Of a stretch of 43,581 nucleotides of DNA, positions 1-43,581 are shown one piece after another. Below the pieces are notes generated by a model. The model worked only from the letters and a program-made list of their open reading frames with translations, did not search any database and was not told the DNA's origin. The first letter of the stretch is position 1, and the number at the start of each line of letters is the position of its first letter. The DNA lies in NCBI GenBank assembly GCA_000739535.1, contig DF820465.1:203342-246922 (forward strand). Direction: 5' to 3'. The stretch is from Candidatus Vecturithrix granuli. Lineage in GTDB: Bacteria; Moduliflexota; Moduliflexia; Moduliflexales; Moduliflexaceae. The position numbers were made by a program, and so were the translations under genes.

Positions 1-79
1 TCAGAATTACGTCTTTTCAAAGAACAGGCAGAATCGACAATCTCGGTCAATTTTGCGTAACATGACTTACTTATATGGT

Positions 80-463
80 CTATGCGGCTAATGATTGAGA
101 CACATGATTCACAAACGCGATAGGCATACTTTCTCCTAACGACGCTATGTACATGGAGACTTTGAGGATCGTATTAAGCGGAGGCTGCACCAAAAGATGA
201 ATCACCATTTCTCTCCATTCCGGCTCCAATTCCTGTAAGCCGCGCAATGGAAATTGTCGAGGCCCAACCTCGGTCATTTGGACGAGAACGGAAAAATCCA
301 TCAGGGTCAATCCAATAACACGCTGCTCATTGCGGTTTAATCGCAACAGCATATTATCGTTAAGTTCTACAGCAGTTGTGGCCTTTTCCCCTGGAGAGAA
401 TGAGATATACAGAATATCCGCTTCGTCATCATAATTATAAGTATATTCCTGTACTGGTTGCAT
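80..463 (-). CDS. DUF2283 family protein, probable antitoxin partner
   Basis: A 127-residue protein whose N-terminus (YNYDDEADILYISFSPGE, about residues 9-26) matches the DUF2283 signature of YD-x-EAD-x-LYI. DUF2283 proteins are small beta-rich proteins often found next to toxin-like genes; their biochemical role is not firmly known. The usual DUF2283 domain is about 50-70 residues, so the C-terminal half here is an extra region with hydrophobic stretches and no motif I recognise. It starts 3 bases after the stop of the upstream toxin-like gene (467-808), so the two are almost certainly one transcript, toxin gene first. The family call is fairly sure; the antitoxin role is inferred from gene pairing only. 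Confidence 0.7.
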   Translation of the reverse strand: MQPVQEYTYNYDDEADILYISFSPGEKATTAVELNDNMLLRLNRNEQRVIGLTLMDFSVLVQMTEVGPRQFPLRGLQELEPEWREMVIHLLVQPPLNTILKVSMYIASLGESMPIAFVNHVSQSLAA

Positions 464-466
464 ACA

Positions 467-808
467 CTACCTCTTTGGGCGAATATGTTTAAAAAATGCT
501 GTGACGACATAATTATTCGGATGTGTCTGTCCATGGTTATCACACGAAACGCCGAATAACACGATGACGACAATAGTATTCACATCGCCTGGAAGATCAT
601 CATAGTATTGAGAGTATCGATATTTTCGAGGATTGAGCGGTTCCTGTCTGCGCTGTCCTGTTTGCAATGTCTGTTTGACCACGCGCTCATACTCCTCAAT
701 CTCAGGATGATTCATCGCATCAATAATGTGCTGCCAACGTTCCTGTGTGAGATAAATCTGATTACCATATCGATCCTGGACGCTCCATCGTCGTCCTGTG
801 TATTCCAT
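467..808 (-). CDS. Small toxin-like protein paired with DUF2283
   Basis: A 113-residue protein beginning with a domain of the type D-RYGN-x-IYLT-xE-RW-HI (residues 11-29), followed by HPEI, a basic segment (residues 50-65) and a C-terminal strand pattern ending in NNYVVTAF. I recall cyanobacterial and other environmental genomes with the same N-terminal motif beside DUF2283, and the pattern resembles small BECR-fold or DUF4258-like RNase toxins, but I cannot prove catalytic residues. The start ATG at 808 has an AAGGA ribosome site about nine bases upstream. It is the first gene of a two-gene operon with the DUF2283 gene. Toxin function is inference; the gene itself is well supported. Confidence 0.6.
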   Translation of the reverse strand: MEYTGRRWSVQDRYGNQIYLTQERWQHIIDAMNHPEIEEYERVVKQTLQTGQRRQEPLNPRKYRYSQYYDDLPGDVNTIVVIVLFGVSCDNHGQTHPNNYVVTAFFKHIRPKR

Positions 809-886
809 GATGCCATCCTTTTCTTGTTCTCTTCGTTTCCCACAGATATTTTGAGAGAACTCTTCCCTCTTACGCCGTATAAAAAT

Positions 887-915
887 ACACTATCTTCGTG
901 GTGGAATTTCGTCAA
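887..915 (-). promoter_or_regulatory. Candidate sigma-70 promoter of the DUF2283/toxin operon
   Basis: On the minus strand there is a TTGACG -35 element (complement of 910-915), a 17-base spacer and TAGTGT as a weak -10 (complement of 887-892), about 80 bases upstream of the toxin-like gene. Only the -35 and the spacing are convincing. The rest of the 809-1013 gap shows no gene. Confidence 0.3.
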
Positions 916-1013
916 GAAAAATGTCTTGTGTGGAAGAGCTCTGACGCATGACTTGCGGCCACTATTTAACAAGCATCAAAACATTCTTACTTATATTCCA
1001 TTCTTGTAGTTAC

Positions 1014-2960
1014 TTACGACACCTGGCTCACTAATTCTTCCAGTTCGAGCTGCGCTTCTTCCCACCGCCGATAGGCATGTTCCAGGTCTTTTTGCAGCGC
1101 GGCGTACTCCTTTTGTAGAATGATCACCCGGTTGCTATCCTGATAGGTTTCCGGACGCGCCATCTCAAATTCCAGGCGTTCTTTTGTTTTTTCCCGCTCT
1201 TCAATCTGCTGCTCCAGGGACGTGACGATCTTTTTCAGGCGATTGCGTTCTCTGCTGATGACCTGCCGCGCCTCGGCTTCCTGGCGTTTCTGTTCTTTGG
1301 TCTTTTTTAGCGGCGAAGCCTCTTTCGGTTTCTCTTCGGTTTTCGTATGTACGACAAATTCTGGCTCGGCGTCGCGTTTCTGCAAATAATACGAATAATT
1401 GCCGGCATATTGCGTCAGATGCGTGTCTTTTAATTCCACCACGCGTCCTACAATTTTGTCCAGAAAATAACGGTCGTGAGAAATCAGAATCAACGTGCCG
1501 TCATAGTGCATCAGGGCATGTTCCAACGCCTCTTTTGAGAGCACATCCAGGTGATTGGTCGGTTCATCCATCATCAAAAAGTTGACGGGCGACAGCAGGA
1601 TTTTCGTCAGCGACACCCGCGCTTTTTCCCCGCCGGAGAGCACGCCGATCGGTTTATAAATATCATCGCCGTGAAATTGGAACATGCCGAGCACGTCGCG
1701 CACGCGCGGACGCTGGCCTTCGGCCGCCGTTGATAAGACTTCATCATAGACTCTGGCTTCCAGATTCAAGGCTTCGATCTGATGTTGGGCGTAATACCCG
1801 ATCGTGACGTTTTTGCCGATCTCAAGTGTGCCTTGCTGCGGCTGAAGCTCGCCGGCAACCAGGCGCGTGAACGTGGTTTTCCCCGCGCCGTTCACACCGA
1901 CCATCGCCAGTTTATCACCGCGATACACGCTGAGGTTCAGATCGTGCAGCACCCATTCCTGGTCATAGCGAAAGGACAGGTTTTGCAAGTGCAAGACATC
2001 CTTATAGCTCGGAAGATCAACCTTAATCTGAAAGTGCATACGGCGCGGCGGCGGCGGCAATTCTATCTCTTCCATTTTTTCCAATTGTCTGATGCGGCTT
2101 TGCACCTGTTTGGCCTTCGTGGCTTTATAGCGGAAGCGGTTGATGAAACGCTGCTGTTTTTCTCTTTCCGCCTGCTGCTCCTCCCATTTTTTGCGCAGTA
2201 ATTCTTCGCGCTGCTCTTTTTCTTGTTCGTAAAAATGGTAGTTCCCGGCGTAGAAACTCAGTTTGCCGCGATCCAATTCGTGAATTGACTGCGCTAAACG
2301 ATCTATGAAAAAACGATCGTGGGAAACGACCACCACGCTGCCTTCGAAATTCAACAGATATTGTTCTAACCATTCCAATGAGGGAATATCCAGATGGTTG
2401 GTCGGCTCATCTAGCAGCAGTAAATCCGGTTTTTGCAGCAGCAGCCGCGCCAGGTGCACTCGCATGCGCCAGCCGCCGCTAAACTCAGCTAACGGGCGTT
2501 CAAAATCCGTTTCGATAAATCCTAAACCGGCCAGAATGCTTTTGGCGACCGCTTCCAACCGATAGCCTTCCAGGGCGTCGTAACGATGCTCCAGATCGCC
2601 GATCTGTTTCAGCAGTTCTTCGTGGTGAGCGTGAGGGGCGTTTAAAGCGTCATGGAGTTCCGCCAGTTTGTTCTCGATTTCGATGACTTCTTTTTGGCCT
2701 TTTAACGTAGCGTGTAAGATGGAACTGTCGCCAGGTGCAATTTCTTCCTGGGGCAGATAGCCGATGCGATAATCTTTGGGTTTGATGATGCTGCCGTGAT
2801 ATTCCGTAATTTCGCCGTTCAAAATGCGCAGCATTGTGGTTTTTCCGGCACCATTCGGGCCGATCAAGGCGATCCGCTTGCCAGGGTGGATCATCCAATC
2901 AATTCCGGCGAGTAATTCGCGATCGCCAATCGCATAACGTAACTCTCGAACTTGCAGCAT
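1014..2960 (-). CDS. ABC-F family ATPase (YheS/Uup-like)
   Basis: A cytoplasmic protein of 648 residues with two ABC ATPase domains and no membrane segments, the ABC-F plan of ribosome-associated translation factors. Domain 1 has Walker A GPNGAGKTT (residues 34-42), signature FSGGWRMR and Walker B LLLLDEPTNHLD. A charged helical linker follows with YKATKAKQVQSRIRQLEKME. Domain 2 has Walker A GVNGAGKTT (about 355-363), LSGGEKARV and LMMDEPTNHLD. The tail after about residue 540 is a charged coiled coil. GYYAQHQIEAL in domain 2 resembles the YheS branch. I chose ATG 2960 because the protein then opens with a normal strand; an in-frame TTG at 2990 would add ten atypical residues. Antibiotic protection cannot be claimed from sequence alone. 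Confidence 0.93.
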   Translation of the reverse strand: MLQVRELRYAIGDRELLAGIDWMIHPGKRIALIGPNGAGKTTMLRILNGEITEYHGSIIKPKDYRIGYLPQEEIAPGDSSILHATLKGQKEVIEIENKLAELHDALNAPHAHHEELLKQIGDLEHRYDALEGYRLEAVAKSILAGLGFIETDFERPLAEFSGGWRMRVHLARLLLQKPDLLLLDEPTNHLDIPSLEWLEQYLLNFEGSVVVVSHDRFFIDRLAQSIHELDRGKLSFYAGNYHFYEQEKEQREELLRKKWEEQQAEREKQQRFINRFRYKATKAKQVQSRIRQLEKMEEIELPPPPRRMHFQIKVDLPSYKDVLHLQNLSFRYDQEWVLHDLNLSVYRGDKLAMVGVNGAGKTTFTRLVAGELQPQQGTLEIGKNVTIGYYAQHQIEALNLEARVYDEVLSTAAEGQRPRVRDVLGMFQFHGDDIYKPIGVLSGGEKARVSLTKILLSPVNFLMMDEPTNHLDVLSKEALEHALMHYDGTLILISHDRYFLDKIVGRVVELKDTHLTQYAGNYSYYLQKRDAEPEFVVHTKTEEKPKEASPLKKTKEQKRQEAEARQVISRERNRLKKIVTSLEQQIEEREKTKERLEFEMARPETYQDSNRVIILQKEYAALQKDLEHAYRRWEEAQLELEELVSQVS

Positions 2961-3300
2961 GAAATGTATCTCTGGAAAACAGGAGTACAAACTTCAGTTG
3001 GCACTCTGCTGTGATTTTCATTGTGCGAGTAAGTTTTTTACAAAAAGCTCATGTAAGACTTCGTTACCCTCTTTTCTGGGAGGCAGAAATTTTTCAACTA
3101 AATTTTGAGACAGGATGATAAAATTCTTTCTTGTCGTGCGTTAGTAATTTTGTTAGAACATCAGAGTATTTTAAGCTTGCCATGTTCAACAGGCTGATTT
3201 ACGTTGTTACTATACCATAAAATGATGTATCACCAACACGTAATATGCATCTCAAGGTTCAAATTATCCAAAAATTTGAACAAGATGTATACATTTTTTC
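2961..3300. other. Gene-free divergent intergenic region
   Basis: This 340-base stretch separates the ABC-F gene (minus) from the small TA pair (plus) and must hold both promoters. I see no ORF worth calling. The one clear structure is the inverted repeat at 3257-3281, listed separately. Confidence 0.6.
3257..3281. promoter_or_regulatory. Inverted repeat upstream of TA pair, possible operator
   Basis: A perfect 8-base inverted repeat, GTTCAAAT (3257-3264) and ATTTGAAC (3274-3281) around 9 bases, lies 19 bases before the antitoxin ATG. A TATACA sequence at 3288-3293 could be a -10 box. TA operons are commonly autoregulated by antitoxin binding to such palindromes, so this is a plausible operator, but binding is inferred. 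Confidence 0.4.
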
Positions 3301-3516
3301 ATGAAAGATTCGAATATGCTTACAGTAGAAGAAATCAAAATCGCCATTGACGCGCTTCCTGAGAAAGACTATGTCAGTCTAAGAAATTGGTTTTCAAAGA
3401 AAGACTGGGAAAAATGGGACAGAGAAATTGTCAAAGATTCGGAAACCGGAAAACTGGATTTTCTTATCCAGGAAGCGTTGCACGAGAAGACCAGAGGAAC
3501 TCTGAGGGATTTGTAA
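3301..3516 (+). CDS. Putative antitoxin of a RelE/ParE-type module
   Basis: A 71-residue acidic-to-neutral protein with the N-terminal pattern MLTVEEIKIAIDALPEKDY and LRNWFSKKDWEKWDREI, typical of short helical antitoxins that precede ParE/RelE toxins. Its stop codon is immediately followed by the toxin ATG (TAAATG), so translation is probably coupled. The start could be ATG 3301 or ATG 3316; neither has a strong Shine-Dalgarno. If TATACA at 3288 is the -10 box, the mRNA would begin at or close to ATG 3301 and be nearly leaderless. The family assignment rests mainly on gene position and size. Confidence 0.65.
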   Translation: MKDSNMLTVEEIKIAIDALPEKDYVSLRNWFSKKDWEKWDREIVKDSETGKLDFLIQEALHEKTRGTLRDL

Positions 3517-3768
3517 ATGCACAAAACGACAGGCCGCTTCTGGAAGTGTTTTGAAAAACTTCCGGCGCATATACAGGAGCTAGCGGAAGACAATTTCGAA
3601 CTGCTGAAAAATGATCCGAAGCATCCCTCACTGCATTTCAAAAAGATTGGAGAATTCTGGTCTGCAAGGGTCGGCTTGAATTACCGGGCGTTGGCTTTTG
3701 AAGATGGTGAGGATTTCATCTGGGTATGGGTTGGTACTCATGATGAATACATGAGAATAATACAATAA
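3517..3768 (+). CDS. RelE/ParE superfamily toxin
   Basis: An 83-residue protein with the compact RelE/ParE pattern: LPAHIQELAEDNFELLKNDP forms the two N-terminal helices, then KKIGEFWSARVGLNYRALAF and DFIWVWVGTHDEYMRII give the beta sheet. The WSARVGLNYRAL segment and the terminal GTHDEY motif are typical of this cytotoxin group, which either cleave mRNA on the ribosome or poison gyrase; which of the two applies here cannot be told. It is directly coupled to the upstream antitoxin. Full length for the family and no sign of decay. Confidence 0.82.
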   Translation: MHKTTGRFWKCFEKLPAHIQELAEDNFELLKNDPKHPSLHFKKIGEFWSARVGLNYRALAFEDGEDFIWVWVGTHDEYMRIIQ

Positions 3769-3935
3769 GGGCTGCTCTGGCGCAAAAGCGACAGAAGGAA
3801 GCGTCTATGGTGAATTCATCTTGACAAAAAGACCAAAACCCTGAATCCTAAAGCCTGTTGATATGAAAATGTGCAAAGAGGGATAACGTGTAACAAATCA
3901 AGAGGTCTTATGAATGTTGCTACTCATCCGCAACA

Positions 3936-4553
3936 ATGCACATGAGTGGCTTTTTCAAAAGAAAGCATGACATGGATACAGTTATAAACGATATGTTACG
4001 AACAGAAATTTCTGAGCTTAGAAAGCTGAGACATGACTTAATCATGCGTAAGTTTGCATTTCTTACAGCTTTCATGGGAACCGGAGCAATTAGCATTGTT
4101 TCAAGTGCTCAAGCCTCACTAAACTTCAGTCTTTTGCTGTTCTTAGTGCCGTTTGTTGCTATTGCATTTGATTTTTATATTTTTGTCGAAGACTACCGGA
4201 TAAAACGTGCAGGAGAGTTTCTCAAACGCCTTCAGAATCTTCCAGATATCTCAGAGAACCAAAAAATTGAGGGGATATGGGAGGAGTTTGTCGCAGAAAA
4301 TCCCGATAGAGGGGCAACATTTGCCTTTTCTGTGGTGACACTTATTTATGCAGTCTCATCGCTTCTCCTGTTAATCGCACTGAAGTATACATGGTGGATC
4401 TTGACCATTTGGTTTATCGTCGCAGTGTTGTGTGAAGGTGCGATTTTACTGCGACATTTGACTCTTCGAGAAAAACTTCGAAAGCCAACACCTAATGTTG
4501 ATGCCATGCTAGCACGGCTATCTTCACCACACGAAAAAGAAGAAGATGTATAA
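3936..4553 (+). CDS. Four-helix membrane protein of unknown function
   Basis: A 205-residue inner-membrane protein that I do not recognise. Hydrophobic segments lie at about residues 40-60, 64-82, 128-147 and 151-171. A charged cytoplasmic loop (about 85-125, rich in E, K, R and D) separates the two helical pairs, and both tails are charged. The start is uncertain: ATG 3936, ATG 3942 or ATG 3972, none with a strong ribosome site. A short 11-codon reading frame from ATG 3910, with AGAGG just upstream, overlaps the start and might couple translation. The HD-domain gene follows 45 bases later, so they are probably co-transcribed. No function assigned. Confidence 0.7.
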   Translation: MHMSGFFKRKHDMDTVINDMLRTEISELRKLRHDLIMRKFAFLTAFMGTGAISIVSSAQASLNFSLLLFLVPFVAIAFDFYIFVEDYRIKRAGEFLKRLQNLPDISENQKIEGIWEEFVAENPDRGATFAFSVVTLIYAVSSLLLLIALKYTWWILTIWFIVAVLCEGAILLRHLTLREKLRKPTPNVDAMLARLSSPHEKEEDV

Positions 4554-4598
4554 CAATAAATACAGAGGAAGGACATTTATAAGCAGAAAGGATAAAAG

Positions 4599-5207
4599 GT
4601 GAGGAAACCTGAATTCAAGAAAATTTGGCGTTTAGCTATTCCCTTTTTGCAAAAGTGCCGCCCTGGAGATCTACTACATACTGTGGTAGCAATAAGGCAC
4701 TTAGAGGAAATAATTCAAGGTGAAGGTGAAGGTATAGATGAGGATATCCTCATGCCAGCCATCATATTGCATGATATAGGGTGGAGCCGGTGTCCTGAAG
4801 AATTGGTGAAGAATTTCTTTACTGATGTGAAGGATGCCGATACAAAAAAAGAATTACGAATTCAACATATGGAAGTTGGAGCCATTTTGAGTAGAGACGT
4901 TTTGGAACAGGTACACTGGGATCATACAAAAATTAAAAAAATCGTCTCCATTATTGCCAAACATGATATTCCTGACCAAATGACTTCTCCTATGGATAAA
5001 ATCGTGTTTGACGCCGATTTTTCGTGGCGTTATTCAAGCGAAGGATTTTATTTGGATCTATCGCGATTTGTTAAAGATACCAATTTTACTCCAGAAGAAG
5101 CCATAAAACGCCTTGAAAGAGATAAAGATAAATTAAAAACAGTGACAGGAAAGAAAATTGCCTTGAGAGAATTATCGACAAGAAAAAGAGAAATCCTTAT
5201 CTTATAG
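4599..5207 (+). CDS. HD-domain metal-dependent phosphohydrolase
   Basis: A 202-residue soluble protein with the metal ligands of an HD fold: H27 (GDLLHTV), the doublet H58-D59 in AIILHDIGWS, H90 in IQHMEVGA, H122 in AKHDIPD and D138/D140 in VFDADFSW. HD proteins hydrolyse phosphate esters of nucleotides or similar small molecules; the substrate is unknown here. The start is GTG 4599 with AAAGGA about eight bases before it. It follows the four-helix membrane protein by 45 bases and is likely in the same operon. After it comes a gene-free gap to the UPF0175 gene. The HD call is confident; the specific reaction is open. Confidence 0.85.
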   Translation: MRKPEFKKIWRLAIPFLQKCRPGDLLHTVVAIRHLEEIIQGEGEGIDEDILMPAIILHDIGWSRCPEELVKNFFTDVKDADTKKELRIQHMEVGAILSRDVLEQVHWDHTKIKKIVSIIAKHDIPDQMTSPMDKIVFDADFSWRYSSEGFYLDLSRFVKDTNFTPEEAIKRLERDKDKLKTVTGKKIALRELSTRKREILIL

Positions 5208-5332
5208 GTTTTCTGGTTCGGAGCGATACAGTAGCAAATCAAGAATGATAGAGTCATGATGTGCCCGGCACATGGGCACACACGCACAAGATGAAAAAGT
5301 GCCGGGCACATTTACATTGGGAAGAGAAACAC

Positions 5333-5608
5333 ATGGTAACGATTACATTAGAGATTCCGGATGAACTTGCCAGTCAATTTGACACAGAAGAGGATATACG
5401 GCGTACCGTATATGAAGACTTTGTGATTGAACAGCGGCAAAGCGGGGCACTCAGCCTGGGAGAAGCTGCAAAATTACTGAATATCACCTATACCGAATTT
5501 TTTCATTTGCTTGGGCAAAAAGGCTTGTCGTTCATTAATGCGACGGCGGATGAACTCGACCAGAGTTATCAGCGATTTACGCGCATCATGGAGTCAACCC
5601 GCCCATGA
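5333..5608 (+). CDS. UPF0175 family antitoxin
   Basis: A 91-residue protein starting MVTITLEIPDELA, with an EEDIRRTVYEDFVIEQ helix and a GALSLGEAAKLLNITYTEF helix-turn-helix, the standard UPF0175 layout. UPF0175 proteins are usually antitoxins of DUF3368 PIN-domain RNases. I use ATG 5333, preceded by GAAGAG, rather than the upstream in-frame ATG 5261, which would add 24 residues unlike the family and run through a local duplication of the words GTGCCCGGCACAT and AAGTGCCGGGCACA. The stop overlaps the start of the partner toxin in ATGA at 5605-5608. The partner is truncated, so this may be an orphan antitoxin. Confidence 0.82.
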   Translation: MVTITLEIPDELASQFDTEEDIRRTVYEDFVIEQRQSGALSLGEAAKLLNITYTEFFHLLGQKGLSFINATADELDQSYQRFTRIMESTRP

Positions 5609-5682
5609 ATGTTATTTCAAATTCAAGTCCGCTGGTGGCTCTCAGCAGCCTTGATCAATTGACGCTAATAGTGCTTAAATAA
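5605..5682 (+). pseudogene. Truncated DUF3368 PIN-domain toxin remnant
   Basis: Starting at the ATGA overlap with the UPF0175 gene, 25 codons encode MNVISNSSPLVALSSLDQLT and five more residues before a TAA at 5680-5682. The motif V-I-S-N-S-S-P-L-V-A-L matches the first strand of DUF3368/PIN toxins, including the position of the usual first acidic or Asn/Ser metal-site region (family form SNTSPLI-L). PIN toxins are normally about 150 residues, so over 100 residues are missing. The following 180 bases show no continuation in any frame that I can recognise, so this is a deletion and not a simple frameshift. Confidence 0.7.
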
Positions 5683-5790
5683 TCAATGCTTCATTGGACA
5701 ACACTGGTTATATCTGGGCATACCGGAAAGAGGTAGGTCAATTTTGAGCCTGGTCATCTTCGTGAAGGTTCGTCTGAGCTTATGGATAAG

Positions 5791-5825
5791 CAACAGCCGG
5801 GTTTTTTCGAAAAAATCCGGCTGTT
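5791..5825. terminator. Hairpin of the GAAACC/CAACAGCCGG type between convergent genes
   Basis: CAACAGCCGG at 5791-5800 pairs with CCGGCTGTTG at 5816-5825, with a T-run and A-run between. It lies between the truncated toxin and the convergent hydrolase, so it can terminate transcription from both sides. The core with TTTTTTCGAAAAAA matches the repeat family seen at 12214, 13497, 19671, 30081 and 32710. Confidence 0.65.
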
Positions 5826-5861
5826 GTCGCTAATTTCCGAATACGCTGGAGGCAAGCTCTT

Positions 5862-6665
5862 CTAACCGAGAGAGCGAATAAACGCATCCACTTCCTGGTT
5901 GAATTTATCGGGTTCTTCCAGGAAGGGGCAATGACCGCTGTGTTCAAAAAACACTAAACGAGTATTCGGCAAAGTTTGTTCCAAATGTTTCGCCGCCGCA
6001 ATCGGGATGAGCTTTTCATCACGCCCAAAACAGAGCAAGCTCGGCACGTTGACAGTGGGGAGCACCGGACGATAATCCTGCACGGTTTGATCAAACAAAA
6101 TCGCACTGGCAATCGTTTCCGGCAGGCGCGTGATTTCGTCGAACATCCACTGCCGGTCTTCTTCAGCTGGCGCGTCTTTGAACATTAAGTTGATAAGTTC
6201 GTGCACAAACGCCGCCCGATCGGTCTGAACCGCCGCCATCACCCCGCACAACTCCTGAAAATCAAAGGCCCCCAACGGCCAGTCCGCCTGTTTATAGTCC
6301 GAGGCGGATTCTTCCACGATCACGGTGGCTTTGAGACCTTCCGTCCCGAATTGTTTCACGTAATCCCACACGACAAACGCCCCCATTGACCAGCCGAGCA
6401 AAATCACATCTTTAAGCTCCAACCCCTGGATCAGGGTGTGAATATCCCGCGCATACGCGGCAATCGTGTGCCCGGTGTGAACTTTGGCAGAACGACCGTG
6501 CCCGCGCATATCAACGGTGATAATCCGATGCCGCTGGGCAAAATAGGGGATTTGCTTCTTAAAAAAACGGCTGCTCATCCAGACGCCATGAATAAAAATA
6601 ATCGGCTGCCCCTGTCCGTGATCTTCGTAATACACCTGCGCATCGCCCACATTGAAATATGGCAT
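5862..6665 (-). CDS. Alpha/beta-fold hydrolase
   Basis: A 267-residue single-domain alpha/beta hydrolase. The oxyanion-hole motif FIHGVW is at residues 24-29, VDMRGHGRS at 51-59, and the nucleophile elbow GWSMG puts Ser93 in the catalytic position. The acid is probably in CFGRDEKLIP and the base in HSGHCPFLEEP near the C-terminus. These features are shared by esterases, haloperoxidase-like enzymes and C-C hydrolases, so the substrate is not known. The start ATG at 6665 has a strong AAGGAGG upstream; the longer open frame up to 7001 is translated repeat DNA and is not used. It is a lone gene facing the truncated TA locus. Confidence 0.9.
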   Translation of the reverse strand: MPYFNVGDAQVYYEDHGQGQPIIFIHGVWMSSRFFKKQIPYFAQRHRIITVDMRGHGRSAKVHTGHTIAAYARDIHTLIQGLELKDVILLGWSMGAFVVWDYVKQFGTEGLKATVIVEESASDYKQADWPLGAFDFQELCGVMAAVQTDRAAFVHELINLMFKDAPAEEDRQWMFDEITRLPETIASAILFDQTVQDYRPVLPTVNVPSLLCFGRDEKLIPIAAAKHLEQTLPNTRLVFFEHSGHCPFLEEPDKFNQEVDAFIRSLG

Positions 6666-6690
6666 ATCTGATTCCTCCTTCTCCCAAAAC

Positions 6691-6743
6691 GTTTGTAGTT
6701 CTCGCTTTAGCGAGTTCTGGTGCCTGAAGGCGGAACTACAAAC
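6691..6743. repeat. Cloverleaf-like palindromic repeat (GTAGTT type)
   Basis: The outer stem GTTTGTAGTTC at 6691-6701 pairs with GAACTACAAAC at 6733-6743. Inside are two small hairpins, CTCGCTTTAGCGAG and GCCTGAAGGC. The plan is the same as at 23754-23816 and 27584-27637. It sits just upstream of the hydrolase start. Confidence 0.75.
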
Positions 6744-6766
6744 TATGTTGCTGTAAATGATTCTGT

Positions 6767-6979
6767 GCTGGAGTGCAAACGTTCTACTTTTGCGCGTGTC
6801 AACGCTGGAGTGCAAACGTTCTCCTTTTGCGCGTGCCAGTGTGTCAGTACACTCGCTTGCGAAAGCAACATGTTCGTTGCGGTCAATCATGCTGTGCTCG
6901 CTCGCTGGACGCATGTTCTGCTTTCGCCTGTCAGTTTTCCAGCACCGACTTACGCGCGAAAGTAGAACTTTCGCACTCC
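6767..6979. repeat. Tandem and inverted GGAGTGCAAA repeat cluster
   Basis: Two 32-base direct copies (6767-6798 and 6804-6835) share GCTGGAGTGCAAACGTTCT and CTTTTGCGCGTG with one difference. An inverted relative containing GAAAGTAGAACTTTCGCACT lies near 6954-6979. The words GGAGTGC and GCACTCC tie this to the repeats at 21040 and 38911. The whole gap 6666-7262 holds only such repeats and no gene; a GGTTCTCTGTGTCTTTGTGG word at about 7064 is another dispersed repeat type. Confidence 0.65.
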
Positions 6980-7262
6980 GGATACAGATAATTCTCGTCA
7001 TCAGGAACGATACAGAAAAACCCCATTTGTGTCAAGTCGCAAATGACAGGCTTTTCTTCTCTGGGTTCTCTGTGTCTTTGTGGTAAAAAAATCACAGGAA
7101 TTATCAGAGAGCCTTACTTTTTTGAAACACTTCACCTTCAATCCACTTTTTCTCTTGACAAAGGGGAAAGCTTCAGATTAGTCTGATTCTGTTACAATTA
7201 TGACGCGCAGCTTTACACGTGTGCTCCTTTTTTTTCTTATATCTCCACAGAGGTAAAATGCT

Positions 7263-8450
7263 ATGGACATCAACACCATCACACTTTGCGGAGGAGGGAA
7301 CGCTGCTCACGCCTTAATTCCAATTATTCGCACGCACTTTCAGGGAACCATCTCCCTTTTCCTGCCTTATAAAGATGAAGCCGAACATTTTCAATTTCTG
7401 ATCAGGGAAGATCAACACATCAAAGCTTATACGCCAAAGGGAGTATTAAACGCGAGACCGGACAGGGTGAGTAAATCGGCAGCAGAGGCCTGTCAGGATG
7501 CTGATCTGGTCATCATCTCTTTACCTGCCTTTGCACATGAATTCACCCTGTCGCAAATACTCCCTTTTTTAAAACCGAACGCGCTGGTCGGAACGATGCC
7601 GGCCCGCAGTGGTTTCGAATATTCGGCGTTACGACTGTTACAAGATCATCAGCGGGAAGCAATAGGCATTTTTGGCTTTCAAACTCTTCCCTGGGCCTGC
7701 CGTATCACCCACTATGCCCGTGAAGTTGACATTTTGGGACAGAAAGCCTCGGTAGGCTTAGCGGCTTTTCCTCACAGCATAAGCGAAGAACTCGCAGACG
7801 ACTTCACCCGGTTTCTTGGGCTGACAATCACCCCGCTTCCCAATATGCTGACCCTTTCATTAGCCAATGTGGGGCAGCTTATCCACCCCGGTATTATGTA
7901 TGGCCTCTTTAAGGGACAGGAAGACTGCAAATATCGCAAAGAGGATATTCCGTATTTTTATCAGGGGGTCACGCAAGAAACCGCCCGAACTTTAGAACAT
8001 CTCAGTGCTGAGGTGCGGAACGTCACGCAAGCCCTGCAAACACGCAATCCGGTACTGGATTTGTCGCAGGTGATCAGCCTCAAAGAATGGCTGCTCACGA
8101 CGTATTCCGATTCCATCGCAGATTCCAGTTCCTTGCAGAGCTGCTTTGTGACCAATCGAGCGTATCAGGGGCTTCGCGCGCCGATGAAAGAGATTGAGGA
8201 CGGATATTTTCTCCCGGATTTTCAAGCTCGCTATCTGACGGAAGACATTCCTTACGGTCTGGTCGTGACCAGAGCGATTGCGCAGCTTGCCGGGGTGCAA
8301 ACGCCTGCGATTGATGAAGTGATTACCACAACCAGCCGCTGGATGCACAAAAGTTATCTGGAGCGTGGAGAGTTGTGCGGCAAAGATATTCAAGACACTC
8401 GCATACCACAGAAATACGGCATTCAGGATGTCAAGGACATTATGTTTTAG
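7263..8450 (+). CDS. NAD/NADP octopine/nopaline dehydrogenase family protein
   Basis: A 395-residue oxidoreductase with an N-terminal Rossmann fold whose dinucleotide loop is CGGGNAAHA (residues 9-17). It continues with ADLVIISLPAFAH and GTMPARSGFEY, and has the all-helical C-terminal octopine dehydrogenase domain, marked by LSLANVGQLIHPGIMYG (conserved His-Pro) and YLTEDIPYGLV. Members reduce the imine of an amino acid and a 2-oxo acid to an opine, or run the reverse oxidation. The length is normal. An AGAGG ribosome site precedes ATG 7263. The B12 fusion gene follows 90 bases later on the same strand with a palindromic repeat between them. Family certain, substrate unknown; a link to the B12 protein is inference. 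Confidence 0.88.
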   Translation: MDINTITLCGGGNAAHALIPIIRTHFQGTISLFLPYKDEAEHFQFLIREDQHIKAYTPKGVLNARPDRVSKSAAEACQDADLVIISLPAFAHEFTLSQILPFLKPNALVGTMPARSGFEYSALRLLQDHQREAIGIFGFQTLPWACRITHYAREVDILGQKASVGLAAFPHSISEELADDFTRFLGLTITPLPNMLTLSLANVGQLIHPGIMYGLFKGQEDCKYRKEDIPYFYQGVTQETARTLEHLSAEVRNVTQALQTRNPVLDLSQVISLKEWLLTTYSDSIADSSSLQSCFVTNRAYQGLRAPMKEIEDGYFLPDFQARYLTEDIPYGLVVTRAIAQLAGVQTPAIDEVITTTSRWMHKSYLERGELCGKDIQDTRIPQKYGIQDVKDIMF

Positions 8451-8457
8451 ATGTACC

Positions 8458-8512
8458 GCGAAATTCCTTTTCGCGGCGCCATGGCAGGCGTAGGCGCGAA
8501 AAGGAATTTCGC
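8458..8512. repeat. 18-bp perfect inverted repeat between opine dehydrogenase-like and B12 genes
   Basis: GCGAAATTCCTTTTCGCG (8458-8475) is the exact complement of 8495-8512, around a 19-base GC-rich centre. It lies inside the open frame upstream of ATG 8541, which is one reason not to extend that gene to 8451. It could act as a processing or attenuation hairpin within the transcript. Confidence 0.75.
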
Positions 8513-8540
8513 ACTACATTTTCAAAGGAGGGATAAAGCT

Positions 8541-11500
8541 ATGAGTACATCTGCAATCAAAAAAAGGGTGTTAAACTGCTCGCTGGAACCCTGCGTACAC
8601 ACCTTAGGGGTTGAGCGGTTTGCGGAATGGATGGAGAGCAAAGGTATTGGATATGTCTGCATTAAGTTAGGGCCGGCGGTTTCGATTGATGAATTGATTG
8701 ACAAAGTGCGGGAATCTCACCCGGAAGTAGTCGCGTTTTCGTATCGGTTGGGCGATCTGCACGTGGATGAGATTGTGCTCGAACTCGTTGAAAAAGTCTA
8801 TCAATATGGACTTGAACCGCAGAAAAGCGGCATCCGCTATTGTTTCGGCGGGGTACGCCTGGCCGCCAATCTGGTACGAGCGATGACCGGCGTCCCCATT
8901 TTGGCCGATAAATTCTCTCCAGTCGAGGATCGTCATTTCGATCTGGAACAGATTGCGGCAACCTACAAAGATCACAAACAATTGCAGGGATTTTTCGAAC
9001 TGATCGTTGATGATTATGTCACGATGGAAGAATTGGAAGAGTTTGCCATGAAAGCGACGCAGGCTGCCGAAAAGCAGATAACCTGGTCAGATGACATGGT
9101 TGAACGGATTCGGCAAGTACGCGAAATCGAGCACCGTCCCATTATTCGCGCCCATATTGGCACCGCGGCTGAAACGATTGACCCGACCGTGGAAGGGACC
9201 GAACTAATCAGCGACGCTGGCGCGCTGGAAATCGTCTCTCTTGCGCCCGATCAAGCCTGTCAGGCGTTTTTAGCGAAGTTTGTGCGCGGCGAGGAAGATC
9301 CGAGCAAATATCGTAAAGGCGAAGGTGGTGCGCCGATTCGCAGCAAAGAAGATCTCCGTCGTCTCAAAAAGGCGACCCAACGGGGAAATTTCCCGATGAT
9401 TCGCATTTATTCCGGCACTGACGAATTAGTGGAATTAGCGAAAATTTTTGAAGAAACGCTGCACATGCCCTTTCCGGCCGTCCCGATCTTTTTTTATAAT
9501 CGCTTAGACGGACGCGGCCCCTTATCCATTTTAGACGGACTGAATGAACATTTTGCCACGATGCGCTGGTGGGCTTCCATCAATAAACCACTCGAAGTCA
9601 ATGACCCGCATCAATGGCAATTACGCCGTTGCTCCGATGATATGTATGTCACCGACCATGTGCTCGCCGGAGTGGTTGCGCTGAAAATGGGCATCAAACA
9701 CTATGTCATGCAATTGATGTTCGACCTGCCGCCGGAGATCAGTCCGTTCTATGATCTGGCCAAGATGAAAGCGGCTTACGAACTCATTTACCCGCTTACG
9801 CAGCACTTTGATTTCTCGATTATCAAAGAAACCAGAGGAGGGCTGTCCAGTTTCCCGCCCAATCTGGACAAGGCCAAAAGCCACCTGGCCATCACGACCT
9901 ATTGGCAGATGTACATGGAGCCGGATATTGTCCACATCGTTAGTTATTGTGAAGCCCATCACGACGCCAAAGCTGAGGATATTATCGCGAGCTGCGATAT
10001 TGCCAAACAGAGTTTTGAAGAATACGATCGCGCCGCGATGACGGATCTCTGGAAAAATCCTGAGGTGCTTGCACGAAAAGAAGAACTGAAAAAAGGCGCG
10101 ATGTATAATATCTTGCACCTGGCGTTAATGGGCGGATATGAAGGCAAAGTGACCTTAGAGAACTTTGCCGAATATGCTGTCAGCCCGGAAATTGCCGCCC
10201 GACGAGAAAACCTGGCGGATCGAGGGAAAAATTATGAAACCATGCTGTTAGATGTGATTGATGGGCGCAATTATCTTTCGCAAGATTGTAATATGATCAG
10301 CGCGGATAACCTTGATTTAGCGTTACAAACAGGACTATTCCAGGCGCCGCAGGTCACGGTGATTGATAAGCGCTATGAACTGACCGGGGCCTGTAAGACT
10401 GAAATTGTGAACGGCACCTGCCGGATTGCCGAATTTTGCGGGCAAAAAGTGCATAATGAGTTTGAGCGCGTGGACCTGATCAGGCAGAAATTCCCCTGGT
10501 ACTTCTATAAAGATGTGACCCAGGCCGACGAACAGTCGCACCTGATCGAAGTCGAAGATAAAATCGAGGAGTCTGTTGTGCAGGCATTCCGAGCCGAACT
10601 TGGCATGACCGCGTTCGAAAATAAAAAGGTGCTCGCCGTGGATTTTGGGAGCACTTATACCAAAGTGGCAATATTTAACACAAGTTCGGATGAGGTAGAT
10701 TTGCGTTATGTGCCCACGACCGTGGATGACATCCGTGAAGGTCTGGCCAATGGATTGGGCTGCCTGGAGGAATGCCGGCGACAGGGCAATTGGGATCCCC
10801 TGCGAGACGCGATGGATCAATTTGACACCAAACTGCCGTGTAGCAGCGCGAAAGGCGGCTTGAAAATGGTCACGATTGCTTCGACGGCCAGAGAAAGCGG
10901 CTTTGCCGCTGATTTAGCCGCTCTAACCGCTGGCGCAAAATTGCTGAACAGTTATAATGGCAAAATTTCAGCGGAAGAGGCAAAACAGATTTATCTCGAA
11001 GACTGTCCGGAGATTATTCTGTTGAGCGGAGGCGTCAACGACGGCGGCGATTCTACCGCGGTGTTCCACAACGCCCGGCTGCTGGCCGAAACCGCGCACC
11101 TGGCGACCTATGCCAAATACGGAATTCCGATTATTTACTCCGGCAATGAAGATGTCACAGACGAGGTGTTAGACATTTTCCATCGCCGTCAGATTGACGC
11201 GCGGGCCACCAAAAATATTATGCCCGAGGTCAATAAATTCAATATTGAAGTGGTCAATGAAGCCATTCGAGAATTATTCCAGACCGTCGTCATTCGAGGC
11301 AAGGGTTTTGATGTGGTCGAAGAATATATGAGCGCCAAATTTATTCCCACTCCCCGCGCCGCGTTTTTGGGAATTAATCTCTTAGCCCGCGGCTATGGCA
11401 GCGAAGAAGGCTTAGGCAATATCGTAGCTCTGGATATTGGCGGCTGTACCACAGACTTCTTTGCCAATGTGCGTGCGAATCCCTTGTATCTCTATCCCTG

Positions 11501-12194
11501 GGATGATCCCAAGAAAAAGGTCAAACGCACCATTCTGAAGACCCCGAACTACCCCTTAGCCTATCGCCGGGTTGAGGGGAAATATGGCCTGGCCTATAAT
11601 GCGGAAAATCTCATGGAACTCGAAAAATTCAAAAGCGGGCGTATGAGTGCGGAAATCAATGAGCTCTTTAATCAACAATTTCCGCATTTCGAGGTCAATG
11701 GCGATCATTTTGACCAGTTCCTCAAGCGCATAGACGGACGGTGGACGATTTCGCTGCCGGAGTATCTCGCCTGGATTCATCAAAACCCGCATGTCATGCC
11801 CAACACGGAAGAAGAGAATTTCGTGCGAAGTCTCCTGGCCAGGGAAACCTTAGCCGTCGCCACCGCAAATAATGTCGGGCATGTCAAAGAAACCGACGTG
11901 TATTTCTTGCAGGAAGGGGTAAATTTCTTTACCCAGGACACGACGCTGGTGTTAGTGGGCGGCACGATTTACCATAAGTGCAAAGAGAACAAAGAGTATT
12001 TGTGGGAAAATATCAAAACCATTGCCCGGGGCGCGTTATTCGATCCAGAAGAGTATACTGTCTTACGCCCGAATCACCAAATTTTGCTCGATGCGTCTTA
12101 TATTCTTTCCACCGTCGGAGGGCTGTATGGGCGGCTAGATCCGGAACGCGCCCTCCGGATTTTAAAGAAAAACCTGAAACCGTTGGAGATTTGA
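8541..12194 (+). CDS. Fused B12-binding-like, mutase-barrel-like and GlmL/MutL reactivase protein
   Basis: A 1217-residue protein in three parts. Residues 1-135: a flavodoxin-like cobalamin-binding-type domain with C18-V-H20-T-L-G23, equal to the DxHxxG cobalamin motif except for Cys in place of Asp. About 195-690: a barrel-like region, with YSGTDEL, PIFFYNRLDGRGPLS, INKPLEVNDPHQW and RRCSDDMYVTDHVLAG, reminiscent of the glutamate mutase epsilon subunit. About 695-1217: an ASKHA ATPase of the GlmL/MutL type, with phosphate loop D701-F-G-S-T-Y-T-K708, ILLSGGVNDGGD and D965-I-G-G-C-T-T-D972. GlmL is thought to reactivate B12 mutases, and elsewhere these are separate genes. ATG 8541 follows AAAGGAGGGATAAAGCT. 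The reactivase call is strong, the B12 domain good, and the barrel substrate unknown. Confidence 0.82.
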   Translation: MSTSAIKKRVLNCSLEPCVHTLGVERFAEWMESKGIGYVCIKLGPAVSIDELIDKVRESHPEVVAFSYRLGDLHVDEIVLELVEKVYQYGLEPQKSGIRYCFGGVRLAANLVRAMTGVPILADKFSPVEDRHFDLEQIAATYKDHKQLQGFFELIVDDYVTMEELEEFAMKATQAAEKQITWSDDMVERIRQVREIEHRPIIRAHIGTAAETIDPTVEGTELISDAGALEIVSLAPDQACQAFLAKFVRGEEDPSKYRKGEGGAPIRSKEDLRRLKKATQRGNFPMIRIYSGTDELVELAKIFEETLHMPFPAVPIFFYNRLDGRGPLSILDGLNEHFATMRWWASINKPLEVNDPHQWQLRRCSDDMYVTDHVLAGVVALKMGIKHYVMQLMFDLPPEISPFYDLAKMKAAYELIYPLTQHFDFSIIKETRGGLSSFPPNLDKAKSHLAITTYWQMYMEPDIVHIVSYCEAHHDAKAEDIIASCDIAKQSFEEYDRAAMTDLWKNPEVLARKEELKKGAMYNILHLALMGGYEGKVTLENFAEYAVSPEIAARRENLADRGKNYETMLLDVIDGRNYLSQDCNMISADNLDLALQTGLFQAPQVTVIDKRYELTGACKTEIVNGTCRIAEFCGQKVHNEFERVDLIRQKFPWYFYKDVTQADEQSHLIEVEDKIEESVVQAFRAELGMTAFENKKVLAVDFGSTYTKVAIFNTSSDEVDLRYVPTTVDDIREGLANGLGCLEECRRQGNWDPLRDAMDQFDTKLPCSSAKGGLKMVTIASTARESGFAADLAALTAGAKLLNSYNGKISAEEAKQIYLEDCPEIILLSGGVNDGGDSTAVFHNARLLAETAHLATYAKYGIPIIYSGNEDVTDEVLDIFHRRQIDARATKNIMPEVNKFNIEVVNEAIRELFQTVVIRGKGFDVVEEYMSAKFIPTPRAAFLGINLLARGYGSEEGLGNIVALDIGGCTTDFFANVRANPLYLYPWDDPKKKVKRTILKTPNYPLAYRRVEGKYGLAYNAENLMELEKFKSGRMSAEINELFNQQFPHFEVNGDHFDQFLKRIDGRWTISLPEYLAWIHQNPHVMPNTEEENFVRSLLARETLAVATANNVGHVKETDVYFLQEGVNFFTQDTTLVLVGGTIYHKCKENKEYLWENIKTIARGALFDPEEYTVLRPNHQILLDASYILSTVGGLYGRLDPERALRILKKNLKPLEI

Positions 12195-12213
12195 CCTTTT
12201 TTGGGATGACAAA

Positions 12214-12244
12214 GAAACCAGGTTTTTTGAAAAAACCTGGTTTC
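12214..12244. terminator. GAAACCAGG-type perfect hairpin
   Basis: A 15-base perfect stem, GAAACCAGGTTTTTT (12214-12228) with its complement at 12230-12244 and a one-base centre. It lies 20 bases after the B12 fusion gene and fits a bidirectional terminator. It belongs to a repeat family with at least six members in the window. Confidence 0.7.
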
Positions 12245-12317
12245 TCGCCCGTGAAGTTATTTTTTAAACTTCTTTTATCAGGGTTTTTCGCCGGAGGTGA
12301 TCCAGTATTGTAGTAAC

Positions 12318-12348
12318 TTTGTCGGACAAGTCAGACTTGTCCGACAAA
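12318..12348. repeat. TTTGTCGGACAAGTC palindrome
   Basis: TTTGTCGGACAAGTC (12318-12332) and its exact complement (12334-12348) form a 15-base stem with one base between; a third partial copy, TCCGACAAAGG, follows. It is related to the palindrome at 15500-15543 through the GTCGGACAAG/TTGTCC words. It lies in the leader of the TAXI gene. Confidence 0.7.
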
Positions 12349-12458
12349 ATCCGACAAAGGAGGTGAGGTTTCCGTCAAGGCAGCCGAAATAGACCGCTGA
12401 TGAAGAGATAATGAATCTATAAACAACTCTTGCATTTACAACATGGGAGGGATTCGGT

Positions 12459-13478
12459 ATGAAAAAACTATGGAAAATGAGCTTTGCGATGATGATGGCA
12501 TTGTGTGTTATGTTCGGGGCAGCCGGCAGAGAAGCTGCGTCCGAAACCGTGTATTTAAATATGGGGAGCACCTCGTCCACATCAGGGGTGTATGCCTGGT
12601 GTGTGGCAACGGCTTCAGTTATCAACAAGGCCAATGCTGACATCAATGTCACAGTGGTTGAGAGTGGGGCCGCGTTGGATAATCTCCGGCGCACAAAAGA
12701 AGGCGCGTTTGATTTTTCCCTGTGCGTGGATTCTGCATCAGCGATGCAGATGTATCGAGGAACGGATACTTTTAAAGACGAAGGCTGGGACAAGGTCAGA
12801 TGGTTATTTCTGCGGAATGCGATTGTGAATAGACTGTATGTGAAAGCTGATTCGGGCTTGAAGACCTTTGGCGATTTGTCTGGCAAAAAATTCAGCCCCG
12901 GCATTCCGGGCGCATCTTCGACCGCCTCATTTATGAAATTCAATGATCTATTAGGGACAGGGATCGACGTGATGCCCGCCTCACTCGCGGATGCCATTAG
13001 CGCGTTTCAACAAGGGAAAATTGTTGGCTTGCAAAAATCAAGCCCCTTAAAATCGTTGGATGCCTCGCTAATCGAAGTGAACCTTACGACGCCGCTGTCG
13101 GTTGTCGGTTATAGTCAGGAGGATATCAAAAAAATCCGCGAGCAGCTTCCTTATATCATTTTCTTTGAAACCCCGGCCGGAGGGATCGAACAGCTTCCTG
13201 AGCTTGGCGCGGTGATGGAAGAGGCGCAAGTTGTGGGCGCGATCGCCTCTTCGGAGCTGCCCGAAGAAGTTGGGTATAAAATTGTCAAAGCCTATGTTGA
13301 AGACCTTGAAACCGTTGCCGCAGCTTATGCTCCGGTCAAAGGATGGGATCCGATCGGAGATTCCTTCAAATTAATCTCAGAGGGCGGCGAAATTCCTATT
13401 CACGCCGGACTGTATAAATACTGCGTGGAAAAAGGTATCGAGGTGCCGGAACGCTTCATTCCGCCGGAAGCGAAGTAA
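12459..13478 (+). CDS. TAXI family TRAP transporter solute-binding protein
   Basis: A 339-residue secreted protein. Residues 1-27 form a Sec signal (MKKLWK, hydrophobic core, small residues before ETVYL). The mature protein begins VYLNMGSTSSTSGVYAW, the hallmark glycine/serine start of the TAXI group (TRAP-associated extracytoplasmic immunogenic protein). It also carries ALDNLRRTKEGAFDFSLC, LKTFGDLSGKKFSPGIPGAS and DAISAFQQGKIVG, the typical ligand-pocket order. TAXI proteins bind small carboxylates or amino acids in the periplasm and deliver them to the TRAP permease. A GGGAGGG ribosome site precedes ATG 12459. The permease is the next gene, 89 bases on, with a hairpin between. The ligand is unknown. 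Confidence 0.92.
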   Translation: MKKLWKMSFAMMMALCVMFGAAGREAASETVYLNMGSTSSTSGVYAWCVATASVINKANADINVTVVESGAALDNLRRTKEGAFDFSLCVDSASAMQMYRGTDTFKDEGWDKVRWLFLRNAIVNRLYVKADSGLKTFGDLSGKKFSPGIPGASSTASFMKFNDLLGTGIDVMPASLADAISAFQQGKIVGLQKSSPLKSLDASLIEVNLTTPLSVVGYSQEDIKKIREQLPYIIFFETPAGGIEQLPELGAVMEEAQVVGAIASSELPEEVGYKIVKAYVEDLETVAAAYAPVKGWDPIGDSFKLISEGGEIPIHAGLYKYCVEKGIEVPERFIPPEAK

Positions 13479-13496
13479 GCGGTCATTGACGATCGT

Positions 13497-13529
13497 AAAA
13501 ACCGGGTTTCTTGAAGAAACCCGGTTTTT
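13497..13529. terminator. AAAACCGGG-type perfect hairpin between TRAP genes
   Basis: AAAAACCGGGTTTCTT (13497-13512) with its exact complement (13514-13529): a 16-base stem with a one-base centre and a T-run, 18 bases after the binding-protein stop. As an intrinsic terminator it would lower permease expression relative to the binding protein, a common pattern in transporter operons. Confidence 0.7.
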
Positions 13530-13567
13530 CAGAGAGAAAACTGCCGTAATATCAAGAGGAGAGCAGC

Positions 13568-15475
13568 ATGGCTATTCAAATAGAGAAGAAAGCATTCATA
13601 AAAAGATCGAATGTATTATTCTGGGGAGGTTTGGGATTTGCTGTTTGTCAGTTAGTCCTGCCCGTGTTCTTTTCGCTGATTGATATACAAATGCGAGCCA
13701 TTCATATTATTTTAGGCATCTCCCTCGCCTCCTTAGCCTGTCCTTACAAAAAGAAAGGCCAGGAAGAACCGACCACGATTTCTGTATGGGACCTGGTGAT
13801 CATTCTGATCCTGATTGTCGCCAATGTGAACACCTTTTTAAAAGCCATGCAAATCTATATGACCCCTGGCAGTGGGTCAACAGTTGATTTAATCATTGGC
13901 GTGGCGTTAATTATCGTTATCCTTGATGCGGCTCGAAGAACAGTCGGGTGGGCTATTCCGATCTTTGTAGGGTTGATGTTCGCGTATATCTGGGCTGGCC
14001 CCCTGATGCCCGGGATGTGGAAACTGCGGGGGCTGCCCTGGAAATATGTGTTGAATTCTGTCTATTTTTCGCCTCTAGGAATTTATGGCAGTATTACCGG
14101 CATGTCAGCGACCTTTATCGGCATGTTTATTATTTTTGGCGCGCTGATTGCCGCGGCCGGGGGAGGAAAGACCTTTATAGATTTTGCCATTGCCTTAACG
14201 GGTCGGTATATTGGTGGTCCCGCGAAAGCGGCCGTGGTGTCCAGTGCACTCTTTGGGAGTATTTCAGGGAGCGGGGTGGCAAATGTTATGGTCACGGGAA
14301 CCTATACAATTCCTCTGATGAAACGCTTAGGTTATGATCCCAATTTCGCCGGGGGGGTCGAAGCGATTGCTTCGACCGGAGGCGGCATCACTCCACCGAT
14401 TATGAGCGTGACGGCCTTTATGATGGCTGAGTTTCTGCAAATCTCGTATTTTAAAATTATCGGCTATGCCCTGATCCCATGCTGCCTATATTATGTTGGA
14501 ATCTTTACTGGAGTTCACCTTGAAACCATTCGAAGCGGACTCGCTGCGGTGCCCGATGAAGAAATTCCCTCCTGGAAAGAGATTCTGACCTTCAAACGTC
14601 TGGCCTCGCTTGTGATCCCAACCGGAATTTTGTTATATTTCATTGCTACAGGTACATCGCTGTTGTACGCCGGATTTTACGCTTGTGTCGCCGTGATTGT
14701 CGTGTTCTTCGCGTCTCATTTCTCGATATCCGGCATGAAAATGGTAATCATAGAGATCGGCAAAGGCTTGAGCGAGGGCGGGTTAGGCTTAGCCCATATT
14801 GTGCCGATTCTGGTGGCGGTCAACATCCTGGTGAACATGATTGGTGTCACGGGGATCGCCCCGAAACTTGGGGGATTGATTATGGACATCGGCGGAGAAA
14901 ATTTGATCCTGGCCCTGTTTATCGCCACGATTATTCCGTTTCTGTTTGGCACCTCTCTGCCGGTTGTCCCGACCTATGTTCTGTCGCTTTCGATTATTGC
15001 ACCCTCATTAGTACACTTAGGCATTGATGAAGTCGCCATTCATCTGTTTTTCATTTACTGGTCTATTTTGGGCGGGGTGACGCCGCCAACCTGTACTTCC
15101 GCCATCGCCGCCGCTGCCATTGCTAAAAGCGACTGGTTCAAAACCGCGATCATCTCAGTCAAGTTGGGTATTGTGGCCTTTGTGATCCCCTATTTTTTCG
15201 TGCTGAATCCCGCGCTTGTGGGTCGAAGCAGTTTCATGAACATTGCCGAATATGGTCTCAGTGCTTTAGTAGGTACGTTGCTGCTGGCTTATGGATTCTT
15301 TGCGGATATAAAAAGCAAGTTGAATTTGATCCTCAGAACATTGTTTGTTGTGAGCGGGCTGCTGCTGATGTGTCCGAGTCATACATTATCAGTAATCGGC
15401 ATTCTGACGGCGGTTCTCACCTTTCTCGTGCAACGGTTTAGCGAAAAAACAGCAGTGGCGAAGACATCCGGCTAA
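13568..15475 (+). CDS. Fused TRAP transporter permease (4TM/12TM, TAXI type)
   Basis: A 635-residue polytopic inner-membrane protein. The N-terminal part (about residues 1-130) has four membrane segments and corresponds to the small DctQ-like subunit. The remainder is the large DctM-like channel, with the repeats AAAGGGKTFIDFAIALTGRYIGGPAK, shown here in part as GGGKTFIDFAIAL, SGSGVANVMVTGTYTIPLMK in part as GSGVANVMVTG, and ASTGGGITPPIMSVTAF. In the second half are IDIGGENL-like MDIGGENLILALF and GGVTPPTCTSAIAAAAIA. Such fused permeases are typical partners of TAXI binding proteins and use an ion gradient for uptake. AAGAGGAGAGCAGC precedes ATG 13568. Directly upstream is the cognate binding protein. 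Confidence 0.92.
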   Translation: MAIQIEKKAFIKRSNVLFWGGLGFAVCQLVLPVFFSLIDIQMRAIHIILGISLASLACPYKKKGQEEPTTISVWDLVIILILIVANVNTFLKAMQIYMTPGSGSTVDLIIGVALIIVILDAARRTVGWAIPIFVGLMFAYIWAGPLMPGMWKLRGLPWKYVLNSVYFSPLGIYGSITGMSATFIGMFIIFGALIAAAGGGKTFIDFAIALTGRYIGGPAKAAVVSSALFGSISGSGVANVMVTGTYTIPLMKRLGYDPNFAGGVEAIASTGGGITPPIMSVTAFMMAEFLQISYFKIIGYALIPCCLYYVGIFTGVHLETIRSGLAAVPDEEIPSWKEILTFKRLASLVIPTGILLYFIATGTSLLYAGFYACVAVIVVFFASHFSISGMKMVIIEIGKGLSEGGLGLAHIVPILVAVNILVNMIGVTGIAPKLGGLIMDIGGENLILALFIATIIPFLFGTSLPVVPTYVLSLSIIAPSLVHLGIDEVAIHLFFIYWSILGGVTPPTCTSAIAAAAIAKSDWFKTAIISVKLGIVAFVIPYFFVLNPALVGRSSFMNIAEYGLSALVGTLLLAYGFFADIKSKLNLILRTLFVVSGLLLMCPSHTLSVIGILTAVLTFLVQRFSEKTAVAKTSG

Positions 15476-15499
15476 GATTTTTCCGGTAAGTTGTTGTTA

Positions 15500-15543
15500 A
15501 ACTTGTCCAACCTGTCGGACTTTTCCGACAGGTTGGACAAGTT
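15500..15543. terminator. 20-bp perfect palindrome between convergent genes
   Basis: AACTTGTCCAACCTGTCGGA (15500-15519) and its exact complement (15524-15543) surround a 4-base loop. It lies 24 bases after the TRAP permease and 41 bases before the end of the convergent TPR gene. It lacks a long T-run, so it may be a repeat element that also stops transcription. Related words occur at 12318-12348. Confidence 0.7.
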
Positions 15544-15584
15544 CGATATTCTCAATTTTCCGATCATCTTTTCAGAGAGGAATG

Positions 15585-16157
15585 TCACTCCTCATTTTTT
15601 TCAAGATTTCGCAGCCAGATTTGCACCCGTTTATCCATCCCTCCAAGCTCAAGATAGGTGCGATAGTGTTCAATCGCTTTTTGCGGATCTTTTACATAGC
15701 GTTCGAACAACATTCCCAACTGGTAATGCGCCTGTGCAAGCTGCGGCGACTCTGAAAGGGCTTTCTGGTAGGCCGCCACAGCCATATCGTATTGACTTGA
15801 CGCCTGATACGCATCCCCCAATCGTAAATACGCGAGGGAATTCAGTGGATCTAACAGAATTGCTTGAAGATACTGATGCGCCGCTTGCTGGGGCTGAGTC
15901 AGCGCCAGCCGGTCAGCTTCTTGCAAGACTTTATCAGATCGATCGCGCGCCGACTGGGTAATCACGGGCAATGACATCTCCGGCGTAACTTTCGGAAGTT
16001 CGCGTTGTATCTTTAATTGTTCGATGCCGGTAATCACTACTTCTGGCAATCGTAAGGATTCAGGAGTGGTTTCTTGTGAAAACCCCGCTGCGCTGAAAAG
16101 TAAAATTGCCATCATGCACTGCACCAAGAAGATAATATATTTTGGATTAAATTTCAT
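15585..16157 (-). CDS. Secreted small TPR protein
   Basis: A 190-residue protein. The start at 16157 gives MKFNPKYIIFLVQCMMAILLF, a signal peptide ending near SAAGFSQ. A proline-rich linker follows (LRLPEVVITGIEQLKIQRELP). Two to three TPR units begin around residue 85, with LNSLAYLRLGDAYQASSQYD, ALSESPQLAQAHYQLGMLFE and DPQKAIEHYRTYLELGG. No ribosome site is evident before this ATG, because the upstream DNA is repeat sequence; the open frame runs on to 16310 but that part is translated repeat. It is downstream of the large TPR lipoprotein on the same strand and probably acts with it in the periplasm. Exact role unknown. Confidence 0.78.
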   Translation of the reverse strand: MKFNPKYIIFLVQCMMAILLFSAAGFSQETTPESLRLPEVVITGIEQLKIQRELPKVTPEMSLPVITQSARDRSDKVLQEADRLALTQPQQAAHQYLQAILLDPLNSLAYLRLGDAYQASSQYDMAVAAYQKALSESPQLAQAHYQLGMLFERYVKDPQKAIEHYRTYLELGGMDKRVQIWLRNLEKNEE

Positions 16158-16175
16158 AGTTTTTTGTAGTAGGGG

Positions 16176-16461
16176 GTAGGGAGTAAGGAGTAGGAAGGAA
16201 AAAAATTGATAATTGGGGAGTGGTTCAATAGTCAGTGATGCCCGCTCGTTGAGCGAAGTCGAAACGAGCCGCTCACTGTTCCCTTCGACTTCGCTCAGGG
16301 AACGCATCACTGACTATTGAACTACTACCGATAATTGATAATTCACAATTCTCTCTTTTCCCTCTATGACATTGAATTGTCAATGGTGAATGGCCAATTG
16401 TCAATTTTTTTCTTCCTACTCCTTACACCTTACTTCCTACTTCCTACTCCTTACTCCCTAC
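16176..16461. repeat. Nested inverted-repeat region with 22-bp outer arms
   Basis: The outer arm GTAGGGAGTAAGGAGTAGGA plus two bases (16176-16197) is exactly complementary to 16440-16461. Further in are AATTGATAATT/AATTGTCAATT words (16205-16215 and 16335-16405). The palindrome at 16219-16326 is nested inside. The right arm includes the stop codon (16458-16460) of the 934-residue TPR gene, so the insertion reaches into that gene's end. Confidence 0.7.
16219..16326. repeat. 108-bp palindromic element with 23-bp arms
   Basis: Arms 16219-16241 (core GTTCAATAGTCAGTGATGC) and 16304-16326 are complementary with one mismatch. Inside are two hairpins, one with GCTCGTT/AACGAGC and one with GTTCCCT/AGGGAAC. 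Their loops (GAGCGAAGTCGA and TCGACTTCGCTC) are complementary to each other. The TTCGACTTCGCTCAGGGAAC word is a common dispersed repeat type in environmental genomes. Confidence 0.75.
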
Positions 16462-19262
16462 TGCAATTCCTCAAGTTTTTGCTGCGCTTGTTGGACAAGT
16501 TCGGCATTGGCTGATGTATCTACCAATTTTTTATACAGGTTGCGGGCTTCGGCAATTTTGCCCTGCTGCTCATAAATGGATGCAGCCGCAAAAGTTCCCC
16601 GGTCAACTTCGTTGGTTTGTCCCGGATATAAATAAATCACTTTCAAATATTCGGCGGCGGCTTTTTCCAAATCAACGCTGTTTTCATAACATTCCGCAAT
16701 ACTTAACTGCGCCTGCGCCGCTTTGGTTTTATCGGCGCCGTTGAGCACTGGCGTAAAGAGTTGTTCTGCTTGCTGACATTGCTGCTGATCTACGAGAATC
16801 CGGCCGATCAAAAATCCGGCTTCTTCTGCCTGAGAACTGGCCGGAAAACGCTGAATTAAGAGATTGAACACCTGATGCGCTTCATTAAATTGCGTGAGTT
16901 CCAGGGCCGAAATTCCATAGTTCAACATAGCCTGCGGAATACCGGCATCATCCGGAAAACTCTGGATATAGGCTTTATATTCTCGGATCGCCTGTTCATA
17001 CGCTTGCATCTTGAAATACGTATTGGCAAACTCAAATTGAGCTGACGGCCGCACTTCACTGTTCGGATAGATGGTCAAAAAATCTTGCAAAACCCGGCTT
17101 GCAAGCACCAGACTTCCCTGCTCAATATAGGATTGGGCAATCCGGTAGAGCGCGTTATCCGCATACTCATTCTCCGGATAGTTGTCGAGAATCCATTGAT
17201 ACGCCAGAATAGCATTCGCATAATCTCCTTGCTGGAAAAATTGTTCGCCGATTTGATATTGCGCGGTAATGCTGAGCGGGTTATCAGGATATTGTTCAAT
17301 AAATTCTCTGGTGGTACGCAGGTAGTCCTCATATTTCCCAGTCACTTTATACACGAGCGTCGCGCCATAGACGGCCTCCCCGATATTCGGATGATTCGGA
17401 TGCTGTTGAATGATCTGCTGGTATTCCTTGAGAGCCTGATCGTACAAACCCATGTTGAAATAACTGTCCGCAATTTTGAGTTGCGCCTGCACCACCTGAT
17501 CGCTGTCAGGAAAACGCTCAATCAGCAATTGAAACTCCCGAATGGCTTTTTCATATTGATCTTCCCGAAAATAGGTCCACCCAATAAAAAATTGCGCCTG
17601 ACTGACAAACTCATGTTCAGGGTATTGTTGAATAAGATCGGAGAACGATTGTCTGGCCTGGTCGAATTGCTCAAGTTTATAAGCAGCCGTTCCGGCGTAA
17701 TAGAGCACGTCTTTGGCCAGGGGGTGCGCTGGATAGCGGTCTCGAATTTCCTGATACAATTCCATGGCCCCGGAAAAATCTTTCAGATTTAACGCGCAGT
17801 CTCCGGCGATCAAAAACATTTCCGGGGTCAGAATGTCTTGCGGAAGTTGTTCGATCTGAACCAGAACAGCCTGCCATTGTTCCTGGCTATACAGGATTTT
17901 CATGAGTCCTGTATGAGCTTGTTGGAGTAAACCCATCTCAGGCATGTCTGCGATCACCTTTGAAAAATCCCGTTGGGCATCGTCATAACGTCCCATTCTA
18001 TAAGCGATCTCGCCCGACCAGAATACGATTTCCGGGGTATGTTGCTGCGGTGAAATTGTCGCAATGAAAGCCTGAGCTTTAGGATAATCATCCGTTTTGT
18101 AGGCTGAAATTGCGGCCCAAAGTGCGGCCTGGGTGGCCAGGGTCGAGGTGTCTTCATCATCCTCTAACACGAGTTCGGTTTCGCCCAACTGCACGGTCGG
18201 AGGTTTTTGCCGGAACGCCTCTTCATACTGCGCAAGCGCCTGTTCCGGCTGTTCGAGCTTGAAATAACAATTCCCTAACATCATCTGAGCGCGTTGGAGA
18301 TTTGGGCTTTGGGGATAGGTCTCGCATAATTGTGTATAGGCGTCGATCGCCTGTTGGTATTTCTCATTTTGATAATACGCCGTTCCCAAACGAAACAGGG
18401 CGTCATCAGCATATTCAGAATCCGAGGCGTCGGCGACAAGCTTACGAAAAGCATCAATCGCCTGTTGCTCACTGTTGGTACGCTCATATAAATTTCCCAA
18501 CTGATAGAGCAGTTCCGGGATGCGTGAACTCTGTGGGAATTTTGTCAGCACATCGCGAAAATAGCCAATGGCGCTGCCATATTCTTCCTGAGCGGCATAG
18601 CTGTAACCAATATGAGCATAAGCTTGTTCCTCAAGAGACGAGACTACAGACAGGTGCGACGGCGGAGATGTCCAATTTCCTGCTGCGGATAAAAATTTTT
18701 TATATGTATCAATGGCTTCTGCATAATTGCCGATTCTGTAGTGACAGTCCGCTAATCGGAAAAAAATGGCCGGAGCAAGCTCTGAGGTCGGAAAACGGCG
18801 CAAAAAATCGTTCAACACACCGATGGTTTTGCCAAATTCGTTCTGAAACCAATGGATCTCACTCTGATAAAACTGCACCAGTTCAGCATATTGATTTTCC
18901 GGAAATGAGATGGCGAGCAAGGAAAAGTTGCGCGACGCCGGTTTATACTCTCCAAGCCGAAAATGGCACAATCCCAGATGGAAATAGGTACTATCCAGAT
19001 GGGGATGGGCGGGAAATTGATCGACAATTTTCTGAAAAAATTCGATTGCACGCGGATATTCTTCTTGTTGAAAATAGAGCATCCCTAACTGATAATAAAT
19101 ATCGCCGTTATTGGGGTCCTTTTCTAACGCTAAAAGCAACTCTGTGATAGCTTGTTCGGTTTGTCCTTCTTCAATGAGCGTCAGTCCTTTTTTGTAATGT
19201 GTCGGACAGCCCGCAAGCAACAAACACAAGCCGATGATATAGACAACATGAGATATTTTCAT
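16458..19262 (-). CDS. Large TPR-repeat outer-membrane lipoprotein
   Basis: A 934-residue lipoprotein. The signal peptide ends in the lipobox L16-A17-G18-C19, and the residue after Cys is Pro, so outer-membrane sorting is expected. The remainder is an almost unbroken series of over 20 TPR units (for example NNGDIYYQLGMLYFQQEEY, YADDALFRLGTAYYQNEKY, EYADNALYRIAQSYIEQG), many of the YbgF/BamD subtype with the spacing A-x-Y-x-L-G-x-x-Y and FP-x-S/P. TPR superhelices of this sort scaffold envelope complexes, for example in the Tol-Pal, Bam or exopolysaccharide export systems; which one applies is not visible. It is the first gene of a two-gene minus-strand unit with the 190-residue TPR protein. 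Confidence 0.88.
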   Translation of the reverse strand: MKISHVVYIIGLCLLLAGCPTHYKKGLTLIEEGQTEQAITELLLALEKDPNNGDIYYQLGMLYFQQEEYPRAIEFFQKIVDQFPAHPHLDSTYFHLGLCHFRLGEYKPASRNFSLLAISFPENQYAELVQFYQSEIHWFQNEFGKTIGVLNDFLRRFPTSELAPAIFFRLADCHYRIGNYAEAIDTYKKFLSAAGNWTSPPSHLSVVSSLEEQAYAHIGYSYAAQEEYGSAIGYFRDVLTKFPQSSRIPELLYQLGNLYERTNSEQQAIDAFRKLVADASDSEYADDALFRLGTAYYQNEKYQQAIDAYTQLCETYPQSPNLQRAQMMLGNCYFKLEQPEQALAQYEEAFRQKPPTVQLGETELVLEDDEDTSTLATQAALWAAISAYKTDDYPKAQAFIATISPQQHTPEIVFWSGEIAYRMGRYDDAQRDFSKVIADMPEMGLLQQAHTGLMKILYSQEQWQAVLVQIEQLPQDILTPEMFLIAGDCALNLKDFSGAMELYQEIRDRYPAHPLAKDVLYYAGTAAYKLEQFDQARQSFSDLIQQYPEHEFVSQAQFFIGWTYFREDQYEKAIREFQLLIERFPDSDQVVQAQLKIADSYFNMGLYDQALKEYQQIIQQHPNHPNIGEAVYGATLVYKVTGKYEDYLRTTREFIEQYPDNPLSITAQYQIGEQFFQQGDYANAILAYQWILDNYPENEYADNALYRIAQSYIEQGSLVLASRVLQDFLTIYPNSEVRPSAQFEFANTYFKMQAYEQAIREYKAYIQSFPDDAGIPQAMLNYGISALELTQFNEAHQVFNLLIQRFPASSQAEEAGFLIGRILVDQQQCQQAEQLFTPVLNGADKTKAAQAQLSIAECYENSVDLEKAAAEYLKVIYLYPGQTNEVDRGTFAAASIYEQQGKIAEARNLYKKLVDTSANAELVQQAQQKLEELQ

Positions 19263-19776
19263 ATATATTTCACCTTAACCAGAGCGAGCAGAGCATCTCC
19301 CTTGTACCCGGTCAGCATAATGTAGATTATCTGCGCACTATGAAAAATGTTGATGATGAATATGCGATCTTTTCATGAGCGAAAAAATTTCACTCTACAA
19401 TTGACATAAAAAGAACCACAATATGCATAAAAGAGAAAGTCAAATATTTCTTCTCTTGATTTTGAGGTTTTTTGAAAAAATTTTATTGTTGCAATATGAA
19501 GCTATAACTGTTTCTGTCAGTATTTTGGGAATATCAAGAAATATTTTAAAAATTATTGACAAGATACATGACAGAAGGAAAGCGTGATGAACAGGAAAGA
19601 ACTTATGATTATTCGCGAGAAATGCAACTATTACAGAGTTTCGGAAATAAGTATACATGAAGCGCGGCGAAGAAACCAGGTTTTTTCCTAAAAACCTGGT
19701 TTCTCCTGTATAGTGATTTCTGAAATCATGTACTACTTCAATAAAGACCTTCTGCCCATGAGGAAAAAATACGCCT
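19263..19776. other. Gene-free AT-rich divergent intergenic region
   Basis: These 514 bases lie between the divergent TPR lipoprotein and the SpoIIAA-like gene. A 72-codon minus frame (19440-19658) has atypical composition, no ribosome site and no motif, so I do not call it. A TTGACA at 19401 has a poor downstream -10 and its target is unclear. The only strong structure is the hairpin at 19671-19704. Confidence 0.6.
19671..19704. repeat. GAAACCAGG-type hairpin
   Basis: AGAAACCAGGTTTTT (19671-19685) pairs perfectly with 19690-19704 over a TCCT loop. It is a member of the same family as 12214 and 32710. Here it precedes a gene (start at 19777) with no gene ending nearby, so a terminator role is less obvious and it may simply be an interspersed repeat. 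Confidence 0.7.
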
Positions 19777-20178
19777 ATGATACAGAAAGAAAAAGGACAT
19801 CAGATTACTTATGATTCGAAACATCGAATTCTCAAGTTAGCGTTGTGGGGATTCTGGGACAGGAGTTTAGGTGAACAATTTCGACAGGATTTTATCGAAG
19901 AGATCAACAAATTTTGGCGCGGAGCACGAGAATGGCATATTCTGGCTGATTTAAGCAATTACCCTCCACAGTCAGAGGAGGTGCAGAAAATCGTCAGAGA
20001 TGCGATGTTATTTGCCAAAGCCCATGGATTGAAAAGAGCGGCGCGCGTCGTGGATAAAATGACGACGCAACTCCAATTTAAACGTTTATCTCAAGAAATT
20101 GATTTTCAATCCTATGCCTTTTTTCATTCGGAACAAGAAGCGCAGGCATGGCTTTTAGATAAAAGGAACGAAGGATAA
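19777..20178 (+). CDS. SpoIIAA/STAS-like small protein
   Basis: A 133-residue soluble protein. The N-terminal strands [19 protein letters not shown], the helix [17 protein letters not shown] and the strand [15 protein letters not shown] resemble the SpoIIAA-like/STAS fold in which a beta-strand ending in D-x-S is followed by a helix. The C-terminal half alternates helix and strand ([32 protein letters not shown]), and the tail [14 protein letters not shown] is typical of SpoIIAA-like proteins of this size. A partner-switching or lipid-binding role is possible but not shown. It precedes mrp by 44 bases and may be the first gene of that operon. Moderate confidence in fold, low in function. Confidence 0.65.
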
Positions 20179-20222
20179 AAATAATTCTCAGATTGTGTAT
20201 CTTGGGAGAAAAAAATAGTCGC

Positions 20223-21038
20223 ATGGCAACTCAACGGACGCAGAAACAACAACAGCAGCAAGAACGCATTGACAAACAATTACAACAGATTCAACACGTA
20301 ATTGTAGTGATAAGCGGCAAAGGAGGAGTTGGGAAATCCACTGTTGCTGTGAATCTCGCGGTCACACTATCCCGCAAAAATTATAAAGTCGGCTTGATGG
20401 ATGCTGATATTCATGGGCCCAATATTCCCAAAATGTTAGGTATTGAACGCTCGCAATTGATGAATACGGGGAATGGCGCCAAACCGGTGATGTATTATCC
20501 AAATCTGAAAGTGGTTTCAATTGCCTTGATGCTCCAATCAACAGATGATGCTGTTATCTGGCGCGGCCCGCTCAAACATCGCTTGATAGAGCAATTTGTC
20601 GGCGATATTCGCTGGGGCGATCTGGATTATCTGGTGATTGATTTACCCCCGGGTACCGGAGATGAACCGCTCAGCGTGGCGCACGTGCTCAAACGGATTG
20701 ATGGGGCGATTATTGTCACCACTCCGCAGGATGTGGCCCTGCTGGATTCACGCAAAACTGTCACCTTTGCCGAAAAATTAGGGATTCCTGTCGGCGGAAT
20801 TGTGGAAAATATGAGCGGCTTTGTGTGCCCGCACTGCGGCAAACGCACTGATATTTTCAAAACCGGTGGCGGCGAAAAAGCAGCACAGGAATTAGACGTG
20901 CCCTTCCTCGGTCGTATTCCGCTTGATCCCAATATGGTAACCGTGTGTGATAGCGGCGATCCCTATGTCGAAAAATATCCAACCTCCGAAATGGCGCAAG
21001 CCTTTTTAAGGATTGTCGAACAATGTGAACAATGGTAA
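20223..21038 (+). CDS. mrp: Mrp/NBP35 family iron-sulfur cluster carrier ATPase
   Basis: A 271-residue P-loop ATPase of the MinD/Mrp group. The deviant Walker A is [10 protein letters not shown] (residues 31-40), followed by [17 protein letters not shown] and the Mrp signature [18 protein letters not shown] motif in [12 protein letters not shown] binds the bridging Fe-S cluster. Mrp proteins bind and transfer [4Fe-4S] clusters in the cytosol. The first 20 residues form a Gln-rich leader. I start at ATG 20223; an in-frame TTG at 20193 would add ten residues and neither has an ideal ribosome site. The downstream zinc-ribbon and DUF89 genes are likely co-transcribed. Confidence 0.93.
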
Positions 21039-21039
21039 T

Positions 21040-21089
21040 GGAGTGTCAAAGCTCTGCTTTGACGTGCAAAAGCAGAGCTTTTGCACTCC
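21040..21089. repeat. GGAGTG palindromic repeat between mrp and zinc-ribbon gene
   Basis: The outer GGAGTG (21040-21045) pairs with CACTCC (21084-21089). Inside are TCAAAG-CTCTG-CTTTGA and GCAAAAGC-AGA-GCTTTTGC hairpins, whose middles (AAAGCTCTGCTTT and AAAGCAGAGCTTT) are complementary to each other. It starts one base after the mrp stop. A second element of this family is at 38911-38987. Confidence 0.75.
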
Positions 21090-21108
21090 TGATATCGAGG
21101 AAAATATA

Positions 21109-21372
21109 ATGCCAACGTATGATTATAGATGTGATGTCTGCGGGCATCAATTTGAGAAATTTCAACAAATGACAGATGAGCTGCTGCGCGAATGTCCTGA
21201 ATGCGGCGGCGAGGTACGCCGTCTCATGGGAACCGGGGCCGGGGTGATTTTTAAAGGCAGCGGCTTTTATCAAAACGATTACGCTCGCAAATCCTCTGAG
21301 CCTCGCTGTGGCAGCAGACAAACTTGTTGCGGACGCGAAGAACGCTGCGATATGCTGCATTGTCATCAATAA
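21109..21372 (+). CDS. FmdB-type zinc-ribbon protein
   Basis: An 87-residue protein beginning MPTYDYRCDVCGHQFEKFQ, the standard FmdB/CxxC_CxxC_SSSS regulatory-protein start. The ribbon is formed by CDVC (about residues 8-11) and CPEC (about 29-32), and is followed by GSGFYQNDY. The tail is Cys-rich (CGSRQTCCGREERC and a final C), beyond the usual ribbon, and could bind a second metal. AGGAAAATATA precedes ATG 21109; an upstream in-frame extension to 21013 would be translated repeat. FmdB proteins are often called regulators but their role is not established. It sits between mrp and the DUF89 gene. Confidence 0.88.
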   Translation: MPTYDYRCDVCGHQFEKFQQMTDELLRECPECGGEVRRLMGTGAGVIFKGSGFYQNDYARKSSEPRCGSRQTCCGREERCDMLHCHQ

Positions 21373-21380
21373 TAGGAAAT

Positions 21381-21408
21381 GTACCCCGGACATCCTTGTC
21401 CGGGGTAC
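21381..21408. repeat. GTACCCCGGACA hairpin
   Basis: GTACCCCGGACA (21381-21392) pairs perfectly with 21397-21408 over a TCCT loop, 9 bases after the zinc-ribbon gene and in front of the DUF89 gene. It could be a terminator or an mRNA stability element. A single copy only was noticed in this window. Confidence 0.7.
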
Positions 21409-21444
21409 GAGTATTATCAAAGGAGAAATTACACAGAAAAGCCT

Positions 21445-22308
21445 ATGAATGCTTTATTAGATTGTGTTTTATGTCAGCAGCGTCAGGCGCTGCGTATCGC
21501 ACGCTTAGTCACACAAGACTCCGAGCTGCAAGAGCAGATTATGCGTGAGGCGATGAGGTATCTTGTGCGAACCCATTGGAATACGGATCCGATGACGATA
21601 ACCATCGGATTGTATAACCTCATTGAACGCCTGACCGGCAATGCTGATCCGTATAAAGATCTGAAATATCAGAGCAATCAAGAAGCTCTCGCCTGTTATC
21701 CGCAGGTACAGGCGTACCTCCGTAACAGCGCTGACCCTCTGTTTACGGCCTGTAAATTAGCGGCTGCCGGAAACATCATGGATTTTGGTGCAAAAGATGA
21801 ATTCAATCTTCAGGAGACCATCCGGCATGTCCTGGAAACGGATTTTGCGATCAACCATTATGAACGTTTTACAGCAATGCTTGCTCAGGCGTCAAATATC
21901 CTGGTGTTTGCCGACAATGCTGGAGAAATCGTCTTTGACAAATTATTGTTTGAGACTATGCTGAATCGCTATCCATCGCTCAGGATCACTATGGTTGTGA
22001 AAGCACTGCCGATCATTAACGATGCAACCATGCTGGATGTGAAACAAGTGGGATTGGATTTGCTGCCTGATATCGAGTTCCGCACGATCAATGCCAGAAC
22101 AAACGGAAATGGCAGTTCGGCCTGGATGCCTCCGGAAGTCAAAGGTTGGATCAAAGAACATGATATGATCCTTTCCAAAGGACAGGCGAACTATGAGATC
22201 ATGAATGCGCTGCCGGGTATTTTCTTTTTGTTAATCGCCAAATGCCCCATTATCGGGCATGAAACCGGCACATACCCTGGAGCCTACATCTTTAAGCAGA
22301 GTTCATAA
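21445..22308 (+). CDS. DUF89 (ARMT1-like) damage-control phosphatase-like protein
   Basis: A 287-residue protein of the prokaryotic DUF89 branch with an N-terminal CxxC (C7, C10). The metal-site motifs are D157-N158 in VFADNAGEIVFD, N192-D193 in PIINDAT, and KGQANYE (245-251). DUF89 proteins are metal-dependent phosphatases that remove damaged or surplus phosphometabolites; the eukaryotic relatives ARMT1 and the pantothenate kinase fusion share the fold. The start ATG 21445 has an AAAGGAG about 20 bases upstream, which is far, so the true start could differ slightly. It follows the zinc-ribbon gene and mrp in one direction; several genomes that I recall pair DUF89 with Mrp-like genes, but this is not checked. 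Confidence 0.88.
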   Translation: MNALLDCVLCQQRQALRIARLVTQDSELQEQIMREAMRYLVRTHWNTDPMTITIGLYNLIERLTGNADPYKDLKYQSNQEALACYPQVQAYLRNSADPLFTACKLAAAGNIMDFGAKDEFNLQETIRHVLETDFAINHYERFTAMLAQASNILVFADNAGEIVFDKLLFETMLNRYPSLRITMVVKALPIINDATMLDVKQVGLDLLPDIEFRTINARTNGNGSSAWMPPEVKGWIKEHDMILSKGQANYEIMNALPGIFFLLIAKCPIIGHETGTYPGAYIFKQSS

Positions 22309-22379
22309 CGCAAACAAAAACAACTTCTGTTGACGGAGAATGAGGTTGTCACAGAAGAAAACGAGATGAATTCAAATCT

Positions 22380-22739
22380 ATGGACGAGCGCCCCTTTTTT
22401 GTCGTTGAAGCGTACACAAAAAGTGCTGTCGATCCGATCATGTTCAACAAAGGTGACACCCTGGTTATAGGGGAACTGTACCAGGACGATCCTGAATGGC
22501 CTGGCTGGATATGGTGTTGTCACCCTATCACAGGAAAAGCTGGGTGGGTCCCTCAGCAATACCTTCGAATTCAGGATAGGCAAGGAATTGCCCTCTGCGA
22601 CTATTCGGCCAATGAATTAACCGTTCTGCCTGGCGATACGCTTCTTGTCTCCACTCAGGAAAATGGGTGGGCCTGGGCGCAAAACACCTCTGATGAGTAT
22701 GGCTGGGTGCCGCTCAGACATATTCAACCCATAATATGA
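22380..22739 (+). CDS. Tandem SH3-domain protein
   Basis: A 119-residue protein made of two eukaryotic-type SH3 folds. SH3-1 (residues 7-63) has FFVVEAYTKS, FNKGDTLVIGELYQDD, WPGWIWCCHP and GKAGWVPQQYLRI. SH3-2 (65-118) has GIALCDYSANELTVLPGDTLLV, W-AWAQNTS and YGWVPLRHIQP. Both retain the ALYDY-like, W, G-W-V-P and Y/H positions that form a proline-peptide groove. No signal peptide, so it should be cytoplasmic. The stop overlaps the next gene by four bases (ATGA at 22736-22739), so it is translationally coupled to the membrane protein that follows and probably binds it or the same complex. Partner peptide unknown. Confidence 0.82.
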   Translation: MDERPFFVVEAYTKSAVDPIMFNKGDTLVIGELYQDDPEWPGWIWCCHPITGKAGWVPQQYLRIQDRQGIALCDYSANELTVLPGDTLLVSTQENGWAWAQNTSDEYGWVPLRHIQPII

Positions 22740-23692
22740 GGGACAATATGCACGGATGGAAAATTCATGGACGAAAATCCGTAGGGATAGGAATTGCAGG
22801 AATTATTCTGGCAGCCATCCTGATTTTCATCGTATTTAAAGAGACGCCTCGTACACCGGAATCGAACGAGCCTCATGTTCAAACCGCGCTTGAAGCCGCT
22901 CGCAAAGAAGGTTACGACGTCGGCTATGCCAATGGCTACAATGCCGCCAGAGAAGAGAGTTCCACAGTCTATCAGAAAGGCTACGAGGCTGCTCGCCAGG
23001 AAATCGGCCGGCAGGCCTTCACTCGTTCCGGGGTGTTTGGCTTTCTGGTTGGCTTGCTGATCAGCACCGGCATGGTGGTGGCGATTAAACGCAAAGAATT
23101 CTCTGCCTCATGGCAGACCTTCAAAAAGCAGTATGCCCTGCGTAAGACGTTTCAAAAAATTCCTCCCAATCTTTCCCCGGAAATCGAGGCGGTTGCCCAA
23201 CAAATTGCGCGGAGTTACATTACGATTCTTGCGCAATTACGCAAAGGGCAGGGATATGTGGTTTCGCCCTATGCCAAACAATGGCGTACGAAATTGCAAA
23301 TGTTAATGCACAAAGCGCTGCGCTTAATGGAATTGATTCAGGAGCTCGAAGCTGCGCGCGACAGCATTGATCAAAAACAACTGACCAGAACCATTCGTAA
23401 TTTGCAACACATCGTCCAGAATGCTGATCAGGATGATGACACTCGTAACGCGGCGGTGAAAGCGTTACAACGTGCGAAACAAACCCATCGGGATTTGCTC
23501 AAAACCTACAAGAATCTGGAAAATTGTAAAGCCTCGTTACAAGGCATTACCGGCGTGTTGGACTCCATGCACCTCAAAATTTCCAATCTGAATGTCAACA
23601 CGCAAAAAACAGAGTTGTTGGAAGAACTGTCTTCTGATCTGGAACAAGAAATGTTCGCCCTGGAAGAGGCCTTGCAGGAATTTGCAGTATAG
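22736..23692 (+). CDS. Two-helix membrane protein with coiled coil, coupled to SH3 protein
   Basis: A 318-residue protein without a recognised family. A first membrane helix is at about residues 17-35. A repeat-like periplasmic segment follows with Gly-Tyr motifs (EGYDVGYANGYNAAREE, YQKGYEAARQE), then a second helix at about 100-118. The remaining 200 residues are cytoplasmic, highly charged and helical, probably coiled coil. The start may be ATG 22736, overlapping the SH3 stop, or ATG 22748, which has GAGGG five bases before it. The EGY-x-x-GY motif is like that of flagellar or lysozyme-inhibitor-type surface segments, but I make no functional claim. Coupling to the SH3 gene suggests a shared complex. 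Confidence 0.72.
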   Translation: MRDNMHGWKIHGRKSVGIGIAGIILAAILIFIVFKETPRTPESNEPHVQTALEAARKEGYDVGYANGYNAAREESSTVYQKGYEAARQEIGRQAFTRSGVFGFLVGLLISTGMVVAIKRKEFSASWQTFKKQYALRKTFQKIPPNLSPEIEAVAQQIARSYITILAQLRKGQGYVVSPYAKQWRTKLQMLMHKALRLMELIQELEAARDSIDQKQLTRTIRNLQHIVQNADQDDDTRNAAVKALQRAKQTHRDLLKTYKNLENCKASLQGITGVLDSMHLKISNLNVNTQKTELLEELSSDLEQEMFALEEALQEFAV

Positions 23693-23753
23693 AGCTAAAA
23701 AACCAGGATTTTGAGAAATTTGGTATTTGCTAGTGTTTTGTCAAGGTTTGACC

Positions 23754-23816
23754 GACGGGTTCGTAGTAGCCGCTTAAGCGGCGTTTAAACGCTAAAGCGT
23801 TTACTACGAACCCGTC
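23754..23816. terminator. Cloverleaf palindrome of the GTAGTA family between convergent genes
   Basis: The outer stem GACGGGTTCGTAGTA (23754-23768) pairs exactly with 23802-23816. Inside are GCCGCTTAAGCGGC and AAACGCTAAAGCGTTT hairpins. It sits between the convergent membrane-protein gene and the SBP-receiver gene and could stop both transcripts. A degenerate GAAACC-type hairpin precedes it near 23697-23730. Confidence 0.75.
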
Positions 23817-23836
23817 ACTCAAATGTTGGCAAAGTA

Positions 23837-25231
23837 CTAGTTTGTAATGGATTTTTCCAGGATATTCCGAATCACGGACGCGGCTTTTTCCGGGACAAAG
23901 GGTTTTTTGATAAAGATTTTCACGCCGAGTTTAAACACTTCTTCCCGGACTTCTTGCACATCAATCCCGCTAATCACGATAATATTGACGTGGGGATCCA
24001 TCTGGCGGATTTGTTGAATGGCATCTACTCCGCTCAACCCTGGCATGGATAAATCCATCGTCATAAAATTGGGGCGCAATCTGGCAAACATATCAATCGC
24101 TTCCTGACCGGTGGTCGCTTCTCCGAGCGATTCAGCCTGCAAAATTTCCAGAGTTCGATTCAAAAAATTCCGCACGACCACGGAATCATCAGCCATTAAA
24201 AACCGTAAGCGCGAGAGATCGCCTTCGAAACTCACATTATCTTTATAATAAATCCCTTCTTTTTCAAAAAAGCCGACATCTTTTTTTGTGCCTTTTTCTA
24301 ACAGCACCAGCGCCGGATCTACCTCTCGCAAGAGATCTGTTCGATATAATTGATTTTCTGAAAACTTCAATGCCACGCGCCCATTTTCATAAAGAAAATC
24401 TCGAAAACTCAAGACCCCGATGCGAAAGAGAGAATCCATGATCATGGAATAAGTATTTTTCCTCATGATCGACTGCATGTCCTCAGGACTGCGCTGGAAA
24501 AACTCTGACAGAAGAGCTGCAGCTTCTTCAAAATAGAGCTCGAGCATAAGGGTAGCCTTTTGCAGTACTTTGAGAATCATGATTAATTTTTCAGGTTCAC
24601 GATCAATCGTTTCATCAGGCGCGATCAAGCAGCTTTGATTGATAAGCCAATTCACATTCCCTTCAATGTGCGGGATTTCGGAACGAGTTCCTGAAAAGAA
24701 AAATTCTCCGCCATAGTGTTGAGCTTCAGTGGTCCAGGGTTCCCAACAGGCGATGGCATCGAGTTTTTTCTCGCGGAAGGCGGCTAATTGATCTGAGGGG
24801 AGCAAATTGATAAAATAGACCTGATCTAAATCGACATGACAGTCTTTGGCCATGTTGGTGAGCGCAATAAAGACCGCCGCGCCTTTAGCTATACCGATCC
24901 GCTTTCCTTCTAAATCCTGCGGCGTATGAATGCCGCTGGCGCGATGAATCACCACCTGTTGCGTTCCGGCAATATCAGCCAGAGGCGCCAGGATTTTCGT
25001 ACTCACTCCCTTATCGTGCAAAAGAATGGAAGTAATAGGCGTTTGGGTAAAGGCGAAGGGTTTCTGTTCTGCGTGAAGGACATCTTGCGGCATAGTCGTC
25101 CCGGATTCAGCAAAGCGACACACGACATCGAGTCCGGCCTCTTTTGCGAAGAGATCGAGTTTGATAGCCAACGCAAGTTGGGCTGAAATATTTGGATCGT
25201 TGACGCCCCATATTTCAAGTTTTTTAGACAT
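23837..25231 (-). CDS. NMT1/SsuA-like substrate-binding domain fused to a response-regulator receiver
   Basis: A 464-residue protein with an ABC-transporter type substrate-binding domain (about residues 1-300) and a CheY-like receiver (about 340-460). The binding part has the nitrate/sulfonate/thiamine-precursor (SsuA/NMT1) pattern: SGTTMPQDVLHAEQKPFAF, HTPQDLEGKRIGIAKGAA, and LDAIACWEPWTTEA. It has no signal peptide or lipobox, so it should be cytoplasmic. The receiver has D348-D349, phospho-acceptor D393 in MDLSMPG, S421 in VISG and K443 in KKPF, a complete site. No kinase gene adjoins it. A known SBP is a periplasmic protein, so the domain pairing is odd. Probably a one-protein ligand sensor feeding a phosphorelay; output unknown. 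Confidence 0.85.
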   Translation of the reverse strand: MSKKLEIWGVNDPNISAQLALAIKLDLFAKEAGLDVVCRFAESGTTMPQDVLHAEQKPFAFTQTPITSILLHDKGVSTKILAPLADIAGTQQVVIHRASGIHTPQDLEGKRIGIAKGAAVFIALTNMAKDCHVDLDQVYFINLLPSDQLAAFREKKLDAIACWEPWTTEAQHYGGEFFFSGTRSEIPHIEGNVNWLINQSCLIAPDETIDREPEKLIMILKVLQKATLMLELYFEEAAALLSEFFQRSPEDMQSIMRKNTYSMIMDSLFRIGVLSFRDFLYENGRVALKFSENQLYRTDLLREVDPALVLLEKGTKKDVGFFEKEGIYYKDNVSFEGDLSRLRFLMADDSVVVRNFLNRTLEILQAESLGEATTGQEAIDMFARLRPNFMTMDLSMPGLSGVDAIQQIRQMDPHVNIIVISGIDVQEVREEVFKLGVKIFIKKPFVPEKAASVIRNILEKSITN

Positions 25232-25329
25232 AATATTGCAGATAATCCTTGAGAGGCCATTCCTGACAGGATATGCTCTCAGTAAGCTATATCAGAGATT
25301 ATCCCCTTCTATGATCCACCAAAAAATAA

Positions 25330-25377
25330 AATGTTGAATGTTGGATGTTGAAACTTCCGCATTCAACATTCAACATT
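25330..25377. repeat. AATGTTGAATGTTG inverted repeat
   Basis: AATGTTGAATGTTG (25330-25343) is exactly complementary to CAACATTCAACATT (25364-25377). It lies between the start of the SBP-receiver gene and the end of the GNAT-NUDIX gene, both on the minus strand, so it may end the latter transcript. This word is a widespread dispersed repeat. Confidence 0.65.
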
Positions 25378-25383
25378 ATTAAC

Positions 25384-26490
25384 TCAATCATACGCGGTCG
25401 ATCGGAATTGATCCTGCAAGTGCGCCTGAATTTCCTGGAGATGTCGTTGATTCGTTCGCTGTTGCGAAAGCGGCGGAAGGTTATCAAAAGCAAAAAAGCC
25501 GACATCCAGGGTTTCATGACTGGTTCGCGCTTCACCTCCCGTAATCTCGCACAAAAAAATCAACTTATAGGCATGATAGAAGGAAAGCGGCGTCCCTGCC
25601 CGGTTACAATCAAATACCGCCAGCAGTTTGTGCACGACAACCTGAAACCCGCTTTCTTCCCAGACTTCACGCACCGCCACTTCTGACGGAAAATCCCCAA
25701 CATCCGCCCATCCGCCTGGCATACTCCAACGTTGATCCGAACGTTCCTGAATTAATAAGATTTTCCCATCGCGGATAACCGCGCCGCGTACATCCACTTT
25801 AGGCGTGGCATAGCCCGGCTGCAGCGCAAAATTTTCAAGAATCTGTTCCGTCTTCAACCGCGTATGCTGCTCAACAATTTCTGCGGCGATTTCTCCTAAA
25901 CGTTGATAGCGTTCTCGATCATATTCAGACAGACAATAGGTCAATCCGGTTTGACTCAGTGCTTGAATTTCTCTGGCCCAGACAAGCCAGGGAGGAATAT
26001 TTTTTAATATACGAGCCTGCTCAGAAAGCTCTAATTCCATATAGACAGCTCCTTCCAGAGGATTATGATAATACGGGGGAATTTCTCGAAATCCAAAAGA
26101 GGCATATAACTGCCGAGCCGCTATCATCGAGGCTAATGTATCTAAACGTAAACACGAATATCCCGCTATTCGAGCTTTTTCAATCACGCATTCTAACAAC
26201 TGTCTGGCAAGTCCCTGACGGCGACAGGCGGGCACCACATACATCCGTTTGACCTCGCCAATGCCCTGGTCAATTTTACGTAGAGCGATACATCCGGCAG
26301 GTTTTCCCTCAGAATAGGCCAATAGCAGCAAACCATCCGGCCGAGTATATACACCGGGTAAGGTTGCTAATTCTTGCTCAAATCCTTGAAAACTCAGGTC
26401 AACACTCAACCAGTTTGCATATTCACGAAACAGATTTCGAATGTGATCAATATCTTGTGCGCTATGGACTTCTTGAATAGTATATGTCAT
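25384..26490 (-). CDS. GNAT acetyltransferase fused to a NUDIX hydrolase
   Basis: A 368-residue bifunctional protein. Residues 1-155 form a GNAT domain with the acetyl-CoA loop R90-R91-Q92-G93-L94-A95 and the C-terminal strand ASFGFREIPPYYHNPLEGAVYMEL. Residues about 160-220 resemble the NUDIX N-terminal helical extension (PPWLVWAREIQALSQTGLTY). Residues 230-360 form the NUDIX fold with the box G260 to F282: the catalytic R274-E275-x-x-E278-E279 is intact and the first Glu of the consensus is Asp266. The NUDIX part resembles ADP-ribose pyrophosphatase-like enzymes with this N-terminal piece. ATG 26490 has a GGAGGAGGGG ribosome site. The two activities may act on one class of substrate, but this is open. 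Confidence 0.9.
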   Translation of the reverse strand: MTYTIQEVHSAQDIDHIRNLFREYANWLSVDLSFQGFEQELATLPGVYTRPDGLLLLAYSEGKPAGCIALRKIDQGIGEVKRMYVVPACRRQGLARQLLECVIEKARIAGYSCLRLDTLASMIAARQLYASFGFREIPPYYHNPLEGAVYMELELSEQARILKNIPPWLVWAREIQALSQTGLTYCLSEYDRERYQRLGEIAAEIVEQHTRLKTEQILENFALQPGYATPKVDVRGAVIRDGKILLIQERSDQRWSMPGGWADVGDFPSEVAVREVWEESGFQVVVHKLLAVFDCNRAGTPLSFYHAYKLIFLCEITGGEARTSHETLDVGFFAFDNLPPLSQQRTNQRHLQEIQAHLQDQFRSTAYD

Positions 26491-26699
26491 TTTTTTAACC
26501 CCTCCTCCCATAGACATTCTTCACGATCCCCTCGAATTGTAAAGAAATAATCTCTTATAAAGAAAAAAAACCTCCTCAAAACAAAAAAGTATTTACAAAA
26601 CTCCAGGGATAAAATAATGTTCTATTTTAAGGAAAAGGACATGCTGAGGAAATCTTTCTGATCCTCCATGCTAACCATATCAGCCCTAAAGGAACGAAT

Positions 26700-27572
26700 A
26701 TGAAACAAGAAATTCTGCATGACATGCTTAAAATAAGTCTGGAATTACAAGATAAAATATTGCAGTATGATCAAGATCTTCCTACTGATTGGTATCAACA
26801 GATCGATCTGTTATCCCAACTTGTCCAGGTCTTTGGCGATGATGCGGAGTTACTTTCGCTCTATGCCTTTATGCTGGAACAACAGCATCAAGACATGCAA
26901 ATTGTTGAGCAGTATTATCTGAAAGCCATCGAAACAAATCCAGCTCATGCCCTCAGTTTAAGCCGTTACGCTCGTTTTTTGGATTTTGTCAAAAAAGAGT
27001 ATGATCAGGCCGAATACTATTATCAACAGGCCGTTGACGCCGATCCGCACGATGCGGAAACCCTGAACCGTTATGCGGTCTTTCTGTATTATATTCGTGA
27101 AAATCCCGATCAAGCTGAACAGTATTATCAGCGCGCTCTAAAAGTCGCGCCGACTCATGCTGGAATTTTAACAAGCTACGCCTCATTTTTGGCCTTGATT
27201 CGCGGCGATCATCAGCAAGCTTCTCAATATTACCAACGGGCGTTGGCATCGAATCCGCACCATGCGGGTATTTTAGGCAGTTACGCTTACTATTTGCACC
27301 ATTTTCAAGAGAATTATGATGAGGCTGAAGCCTATTACCGTCAAGCTCTGGATATTGCGCCAGAGGATGTGGATAATTTAGGAAATTACGCCCTGTTCCT
27401 GGAAAGCGTCAGGAAAGATTATGACCTGGCCGATGAGTATTATCAGCGAGGGTTGCGGCTTGATCCGAACAATACCTTTCTCATGAGTAACTACGCCGTG
27501 TTTTTAGATTACATCAAAAAAGACGCGGATCGCGCCGACATCTTTTACAAACGCCTGCGGACAGTGAATTAA
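26700..27572 (+). CDS. TPR protein with 35-residue repeats
   Basis: A 290-residue cytoplasmic protein with no signal peptide. After an N-terminal helical cap (1-55), six to seven repeats of exactly 35 residues follow, each with YA-x-FL, a polar linker, D-x-A-x-x-YY-x-x-AL and P-x-x-A/D. Examples are YARFLDFVKKEYDQAEYYY and YAVFLYYIRENPDQAEQYY. This is a TPR variant one residue longer than the canonical 34, a spacing I associate with proteins of cyanobacteria and related environmental bacteria. AAAGGAACGAAT precedes ATG 26700. It is followed by a palindromic repeat and then a two-component pair. The role is most likely a protein-binding scaffold. Confidence 0.85.
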   Translation: MKQEILHDMLKISLELQDKILQYDQDLPTDWYQQIDLLSQLVQVFGDDAELLSLYAFMLEQQHQDMQIVEQYYLKAIETNPAHALSLSRYARFLDFVKKEYDQAEYYYQQAVDADPHDAETLNRYAVFLYYIRENPDQAEQYYQRALKVAPTHAGILTSYASFLALIRGDHQQASQYYQRALASNPHHAGILGSYAYYLHHFQENYDEAEAYYRQALDIAPEDVDNLGNYALFLESVRKDYDLADEYYQRGLRLDPNNTFLMSNYAVFLDYIKKDADRADIFYKRLRTVN

Positions 27573-27583
27573 TCCGGTACCAC

Positions 27584-27637
27584 GTTCGTAGTAGCCGCTT
27601 CAGCGGCATTTCAAACGCTGAAGCGTTTACTCCGAAC
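27584..27637. repeat. GTAGTA cloverleaf palindrome, second copy
   Basis: GTTCGTAGTA (27584-27593) pairs with TACTCCGAAC (27628-27637) with one mismatch, and encloses GCCGCTTCAGCGGC and AAACGCTGAAGCGTTT hairpins. The inner and outer sequences closely match 23754-23816. It separates the TPR gene from the two-component operon. Confidence 0.75.
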
Positions 27638-27680
27638 AGTGTTGCTTCAGAAATGTATTTTGTAGAGAAAAAACCACGTT

Positions 27681-28361
27681 ATGAGAATACTGCTGGTGGA
27701 AGATGATAAAAAATTGGCTGGCTATCTTCAAAAGGGTCTTGTTGAAGAACAATATGCCGTTGATGTGTATCACGATGGCCTGAGCGGGTTGTACTGGGCC
27801 AGAGAATTCCAGTACGATTTGATCATTTTAGACATTATGCTGCCGGGCAAGGATGGGATGGCTGTCTGTCAGGAACTGCGAGAAAGGAACATCCTGACGC
27901 CGGTGATTATGCTCACGGCCAGAGATTCGGTGCAAGATAAAATCAAGGGATTGAACATCGGGGCTGATGACTATCTGGCAAAGCCTTTTTCCTTTGATGA
28001 GCTATTAGCCAGAATTCGCGCCTTACTCAGAAGGACACAATCGTATAAAGGACAGACCCTCAAGGTGGCCGACTTAGAACTCGATCCGGTCTCGCATCAA
28101 GTTACCCGCGCAGGAAAAGAAATTACCCTGACCGGCAAAGAATACGCACTTCTCGAATATTTAATGCGAAGTAAAGGGCGCGTCGTCACAGAAACCAATA
28201 TTATCGATCACGTGTGGGACATGCAGTCAGAACCGTTTACCAATGTGGTCAGTGTGTATATCCACTATCTGCGCAACAAGGTTGAGAAAGGATTTGGAAA
28301 AAAGCTGATTCATACGGTACGTACTCTCGGCTATGTCATGAAAGAGGATGACGATGATTAA
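27681..28361 (+). CDS. OmpR/PhoB-family response regulator
   Basis: A 226-residue transcription regulator. The receiver domain has D8-D9, phospho-acceptor D51 in LIILDIMLPG, T79 in MLTARD and K101 in AKPFSF. The C-terminal winged-helix domain (about 128-222) has DLELDPVSHQVTRAGKEITL, LTGKEYALLEYLMRSKGRV and a RNKVEKGFGKKLIHTVRTLGYV end typical of OmpR. It is closest in style to the CusR/CzcR/MprA set, but the signal is unknown. The last codons overlap the kinase start by 8 bases, so translation is coupled. It is the first gene of the pair. Confidence 0.94.
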   Translation: MRILLVEDDKKLAGYLQKGLVEEQYAVDVYHDGLSGLYWAREFQYDLIILDIMLPGKDGMAVCQELRERNILTPVIMLTARDSVQDKIKGLNIGADDYLAKPFSFDELLARIRALLRRTQSYKGQTLKVADLELDPVSHQVTRAGKEITLTGKEYALLEYLMRSKGRVVTETNIIDHVWDMQSEPFTNVVSVYIHYLRNKVEKGFGKKLIHTVRTLGYVMKEDDDD

Positions 28362-29817
28362 ATCTGTCCGTCTGCAATTAACGCTCTGGTATATTGGTTC
28401 GATTAGTCTTTTAATAGTGATATTCGGAGGAATTGCCTTTTTCAGTTTCAAGTCCATTCTGATGAGCAATCTGGATCAGATGCTGTATAACGGCGGCAAA
28501 ATTTTAGAAGCCTCGTTAGCTGAATATACCTTAAAACATGAGCATGATCCCCGCAGTTTGTATGAACCAACGGAACAAGGGGATGAATTTTTTGTTGATG
28601 AAATTGATGAAGAAATTCAGGAAATCTTCTACATCAATGTGGCCTATATTCAACTGCTCGCCGTTCCATTTACCTATGAACCAGAACCGTTCTTGATTGT
28701 GAAATCGGCAACCCTGGAAGAGCGCAGACTGCCATTTTCGCAACAAGCCTATCAAGCGCTTCAAGATTCGCCCTATTGGGCTGAAACCATCACAAACCTC
28801 TTTGCCTTTCCGTTGCGCGTGTTGAACCTGCAAGTGCATGATATGGAAGGACGCCCCTACATTTTACAATTAGGGATGTCCTTGCAAGACATTCAAACCA
28901 CATTACGAAAGTTGTTGTCCGTTTTTGGCTTGCTCTTTCCGATTTTACTGACGGCGCTTTCTGTGCTGGGATCTGTGTTTATGAAACGCGCTTTTTCGCC
29001 GGTCAAACGTATGGTTGAACTCACAAAGCGGATTACGGCGGAAGATTTGTCACACAAACTTGATCCGATTGAAAGCCGCGATGAAATCGGGGAATTAGCC
29101 GTTACCTTAAATGACATGATCGCTCGCCTGGAACGTTCATTCAAACAGATCGCCCAATTTTCCGGAGACGTGGCGCATGAGTTGAAAACCCCATTAGCGG
29201 AGCTGAAATGTAATGCTGAAGTAGCTTTGCGGCGCGACCGCCCGCCAGAACAGTATCGTACGGCGTTACAGGATGTGATTGATGACGTTGGACGCCTCCA
29301 GCACATTATCGAAGATCTACGCTTGCTTGCCAGAATGGACGCGCACACATTCCCGTTAACTTTCAGCCCTGTTGCTCTAAACGACGTATTTCTTGAAGTG
29401 TTTGAAACGCTGCATCCGCTTGCGACTCAGAAGCATCTGGCGGTCCACTTTGAAGAGATTGAGGCCGTGAATATTCAAGGAGAACGGGGATTGCTCACTC
29501 GCGTCATTAGCAATTTACTGTTGAACGCGATCCAATATACGCCGGAAGGTGGAGAGATCAGCTTTTCATTATATCGAGATGATGGACATGCGGTGTTCGC
29601 CATTGCCGATACCGGCATCGGGATTCCTGAAGAAGCATTGCCTGCTATTTTCGACCGGTTTTATCGCGTGGAACAATCTCGCTCTCATGATACTGGCGGT
29701 TCCGGCCTGGGATTGTCCATTGTGCAAAAAATCGTTGAGATGCACCATGGCAGCATTGCTGTATCTAGTATTATAGGCAAAGGGACAAGCTTCCGTGTCA
29801 GTCTGCCCTGCCAATAA
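28354..29817 (+). CDS. Membrane sensor histidine kinase
   Basis: A 487-residue inner-membrane kinase partner of the OmpR-type regulator. TM1 is about residues 9-31 and TM2 about 186-209, with a roughly 155-residue periplasmic sensor that is acidic and of no known family. A HAMP linker follows (about 210-262). The phospho-acceptor H275 is in DVAHELKTPLAELK. The ATP-binding part has SNLLLNAIQYTPEGG (N box), DTGIGIP (G1), FDRFYRVEQSR (F box) and GGSGLGLSI (G2). I chose ATG 28354, preceded by AGAGGATGACG, over the in-frame ATG 28348. The HAMP-HisKA pattern is close to the heavy-metal sensor (CusS) type. No target gene is evident downstream. Confidence 0.94.
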   Translation: MIKSVRLQLTLWYIGSISLLIVIFGGIAFFSFKSILMSNLDQMLYNGGKILEASLAEYTLKHEHDPRSLYEPTEQGDEFFVDEIDEEIQEIFYINVAYIQLLAVPFTYEPEPFLIVKSATLEERRLPFSQQAYQALQDSPYWAETITNLFAFPLRVLNLQVHDMEGRPYILQLGMSLQDIQTTLRKLLSVFGLLFPILLTALSVLGSVFMKRAFSPVKRMVELTKRITAEDLSHKLDPIESRDEIGELAVTLNDMIARLERSFKQIAQFSGDVAHELKTPLAELKCNAEVALRRDRPPEQYRTALQDVIDDVGRLQHIIEDLRLLARMDAHTFPLTFSPVALNDVFLEVFETLHPLATQKHLAVHFEEIEAVNIQGERGLLTRVISNLLLNAIQYTPEGGEISFSLYRDDGHAVFAIADTGIGIPEEALPAIFDRFYRVEQSRSHDTGGSGLGLSIVQKIVEMHHGSIAVSSIIGKGTSFRVSLPCQ

Positions 29818-30080
29818 CTACAAGAATGAAGAATACACAAGAATTTTGGGGCTTTTGCTGAATAGCGACGGTTTTCATCAAATTTTGAAGATCTCGTTAA
29901 CATTATCGGGTTTTCATTTTGTGCGCATATCACTTCGTTATATTCGTGATATGCAATGACTCCTGTTTCCTCTTCCACCCTCGTTTCCCCCAAAATTAGA
30001 ACATTTTAATCTTCTTCTAATTAGGATTTAAGAAACGCTCTGTATCCTGGCACCCGTCGTAGATAAACAACCGCTCTTAG

Positions 30081-30114
30081 AGAAACCGGGTTTTTTCGAA
30101 AAAACCCGGTTTCT
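30081..30114. terminator. AGAAACCGGG-type perfect hairpin
   Basis: AGAAACCGGGTTTTTT (30081-30096) pairs with 30099-30114 over a two-base CG centre, a 16-base perfect stem with T and A runs. It lies between the kinase and the metallophosphoesterase. The gap 29818-30158 (341 bases) otherwise contains no gene and no clear promoter. Confidence 0.7.
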
Positions 30115-30158
30115 TACACGCACGAATGAAAATTTCTTTTACATGGGAGAAATTCAAC

Positions 30159-31037
30159 ATGGATATTATGAAGATATTTCGCAAGTTGTCTGCAACGATT
30201 CTTTTTTTGCTGCTTTCCGCCACGCTGGTCGGTTGTCAAAATGATCATATTTTCCGGTATGGAGCAACGAGGCCCAATCTCTTTGGCGATTCCTTTCTGG
30301 TGGTGGGCGATAGTCGCTCCGGCGACAATATTTACCAGGAGATCGTGAGATCTATTAGCTCATCACTCTCTTATGCCGACTGTTTGATTCATGTAGGGGA
30401 TATGATAGAAAAACCTGGCAGTCAGGCGCGATGGGAGAAGTTTCTCAACATGACCACCCCGATCAGCCAGGGAATGCCCTGGTATGCAGTGGTTGGGAAT
30501 CATGATGTCGGCTCAATTTCATCGCAGGAAATGTACCAGAGTGTGATGGATTCCCCGTCAGATCAACTCTATTATAGTTTTAATCTGATAAATAGCCATT
30601 TTATCATCCTGGATACTGAGATTCCCGGTCAGGAAGGCGGCATTGTTGGTGAACAGTTAACCTGGCTCAGGCAGGATTTACAATCCTATGCCTCATCTGC
30701 CCAGTATCTCTTTGTCTTCATGCACCGTCCGGTATTTCCGCAAGGACATTATCGCAGCCATGACCTGGCCAATGCCCAGGAACTCCATCAATTATTCATG
30801 CAATATGGCGTTGATGCCGTCTTTGCAGGTCATGAACATCAATACTACCTGTATCAAAAAGACGCCATCGCTTACATTGTGACAGGCGGAGGCGGCGCGC
30901 CCATCTATGACGGCGGCCTGGGGGAAAGCTATCATCACTTTCTGCTGATCGAACTGCTCCCATCGGAAACCATCAATATTCACGTGTTGGATGTGCATGG
31001 GAACATCATCAAAACAGAAGTCGTGACAACAAGATAG
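30159..31037 (+). CDS. Metallophosphoesterase lipoprotein
   Basis: A 292-residue calcineurin-type phosphoesterase. The signal MDIMKIFRKL with a hydrophobic core ends in a lipobox LVGC (Cys at about residue 26), so the protein is probably anchored in the envelope. The metal motifs are VVGDSRSGDN (D-x-R replaces the usual D-x-H), HVGDMIEKPG, VVGNHDVG, FMHRPVFPQ and AGHEHQYY. It hydrolyses phosphomonoesters or diesters; the substrate is not known. ATG 30159 has a GGGAGA upstream, preferable to the in-frame ATG 30126. The ArnT-like gene starts 10 bases after, which suggests a shared envelope role, such as handling undecaprenyl phosphate or lipid-linked substrates. Confidence 0.88.
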   Translation: MDIMKIFRKLSATILFLLLSATLVGCQNDHIFRYGATRPNLFGDSFLVVGDSRSGDNIYQEIVRSISSSLSYADCLIHVGDMIEKPGSQARWEKFLNMTTPISQGMPWYAVVGNHDVGSISSQEMYQSVMDSPSDQLYYSFNLINSHFIILDTEIPGQEGGIVGEQLTWLRQDLQSYASSAQYLFVFMHRPVFPQGHYRSHDLANAQELHQLFMQYGVDAVFAGHEHQYYLYQKDAIAYIVTGGGGAPIYDGGLGESYHHFLLIELLPSETINIHVLDVHGNIIKTEVVTTR

Positions 31038-31047
31038 GAAAGCGAAT

Positions 31048-32646
31048 ATGAAGAAACATCTCATGAATATAGGTCTGCTTGTGGTCATCGCGCTTCCGTT
31101 ATTCTTTTTGACGCCCTTTACAAGGGAACTCTGGCTGCCGGATGAGCCGCGTTATGCTGAAATTGCGATGGAGATGGCAGACGCCGGAAATTGGATCATT
31201 CCACGTTTCCATGGCGAACTTTATACTGAAAAGCCCCCCTTGTATTTCTGGCTTTTAGCAGGAAGTGCAGAATTATTCGGCAATTGGCGACCCTTTGCTC
31301 TGATCTTTCCGGCTGCCCTTTCCGCGCTTGGCGTCATCATCGTCATCTATGCGTTTGCCGCATTCCTCTTCGACCGGAAGGTCGGGTTGCTGAGCGCGCT
31401 GATGCTGATGACCAGCGTTCTGTTTCTTGGAGTCGGGCAATTTGTGCGCATGGATATGTTTTTGCTGCTCTGCTTCAGCGTCTCCCTGCTCAGCTTCTAT
31501 CGTTTGCATGTCCGCACGACATCGTATGACGTTGTGTATGCCTTGCTGTTCTTTGTGGCGGCGGCTCTGGCAACGCTCACTAAAGGGCCTATTGGCGTCG
31601 GTTTACCGGGATTAATTATTCTGATTTTTCTGTTCTGGACTCGAAATTTCAGCGTTCTCAGAAAAATACGACTCTTCTGGGGCAATCTCGTGTACCTGGC
31701 GATTGTCCTGGCCTGGTTTGTCCCGGCCATCCGTCAGGAGGGATGGGACTATGCCTATCTCATCATCATCAAACAAAATCTTGGGCGTGTCTATGGTTCC
31801 TTCAGCCATGCCCGCCCCTGGTATTTTTATCTGCATACTCTGCCCTGGATTACGCTCCCCTGGTTTCCGTTTTTGGTGAGTGCGATGATCCACGCCTGGC
31901 GAACCCCCACCACCTCTTGCGAACATGACGCAAGCAGGTTTTTATGGATCTGGTGGGGGACAACTTTTGTGTTTTTCTCATTGGTCAGCGGCAAATTAGA
32001 AATCTACCTCTTGCCCTTGCTGCCGCCAACAGCGATCCTGACTGCCCATTTTTGGCTCTCTTTGAGTACGCCATCAAACACATTAGGAAAGCTTTCTCAA
32101 CGATTGACTCTTCCGGCCTATATCCTGGCCGGAAGTTTCCTGATCGCCTCGATTGTTTTCATTCTGCAAGGCGAAAGTGCGACGTATTGGGGCGGGATAT
32201 TGCTGCTGGAAGCGATTGGCGGCCTGCTCATCTATGCTGCCGTGAAATCGTCTCCCCGACTTCTCTTTGCAATTGTGTGGAGCATCACGCCGCTTATTTT
32301 ACTCTATGGGGCGATCACTGTTGTTCCGGTGCTGAACCGGCAATTGTCACTCCAACCAGTGATACAGGATCTCAAGCGGATGAACCATGGAGAAGAGTCG
32401 CTCGCCCTATGGGAGTTTTATTATCCGATCCAATACTATATACCCTTTCGTGTTCCTGTGTTAAGGACTCACGAAGAAAAACTTGCGTTTTTTTCCTCGC
32501 CCACCCCGGTCTATTGCCTGACAAGAGACAAATATCTGGATCCCATCCGGCAGGAATTGAAGAGACCGATCTATGTCCTTGACACATATCGCCTTGAACA
32601 TAAAAGTTTTCTGCTGGTGTCACAATTTCCGGGAGAAAAAAATTGA
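31048..32646 (+). CDS. ArnT/PMT-like lipid-linked glycosyltransferase (GT39/83 type)
   Basis: A 532-residue polytopic inner-membrane protein. The N-terminal periplasmic loop has the ArnT/PMT motif ELWLPDEPRYAEIAMEM with the essential Asp, followed by KPPLYFWLLAGSAELFG. Around 12 membrane segments follow with ATLTKGPIG and HARPWYFYL as further family marks. The C-terminal part is a small periplasmic domain. These enzymes move a sugar from a polyprenyl-phosphate donor to lipid A, protein or another envelope acceptor. Its partner gene upstream is the metallophosphoesterase and a GAAACC-type hairpin follows. TAGGAAAG precedes ATG 31048. The sugar and acceptor cannot be told from sequence. Confidence 0.9.
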   Translation: MKKHLMNIGLLVVIALPLFFLTPFTRELWLPDEPRYAEIAMEMADAGNWIIPRFHGELYTEKPPLYFWLLAGSAELFGNWRPFALIFPAALSALGVIIVIYAFAAFLFDRKVGLLSALMLMTSVLFLGVGQFVRMDMFLLLCFSVSLLSFYRLHVRTTSYDVVYALLFFVAAALATLTKGPIGVGLPGLIILIFLFWTRNFSVLRKIRLFWGNLVYLAIVLAWFVPAIRQEGWDYAYLIIIKQNLGRVYGSFSHARPWYFYLHTLPWITLPWFPFLVSAMIHAWRTPTTSCEHDASRFLWIWWGTTFVFFSLVSGKLEIYLLPLLPPTAILTAHFWLSLSTPSNTLGKLSQRLTLPAYILAGSFLIASIVFILQGESATYWGGILLLEAIGGLLIYAAVKSSPRLLFAIVWSITPLILLYGAITVVPVLNRQLSLQPVIQDLKRMNHGEESLALWEFYYPIQYYIPFRVPVLRTHEEKLAFFSSPTPVYCLTRDKYLDPIRQELKRPIYVLDTYRLEHKSFLLVSQFPGEKN

Positions 32647-32709
32647 CTTGACGGGTCGTGTAATGAAATTTAAGCAGTAAGGAAAGTGTAAAAAATAAGT
32701 TCTCAGTGA

Positions 32710-32741
32710 GAAACCAGGTTTTTTCAGGAAAACCTGGTTTC
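32710..32741. terminator. GAAACCAGG-type hairpin after the ArnT-like gene
   Basis: GAAACCAGGTTTT (32710-32722) pairs perfectly with 32729-32741 over a 6-base loop, 64 bases after the glycosyltransferase. It fits transcription termination and belongs to the same family as 12214. Confidence 0.65.
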
Positions 32742-32768
32742 TTCGGGTTCCAAAATTGAAAGTTATTT

Positions 32769-32798
32769 TTTACATTTTTCTAACGGAAAAATGATAAC
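32769..32798 (+). promoter_or_regulatory. Weak candidate promoter for LAB_N gene
   Basis: TTTACA (32769-32774), an 18-base spacer and GATAAC (32793-32798) form a weak sigma-70-like pair about 25 bases upstream of the LAB_N start. It is the best match in the region but not convincing alone. Confidence 0.25.
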
Positions 32799-32821
32799 AT
32801 ACGAGCAAAAAAAGGAAGAGA

Positions 32822-33103
32822 ATGACTATGATGGAAATGTGGACAGTGATTGGTTTTGTGGCACAAGGTTTGTTTTTTGGCAGATTCTTTATTCAATGGA
32901 TCGCCTCCGAACGCAAAGGTGAAAGCACGGTTCCAGTGGCGTTCTGGTTTTTTAGTGTATTAGGCGGTTCGATGCTTCTGCTCTATGCTCTTCATCAACG
33001 CGATCCGGTCTTTATTTTTGGTCAGGCCGGCGGGCTTGTCATCTATTTGCGCAACCTGATGCTCATTTATAAGAAAACACCCCTCACAGCAGAAACAAAA
33101 TAG
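32822..33103 (+). CDS. LAB_N (lipid-A-disaccharide synthase N-terminal) small membrane protein
   Basis: A 93-residue integral membrane protein that matches the LAB_N domain: GFVAQGLFFGRFFIQWIASERKGES, given here as GLFFGRFFIQWIASERKG, then PVAFWFFSVLGGSMLLLYAL and FIFGQAGGLVIYLRNL. The domain has three membrane segments. It usually occurs alone or beside glycan and lipid enzymes, and in some LpxB proteins as an N-terminal part; its role is thought to lie in lipid-linked sugar handling, but is not proven. AAGGAAGAGA precedes ATG 32822; ATG 32828 is also possible. It is flanked by the ArnT-like gene and the DedA fusion, an envelope context. Confidence 0.88.
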   Translation: MTMMEMWTVIGFVAQGLFFGRFFIQWIASERKGESTVPVAFWFFSVLGGSMLLLYALHQRDPVFIFGQAGGLVIYLRNLMLIYKKTPLTAETK

Positions 33104-33188
33104 AGGGCAGAAGTGAATACGGAAAAAATATGAGGTAACTATTCAGCCACTAAGAACGCGAAGTGACACGAAGGTGTGATGGATGAAT

Positions 33189-33334
33189 AGAGTTGTTGCG
33201 CAATAATTTATAACGCCTGCACAGCAGCCGAACTCAGGAGTGCGACGCGGTCGTCGCAACACGTCGCCGTCTCTCCTTTGATGCCGTGACACGGCGACGA
33301 CCGTGTCGCACTCCTGTTATTACGCAACAACTCT
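33189..33334. repeat. 146-bp nested palindromic element (MITE-like)
   Basis: The outer arms AGAGTTGTTGCGCAATAA (33189-33206) and 33317-33334 are complementary with one mismatch. The inner arms GGAGTGCGACGCGGTCGTCG plus C (33238-33258) and 33294-33314 also have one mismatch. Partly matching AGCCAC...AAGTGACACGAAG and CTTCGTGTCACTTTGTGGCT arms flank it at about 33144 and 33422. The 33104-33505 gap holds only these repeats, no gene and no transposase. Confidence 0.75.
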
Positions 33335-33505
33335 AATTATCAAACAATACACATATTTTATACGAATGTGTCACGCGTGTTCACCGATTTTCCGAAAGAA
33401 CATGGCGTTTTTTCGCGTGTCTTCGTGTCACTTTGTGGCTGATTAGTTACGACATGATTTTCTGCTTCATAGTTCTGCTCTCACATTTTGTTTTTCACGC
33501 ATATT

Positions 33506-35641
33506 ATGACAGAGAGTTTGCTTCGTTTGCTCCCAACACTTGAGCATTTCAGCGTACTCGGCTATTGGGTTGTCTTGCTCATTTCACTGGCAGAATCGCT
33601 GGCGTTTGTTGGCGTTCTGGTGCCTGGCACAACCATCGTTATCTTGACTGGGTTTTTGGCCAGCAAAGGCGTGTTTGATCTGGGCGATCTCATCTGGTTT
33701 GTCGTGGTTGGCGCTATTCTGGGGGATGGCTTGAGTTTTTATCTCGGACAGCGCGGCACACAACTTGTCCGTCCTGATAGTAAGTTGTTTACTGCCAGCC
33801 GGATGCAAAAAGCGACTCAGTTCTTTCAACGTCATGGGGGGAAGAGTGTGTTTCTCGGCCGTTTTGTCGGTCCAATGCGCGCAATCATTCCCTTCATTGC
33901 CGGTATGTCCAGAATGAATACGCGGGCCTTTCTGCTCTGGAATGTGAGCAGTGCTCTGGTCTGGGCGATGTCATACCTGCTGTTGGGTTATTTTTTCGGT
34001 CACGCCTGGCAGGCGATTGAAACCTGGTCAACCCGCTTTAGCCTCTTGCTGATCGTCTTCTTCCTGGTTGTCGCCGGGCTCTATTGGGCTAAACATCGGA
34101 TCGTGAAGTATGGGAAACTGATGTTCGCGGTGCTACGCTCAATTGGCCGGTCTTTTCTCAGTACTGTCCGTAAAAACCCTGATGTACAACATCTGCTTCA
34201 CCGTCATCCACGCTTTTTCGGTTTTCTGCGTGATCGCATTCGAACCGATCAATTTTCCGGTTTGACTCTCTCATTATTGACGCTGGCGTTTGTCTATACC
34301 TTCGCCTTATTTCTTGGAATCATTGAAGACTTTCTAATGGCGGATATGATTGTGACGGTTGATATTCGTCTCCAAAATCTTTTCTATGCGTTTCGAACTC
34401 CTGAACTGGTGCAATTTTTTCTCTGGATTACGCTTCTGGGAAAGGCAAGTATCATTATCAGTGCTGCTCTGGTAGCGTCCGGAATCTTATGGCTGAACAG
34501 GCAACGGGTGTATCTTCTCCCTTTCTGGCTCGTGATTATCGGCAGCGCGGCTTTTGATGCGCTCGGAAAATCGCTGTTTCAGCGCCCCCGGCCTGAATTC
34601 AGCGTGTACATCGAACATTCCTTTTCGTTTCCGAGCGGTCATGCCACAATCGCTGTCGCCTTTTACGGATTTCTCGCCTATATTCTGTGGCAGCATACCA
34701 AAACCTGGACCCAAAAAGTCAATCTCTTCTTTCTTACAATAGGAGTGATCATCGCAATTGGTTTCAGTCGCCTTTATCTGGGGGTCCACTTTTTAAGTGA
34801 TGTCTGGGCCGGGTATCTTTTAGGGTTACTCTGGCTGATTATCGGTATCAGCCTGACTGAATGGATTGGCAGGCAGCAGCGACATTCCCTTCTCAGACCG
34901 TTTTTCCTCTCAAACAGCATGAAAGTGGTCTCTGGCTGTTTGCTTGCGGCAGAAATTGGAGGTTATGTTTTCCTGGGTATGTCCTATGCTCCTCCGCTGA
35001 CAATATCTTTTCCTCTTGCCGATAAGCCGCTTCCCAATGATGTGATCGCGATCTTTACAGAGCAGCAACTTCCTAAATATACCGAAACGCTGACCGGAAG
35101 ACAGCAGGAACCGCTCAGTTTGCTTCTTCTGGCTTACAGCGACGCCGATGTGATTGCGGCTTTTCGTCAGGCCGGATGGTATCGGGCAGATCCGATTACG
35201 TGGGCAACGTTGTTAAAAATTGCTAACGCAGCCGTATTAAATACCGAATATCTGACCGCGCCAATTTCGCCGTATTTCTGGAATGCACGACCGCATGATT
35301 TTGGGCTTGAAAAACCAACACACGCTCAAAGTGTGCGCAAGCGTCATCACGTTCGATTCTGGCGCACCCATTATCTCTCTCATACTGGCAAACGACTTTA
35401 CGTCGGCACGGCAAGTTTGGATATTGGCATCAAATGGGGTATTACGCATAAAATTGCCCCTGACATCGATACCGAACGCGATATCGTGCTGACAGATTTG
35501 CAAACAGCAGGGTTTGTCGACGCCTACCAGCAGATTCAATTCGTTGAGCCAACCCTGGGATATAATGAATTCAACGATCCGTTTTTTACCAAAGGGATCA
35601 GTTATGTTATAAACCTTTTGAAAGGAGGAGCATTGTCATGA
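33506..35641 (+). CDS. Fused DedA, PAP2 phosphatase and LssY C-terminal protein
   Basis: A 711-residue polytopic membrane protein with three parts. Residues 1-200: DedA (SNARE-associated Golgi) with FVGVLVPGTTIVILTGFLAS, FLGRFVGPMRAIIPFIAG and GDGLSFYLGQRG. Residues about 240-455: PAP2 lipid phosphatase with K355-x6-R362-P363, P376-S-G-H379 and S421-R-x5-H428-x3-D432, so all three motifs are intact. Residues about 500-700: LssY C-terminal domain, with FRQAGWYRADPITW and FWRTHYLSHTGKRLYVGTAS. DedA/PAP2 bifunctional proteins are known and are linked to undecaprenyl-phosphate recycling. The start is ATG 33506 without a clear ribosome site. It overlaps the radical SAM gene by four bases (ATGA). 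Confidence 0.92.
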   Translation: MTESLLRLLPTLEHFSVLGYWVVLLISLAESLAFVGVLVPGTTIVILTGFLASKGVFDLGDLIWFVVVGAILGDGLSFYLGQRGTQLVRPDSKLFTASRMQKATQFFQRHGGKSVFLGRFVGPMRAIIPFIAGMSRMNTRAFLLWNVSSALVWAMSYLLLGYFFGHAWQAIETWSTRFSLLLIVFFLVVAGLYWAKHRIVKYGKLMFAVLRSIGRSFLSTVRKNPDVQHLLHRHPRFFGFLRDRIRTDQFSGLTLSLLTLAFVYTFALFLGIIEDFLMADMIVTVDIRLQNLFYAFRTPELVQFFLWITLLGKASIIISAALVASGILWLNRQRVYLLPFWLVIIGSAAFDALGKSLFQRPRPEFSVYIEHSFSFPSGHATIAVAFYGFLAYILWQHTKTWTQKVNLFFLTIGVIIAIGFSRLYLGVHFLSDVWAGYLLGLLWLIIGISLTEWIGRQQRHSLLRPFFLSNSMKVVSGCLLAAEIGGYVFLGMSYAPPLTISFPLADKPLPNDVIAIFTEQQLPKYTETLTGRQQEPLSLLLLAYSDADVIAAFRQAGWYRADPITWATLLKIANAAVLNTEYLTAPISPYFWNARPHDFGLEKPTHAQSVRKRHHVRFWRTHYLSHTGKRLYVGTASLDIGIKWGITHKIAPDIDTERDIVLTDLQTAGFVDAYQQIQFVEPTLGYNEFNDPFFTKGISYVINLLKGGALS

Positions 35642-36612
35642 TTACCAAAACGCGCGCACTCTCGTTAATGAAACGAGCAGCTTATAATTATCTCTTTCAA
35701 CGACCATTTTGTGTCTCCTTTGAAATTACACACTGTTGTAATGCGAAATGCAAGCATTGCCATTTAGGCGGGCATATTGAAGAACAACGGGCGAGTCCTG
35801 AACAATTGGGCCAGATTTGTCGTCAGATCAATCCGCTAATCGCCCAATTTTCTGGTGGAGAACCCTTGTTACGCAAGGATTTGGAAGAGATTATCAAAGC
35901 CGTCCGAAGACCGAATCGCGCTCCCTATATTGACATTACCACAAATGGAATCCTGCTGACGCCTGAACGCTATTATTCCCTGCTTGATGCCGGCGTCGAT
36001 CAAATTGGACTTTCATTGGATTATCCGGATAGCCGACATGATGTATTTCGCGGAGTTCCCGGATTGTTTGAGCGGATCGAAAAATTTATACAAAGTTTAA
36101 ACGGAGAAAAAGATAAGGCTATTACATTGTTATGTGTCGTTCAGCGTGATAATTTTCGAGATCTGCTCAGAATGGCGGAATTAGCATATCATTGGAAGGT
36201 GAAGATCAATTTCAGCGCCTACACCTGGCTTCGAACTCATGATGACAATTATTTACTGACCCCGCCAGAAGCAGAAGAATTGAGACAGATGAGTACAAAA
36301 CTGCTCAAGTTCAAGCAACAGCATCAAAACATCTTCACATCGCCTTATGTTTTCAAGAAGATGGCGCAATTTTTTGAACATCGTTCACTCCCACCCTGTC
36401 AGACCGGCGTGAAGTTTTTTAATGTCAATCCCGACGGTACCATGTCACCCTGTGGATTGATCATCAAAGATTATGGTACACAACAGGAACTACAGGAAAA
36501 ATTTTCTCGTCATAATACCTGTACCTATTGTTATACCAGTATTCGCGCCAATACGGAAAAACCCCTCTATCACTTAATTGCAGACAATATACAAGTATTA
36601 AATAGGTTTTAA
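35638..36612 (+). CDS. Radical SAM/SPASM domain protein
   Basis: A 324-residue radical S-adenosylmethionine enzyme. The cluster motif is C34-x3-C38-x2-C41 in THCCNAKCKHCHLGG. The SAM-binding FSGGEPLLRKD and the ITTNGILL and QIGLSLDYPDSRHD motifs follow in normal order. A C-terminal SPASM-type region has CQTGVKFFNVNPDGTMSPCG and CTYCYTS for extra Fe-S binding. Its start overlaps the DedA-PAP2-LssY stop in ATGA and has AAAGGAGGAG upstream, so the two are translationally coupled. Related proteins modify peptides, or act in lipid or cofactor work. Coupling to a lipid phosphatase hints at an envelope-lipid substrate, which is speculative. Confidence 0.9.
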   Translation: MITKTRALSLMKRAAYNYLFQRPFCVSFEITHCCNAKCKHCHLGGHIEEQRASPEQLGQICRQINPLIAQFSGGEPLLRKDLEEIIKAVRRPNRAPYIDITTNGILLTPERYYSLLDAGVDQIGLSLDYPDSRHDVFRGVPGLFERIEKFIQSLNGEKDKAITLLCVVQRDNFRDLLRMAELAYHWKVKINFSAYTWLRTHDDNYLLTPPEAEELRQMSTKLLKFKQQHQNIFTSPYVFKKMAQFFEHRSLPPCQTGVKFFNVNPDGTMSPCGLIIKDYGTQQELQEKFSRHNTCTYCYTSIRANTEKPLYHLIADNIQVLNRF

Positions 36613-36723
36613 AGTACTCTGCGCTTGAGAGCTTTGATAGTCAGGGATTTCCCTTCGATAGGCTCAGGGTGAATGGTTGAACAGTTAATTTAACACTGTC
36701 GAGTTATTTTTTTACCCCGTTTC

Positions 36724-36744
36724 TGTGCAGAATTTTTCTGCACA
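36724..36744. promoter_or_regulatory. TGTGCAG inverted repeat upstream of fabD promoter
   Basis: TGTGCAG (36724-36730) and CTGCACA (36738-36744) around a 7-base AT spacer lie 24 bases upstream of the candidate -35. It may be an operator for the fab cluster or a weak hairpin at the end of the radical SAM transcript. It does not resemble the FapR or FabR sites that I know. Confidence 0.35.
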
Positions 36745-36768
36745 AGATAAACAAAACGATTTTTGCAC

Positions 36769-36797
36769 TTGACAGATTTATCTCGTGAAACAATAGT
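36769..36797 (+). promoter_or_regulatory. Candidate promoter of the fab cluster
   Basis: A perfect TTGACA (36769-36774), a 17-base spacer and AATAGT (36792-36797, four of six bases) lie about 87 bases upstream of fabD in the 36613-36883 gap. The strong -35 and ideal spacing make it the best promoter candidate in the window. Confidence 0.45.
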
Positions 36798-36883
36798 GCG
36801 TTTACTTGAAAGTTGAGAGTCGAACGGATCTTTTCCACGAAGAGGCTCTCATATTCACCCTATGAACGTAACAAGAGGAAAAT

Positions 36884-37828
36884 ATGGCAAAAAGAGTATT
36901 TATGTTTCCGGGTCAGGGGTCGCAAAGCGTTGGTATGGGCAAGGATTTATTTGAGACGTATCCGACGGCAAAAGCGGTGTATGAAGAAGCGGATGAGGCT
37001 TTAGGATTTCGATTGTCTTCATTGTGTTTTGAAGGTCCGGAAGATCAGTTAACATTGACAACGAACACCCAACCGGCAATTCTGACAACAAGTATTGCGG
37101 CCCTGCGTGTGTTACAGGAACAGGTTGAGGTAGAGGTTGCGTATGTCGCCGGACACAGCCTGGGAGAATATTCTGCGCTTGTTTGCGCCGGAGCCATGGA
37201 ATTTGCTGATGCGGTGCGTACGGTTCGAAAACGCGGCGAATTCATGCAGGAAGCGGTGCCGGTTGGTACAGGCGCAATGGCGGCGATTATGGGGTTAGGC
37301 CAGGATCAGGTCGAGGCGCTGTGCCAGCAAGTGAACCGTGATGACCAAATTGTCACGCTTGCGAATATCAATTCTCCGGGGCAGTATGTGATTTCCGGCC
37401 ATGGCGCAGCGGTCAATGAGGTCATCGAATTGGCAAAAGCGCAAGGAGCAAAACGCGCCATTCCATTAGCGGTGAGCGCTCCGTTCCATTCATCGTTGAT
37501 GCGCCCGGCCGCTGAACGTCTGGAAAGCATCTTGCAAAATACACCTTTCTTTGATCTCCGCATTCCACTCATCAACAATGCTGAAGCCTCTGTGATTACC
37601 TCAGGCGTTGAAGCGCGATCTTCGCTGGTGCGCCAGATGTATAAATCGGTCGAATGGGAACTTTCTATGCGTCGCTTGCGTGATTTAGGGGGATCAATGT
37701 TTGTTGAGATCGGCTCGGGAAAAGTGCTCTCCGGCCTCTTAAAACGGATTGACAAAACAGCCGAAAGTCTGAATGTTTTTGATGTCGCCACGCTGGAAAA
37801 GGCGGTTCAAGCGTTCACGGCAGGTTAA
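36884..37828 (+). CDS. fabD: Malonyl-CoA:ACP transacylase
   Basis: A 314-residue cytosolic enzyme that transfers malonyl from CoA to acyl carrier protein, the entry step of type II fatty-acid synthesis. The nucleophile is S92 in GHSLGEY and the base is H202 in SAPFHSSLM. The N-terminal FMFPGQGSQSVGMG and the central PGQYVISG motif are conserved. The length is normal for FabD. AAGAGGAAAAT precedes ATG 36884. It is the first gene of fabD-fabG-acpP-fabF-rnc; the stop is 22 bases before the fabG start. fabH and plsX, often just upstream elsewhere, are not in this window. Regulation is probably from the TTGACA promoter at 36769. Confidence 0.97.
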   Translation: MAKRVFMFPGQGSQSVGMGKDLFETYPTAKAVYEEADEALGFRLSSLCFEGPEDQLTLTTNTQPAILTTSIAALRVLQEQVEVEVAYVAGHSLGEYSALVCAGAMEFADAVRTVRKRGEFMQEAVPVGTGAMAAIMGLGQDQVEALCQQVNRDDQIVTLANINSPGQYVISGHGAAVNEVIELAKAQGAKRAIPLAVSAPFHSSLMRPAAERLESILQNTPFFDLRIPLINNAEASVITSGVEARSSLVRQMYKSVEWELSMRRLRDLGGSMFVEIGSGKVLSGLLKRIDKTAESLNVFDVATLEKAVQAFTAG

Positions 37829-37850
37829 TTTCATCAGATGGGGTTACACT

Positions 37851-38594
37851 ATGGAACTTGCAGGAAAGGTGGCTATTGTTACGGGAGCAAGCCGCGGCAT
37901 CGGACGAGCAATTGCTGAAAATCTGGCAGAAGCAGGGGCCGATATTGTGGCAGTGTATCAACGCAATAGCGCGAAGGTGGCTGAACTTGTTCAATTGCTC
38001 GAATCACGCGGACGAACCTGTCTTTCGGTTCAGGCCGATGTGGCCCAGGAAGCCGAAGTGGAAACGCTGGTGCAGCATACACTCGACCGATTTGGCAAAG
38101 TCGATGTGCTCATCAATAATGCCGGAATTACCAGAGATACGTTGATTATGCGCATGAAAACGGAGGATTGGGCGCAGGTGCTCGATGTGAATCTGACTGG
38201 CATGTTCTATTGTTTGAAAGCCGTGACAAAGCCGATGCTCAAGCAGCGTTCCGGAAAGATTGTGTTCATTACTTCTGTAATTGGAGTGACCGGGAATGCC
38301 GGTCAGGCGAATTACGCGGCCTCAAAAGCCGGAGTGATCGGCTTGATGAAATCGGCGGCGCAAGAGTTCGCCAGCCGGGGCATTCAGGTGAATGCCGTGG
38401 CCCCGGGATTTATTCAGACTGATATGACTGAAGGATTATCCGAAAAAGTCAAAGCTGCAATTCTGGAAAAAATTCCGATGAATCGCATGGGATGTCCGGA
38501 AGAAGTGGCTGAAGCTGTGAGATTTTTAGCGTCAGATCGGGCCGGGTATATTACCGGCCAGGTAATCCACATTAACGGTGGATTGTATATGTAA
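37851..38594 (+). CDS. fabG: 3-oxoacyl-ACP reductase
   Basis: A 247-residue short-chain dehydrogenase that reduces beta-ketoacyl-ACP with NADPH. The cofactor loop is TGASRGIG (residues 11-18) and the NNAG motif is at 89-92. The catalytic triad is S142, Y155 and K159 in ITSVIGVTGNAGQANYAASK. ALIEKIPMNRMG-like AILEKIPMNRMG and GQVIHINGGLYM at the C-terminus are typical of FabG. I start at ATG 37851; the frame is open upstream inside fabD but that part is a shadow. It lies between fabD and acpP in the fatty-acid cluster, so the general FabG call is secure. Confidence 0.97.
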   Translation: MELAGKVAIVTGASRGIGRAIAENLAEAGADIVAVYQRNSAKVAELVQLLESRGRTCLSVQADVAQEAEVETLVQHTLDRFGKVDVLINNAGITRDTLIMRMKTEDWAQVLDVNLTGMFYCLKAVTKPMLKQRSGKIVFITSVIGVTGNAGQANYAASKAGVIGLMKSAAQEFASRGIQVNAVAPGFIQTDMTEGLSEKVKAAILEKIPMNRMGCPEEVAEAVRFLASDRAGYITGQVIHINGGLYM

Positions 38595-38596
38595 GT

Positions 38597-38640
38597 CATT
38601 GTCAATTGTCAATCGTCAATTGTCAATATTCAATATTCCA
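38597..38640. repeat. TCAATTGTCAAT short tandem/inverted repeat
   Basis: Between fabG and acpP there are three to four copies of TCAATTGTCAA-like words (for example TTGTCAATTGTCAATCGTCA), both direct and inverted. A similar AATTGTCAAT run occurs at 16370-16405. It does not carry a promoter or gene. Confidence 0.6.
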
Positions 38641-38654
38641 TAAGGAGAAGAATT

Positions 38655-38888
38655 ATGGCAGATATTCAAGAAAGAGTGAAAGCAATTATTGCAGATCAGT
38701 TAGGGGTGGATGAATCGGAAATTACTTCGGAAGCTTCATTTGTTGATGATCTTGGGGCAGATTCTCTTGATACGGTCGAATTGGTGATGGCCCTGGAAGA
38801 AGAATTCGGCATTGAAATTCCTGATGAAGAGGCCGAAAAAATTGCCACGGTGAAAGATGCCGTGAATTACATCGAGGAGCATCTATAA
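38655..38888 (+). CDS. acpP: Acyl carrier protein
   Basis: A 77-residue acidic four-helix protein. S37 in [18 protein letters not shown] is the site of the 4'-phosphopantetheine arm that carries the growing fatty acyl chain. The sequence [31 protein letters not shown] and [16 protein letters not shown] is a textbook ACP. AAGGAGAAGAATT precedes ATG 38655. It lies between fabG and fabF, with dispersed repeats on both sides (38597 and 38911). Confidence 0.98.
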
Positions 38889-38910
38889 TCTTTCAGATGC
38901 AAACCGAACA

Positions 38911-38987
38911 AGAGTACCAAAGCAGAGCTTTGACGGCCGGAGTGTCAAAGCTCTGCTTTGACAGCGAAAGCAGAGCTTTCGTACTCC
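38911..38987. repeat. GGAGTGTCAAAGCTCTGC repeat array
   Basis: The element at 38939-38987 has GGAGT/ACTCC ends with internal TCAAAGCTCTGCTTTGA and GCGAAAGCAGAGCTTTCG-like hairpins. A partial inverted copy (ACCAAAGCAGAGCTTTGA) precedes it at 38916. It is the same family as 21040-21089. The 38889-39184 gap between acpP and fabF holds only this array, so the fab operon has been opened by a repeat. Confidence 0.75.
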
Positions 38988-39184
38988 CGGAATCTAACGA
39001 GAGCAGACCGTCCAAATATTTTTCTTACTCCTGTCTTTCTATCTTACCGGGGAAAGGAAATGATTGATCGCTGTGACGAGATGTTGTTTGTTGTCCCGGC
39101 AATATTTCCGTCGTACTAATAGCGCGCCGTTCTTTTGTTCGATGAGAAAAGGAGAATCAGGAGCAGATCGAGGGTCAGGAAAGG

Positions 39185-40432
39185 GTGAAAAAGCGAGTTG
39201 TTGTGACAGGAATGGGCGTGGTGTCGCCAGTTGGCAATACGGTGGAGGAATTCTGGCGCAATTTGTGCGCAGGGAAGTCCGGCATCGGGCCAATTACCAG
39301 GTTTGACGCCCGTGAATTTAGTTCGCAGATTGCCGGGGAAATCAAAGATTTTGACCCGGAAAACTACATTGATCGCAAAGAGGTCAAGAAAATGGATACC
39401 TTCATTCACTATGCCATTGCCGCAAGTGATATGGCCGTGAATGACGCCCGGATACCATCCGATACGGTCGATAAAACGCGAGTGGGAGTGTTAATCGGCT
39501 CTGGTATCGGAGGCTTAGGCACAATTGAAGCGCAGCACAAGGTGTTGTTAGAAAAAGGTCCGCGCCGGATCACGCCATTTTTCATCCCGATGCTGTTGGT
39601 GAATTTAGCCTCCGGGCAAGTTGCTATGCGTTATAGGTTCAGCGGGCCGAATTCGGCGGTCTCAACGGCATGTGCCACCGGAGTTCATGCGATTGGCGAA
39701 GCCTTTAAGATGATTCAACGCGGATTGGCAGATGTCATGATTGCCGGGGGAAGTGAAGCCGTGATCACGCCCTTAGCTGTCGGGGGATTTTGCGCTATGC
39801 GCGCGTTATCCCAGCGCAATGACGACCCCGCTGCCGCCAGCCGTCCCTTTGATAAAGATCGTGATGGCTTTGTGATCGCTGAAGGAGCGGGCGTAATTGT
39901 GCTTGAATCCGCTGAACACGCGCAGGCGCGAGGCGCAACAATTCTGGCTGAGTTAATCGGCTATGGACTCACGGCTGACGCCTATCATGTCACCAGCCCT
40001 GATCCTGAAGCTGCTGGCACGTCGCGCTGTATGCAAATGGCGCTGGATGACGCGCAGATATCGCCGGAAGTGATTGATTATATCAACGCCCATGGCACGT
40101 CAACGCCATTAAATGATAAATTTGAAACTATGTCTATTAAAAAGGTGTTTGGAGAACATGCCTCACGGCTTCACATTAGTTCAACCAAATCTATGACCGG
40201 TCATTTGTTAGGGGCTGCCGGCGGGATCGAATCGGTCGCAACCATCCTGACAGTTGCTCACGACACCATTCCGCCAACCATCAACTATGAAACCCCTGAC
40301 CCGGAATGTGATCTCGATTACGTTCCTAATGTTGCCAGGTGCGCTACGATCACAACGGCGTTAACAAACTCGTTTGGGTTCGGAGGAACGAACGGGACAT
40401 TGATCTTTCAAAAATTTCAAACGTTGTCCTGA
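39185..40432 (+). CDS. fabF: 3-oxoacyl-ACP synthase II
   Basis: A 415-residue thiolase-fold condensing enzyme that elongates acyl-ACP with malonyl-ACP. The catalytic triad is C163 in STACATG, H303 in [11 protein letters not shown] and H340 in [12 protein letters not shown]. The N-terminus [20 protein letters not shown] is typical of FabF. The start is GTG 39185 with AGGAAAG immediately upstream. The length is normal. It follows acpP after 296 bases of repeat DNA and precedes rnc by 34 bases, with a short TTGTAAAAGCTTTTTACAA palindrome between. Confidence 0.97.
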
Positions 40433-40466
40433 GCGTGGCGAAGGGATTGTAAAAGCTTTTTACAAC

Positions 40467-41324
40467 ATGCAAAGAGATTCGAAGTACGCAAAAGAGACAT
40501 GGCCGTGGTGGAAACAGTTCCTCAATTTCTTCCGCAGGGGTCAACGGAAAGCACCTGTTCCGCCGATTCCTTCTTTTCCGGATGAACTGGAAGAAAAATT
40601 TGCTGCGCGCATTCGTGAGCAGGAATATGAACAATTGTACGAACGCCTGGGGTACCGCTTTCAGAATTATACCCTCCTGCGCCAGGCCCTCACGCACCGG
40701 TCGTTTGTCAATGAAACTGGCGATTTGGAGATTGAGGATAATGAAAAATTTGAATTTTTAGGAGATTCGGTGCTGGGCCTGGTCATCAGCGACTTCCTTT
40801 TTCGAAACTTTCCGCGATTTCGGGAGGGCGATTTATCGCGTGTCAAATCCCATGTGGTGAGCGAGCCATTTTTAGCAGAGATTGCCCGTCAATTGGATCT
40901 GGGAGACTTTTTGCTGCTTGGAAAAGGCGAGGCCGCCAGCGGAGGACACGAAAAAAATTCACTGTTAGCCAATTGTTATGAAGCGATTGTGGCTTCGATT
41001 TATCTGGACGGCGGCATTGAAGCTGCCCGAAATTTCCTGCTTGCCTGTTTTCAGGAACGGATCGAAACCCTGATCGAACAACAGCACATTCTTGATCATA
41101 AATCGCTCTTGCAGGAACATTCCCAGGAAATATTTAACTGTACTCCGGTGTATCGTTTACGCCAGATTATTGGTCCTGACCATGATAAAACCTTTGAAGT
41201 GGAACTTCTAATCAAAAGAGAAGTCTTCAGCGTCGGGTCTGGCAAAAACAAAAAAGAAGCCGAACAAGCCGCCGCCAAAGAAGCCCTGACCAAACTCAAT
41301 ATCAGCACCGGAAAGATACCATGA
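40467..41324 (+). CDS. rnc: Ribonuclease III
   Basis: A 285-residue double-strand-RNA endonuclease used in rRNA and mRNA processing. The catalytic signature NEKFEFLGDSVLG starts at residue 92, with E93, E96 and D100 in the metal site, and the second site is LLANCYEAIVASIYLDGG, in which Asn169 stands where E. coli RNase III has Asp114 and E172 matches Glu117. A C-terminal dsRNA-binding domain has SLLQEHSQEIFNCTPVY and SGKNKKEAEQAAAKEAL. The first 55 residues are a basic, Trp- and Pro-containing extension beyond the usual start. The stop overlaps the glycosyltransferase start by four bases. The acpP-fabF-rnc order is a common arrangement. Confidence 0.95.
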   Translation: MQRDSKYAKETWPWWKQFLNFFRRGQRKAPVPPIPSFPDELEEKFAARIREQEYEQLYERLGYRFQNYTLLRQALTHRSFVNETGDLEIEDNEKFEFLGDSVLGLVISDFLFRNFPRFREGDLSRVKSHVVSEPFLAEIARQLDLGDFLLLGKGEAASGGHEKNSLLANCYEAIVASIYLDGGIEAARNFLLACFQERIETLIEQQHILDHKSLLQEHSQEIFNCTPVYRLRQIIGPDHDKTFEVELLIKREVFSVGSGKNKKEAEQAAAKEALTKLNISTGKIP

Positions 41325-42424
41325 AAATCGCACTTATACACGATTGGTTGAACGGGATGCGCGGCGGCGAACGCTGTCTGGAAGCCGTGTGTGAGTGCTA
41401 TCCGCAGGCTGAACTCTATAGTCTGCTTTATGAAAAGGGTAAACTCTCACCAATCATCGAATCACTGCCGATTCATACCAGTTTCATCCAAAAACTACCC
41501 TGGGTATTCACGAAATACCGCCATTATCTTCCCCTGTTTCCGGTGGCGATTGAGCAATTTGACCTGCGCGAGTATGAAGTTGTTGTCAGTTTCAATCATT
41601 GCGTGGCCAATGGCGTGATTACGCGGCCGCAAACCTGTCATATCGGCTACACCTTCACCCCCATGCGCTACGCCTGGGATTTGTACCAGGACTATTTTGG
41701 CAAAGATCGGCTGCGCGGGATTTCACGCTATCTGATTCCCTATTGCATGAATTATCTGCGCGTGTGGGATGTGGCCGCCAGCCGGCGCGTTGATTATTTT
41801 GTGGCGATTTCAGAGCATGTCAGAAAACGGATTGAGAAACACTACCGCCGTCCGGCGGACGTGATTTATCCGCCGGTAGATACCGATTTTTACACCCCTG
41901 ACGAACACACACGACAGGAGGATTTTTTTCTGATCGTCTCGGCCTTTGCGCCTTACAAACGCCTTGATCTTGCGATTGAAGCCTGCAATCGTCTCCAACT
42001 CCCCTTGAAAATCATCGGCCAGGGCCAGGAGGCGAAACAGTTGAAAACCTTAGCAGGGCCAACCGTCGAATTTCTGGGATCGCCGTCAGATGAAAACGTC
42101 CGCGCGTATTATCGCCGCTGCCGGGCCTTGCTCTTTCCCGGGGAAGAAGATTTCGGCATCGTCCCGCTTGAAGTGCAGGCCTGCGGCCGCCCGGTGATTG
42201 CCTACGCCAAAGGCGGTGTATTGGAAACCACTGTGCCCCGCACAACCGCCCTCTATTTTCAGGAGCAAACCGTTGAGAGCCTCATCACCGCGCTCCGTGA
42301 GTTTGAAGCCGCCTCATTTTCATCCGCAGCCATCCGCGCCCACGCCCTGCAATTCAGCAAACCTCGCTTTCAGCGCGAGATGCAGACCTACATCGAGCAG
42401 AAACACGCCCAATTCACTCCCTGA
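41321..42424 (+). CDS. Glycosyltransferase family 4 protein
   Basis: A 367-residue GT-B glycosyltransferase. The N-terminal domain begins MKIALIHDWLNGMRGGERCLE with the acceptor-side GGER loop and GYTFTPMRYAWDLYQDYFG. The C-terminal domain has VSAFAPYKRLDLAIEACNRL and the donor-binding E-x7-E motif in EEDFGIVPLEVQACGRPVIA. GT4 enzymes move sugars from nucleotide donors, often in envelope or exopolysaccharide synthesis. It is cytosolic or membrane-associated with no membrane helix. The start overlaps the rnc stop (ATGA at 41321-41324), so it is coupled to the fab-rnc operon, an unusual neighbour. Acceptor unknown. Confidence 0.92.
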   Translation: MKIALIHDWLNGMRGGERCLEAVCECYPQAELYSLLYEKGKLSPIIESLPIHTSFIQKLPWVFTKYRHYLPLFPVAIEQFDLREYEVVVSFNHCVANGVITRPQTCHIGYTFTPMRYAWDLYQDYFGKDRLRGISRYLIPYCMNYLRVWDVAASRRVDYFVAISEHVRKRIEKHYRRPADVIYPPVDTDFYTPDEHTRQEDFFLIVSAFAPYKRLDLAIEACNRLQLPLKIIGQGQEAKQLKTLAGPTVEFLGSPSDENVRAYYRRCRALLFPGEEDFGIVPLEVQACGRPVIAYAKGGVLETTVPRTTALYFQEQTVESLITALREFEAASFSSAAIRAHALQFSKPRFQREMQTYIEQKHAQFTP

Positions 42425-42616
42425 CAACCCCATCCAGACAAGCCGTTCCTTCCCTGAATCTACTGTTGTCTTATGACATAATTTCACCAGCCTTTTTTCT
42501 TGACAGAAATTGAAAAATGGACAAAATTTCTTATGCCAGTCATGAGAGCGGGGCGTGTCATGGATCTGCTTGCGAGAAGCACATATTCTATCCGGCCCTG
42601 TCTAAAAAAGTTTCGT

Positions 42617-42766
42617 ATATCAATAGTTCGGACAGTTTTGATTCCACCCCCCTCAATCCCCCCGCAAGCGGGGGGAAGCGCATCCGAGAGGAGTATGTCC
42701 AATTTCCCCCTGTTTACGGGGGGATAAAGGGGGATCATACGAAAACTGTCCGAGCTATTGTTATAT
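42617..42766. repeat. 150-bp palindromic element with CCCCCC hairpins (MITE-like)
   Basis: The left arm (42617-42639, CAATAGTTCGGACAGTTTT core) is complementary to the right arm (42742-42766) with one mismatch and a two-base indel. Between are two hairpins: CCCCCCGCAAGCGGGGGG and TTCCCCCTGTTTACGGGGGG. The 42425-42777 gap has no gene; this element fills much of it. A second copy of the left inner hairpin is at 43531-43562. Confidence 0.75.
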
Positions 42767-42777
42767 AGATGCTATTC

Positions 42778-43413
42778 CTATTTTTTCACTGCCCGTAAGA
42801 CCAGGTTTTCGACTTCTTCGACAATCGTTTCCGAGATCGTCTGGTGTGTACTTTTAAAAGATTCCGGAACAGCCTCCTGATGTTGAGAAATAAGGTGTTT
42901 GCTGGTTCTCAAAAAGATGAATTGCCCGACAATCATAAAATGAATCATCAGAGGGATAGATGGCGTGAAGACGCCTGCTTCTTCCCCCTGTTTGAGAATG
43001 GTCGTCAGGATGCTGATCATTTGTACCAGGGTCTGCATGATAACGTCAGGCAAATGCTGCGCGCCGGACGCAATTTCACGCATCATGATCGCTGCAAGCT
43101 GGGGGCGGGTTTGCAAGGTCTGTCCGATCTGGCGAATATACACACGCAGTTTCTCTTCCGGCATTTGCGCTTCCTGGACATGCTGAACGATACGTTCACT
43201 CAGGTCACTGAAAATTTCCTGGAGGACCTGTGCATATAACGCTTCCTTACTGCCGATATGGTAATAAATCGCGGCTTTATTGACATTTGCCCGGCGTGCG
43301 ATTTCATCCACCCGCGCTCCGGCAAACCCCACTTCTGCAAAAATCTGCGCGGCCGTGTCTAGAATATTTCGTATGGTTTCCTGTGATTGCGGTGTTATCG
43401 TTTCTGTTTTCAT
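42778..43413 (-). CDS. TetR/AcrR family transcriptional regulator
   Basis: A 211-residue repressor. The DNA-binding domain (about residues 13-60) has NILDTAAQIFAEVGFAGAR, VDEIARRANVNKAAIYYHI and GSKEALYAQVL, the classic TetR helix-turn-helix. The all-helical ligand domain (about 65-205) is of the TetR_C type with a PSIPLMIHFMIVGQFIF segment. The start ATG at 43413 has no strong ribosome site. The promoter and a double palindrome lie at 43440-43480, so it probably represses itself. No target gene is divergent within the window. The ligand is unknown. Confidence 0.9.
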   Translation of the reverse strand: MKTETITPQSQETIRNILDTAAQIFAEVGFAGARVDEIARRANVNKAAIYYHIGSKEALYAQVLQEIFSDLSERIVQHVQEAQMPEEKLRVYIRQIGQTLQTRPQLAAIMMREIASGAQHLPDVIMQTLVQMISILTTILKQGEEAGVFTPSIPLMIHFMIVGQFIFLRTSKHLISQHQEAVPESFKSTHQTISETIVEEVENLVLRAVKK

Positions 43414-43439
43414 AATTTGCTCGTTCTGAAGGAGAATAT

Positions 43440-43480
43440 TTTATAAACCGACTGTTTAGTTTAACCAACTATTTGGTTAA
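43440..43480 (-). promoter_or_regulatory. Promoter and palindromic operator of the TetR gene
   Basis: On the minus strand a TTGGTT -35 (complement of 43463-43468), 17-base spacer and TATAAA -10 (complement of 43440-43445) are visible. The palindrome TTAACCA-6-TGGTTAA (43461-43480) covers the -35. A weaker half-related site AAACCGACTGTTTAGTTT fills the spacer. This layout fits an autorepressor. Confidence 0.55.
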
Positions 43481-43530
43481 GTAATTTTTCTCCTGTTTTC
43501 TGTCAAGATCTTTTCAGGACTTACGCAATA

Positions 43531-43562
43531 CCCCCCTCAATCCCCCCGTAAACGGGGGGAAG
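43531..43562. repeat. Second copy of the CCCCCC hairpin repeat
   Basis: Thirty-two bases matching 42647-42678 with two differences (CCCCCCTCAATCCCCCCG start). The element runs off the window end, so its right arm cannot be seen. It flanks the TetR gene on the side opposite to the full element. Confidence 0.7.
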
Positions 43563-43581
43563 TTCACAAAAGAGCGTAAAA

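Follow-up and report, generated by a model that had tools for sequence, protein, structure and literature searches.

In glutamate mutase systems the B12 subunit GlmS, the catalytic barrel GlmE and the ATPase GlmL (MutL) are encoded by three separate genes. The ornithine 4,5-aminomutase operon (OraS/OraE/Or-4/Orr/Ord) likewise brings together an enzyme of the adenosylcobalamin (AdoCbl) mutase fold, the MutL relative Or-4, a dehydrogenase for the following pathway step and a racemase. A covalent arrangement is known from IcmF, which carries its G-protein chaperone in the same chain and demonstrates that a tethered B12 chaperone is workable (PMC10481361). In Halothermothrix orenii a dehydrogenase/B12 protein pair (Hore_09740/Hore_09750) was noted in 2009 without a characterised function (PMC2626281).

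The window analysed here, a stretch of 43,581 nucleotides from contig DF820465.1 of Candidatus Vecturithrix granuli, carries a gene in which a B12 Rossmann domain, a GlmE-type barrel and a MutL ASKHA ATPase are joined in one polypeptide and which lies in an operon different from that of glutamate mutase. These three assignments and their order had been proposed in the initial annotation of the DNA and are borne out. We consider it quite probable that the protein is a glutamate-mutase-type AdoCbl-dependent radical mutase provided with its own cofactor-maintenance ATPase. It shares with IcmF the combination of an AdoCbl mutase and an NTP-driven cofactor chaperone in one chain with an N-terminal B12 domain. 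However, the chaperone of IcmF is a MeaB-type P-loop G-protein situated between the B12 domain and the barrel and not an ASKHA ATPase, and its barrel belongs to the acyl-CoA class, to which the model of the fusion is less similar (Z about 19) than to GlmE (Z 28). Pfam detected no G-protein domain in the fusion, its only credible matches being MutL and B12-binding. Proteins of the Hore_09740/Hore_09750 type are homologous to the fusion in the B12 domain and barrel (mostly 31-38% identity) and also neighbour an octopine-dehydrogenase-family gene. In contrast to the fusion, those examined are without the MutL domain, and they often occur with Ddl-like ATP-grasp and ornithine-racemase-like genes. 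The fusion is accompanied by transporter genes in an operon of its own and branches off as a distinct clade on a long branch.

Reading frame and operon

The features of the locus are as follows.

7263..8450, + strand: octopine/nopaline-dehydrogenase-family NAD(P) oxidoreductase, 395 aa, first gene of the operon (PF02317, E 1.5e-38)
8458..8512, no strand: perfect 17-bp inverted repeat (8458-8474 / 8496-8512) in the intergenic gap, seen in the sequence
8524..8532, + strand: Shine-Dalgarno sequence AAAGGAGGG, 8 nt upstream of ATG 8541
8541..12194, + strand: fusion gene, B12 domain, GlmE-type TIM barrel and MutL/GlmL ASKHA ATPase, 1217 aa
8562..9020, + strand: B12-binding Rossmann domain, residues 8-160 (PF02310 family-wide; profile match to 4jgi)
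9081..10478, + strand: catalytic TIM barrel with C-terminal extension, residues 181-646 (AlphaFold2 model; glutamate mutase E match)
10479..10625, + strand: linker, residues 647-695 (58% conservation in block 651-700; low pLDDT at 659-676)
10629..12176, + strand: MutL/GlmL ASKHA ATPase, residues 697-1212 (PF13941; alignment to GlmL and Or-4; AlphaFold2; tree)
12459..13478, + strand: TAXI-type TRAP solute-binding protein (TIGR02122, E 4.6e-29)
13568..15475, + strand: fused TRAP permease (TIGR02123, E 3.4e-151)

The frame of the fusion gene is open from 8451 to 12194 and runs for 1217 codons without a stop from the ATG at 8541, from which all residue numbers are counted here; the uninterrupted frame of 1217 residues with this start had been claimed before and was recovered unchanged. 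The longest mechanical ORF begins at 8451, which adds 30 codons that overlap the inverted repeat. As related copies of this repeat occur on other contigs of the source genome, it is a dispersed genomic repeat that lies outside the enzyme. The position of the Shine-Dalgarno sequence and the location of the 30 extra codons within a dispersed repeat thus make ATG 8541 the likely start of the gene, as read from the sequence.

An assembly chimera or a frameshift could be ruled out, as the fusion is found in eight more genomes, with five complete copies. The contamination of the source genome (10.75%) raised the possibility of a contaminant contig; however, the Mrp gene near the operon is closest to that of G001, a genome of the same family (64% identity, versus about 51-57% to Atribacterota), and the contig looks native.

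In the window the operon genes are all on the + strand in the order dehydrogenase, fusion, TAXI binding protein and TRAP permease, whereas in the complete Atribacterota operons the permease precedes the TAXI protein. Identity between the Atribacterota orthologues and the window proteins is 54-61% for the dehydrogenase, 78-80% for the fusion, 70-75% for the permease and 66-75% for the TAXI protein, and each complete Atribacterota fusion gene is directly preceded by a dehydrogenase orthologue. In two of the genomes (G447 and G431) the operon is flanked by a D-glutamate cyclase-like gene and a second TAXI-TRAP set. At another locus (L027) a gene for a PF07969-family amidohydrolase, by our reading of the D-aminoacylase type, lies upstream together with an M20 fragment and the gene of an M81 peptidase. 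The type of transporter points to a small organic acid or amino acid as the imported compound, and these few neighbouring genes, with the ornithine-racemase-like gene beside several stand-alone mutases, give a tentative hint of a D-amino-acid substrate. No cobalamin riboswitch was matched by Rfam in the window or in the operons.

Domain assignments

The B12 domain is the first of the three. The window protein alone matches PF02310 at E 3e-4, below the cut-off; the model is matched by all 74 aligned family members, and the family profile of the domain recovers 4jgi at E 8e-10, together with GlmS, OraE and MetH, so that homology is clear at the profile level. The motif of the window protein reads C18-x-H20-x-x-G23, followed by GG at 103-104: the Asp of DxHxxG is replaced by Cys18, and the His, the Gly and the GG pair are kept. 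His20 and Gly23 are invariant among the 74 sequences, and His20 is predicted to be the lower ligand of cobalt.

The barrel is the weakest domain by sequence. The window protein has no match to the Met_asp_mut_E or MthylAspMut_E models, with E values allowed up to 10 in one search and up to 0.1 in another, and a search of the whole source genome (G000) for PF06368 (methylaspartate mutase E) found none. The same model is matched colinearly in 38 of the 74 family members (e.g. residues 245-522 against model positions 109-378). Among profile searches suggested at the outset, MutL was recovered over its whole model, the B12 domain weakly from the single protein, and methylaspartate mutase E not directly. 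The assignment was settled by structure. An AlphaFold2 model of residues 1-690 (pLDDT 88.9) had glutamate mutase E as its best PDB match in Foldseek (E 4e-13), in agreement with the TIM barrel that had been anticipated for this region, and VIA-align superposed it on 1cb7_B (glutamate mutase E) with a Z of 28.1 and an rmsd of 3.2 over 380 residues. The next matches were ornithine and lysine aminomutases, followed by methylmalonyl-CoA mutases. Judged from this model, the middle region is a barrel of the AdoCbl mutase superfamily. Its invariant residues in the 74 sequences are R203, D323, R325, E352, R362, D366, D405, R432, H465 and E471. None of the 36 columns that are invariant in the 74 relatives is a lysine, and no PLP domain was found. 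On this evidence the fusion is not a PLP aminomutase: ornithine 4,5-aminomutase is PLP-dependent, whereas the fusion is without the invariant PLP lysine and its MutL stands apart from Or-4.

Methyl transfer was weighed as another role for a B12 domain on a barrel: the fusion could be a corrinoid methyl-transfer protein, in which the barrel binds the methyl donor and MutL serves as an activation partner. Methionine synthase and corrinoid methyltransferase proteins are indeed among the good matches of the B12 profile, and a stand-alone relative was called distantly similar to methionine synthase in 2009 (PMC2626281). However, B12 Rossmann domains are common to both classes, and the barrel model is nearer to AdoCbl mutases (Z 19-28) than to barrels of the dihydropteroate synthase type (Z about 17). 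Moreover, in genomes with a stand-alone relative MutL lies beside GlmSE or OraSE in 9 of the 9 neighbourhoods with an identifiable partner. We regard methyl transfer as quite unlikely.

Merging of three genes into an ordinary glutamate mutase, converting glutamate to 3-methylaspartate, is favoured by a nearest fold that is glutamate mutase E and by an ATPase that is nearest to GlmL. TAXI-TRAP transporters, moreover, often carry glutamate-like acids. This is nevertheless very unlikely. The fusion barrel has diverged too far from GlmE for a direct sequence match, and the substrate-binding arginines are not evidently kept: the arginine claw of glutamate mutase (R66, R100 and R149; PMC10947579) aligned with H205, Q241 and Y290 of the window protein, in a low-confidence alignment with a very weak hhalign score, probably due to the small GlmE set. 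Methylaspartate ammonia-lyase is missing from the operon, and octopine-type dehydrogenases are the partners of the closest relatives without a fusion (about 35% identity).

The linker between barrel and ATPase contains the least conserved 50-residue block of the six complete fusions (651-700). Beyond it, PF13941 (MutL) matches over the whole model (1-450 of 450) at E 3.3e-84. The two ATPase loops described in the initial annotation at residues 701-708 and 965-972 are present there as DFGSTYTK and DIGGCTTD, and both are conserved. The GlmL equivalog NF040745 (273 bits, cut-off 475) and the GlmL family model TIGR01319 (190 bits, cut-off 204) were not reached, which by sequence places the domain as a relative of GlmL and not GlmL itself. 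In the MutL tree the fused domain groups with GlmL of glutamate mutases, away from Or-4 of ornithine mutases, with support of 98/93, a placement to be taken with caution given its long branch. Thus, the type of the barrel matches the type of the MutL domain.

Instead of a reactivase, the ASKHA domain might be an ATPase with a catalytic or regulatory role in activating the substrate, like those of the ATP-dependent hydantoinases and acetone carboxylase, to whose ATPase folds it bears a resemblance. Its AlphaFold2 model (pLDDT 82; four rows from plasmid records were excluded from the modelling alignment) has acetone carboxylase and a hydantoinase-type enzyme as its best PDB neighbours, ahead of FGGY kinases and the chaperone Hsp70, and the D-glutamate cyclase-like neighbour points to lactam or D-glutamate chemistry. 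The order of the nearest folds says little, however, since no MutL relative was found in the PDB by sequence. The sequence family is unambiguously MutL, nearest to the GlmL of glutamate mutase operons, and it is attached to a partner of the very enzyme class on which MutL acts. A substrate-activating ATPase is therefore unlikely, and we retain the reactivase reading, which for MutL rests largely on analogy with the diol dehydratase reactivase; Mori and Toraya 1999 is the source given in PMC4682846 for MutL as a reactivase. The mutase and MutL halves were modelled separately, so that each model describes one half by itself.

Stand-alone relatives and spread of the fusion

When each species was represented by a single genome, 504 candidate relatives were obtained, and the best 80 of them were retained. 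Stand-alone members, consisting of the B12 domain and barrel and mostly of about 550 residues, occur in Bacillota, Chloroflexota, Thermotogota, Asgard archaea, Thermoplasmatota and other groups. An octopine-dehydrogenase-family gene adjoins the stand-alone mutase in 71 of 82 clustered loci, and genes for a D-Ala-D-Ala-ligase-like ATP-grasp protein and an ornithine-racemase-like protein lie beside it in several phyla. None of the 92 complete stand-alone members examined carries a MutL domain, no MutL gene was seen in the flanks of these mutases (up to 8 kb), and of the 29 genomes with a stand-alone mutase that were searched, 14 lack MutL altogether. The occurrence of these relatives without MutL shows that the ATPase is an addition and not a catalytic necessity.

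The fusion was found in the source genome and in 8 of 50 Atribacterota genomes. Five of the Atribacterota copies are complete, with 1219-1228 aa and 78-80% identity to the window copy from end to end, and three are incomplete, apparently severed by contig ends. No characterised full-length homologue was encountered. The earlier statement that no characterised enzyme of this form is known thus holds for the full-length protein, and our literature searches, in which subscription journals were poorly covered, found no description of a MutL fusion. It stands less well in its wider sense, as IcmF, a B12 mutase joined covalently to its chaperone, provides a precedent in principle and moderates the surprise of an ASKHA fusion.

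In the six complete fusions 830 of 1217 positions are identical. Comparison of the window copy with that of G443 gave a pN of 0.12-0.13 and a pS of 0.86-0.92 in both halves, with synonymous change near saturation, and dN/dS between G440 and G431 was about 0.04-0.05. The mutase and ATPase halves are both under purifying selection. Those fusion genomes where MutL was found (the source genome, G386 and six others) have no MutL besides the fused domain, and Pfam detected no GlmE in them; the fused ATPase is consequently left without another known client. Cobalamin adenosyltransferase is present in the source genome and in five of the seven Atribacterota fusion genomes tested.

The stand-alone mutase occurs in about 20 further Atribacterota genomes, and both forms together were seen in no fusion genome. 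In the mutase tree all fusions form one long-branched clade outside the stand-alone clade of Atribacterota. The operon cassette is absent from three relatives of the source genome, and its horizontal exchange, in either direction, is the more likely explanation. The mutase and MutL trees disagree on the position of the window copy within the fusion clade.

Proposed function

On the simplest reading the protein is a radical mutase to which a cofactor-exchange ATPase is tethered. We infer that it uses AdoCbl and that exchange of the cofactor is driven in cis by its ATPase. The N-terminal Rossmann domain would hold AdoCbl over the mouth of the barrel, with His20 as the lower ligand, and binding of the substrate in the barrel would lead to homolysis of the Co-C bond and a radical rearrangement. 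Upon loss of the adenosyl group, binding and hydrolysis of ATP by the tethered ASKHA domain could pry the B12 domain off the barrel, so that the dead cobalamin leaves and fresh AdoCbl supplied by the adenosyltransferase enters, without recruitment of a separate MutL. The TAXI-TRAP transporter would import the substrate, and the octopine-dehydrogenase-like enzyme might act before or after the rearrangement. As to the substrate, we speculate that it is probably a small amino acid, which might be of the D form or a derivative of D-glutamate. Taken as a whole, we lean slightly towards an undescribed AdoCbl mutase with a new (perhaps D-) amino-acid substrate, working in an anaerobic uptake-and-degradation pathway and bearing a permanent ASKHA reactivase that exchanges damaged cofactor in cis.

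Since ASKHA reactivases and the B12 mutases they act on are normally separate proteins, their interplay is difficult to investigate. A covalent 1:1 pair would open the exchange mechanism to structural and kinetic work, as IcmF has done for the G-protein class. The mutase family itself has hundreds of members in bacteria and Asgard archaea, standing beside an octopine-type dehydrogenase, and was found without an assigned reaction. If the proposed reading is true, the fusion would be the ASKHA counterpart of IcmF, in an enzyme family spread widely across bacteria and archaea.

Inverted repeat and other domain pairings in the window

The octopine-type dehydrogenase gene is separated from the fusion gene (B12 domain, barrel and MutL-type ATPase) by a perfect 17-bp inverted repeat (8458-8512). 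Because related translated copies are present on other contigs of the same genome, this repeat is probably a dispersed element. Two further composite ORFs lie on the reverse strand:

23837-25231, minus strand, NMT1/THI5-like solute-binding domain, then a response-regulator receiver domain
25384-26517, minus strand, fusion of a GNAT acetyltransferase with a Nudix_N/NUDIX hydrolase

The first of these pairings is unusual.

A small protein of the Atribacterota fusion operons

A conserved protein of approximately 131 aa, without a Pfam match and apparently secreted, is encoded 3' of the TAXI gene in the fusion operons of Atribacterota (L165 4678-5076; L167 8740-9132; L168 14432-14851); none was seen in the window operon.

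Stand-alone relatives of the mutase

Two relatives of the B12 and barrel part that lack MutL have unusually long frames:

L048 8001-10253, 751 aa
L118 1207-3126, 640 aa, strongly divergent

Both possibly represent further extensions of the mutase family.

Stand-alone mutases also recur in a four-gene set with an octopine-type dehydrogenase, a D-Ala-D-Ala-ligase-like ATP-grasp protein and an ornithine-racemase-like protein (L030, L064, L080, L093 and other loci), found in Asgard archaea, Armatimonadota, Neomarinimicrobiota and Anaerolineales. This set appears to encode an undescribed pathway in which a D-amino acid takes part.

Follow-up and report, generated by a model that had tools for sequence, protein, structure and literature searches.

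A cytosolic substrate-binding domain fused to a CheY-like receiver: a candidate ligand-binding response regulator

Introduction

Chemotaxis-type signalling normally obtains its input through chemoreceptors and CheW. The window analysed here, a stretch of 43,581 nucleotides of bacterial DNA, encodes a protein that joins a binding domain of the kind used by transporters, which usually works outside the cell, to an intracellular CheY-like receiver, which raises the question of what a response regulator does with a ligand-binding domain of its own. An initial annotation, made from the sequence of the window, saw in this protein (SBP-REC, for its substrate-binding and receiver parts) a self-contained device that couples the binding of a small nutrient to phosphorylation. 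The parts of that description stand: the protein is a cytosolic binder fused to a phosphorylatable receiver, and residues of the putative cleft type are conserved. Coupling within the single protein is not established, because a receiver needs a phosphodonor. As described below, comparison of sequences makes SBP-REC one member of an apparent multi-gene system, whose relative is a CheA with the same kind of binding domain, paired with a CheY, elsewhere in the genome.

Results

The gene encodes a complete binding domain and a complete receiver

Both halves of the protein scored above their Pfam cut-offs in the domain search that had been proposed for this locus: NMT1 (PF09084) at residues 21-227 (1.5e-14; 54.8 bits against a cut-off of 20.5) and Response_reg at residues 345-451 (2e-21). 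Alignment with relatives indicated that the binding domain is complete, running from residue 5 to about residue 312. The receiver contains D348, D349, D393, S421 and K443-P444, as had been claimed for its phosphorylation site. With a receiver fold and the DD, D, S/T and K residues in place, SBP-REC is a CheY-like response regulator. The five residues D348, D349, D393, S421 and K443 are invariant in all seven SBP-REC proteins of this genome and in all four related CheYs (position 421 being compared as S throughout). The Pfam scan detected neither ANTAR nor any other nucleic-acid-binding output, and the receiver forms the end of the chain, in agreement with the earlier statement that the protein has no DNA-binding output. 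The same scan found no kinase core in the chain, which is therefore neither a hybrid nor a CheA histidine kinase.

Table 1. Positions of the SBP-REC gene, its parts and its SBP-CheA relatives (window coordinates unless a locus is named).
Feature	Position	Strand	Remarks
SBP-REC gene	23837-25231	minus	single uninterrupted ORF, 464 aa, ATG start
Type II substrate-binding domain, NMT1/SsuA family, cytosolic	24296-25219	minus	residues 5-312; Pfam NMT1 and structural matches
Linker with two short strands	24209-24295	minus	residues 313-341; AlphaFold2 model
CheY-like receiver, phosphorylation site complete	23840-24208	minus	residues 342-464; Pfam, structural match, tree
Predicted phospho-acceptor Asp393	24053-24055	minus	residue inspection and alignment
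In-frame TGA 5' of the start	25292-25294	minus	bars a longer N-terminus
Palindromic MITE-like repeat, 111 bp	23730-23840	none	abuts the SBP-REC 3' end; not part of the system
SBP-CheA and orthologues	L062:5067-8093; L064:6120-9155; L065:501-3533; L066:6205-9222		degenerate ATP lid, Hpt histidine intact

Between the upstream in-frame TGA and the ATG of SBP-REC there is no ATG, GTG or TTG; the reading frame therefore cannot be extended to an earlier start, and the protein lacks a signal peptide. This bears out its description as lacking a signal peptide and excludes the upstream start that had been considered as a way of adding one. Given that no start supplies a signal peptide and that no transporter genes occur among its neighbours in the window, SBP-REC does not qualify as the periplasmic binding protein of an ABC transporter. 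Nor do che genes neighbour it in the window. The remark that no kinase is adjacent is accurate for this locus.

The repeat that abuts the 3' end of the gene has 51-nt arms and CTAG ends, and its terminal CTAG provides the TAG stop of SBP-REC; seven near-full copies of this 111-bp palindrome and dozens of core fragments are present in the genome. Other genes of the window encode a GNAT acetyltransferase joined to a Nudix_N-NUDIX hydrolase (25384-26517), a 717-aa protein combining VTT, PAP2 and LssY_C domains (33488-35641), and a short protein with two SH3-type domains and no signal peptide, directly before a 318-aa protein without a Pfam match (22380-23692).

The predicted fold resembles transporter binding proteins and cytosolic regulatory domains

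The AlphaFold2 model of SBP-REC, built from a 28-row alignment, had a mean pLDDT of 95.9, which dipped to 78 only around residues 311-320, and a pTM of 0.91, which suggests a defined orientation between the two domains. The modelled binding domain matched SsuA (2x26, Z 29.2 over 280 residues), TauA (6ssy, Z 27.8) and cytosolic regulatory domains, namely those of CmpC (9u9z, Z 27.0; 9uai, 26.4; 9uak, 26.1) and NrtC (8wm7, Z 25.6). Three enzymes of the same fold, Thi5, DszB and MqnD, matched at Z 21.5-25.0. The modelled receiver matched CheY of T. maritima (4iga, Z 18.7 over 116 residues).

The NMT1/SsuA assignment was thus right in fold and family, which does not by itself fix the class of ligand: the TIGR01728 profile for aliphatic sulfonate-binding SsuA gave 69.1 bits, far below its cut-off of 163.5, so sulfonates are not favoured. 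The thiamine precursors, sulfonates and nitrate put forward as ligands were guesses from the family name, and none is specifically supported. The CCCFC motif of THI5 is absent from 11 of 11 family members, which argues against a THI5-type HMP-P synthase.

The nearest transporter SBPs, from one genome of another phylum (G088) and others of that phylum, are about 34% identical to the SBP of the window, and their genes accompany those of an ABC ATPase and a permease. They have in common with the cytosolic SBPs D12, S16, Q18, T45, T62, T64, D86 and T90-Q91-Q92, and further W163, W166, S184, E190, W195, N259 and Y261, most of which we take, from their place in the fold, to be putative cleft residues. 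A cyclic-amide hydrolase of the dihydropyrimidinase/hydantoinase/allantoinase type lies within about 1.5 kb in 13 of 18 close transporter-SBP cases, which is a weak hint that SBP-REC might bind a compound of the cyclic-amide or ureide class. The loci L110-L126 and L091 hold a transporter SBP family of another phylum (ABC ATPase, permease and SBP), often beside a cyclic-amide hydrolase.

SBP-REC is a multicopy family in one genome

The genome (8.38 Mb in 21 contigs, 93.8% complete, 10.75% contamination) encodes seven full-length SBP-REC proteins. The six paralogues are 36-61% identical to the window protein and are spread over five contigs; each has the same continuous architecture, their start positions nearly coincide, and none has a hydrophobic signal peptide by inspection. 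The contamination of the bin counts against the reading preferred below, although the window gene, one paralogue and the CheA relative reside on a single 931-kb contig (C19). The surroundings of the family members vary, and no neighbour is conserved. The single exception is the paralogue at L061:6163-7548, where cheR begins 4 bp after the gene; next in order come a HEAT-repeat gene, another cheR, and genes for a receiver and for a CheB methylesterase. At L061:11554-14417, a stretch of N 1.6 kb long (12021-13643) separates the receiver part of a CheB-like gene from its methylesterase part; this stretch is a gap in the assembly, masked sequence or an insertion.

The phylogenetic spread, for which a survey had also been suggested, was narrow in the genomes covered. 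In G001, G002 and G003, three genomes of this order that carry the CheA relative, no full-length SBP-REC turned up, so the two are not strictly co-inherited. Among 381 genomes outside the order, no such fusion was found at E 1e-20, a threshold that misses more distant NMT1-REC fusions. The one strong match outside the order (G088) is a transporter protein with a signal peptide and ABC genes, and 95 genomes of its phylum searched at E 1e-40 yielded just more transporter-like SBPs. None of the plasmid records covers 80% of the protein, and a scan of the genome contigs returned an unrelated receiver as its sole match. SBP-REC is a real, conserved gene family, and we regard it as a new combination of known parts with a putative signalling function; in the open-access papers covered by our searches, we found no description of an NMT1-type SBP fused to CheA, CheY or a receiver.

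A CheA-like protein with the same kind of binding domain occurs in four genomes of the order

After the paralogues, the next best match to the window SBP was the N-terminal part of a protein of 1008 aa encoded on contig C19. Its Pfam domains follow the order NMT1, Hpt, P2, H-kinase_dim, HATPase_c and CheW, and a stand-alone CheY gene follows immediately. This SBP-CheA and CheY pair is present in each of the four genomes of the order that the analysis covered (this genome, G000, and G001, G002 and G003), and its SBP part is about 50% identical to that of the window protein. Set against the remaining CheAs of these genomes, none of the four SBP-CheAs has kept the F box (PGFST) or the G2 box (GRGVGMD), and the N-box Asn is missing from three, so the protein may be no kinase. 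What they do keep is the Hpt histidine (HTLKG) and, in the ATP site, the G1 motif (DDGxG). Between G002 and G003, dN is far below dS in every domain (for P4, dN 0.02 and dS 0.42); every domain, including the degenerate ATPase, is under purifying selection. SBP-CheA is likely to be a conserved protein that has little if any kinase activity but still accepts phosphate and hands it on, so its role may be that of a hub for phosphotransfer and not of a kinase. An AlphaFold model of the full-length protein, built from ten sequences, was of low quality (pLDDT 55.5), and we drew nothing from it.

The SBP-CheA and CheY genes of G000 adjoin a phosphoglucomutase gene and, by our reading of the sequence, other glycogen genes; these surroundings may bear on the physiology of the pair. 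CheA-type matches number 8, 5, 3 and 5 in G000, G001, G002 and G003, conventional CheAs included, and MCPsignal matches number 75 in this genome and 10, 8 and 12 in the relatives. With 75 MCPsignal and eight CheA-type matches in the genome, we rejected a lack of chemoreceptors as the reason for SBP-CheA. The presence of conventional CheAs and chemoreceptors also means that another CheA could supply phosphate.

Both halves group with the SBP-CheA/CheY pair

We built a tree of 43 receivers: the seven of SBP-REC, the four CheYs adjacent to SBP-CheA, and 32 others from this and other genomes. The SBP-REC receivers grouped together (99/95), and their sister group was the four CheYs (100/97), with the 32 others outside. 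Two substitutions mark the same set: S at D+2 (S395) is common to the SBP-REC receivers and cognate CheYs and occurs in 1 of the 32 others, and G at T+1 (G422) is likewise common to them and occurs in 2 of the 32. In receivers, these two positions are known to tune the kinetics and chemistry of phosphorylation.

A second tree comprised 11 cytosolic SBPs and 14 transporter binding proteins. One branch (99/98) set the 11 cytosolic domains apart from the transporter proteins. Those of the seven SBP-RECs did not form one clade, and the AU test did not reject their monophyly (p 0.15); earlier SBP trees with far outgroups were unresolved. Judged by these phylogenies, both the SBP and the REC half share ancestors with the SBP-CheA/CheY pair. 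The simplest history would be a fusion of the SBP with the cognate CheY, since in that operon only the kinase core lies between them; this direction of change is presumed.

A proposed ligand-binding CheY and its alternatives

We give about an even chance to the reading in which SBP-REC is a ligand-binding CheY that works with SBP-CheA in a chemotaxis-type module and acts by protein contact. We infer its steps, the direction of control among them, as follows. The cytosolic SsuA/NMT1-type domain would close on a small metabolite, and closure would alter phosphorylation of the receiver, its dephosphorylation (the lifetime of the phosphate) or the docking of a partner; precedents for these steps are NasS-NasT (PMC3795266), CmpC/NrtC (PMC11349869) and CheWS (PMC10653840). 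Phosphate would most likely come from an Hpt domain, either that of SBP-CheA or that of another CheA of the cell (eight CheA-type matches in all); if SBP-CheA is no kinase, another CheA or a small-molecule phosphodonor might be the source instead. The readout would be contact between proteins, and the partner is probably part of a metabolic machinery or of a motility system other than flagella. A search of G000-G003 that detected its positive controls found no FliM, which makes the flagellar motor improbable as a target, and we rejected a flagellar CheY. The candidate phylum KSB3 has been described as gliding toward sugars without flagella and as having very many signalling genes (PMC4312070).

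We consider it unlikely that SBP-REC is instead a switch of the NasS-NasT or AmiC-AmiR kind, in which the receiver is a protein-binding surface gated by the SBP and phosphorylation matters little or not at all. In the first of these, NasS, an NrtA-like binder of the cytosol, controls its REC-ANTAR partner by dissociating from it in a ligand-dependent way (PMC3795266), and the confident single orientation of the domains in the model would suit direct contact between SBP and receiver. However, invariance of the five phosphorylation residues across seven paralogues and four CheYs would be unexpected if phosphorylation were dispensable, and SBP-REC lacks a nucleic-acid-binding output such as ANTAR. 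Slightly less probable still is a phosphate sink, in which SBP-RECs without an output of their own would drain phosphoryl groups from the CheA Hpt according to the level of a metabolite and so tune other pathways. The lack of an output domain, the seven copies mostly without conserved neighbours, and the Hpt histidine that SBP-CheA retains despite its degenerate ATP site are all consistent with a sink, whereas the divergence of the seven paralogues suggests separate roles.

That the SBP domain is an enzyme-like (for example THI5-like) or purely structural relic with no sensing role seems improbable to us: it shares its fold with Thi5, DszB and MqnD, but it has no CCCFC motif, and its nearest sequence relatives are binding proteins of ABC transporters, with which it has the cleft-type residues in common. 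Finally, the joining of two genes by a sequencing frameshift or chimeric assembly, which the initial annotation had named as a concern, is ruled out by the recurrence of the same continuous architecture in seven full-length genes on five contigs, and the confident model of the whole chain also speaks against it.

Discussion

The preferred reading of SBP-REC as a ligand-binding CheY can be extended to a receptor-free chemosensory branch, a picture that we find possible and hold tentatively, with the balance against it. One transporter-type SBP would stand at both ends of a chemotaxis phosphorelay, with SBP-CheA as a lid-less, ligand-sensing hub and SBP-REC, probably a fusion of the SBP and the cognate CheY, as the readout. 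The sensor here appears to be built into a CheA-like protein and a response regulator, inside the cell. If confirmed, SBP-REC would be a natural ligand-gated response regulator, suited to studying the effect of ligand occupancy on the phosphorylation of a receiver, and soluble sensors of metabolites could be modelled on it. Our observations also suggest a signalling role in the cytosol for the products of some genes now annotated as sulfonate or NMT1 binding proteins.

By analogy, SBP-REC would work like several known systems, and it belongs to none of them. NasS-NasT also has a cytosolic NrtA-family binder acting on a receiver-containing protein (PMC3795266), but as two separate proteins, of which NasT has an ANTAR RNA-binding output; SBP-REC is fused, lacks ANTAR and is related to a CheA/CheY pair. 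AmiC-AmiR similarly has a cytosolic small-molecule binder that gates a response-regulator-like partner (PMC3795266), although the proteins are separate and AmiR is an ANTAR antiterminator. NrtC and CmpC use an NrtA/CmpA-like binding domain as a regulator in the cytosol (PMC11349869), and the fold of that domain is close to ours (Z 25.6-27.0), but it is fused to a transporter ATPase rather than to a receiver or CheA. Regulators of the REC-PAS/GAF type, known from an archaeal census (PMC5847659), combine a receiver with a ligand-binding domain and have no output domain; there, the receiver comes first and PAS or GAF is not a two-lobed SBP. In CheWS of Treponema denticola, a chemotaxis protein likewise carries a fused sensor for a metabolite of the cytosol and so bypasses chemoreceptors (PMC10653840); its sensor is a CheR-like SAM-binding domain on CheW, whereas here an SBP is found on CheY and on CheA.
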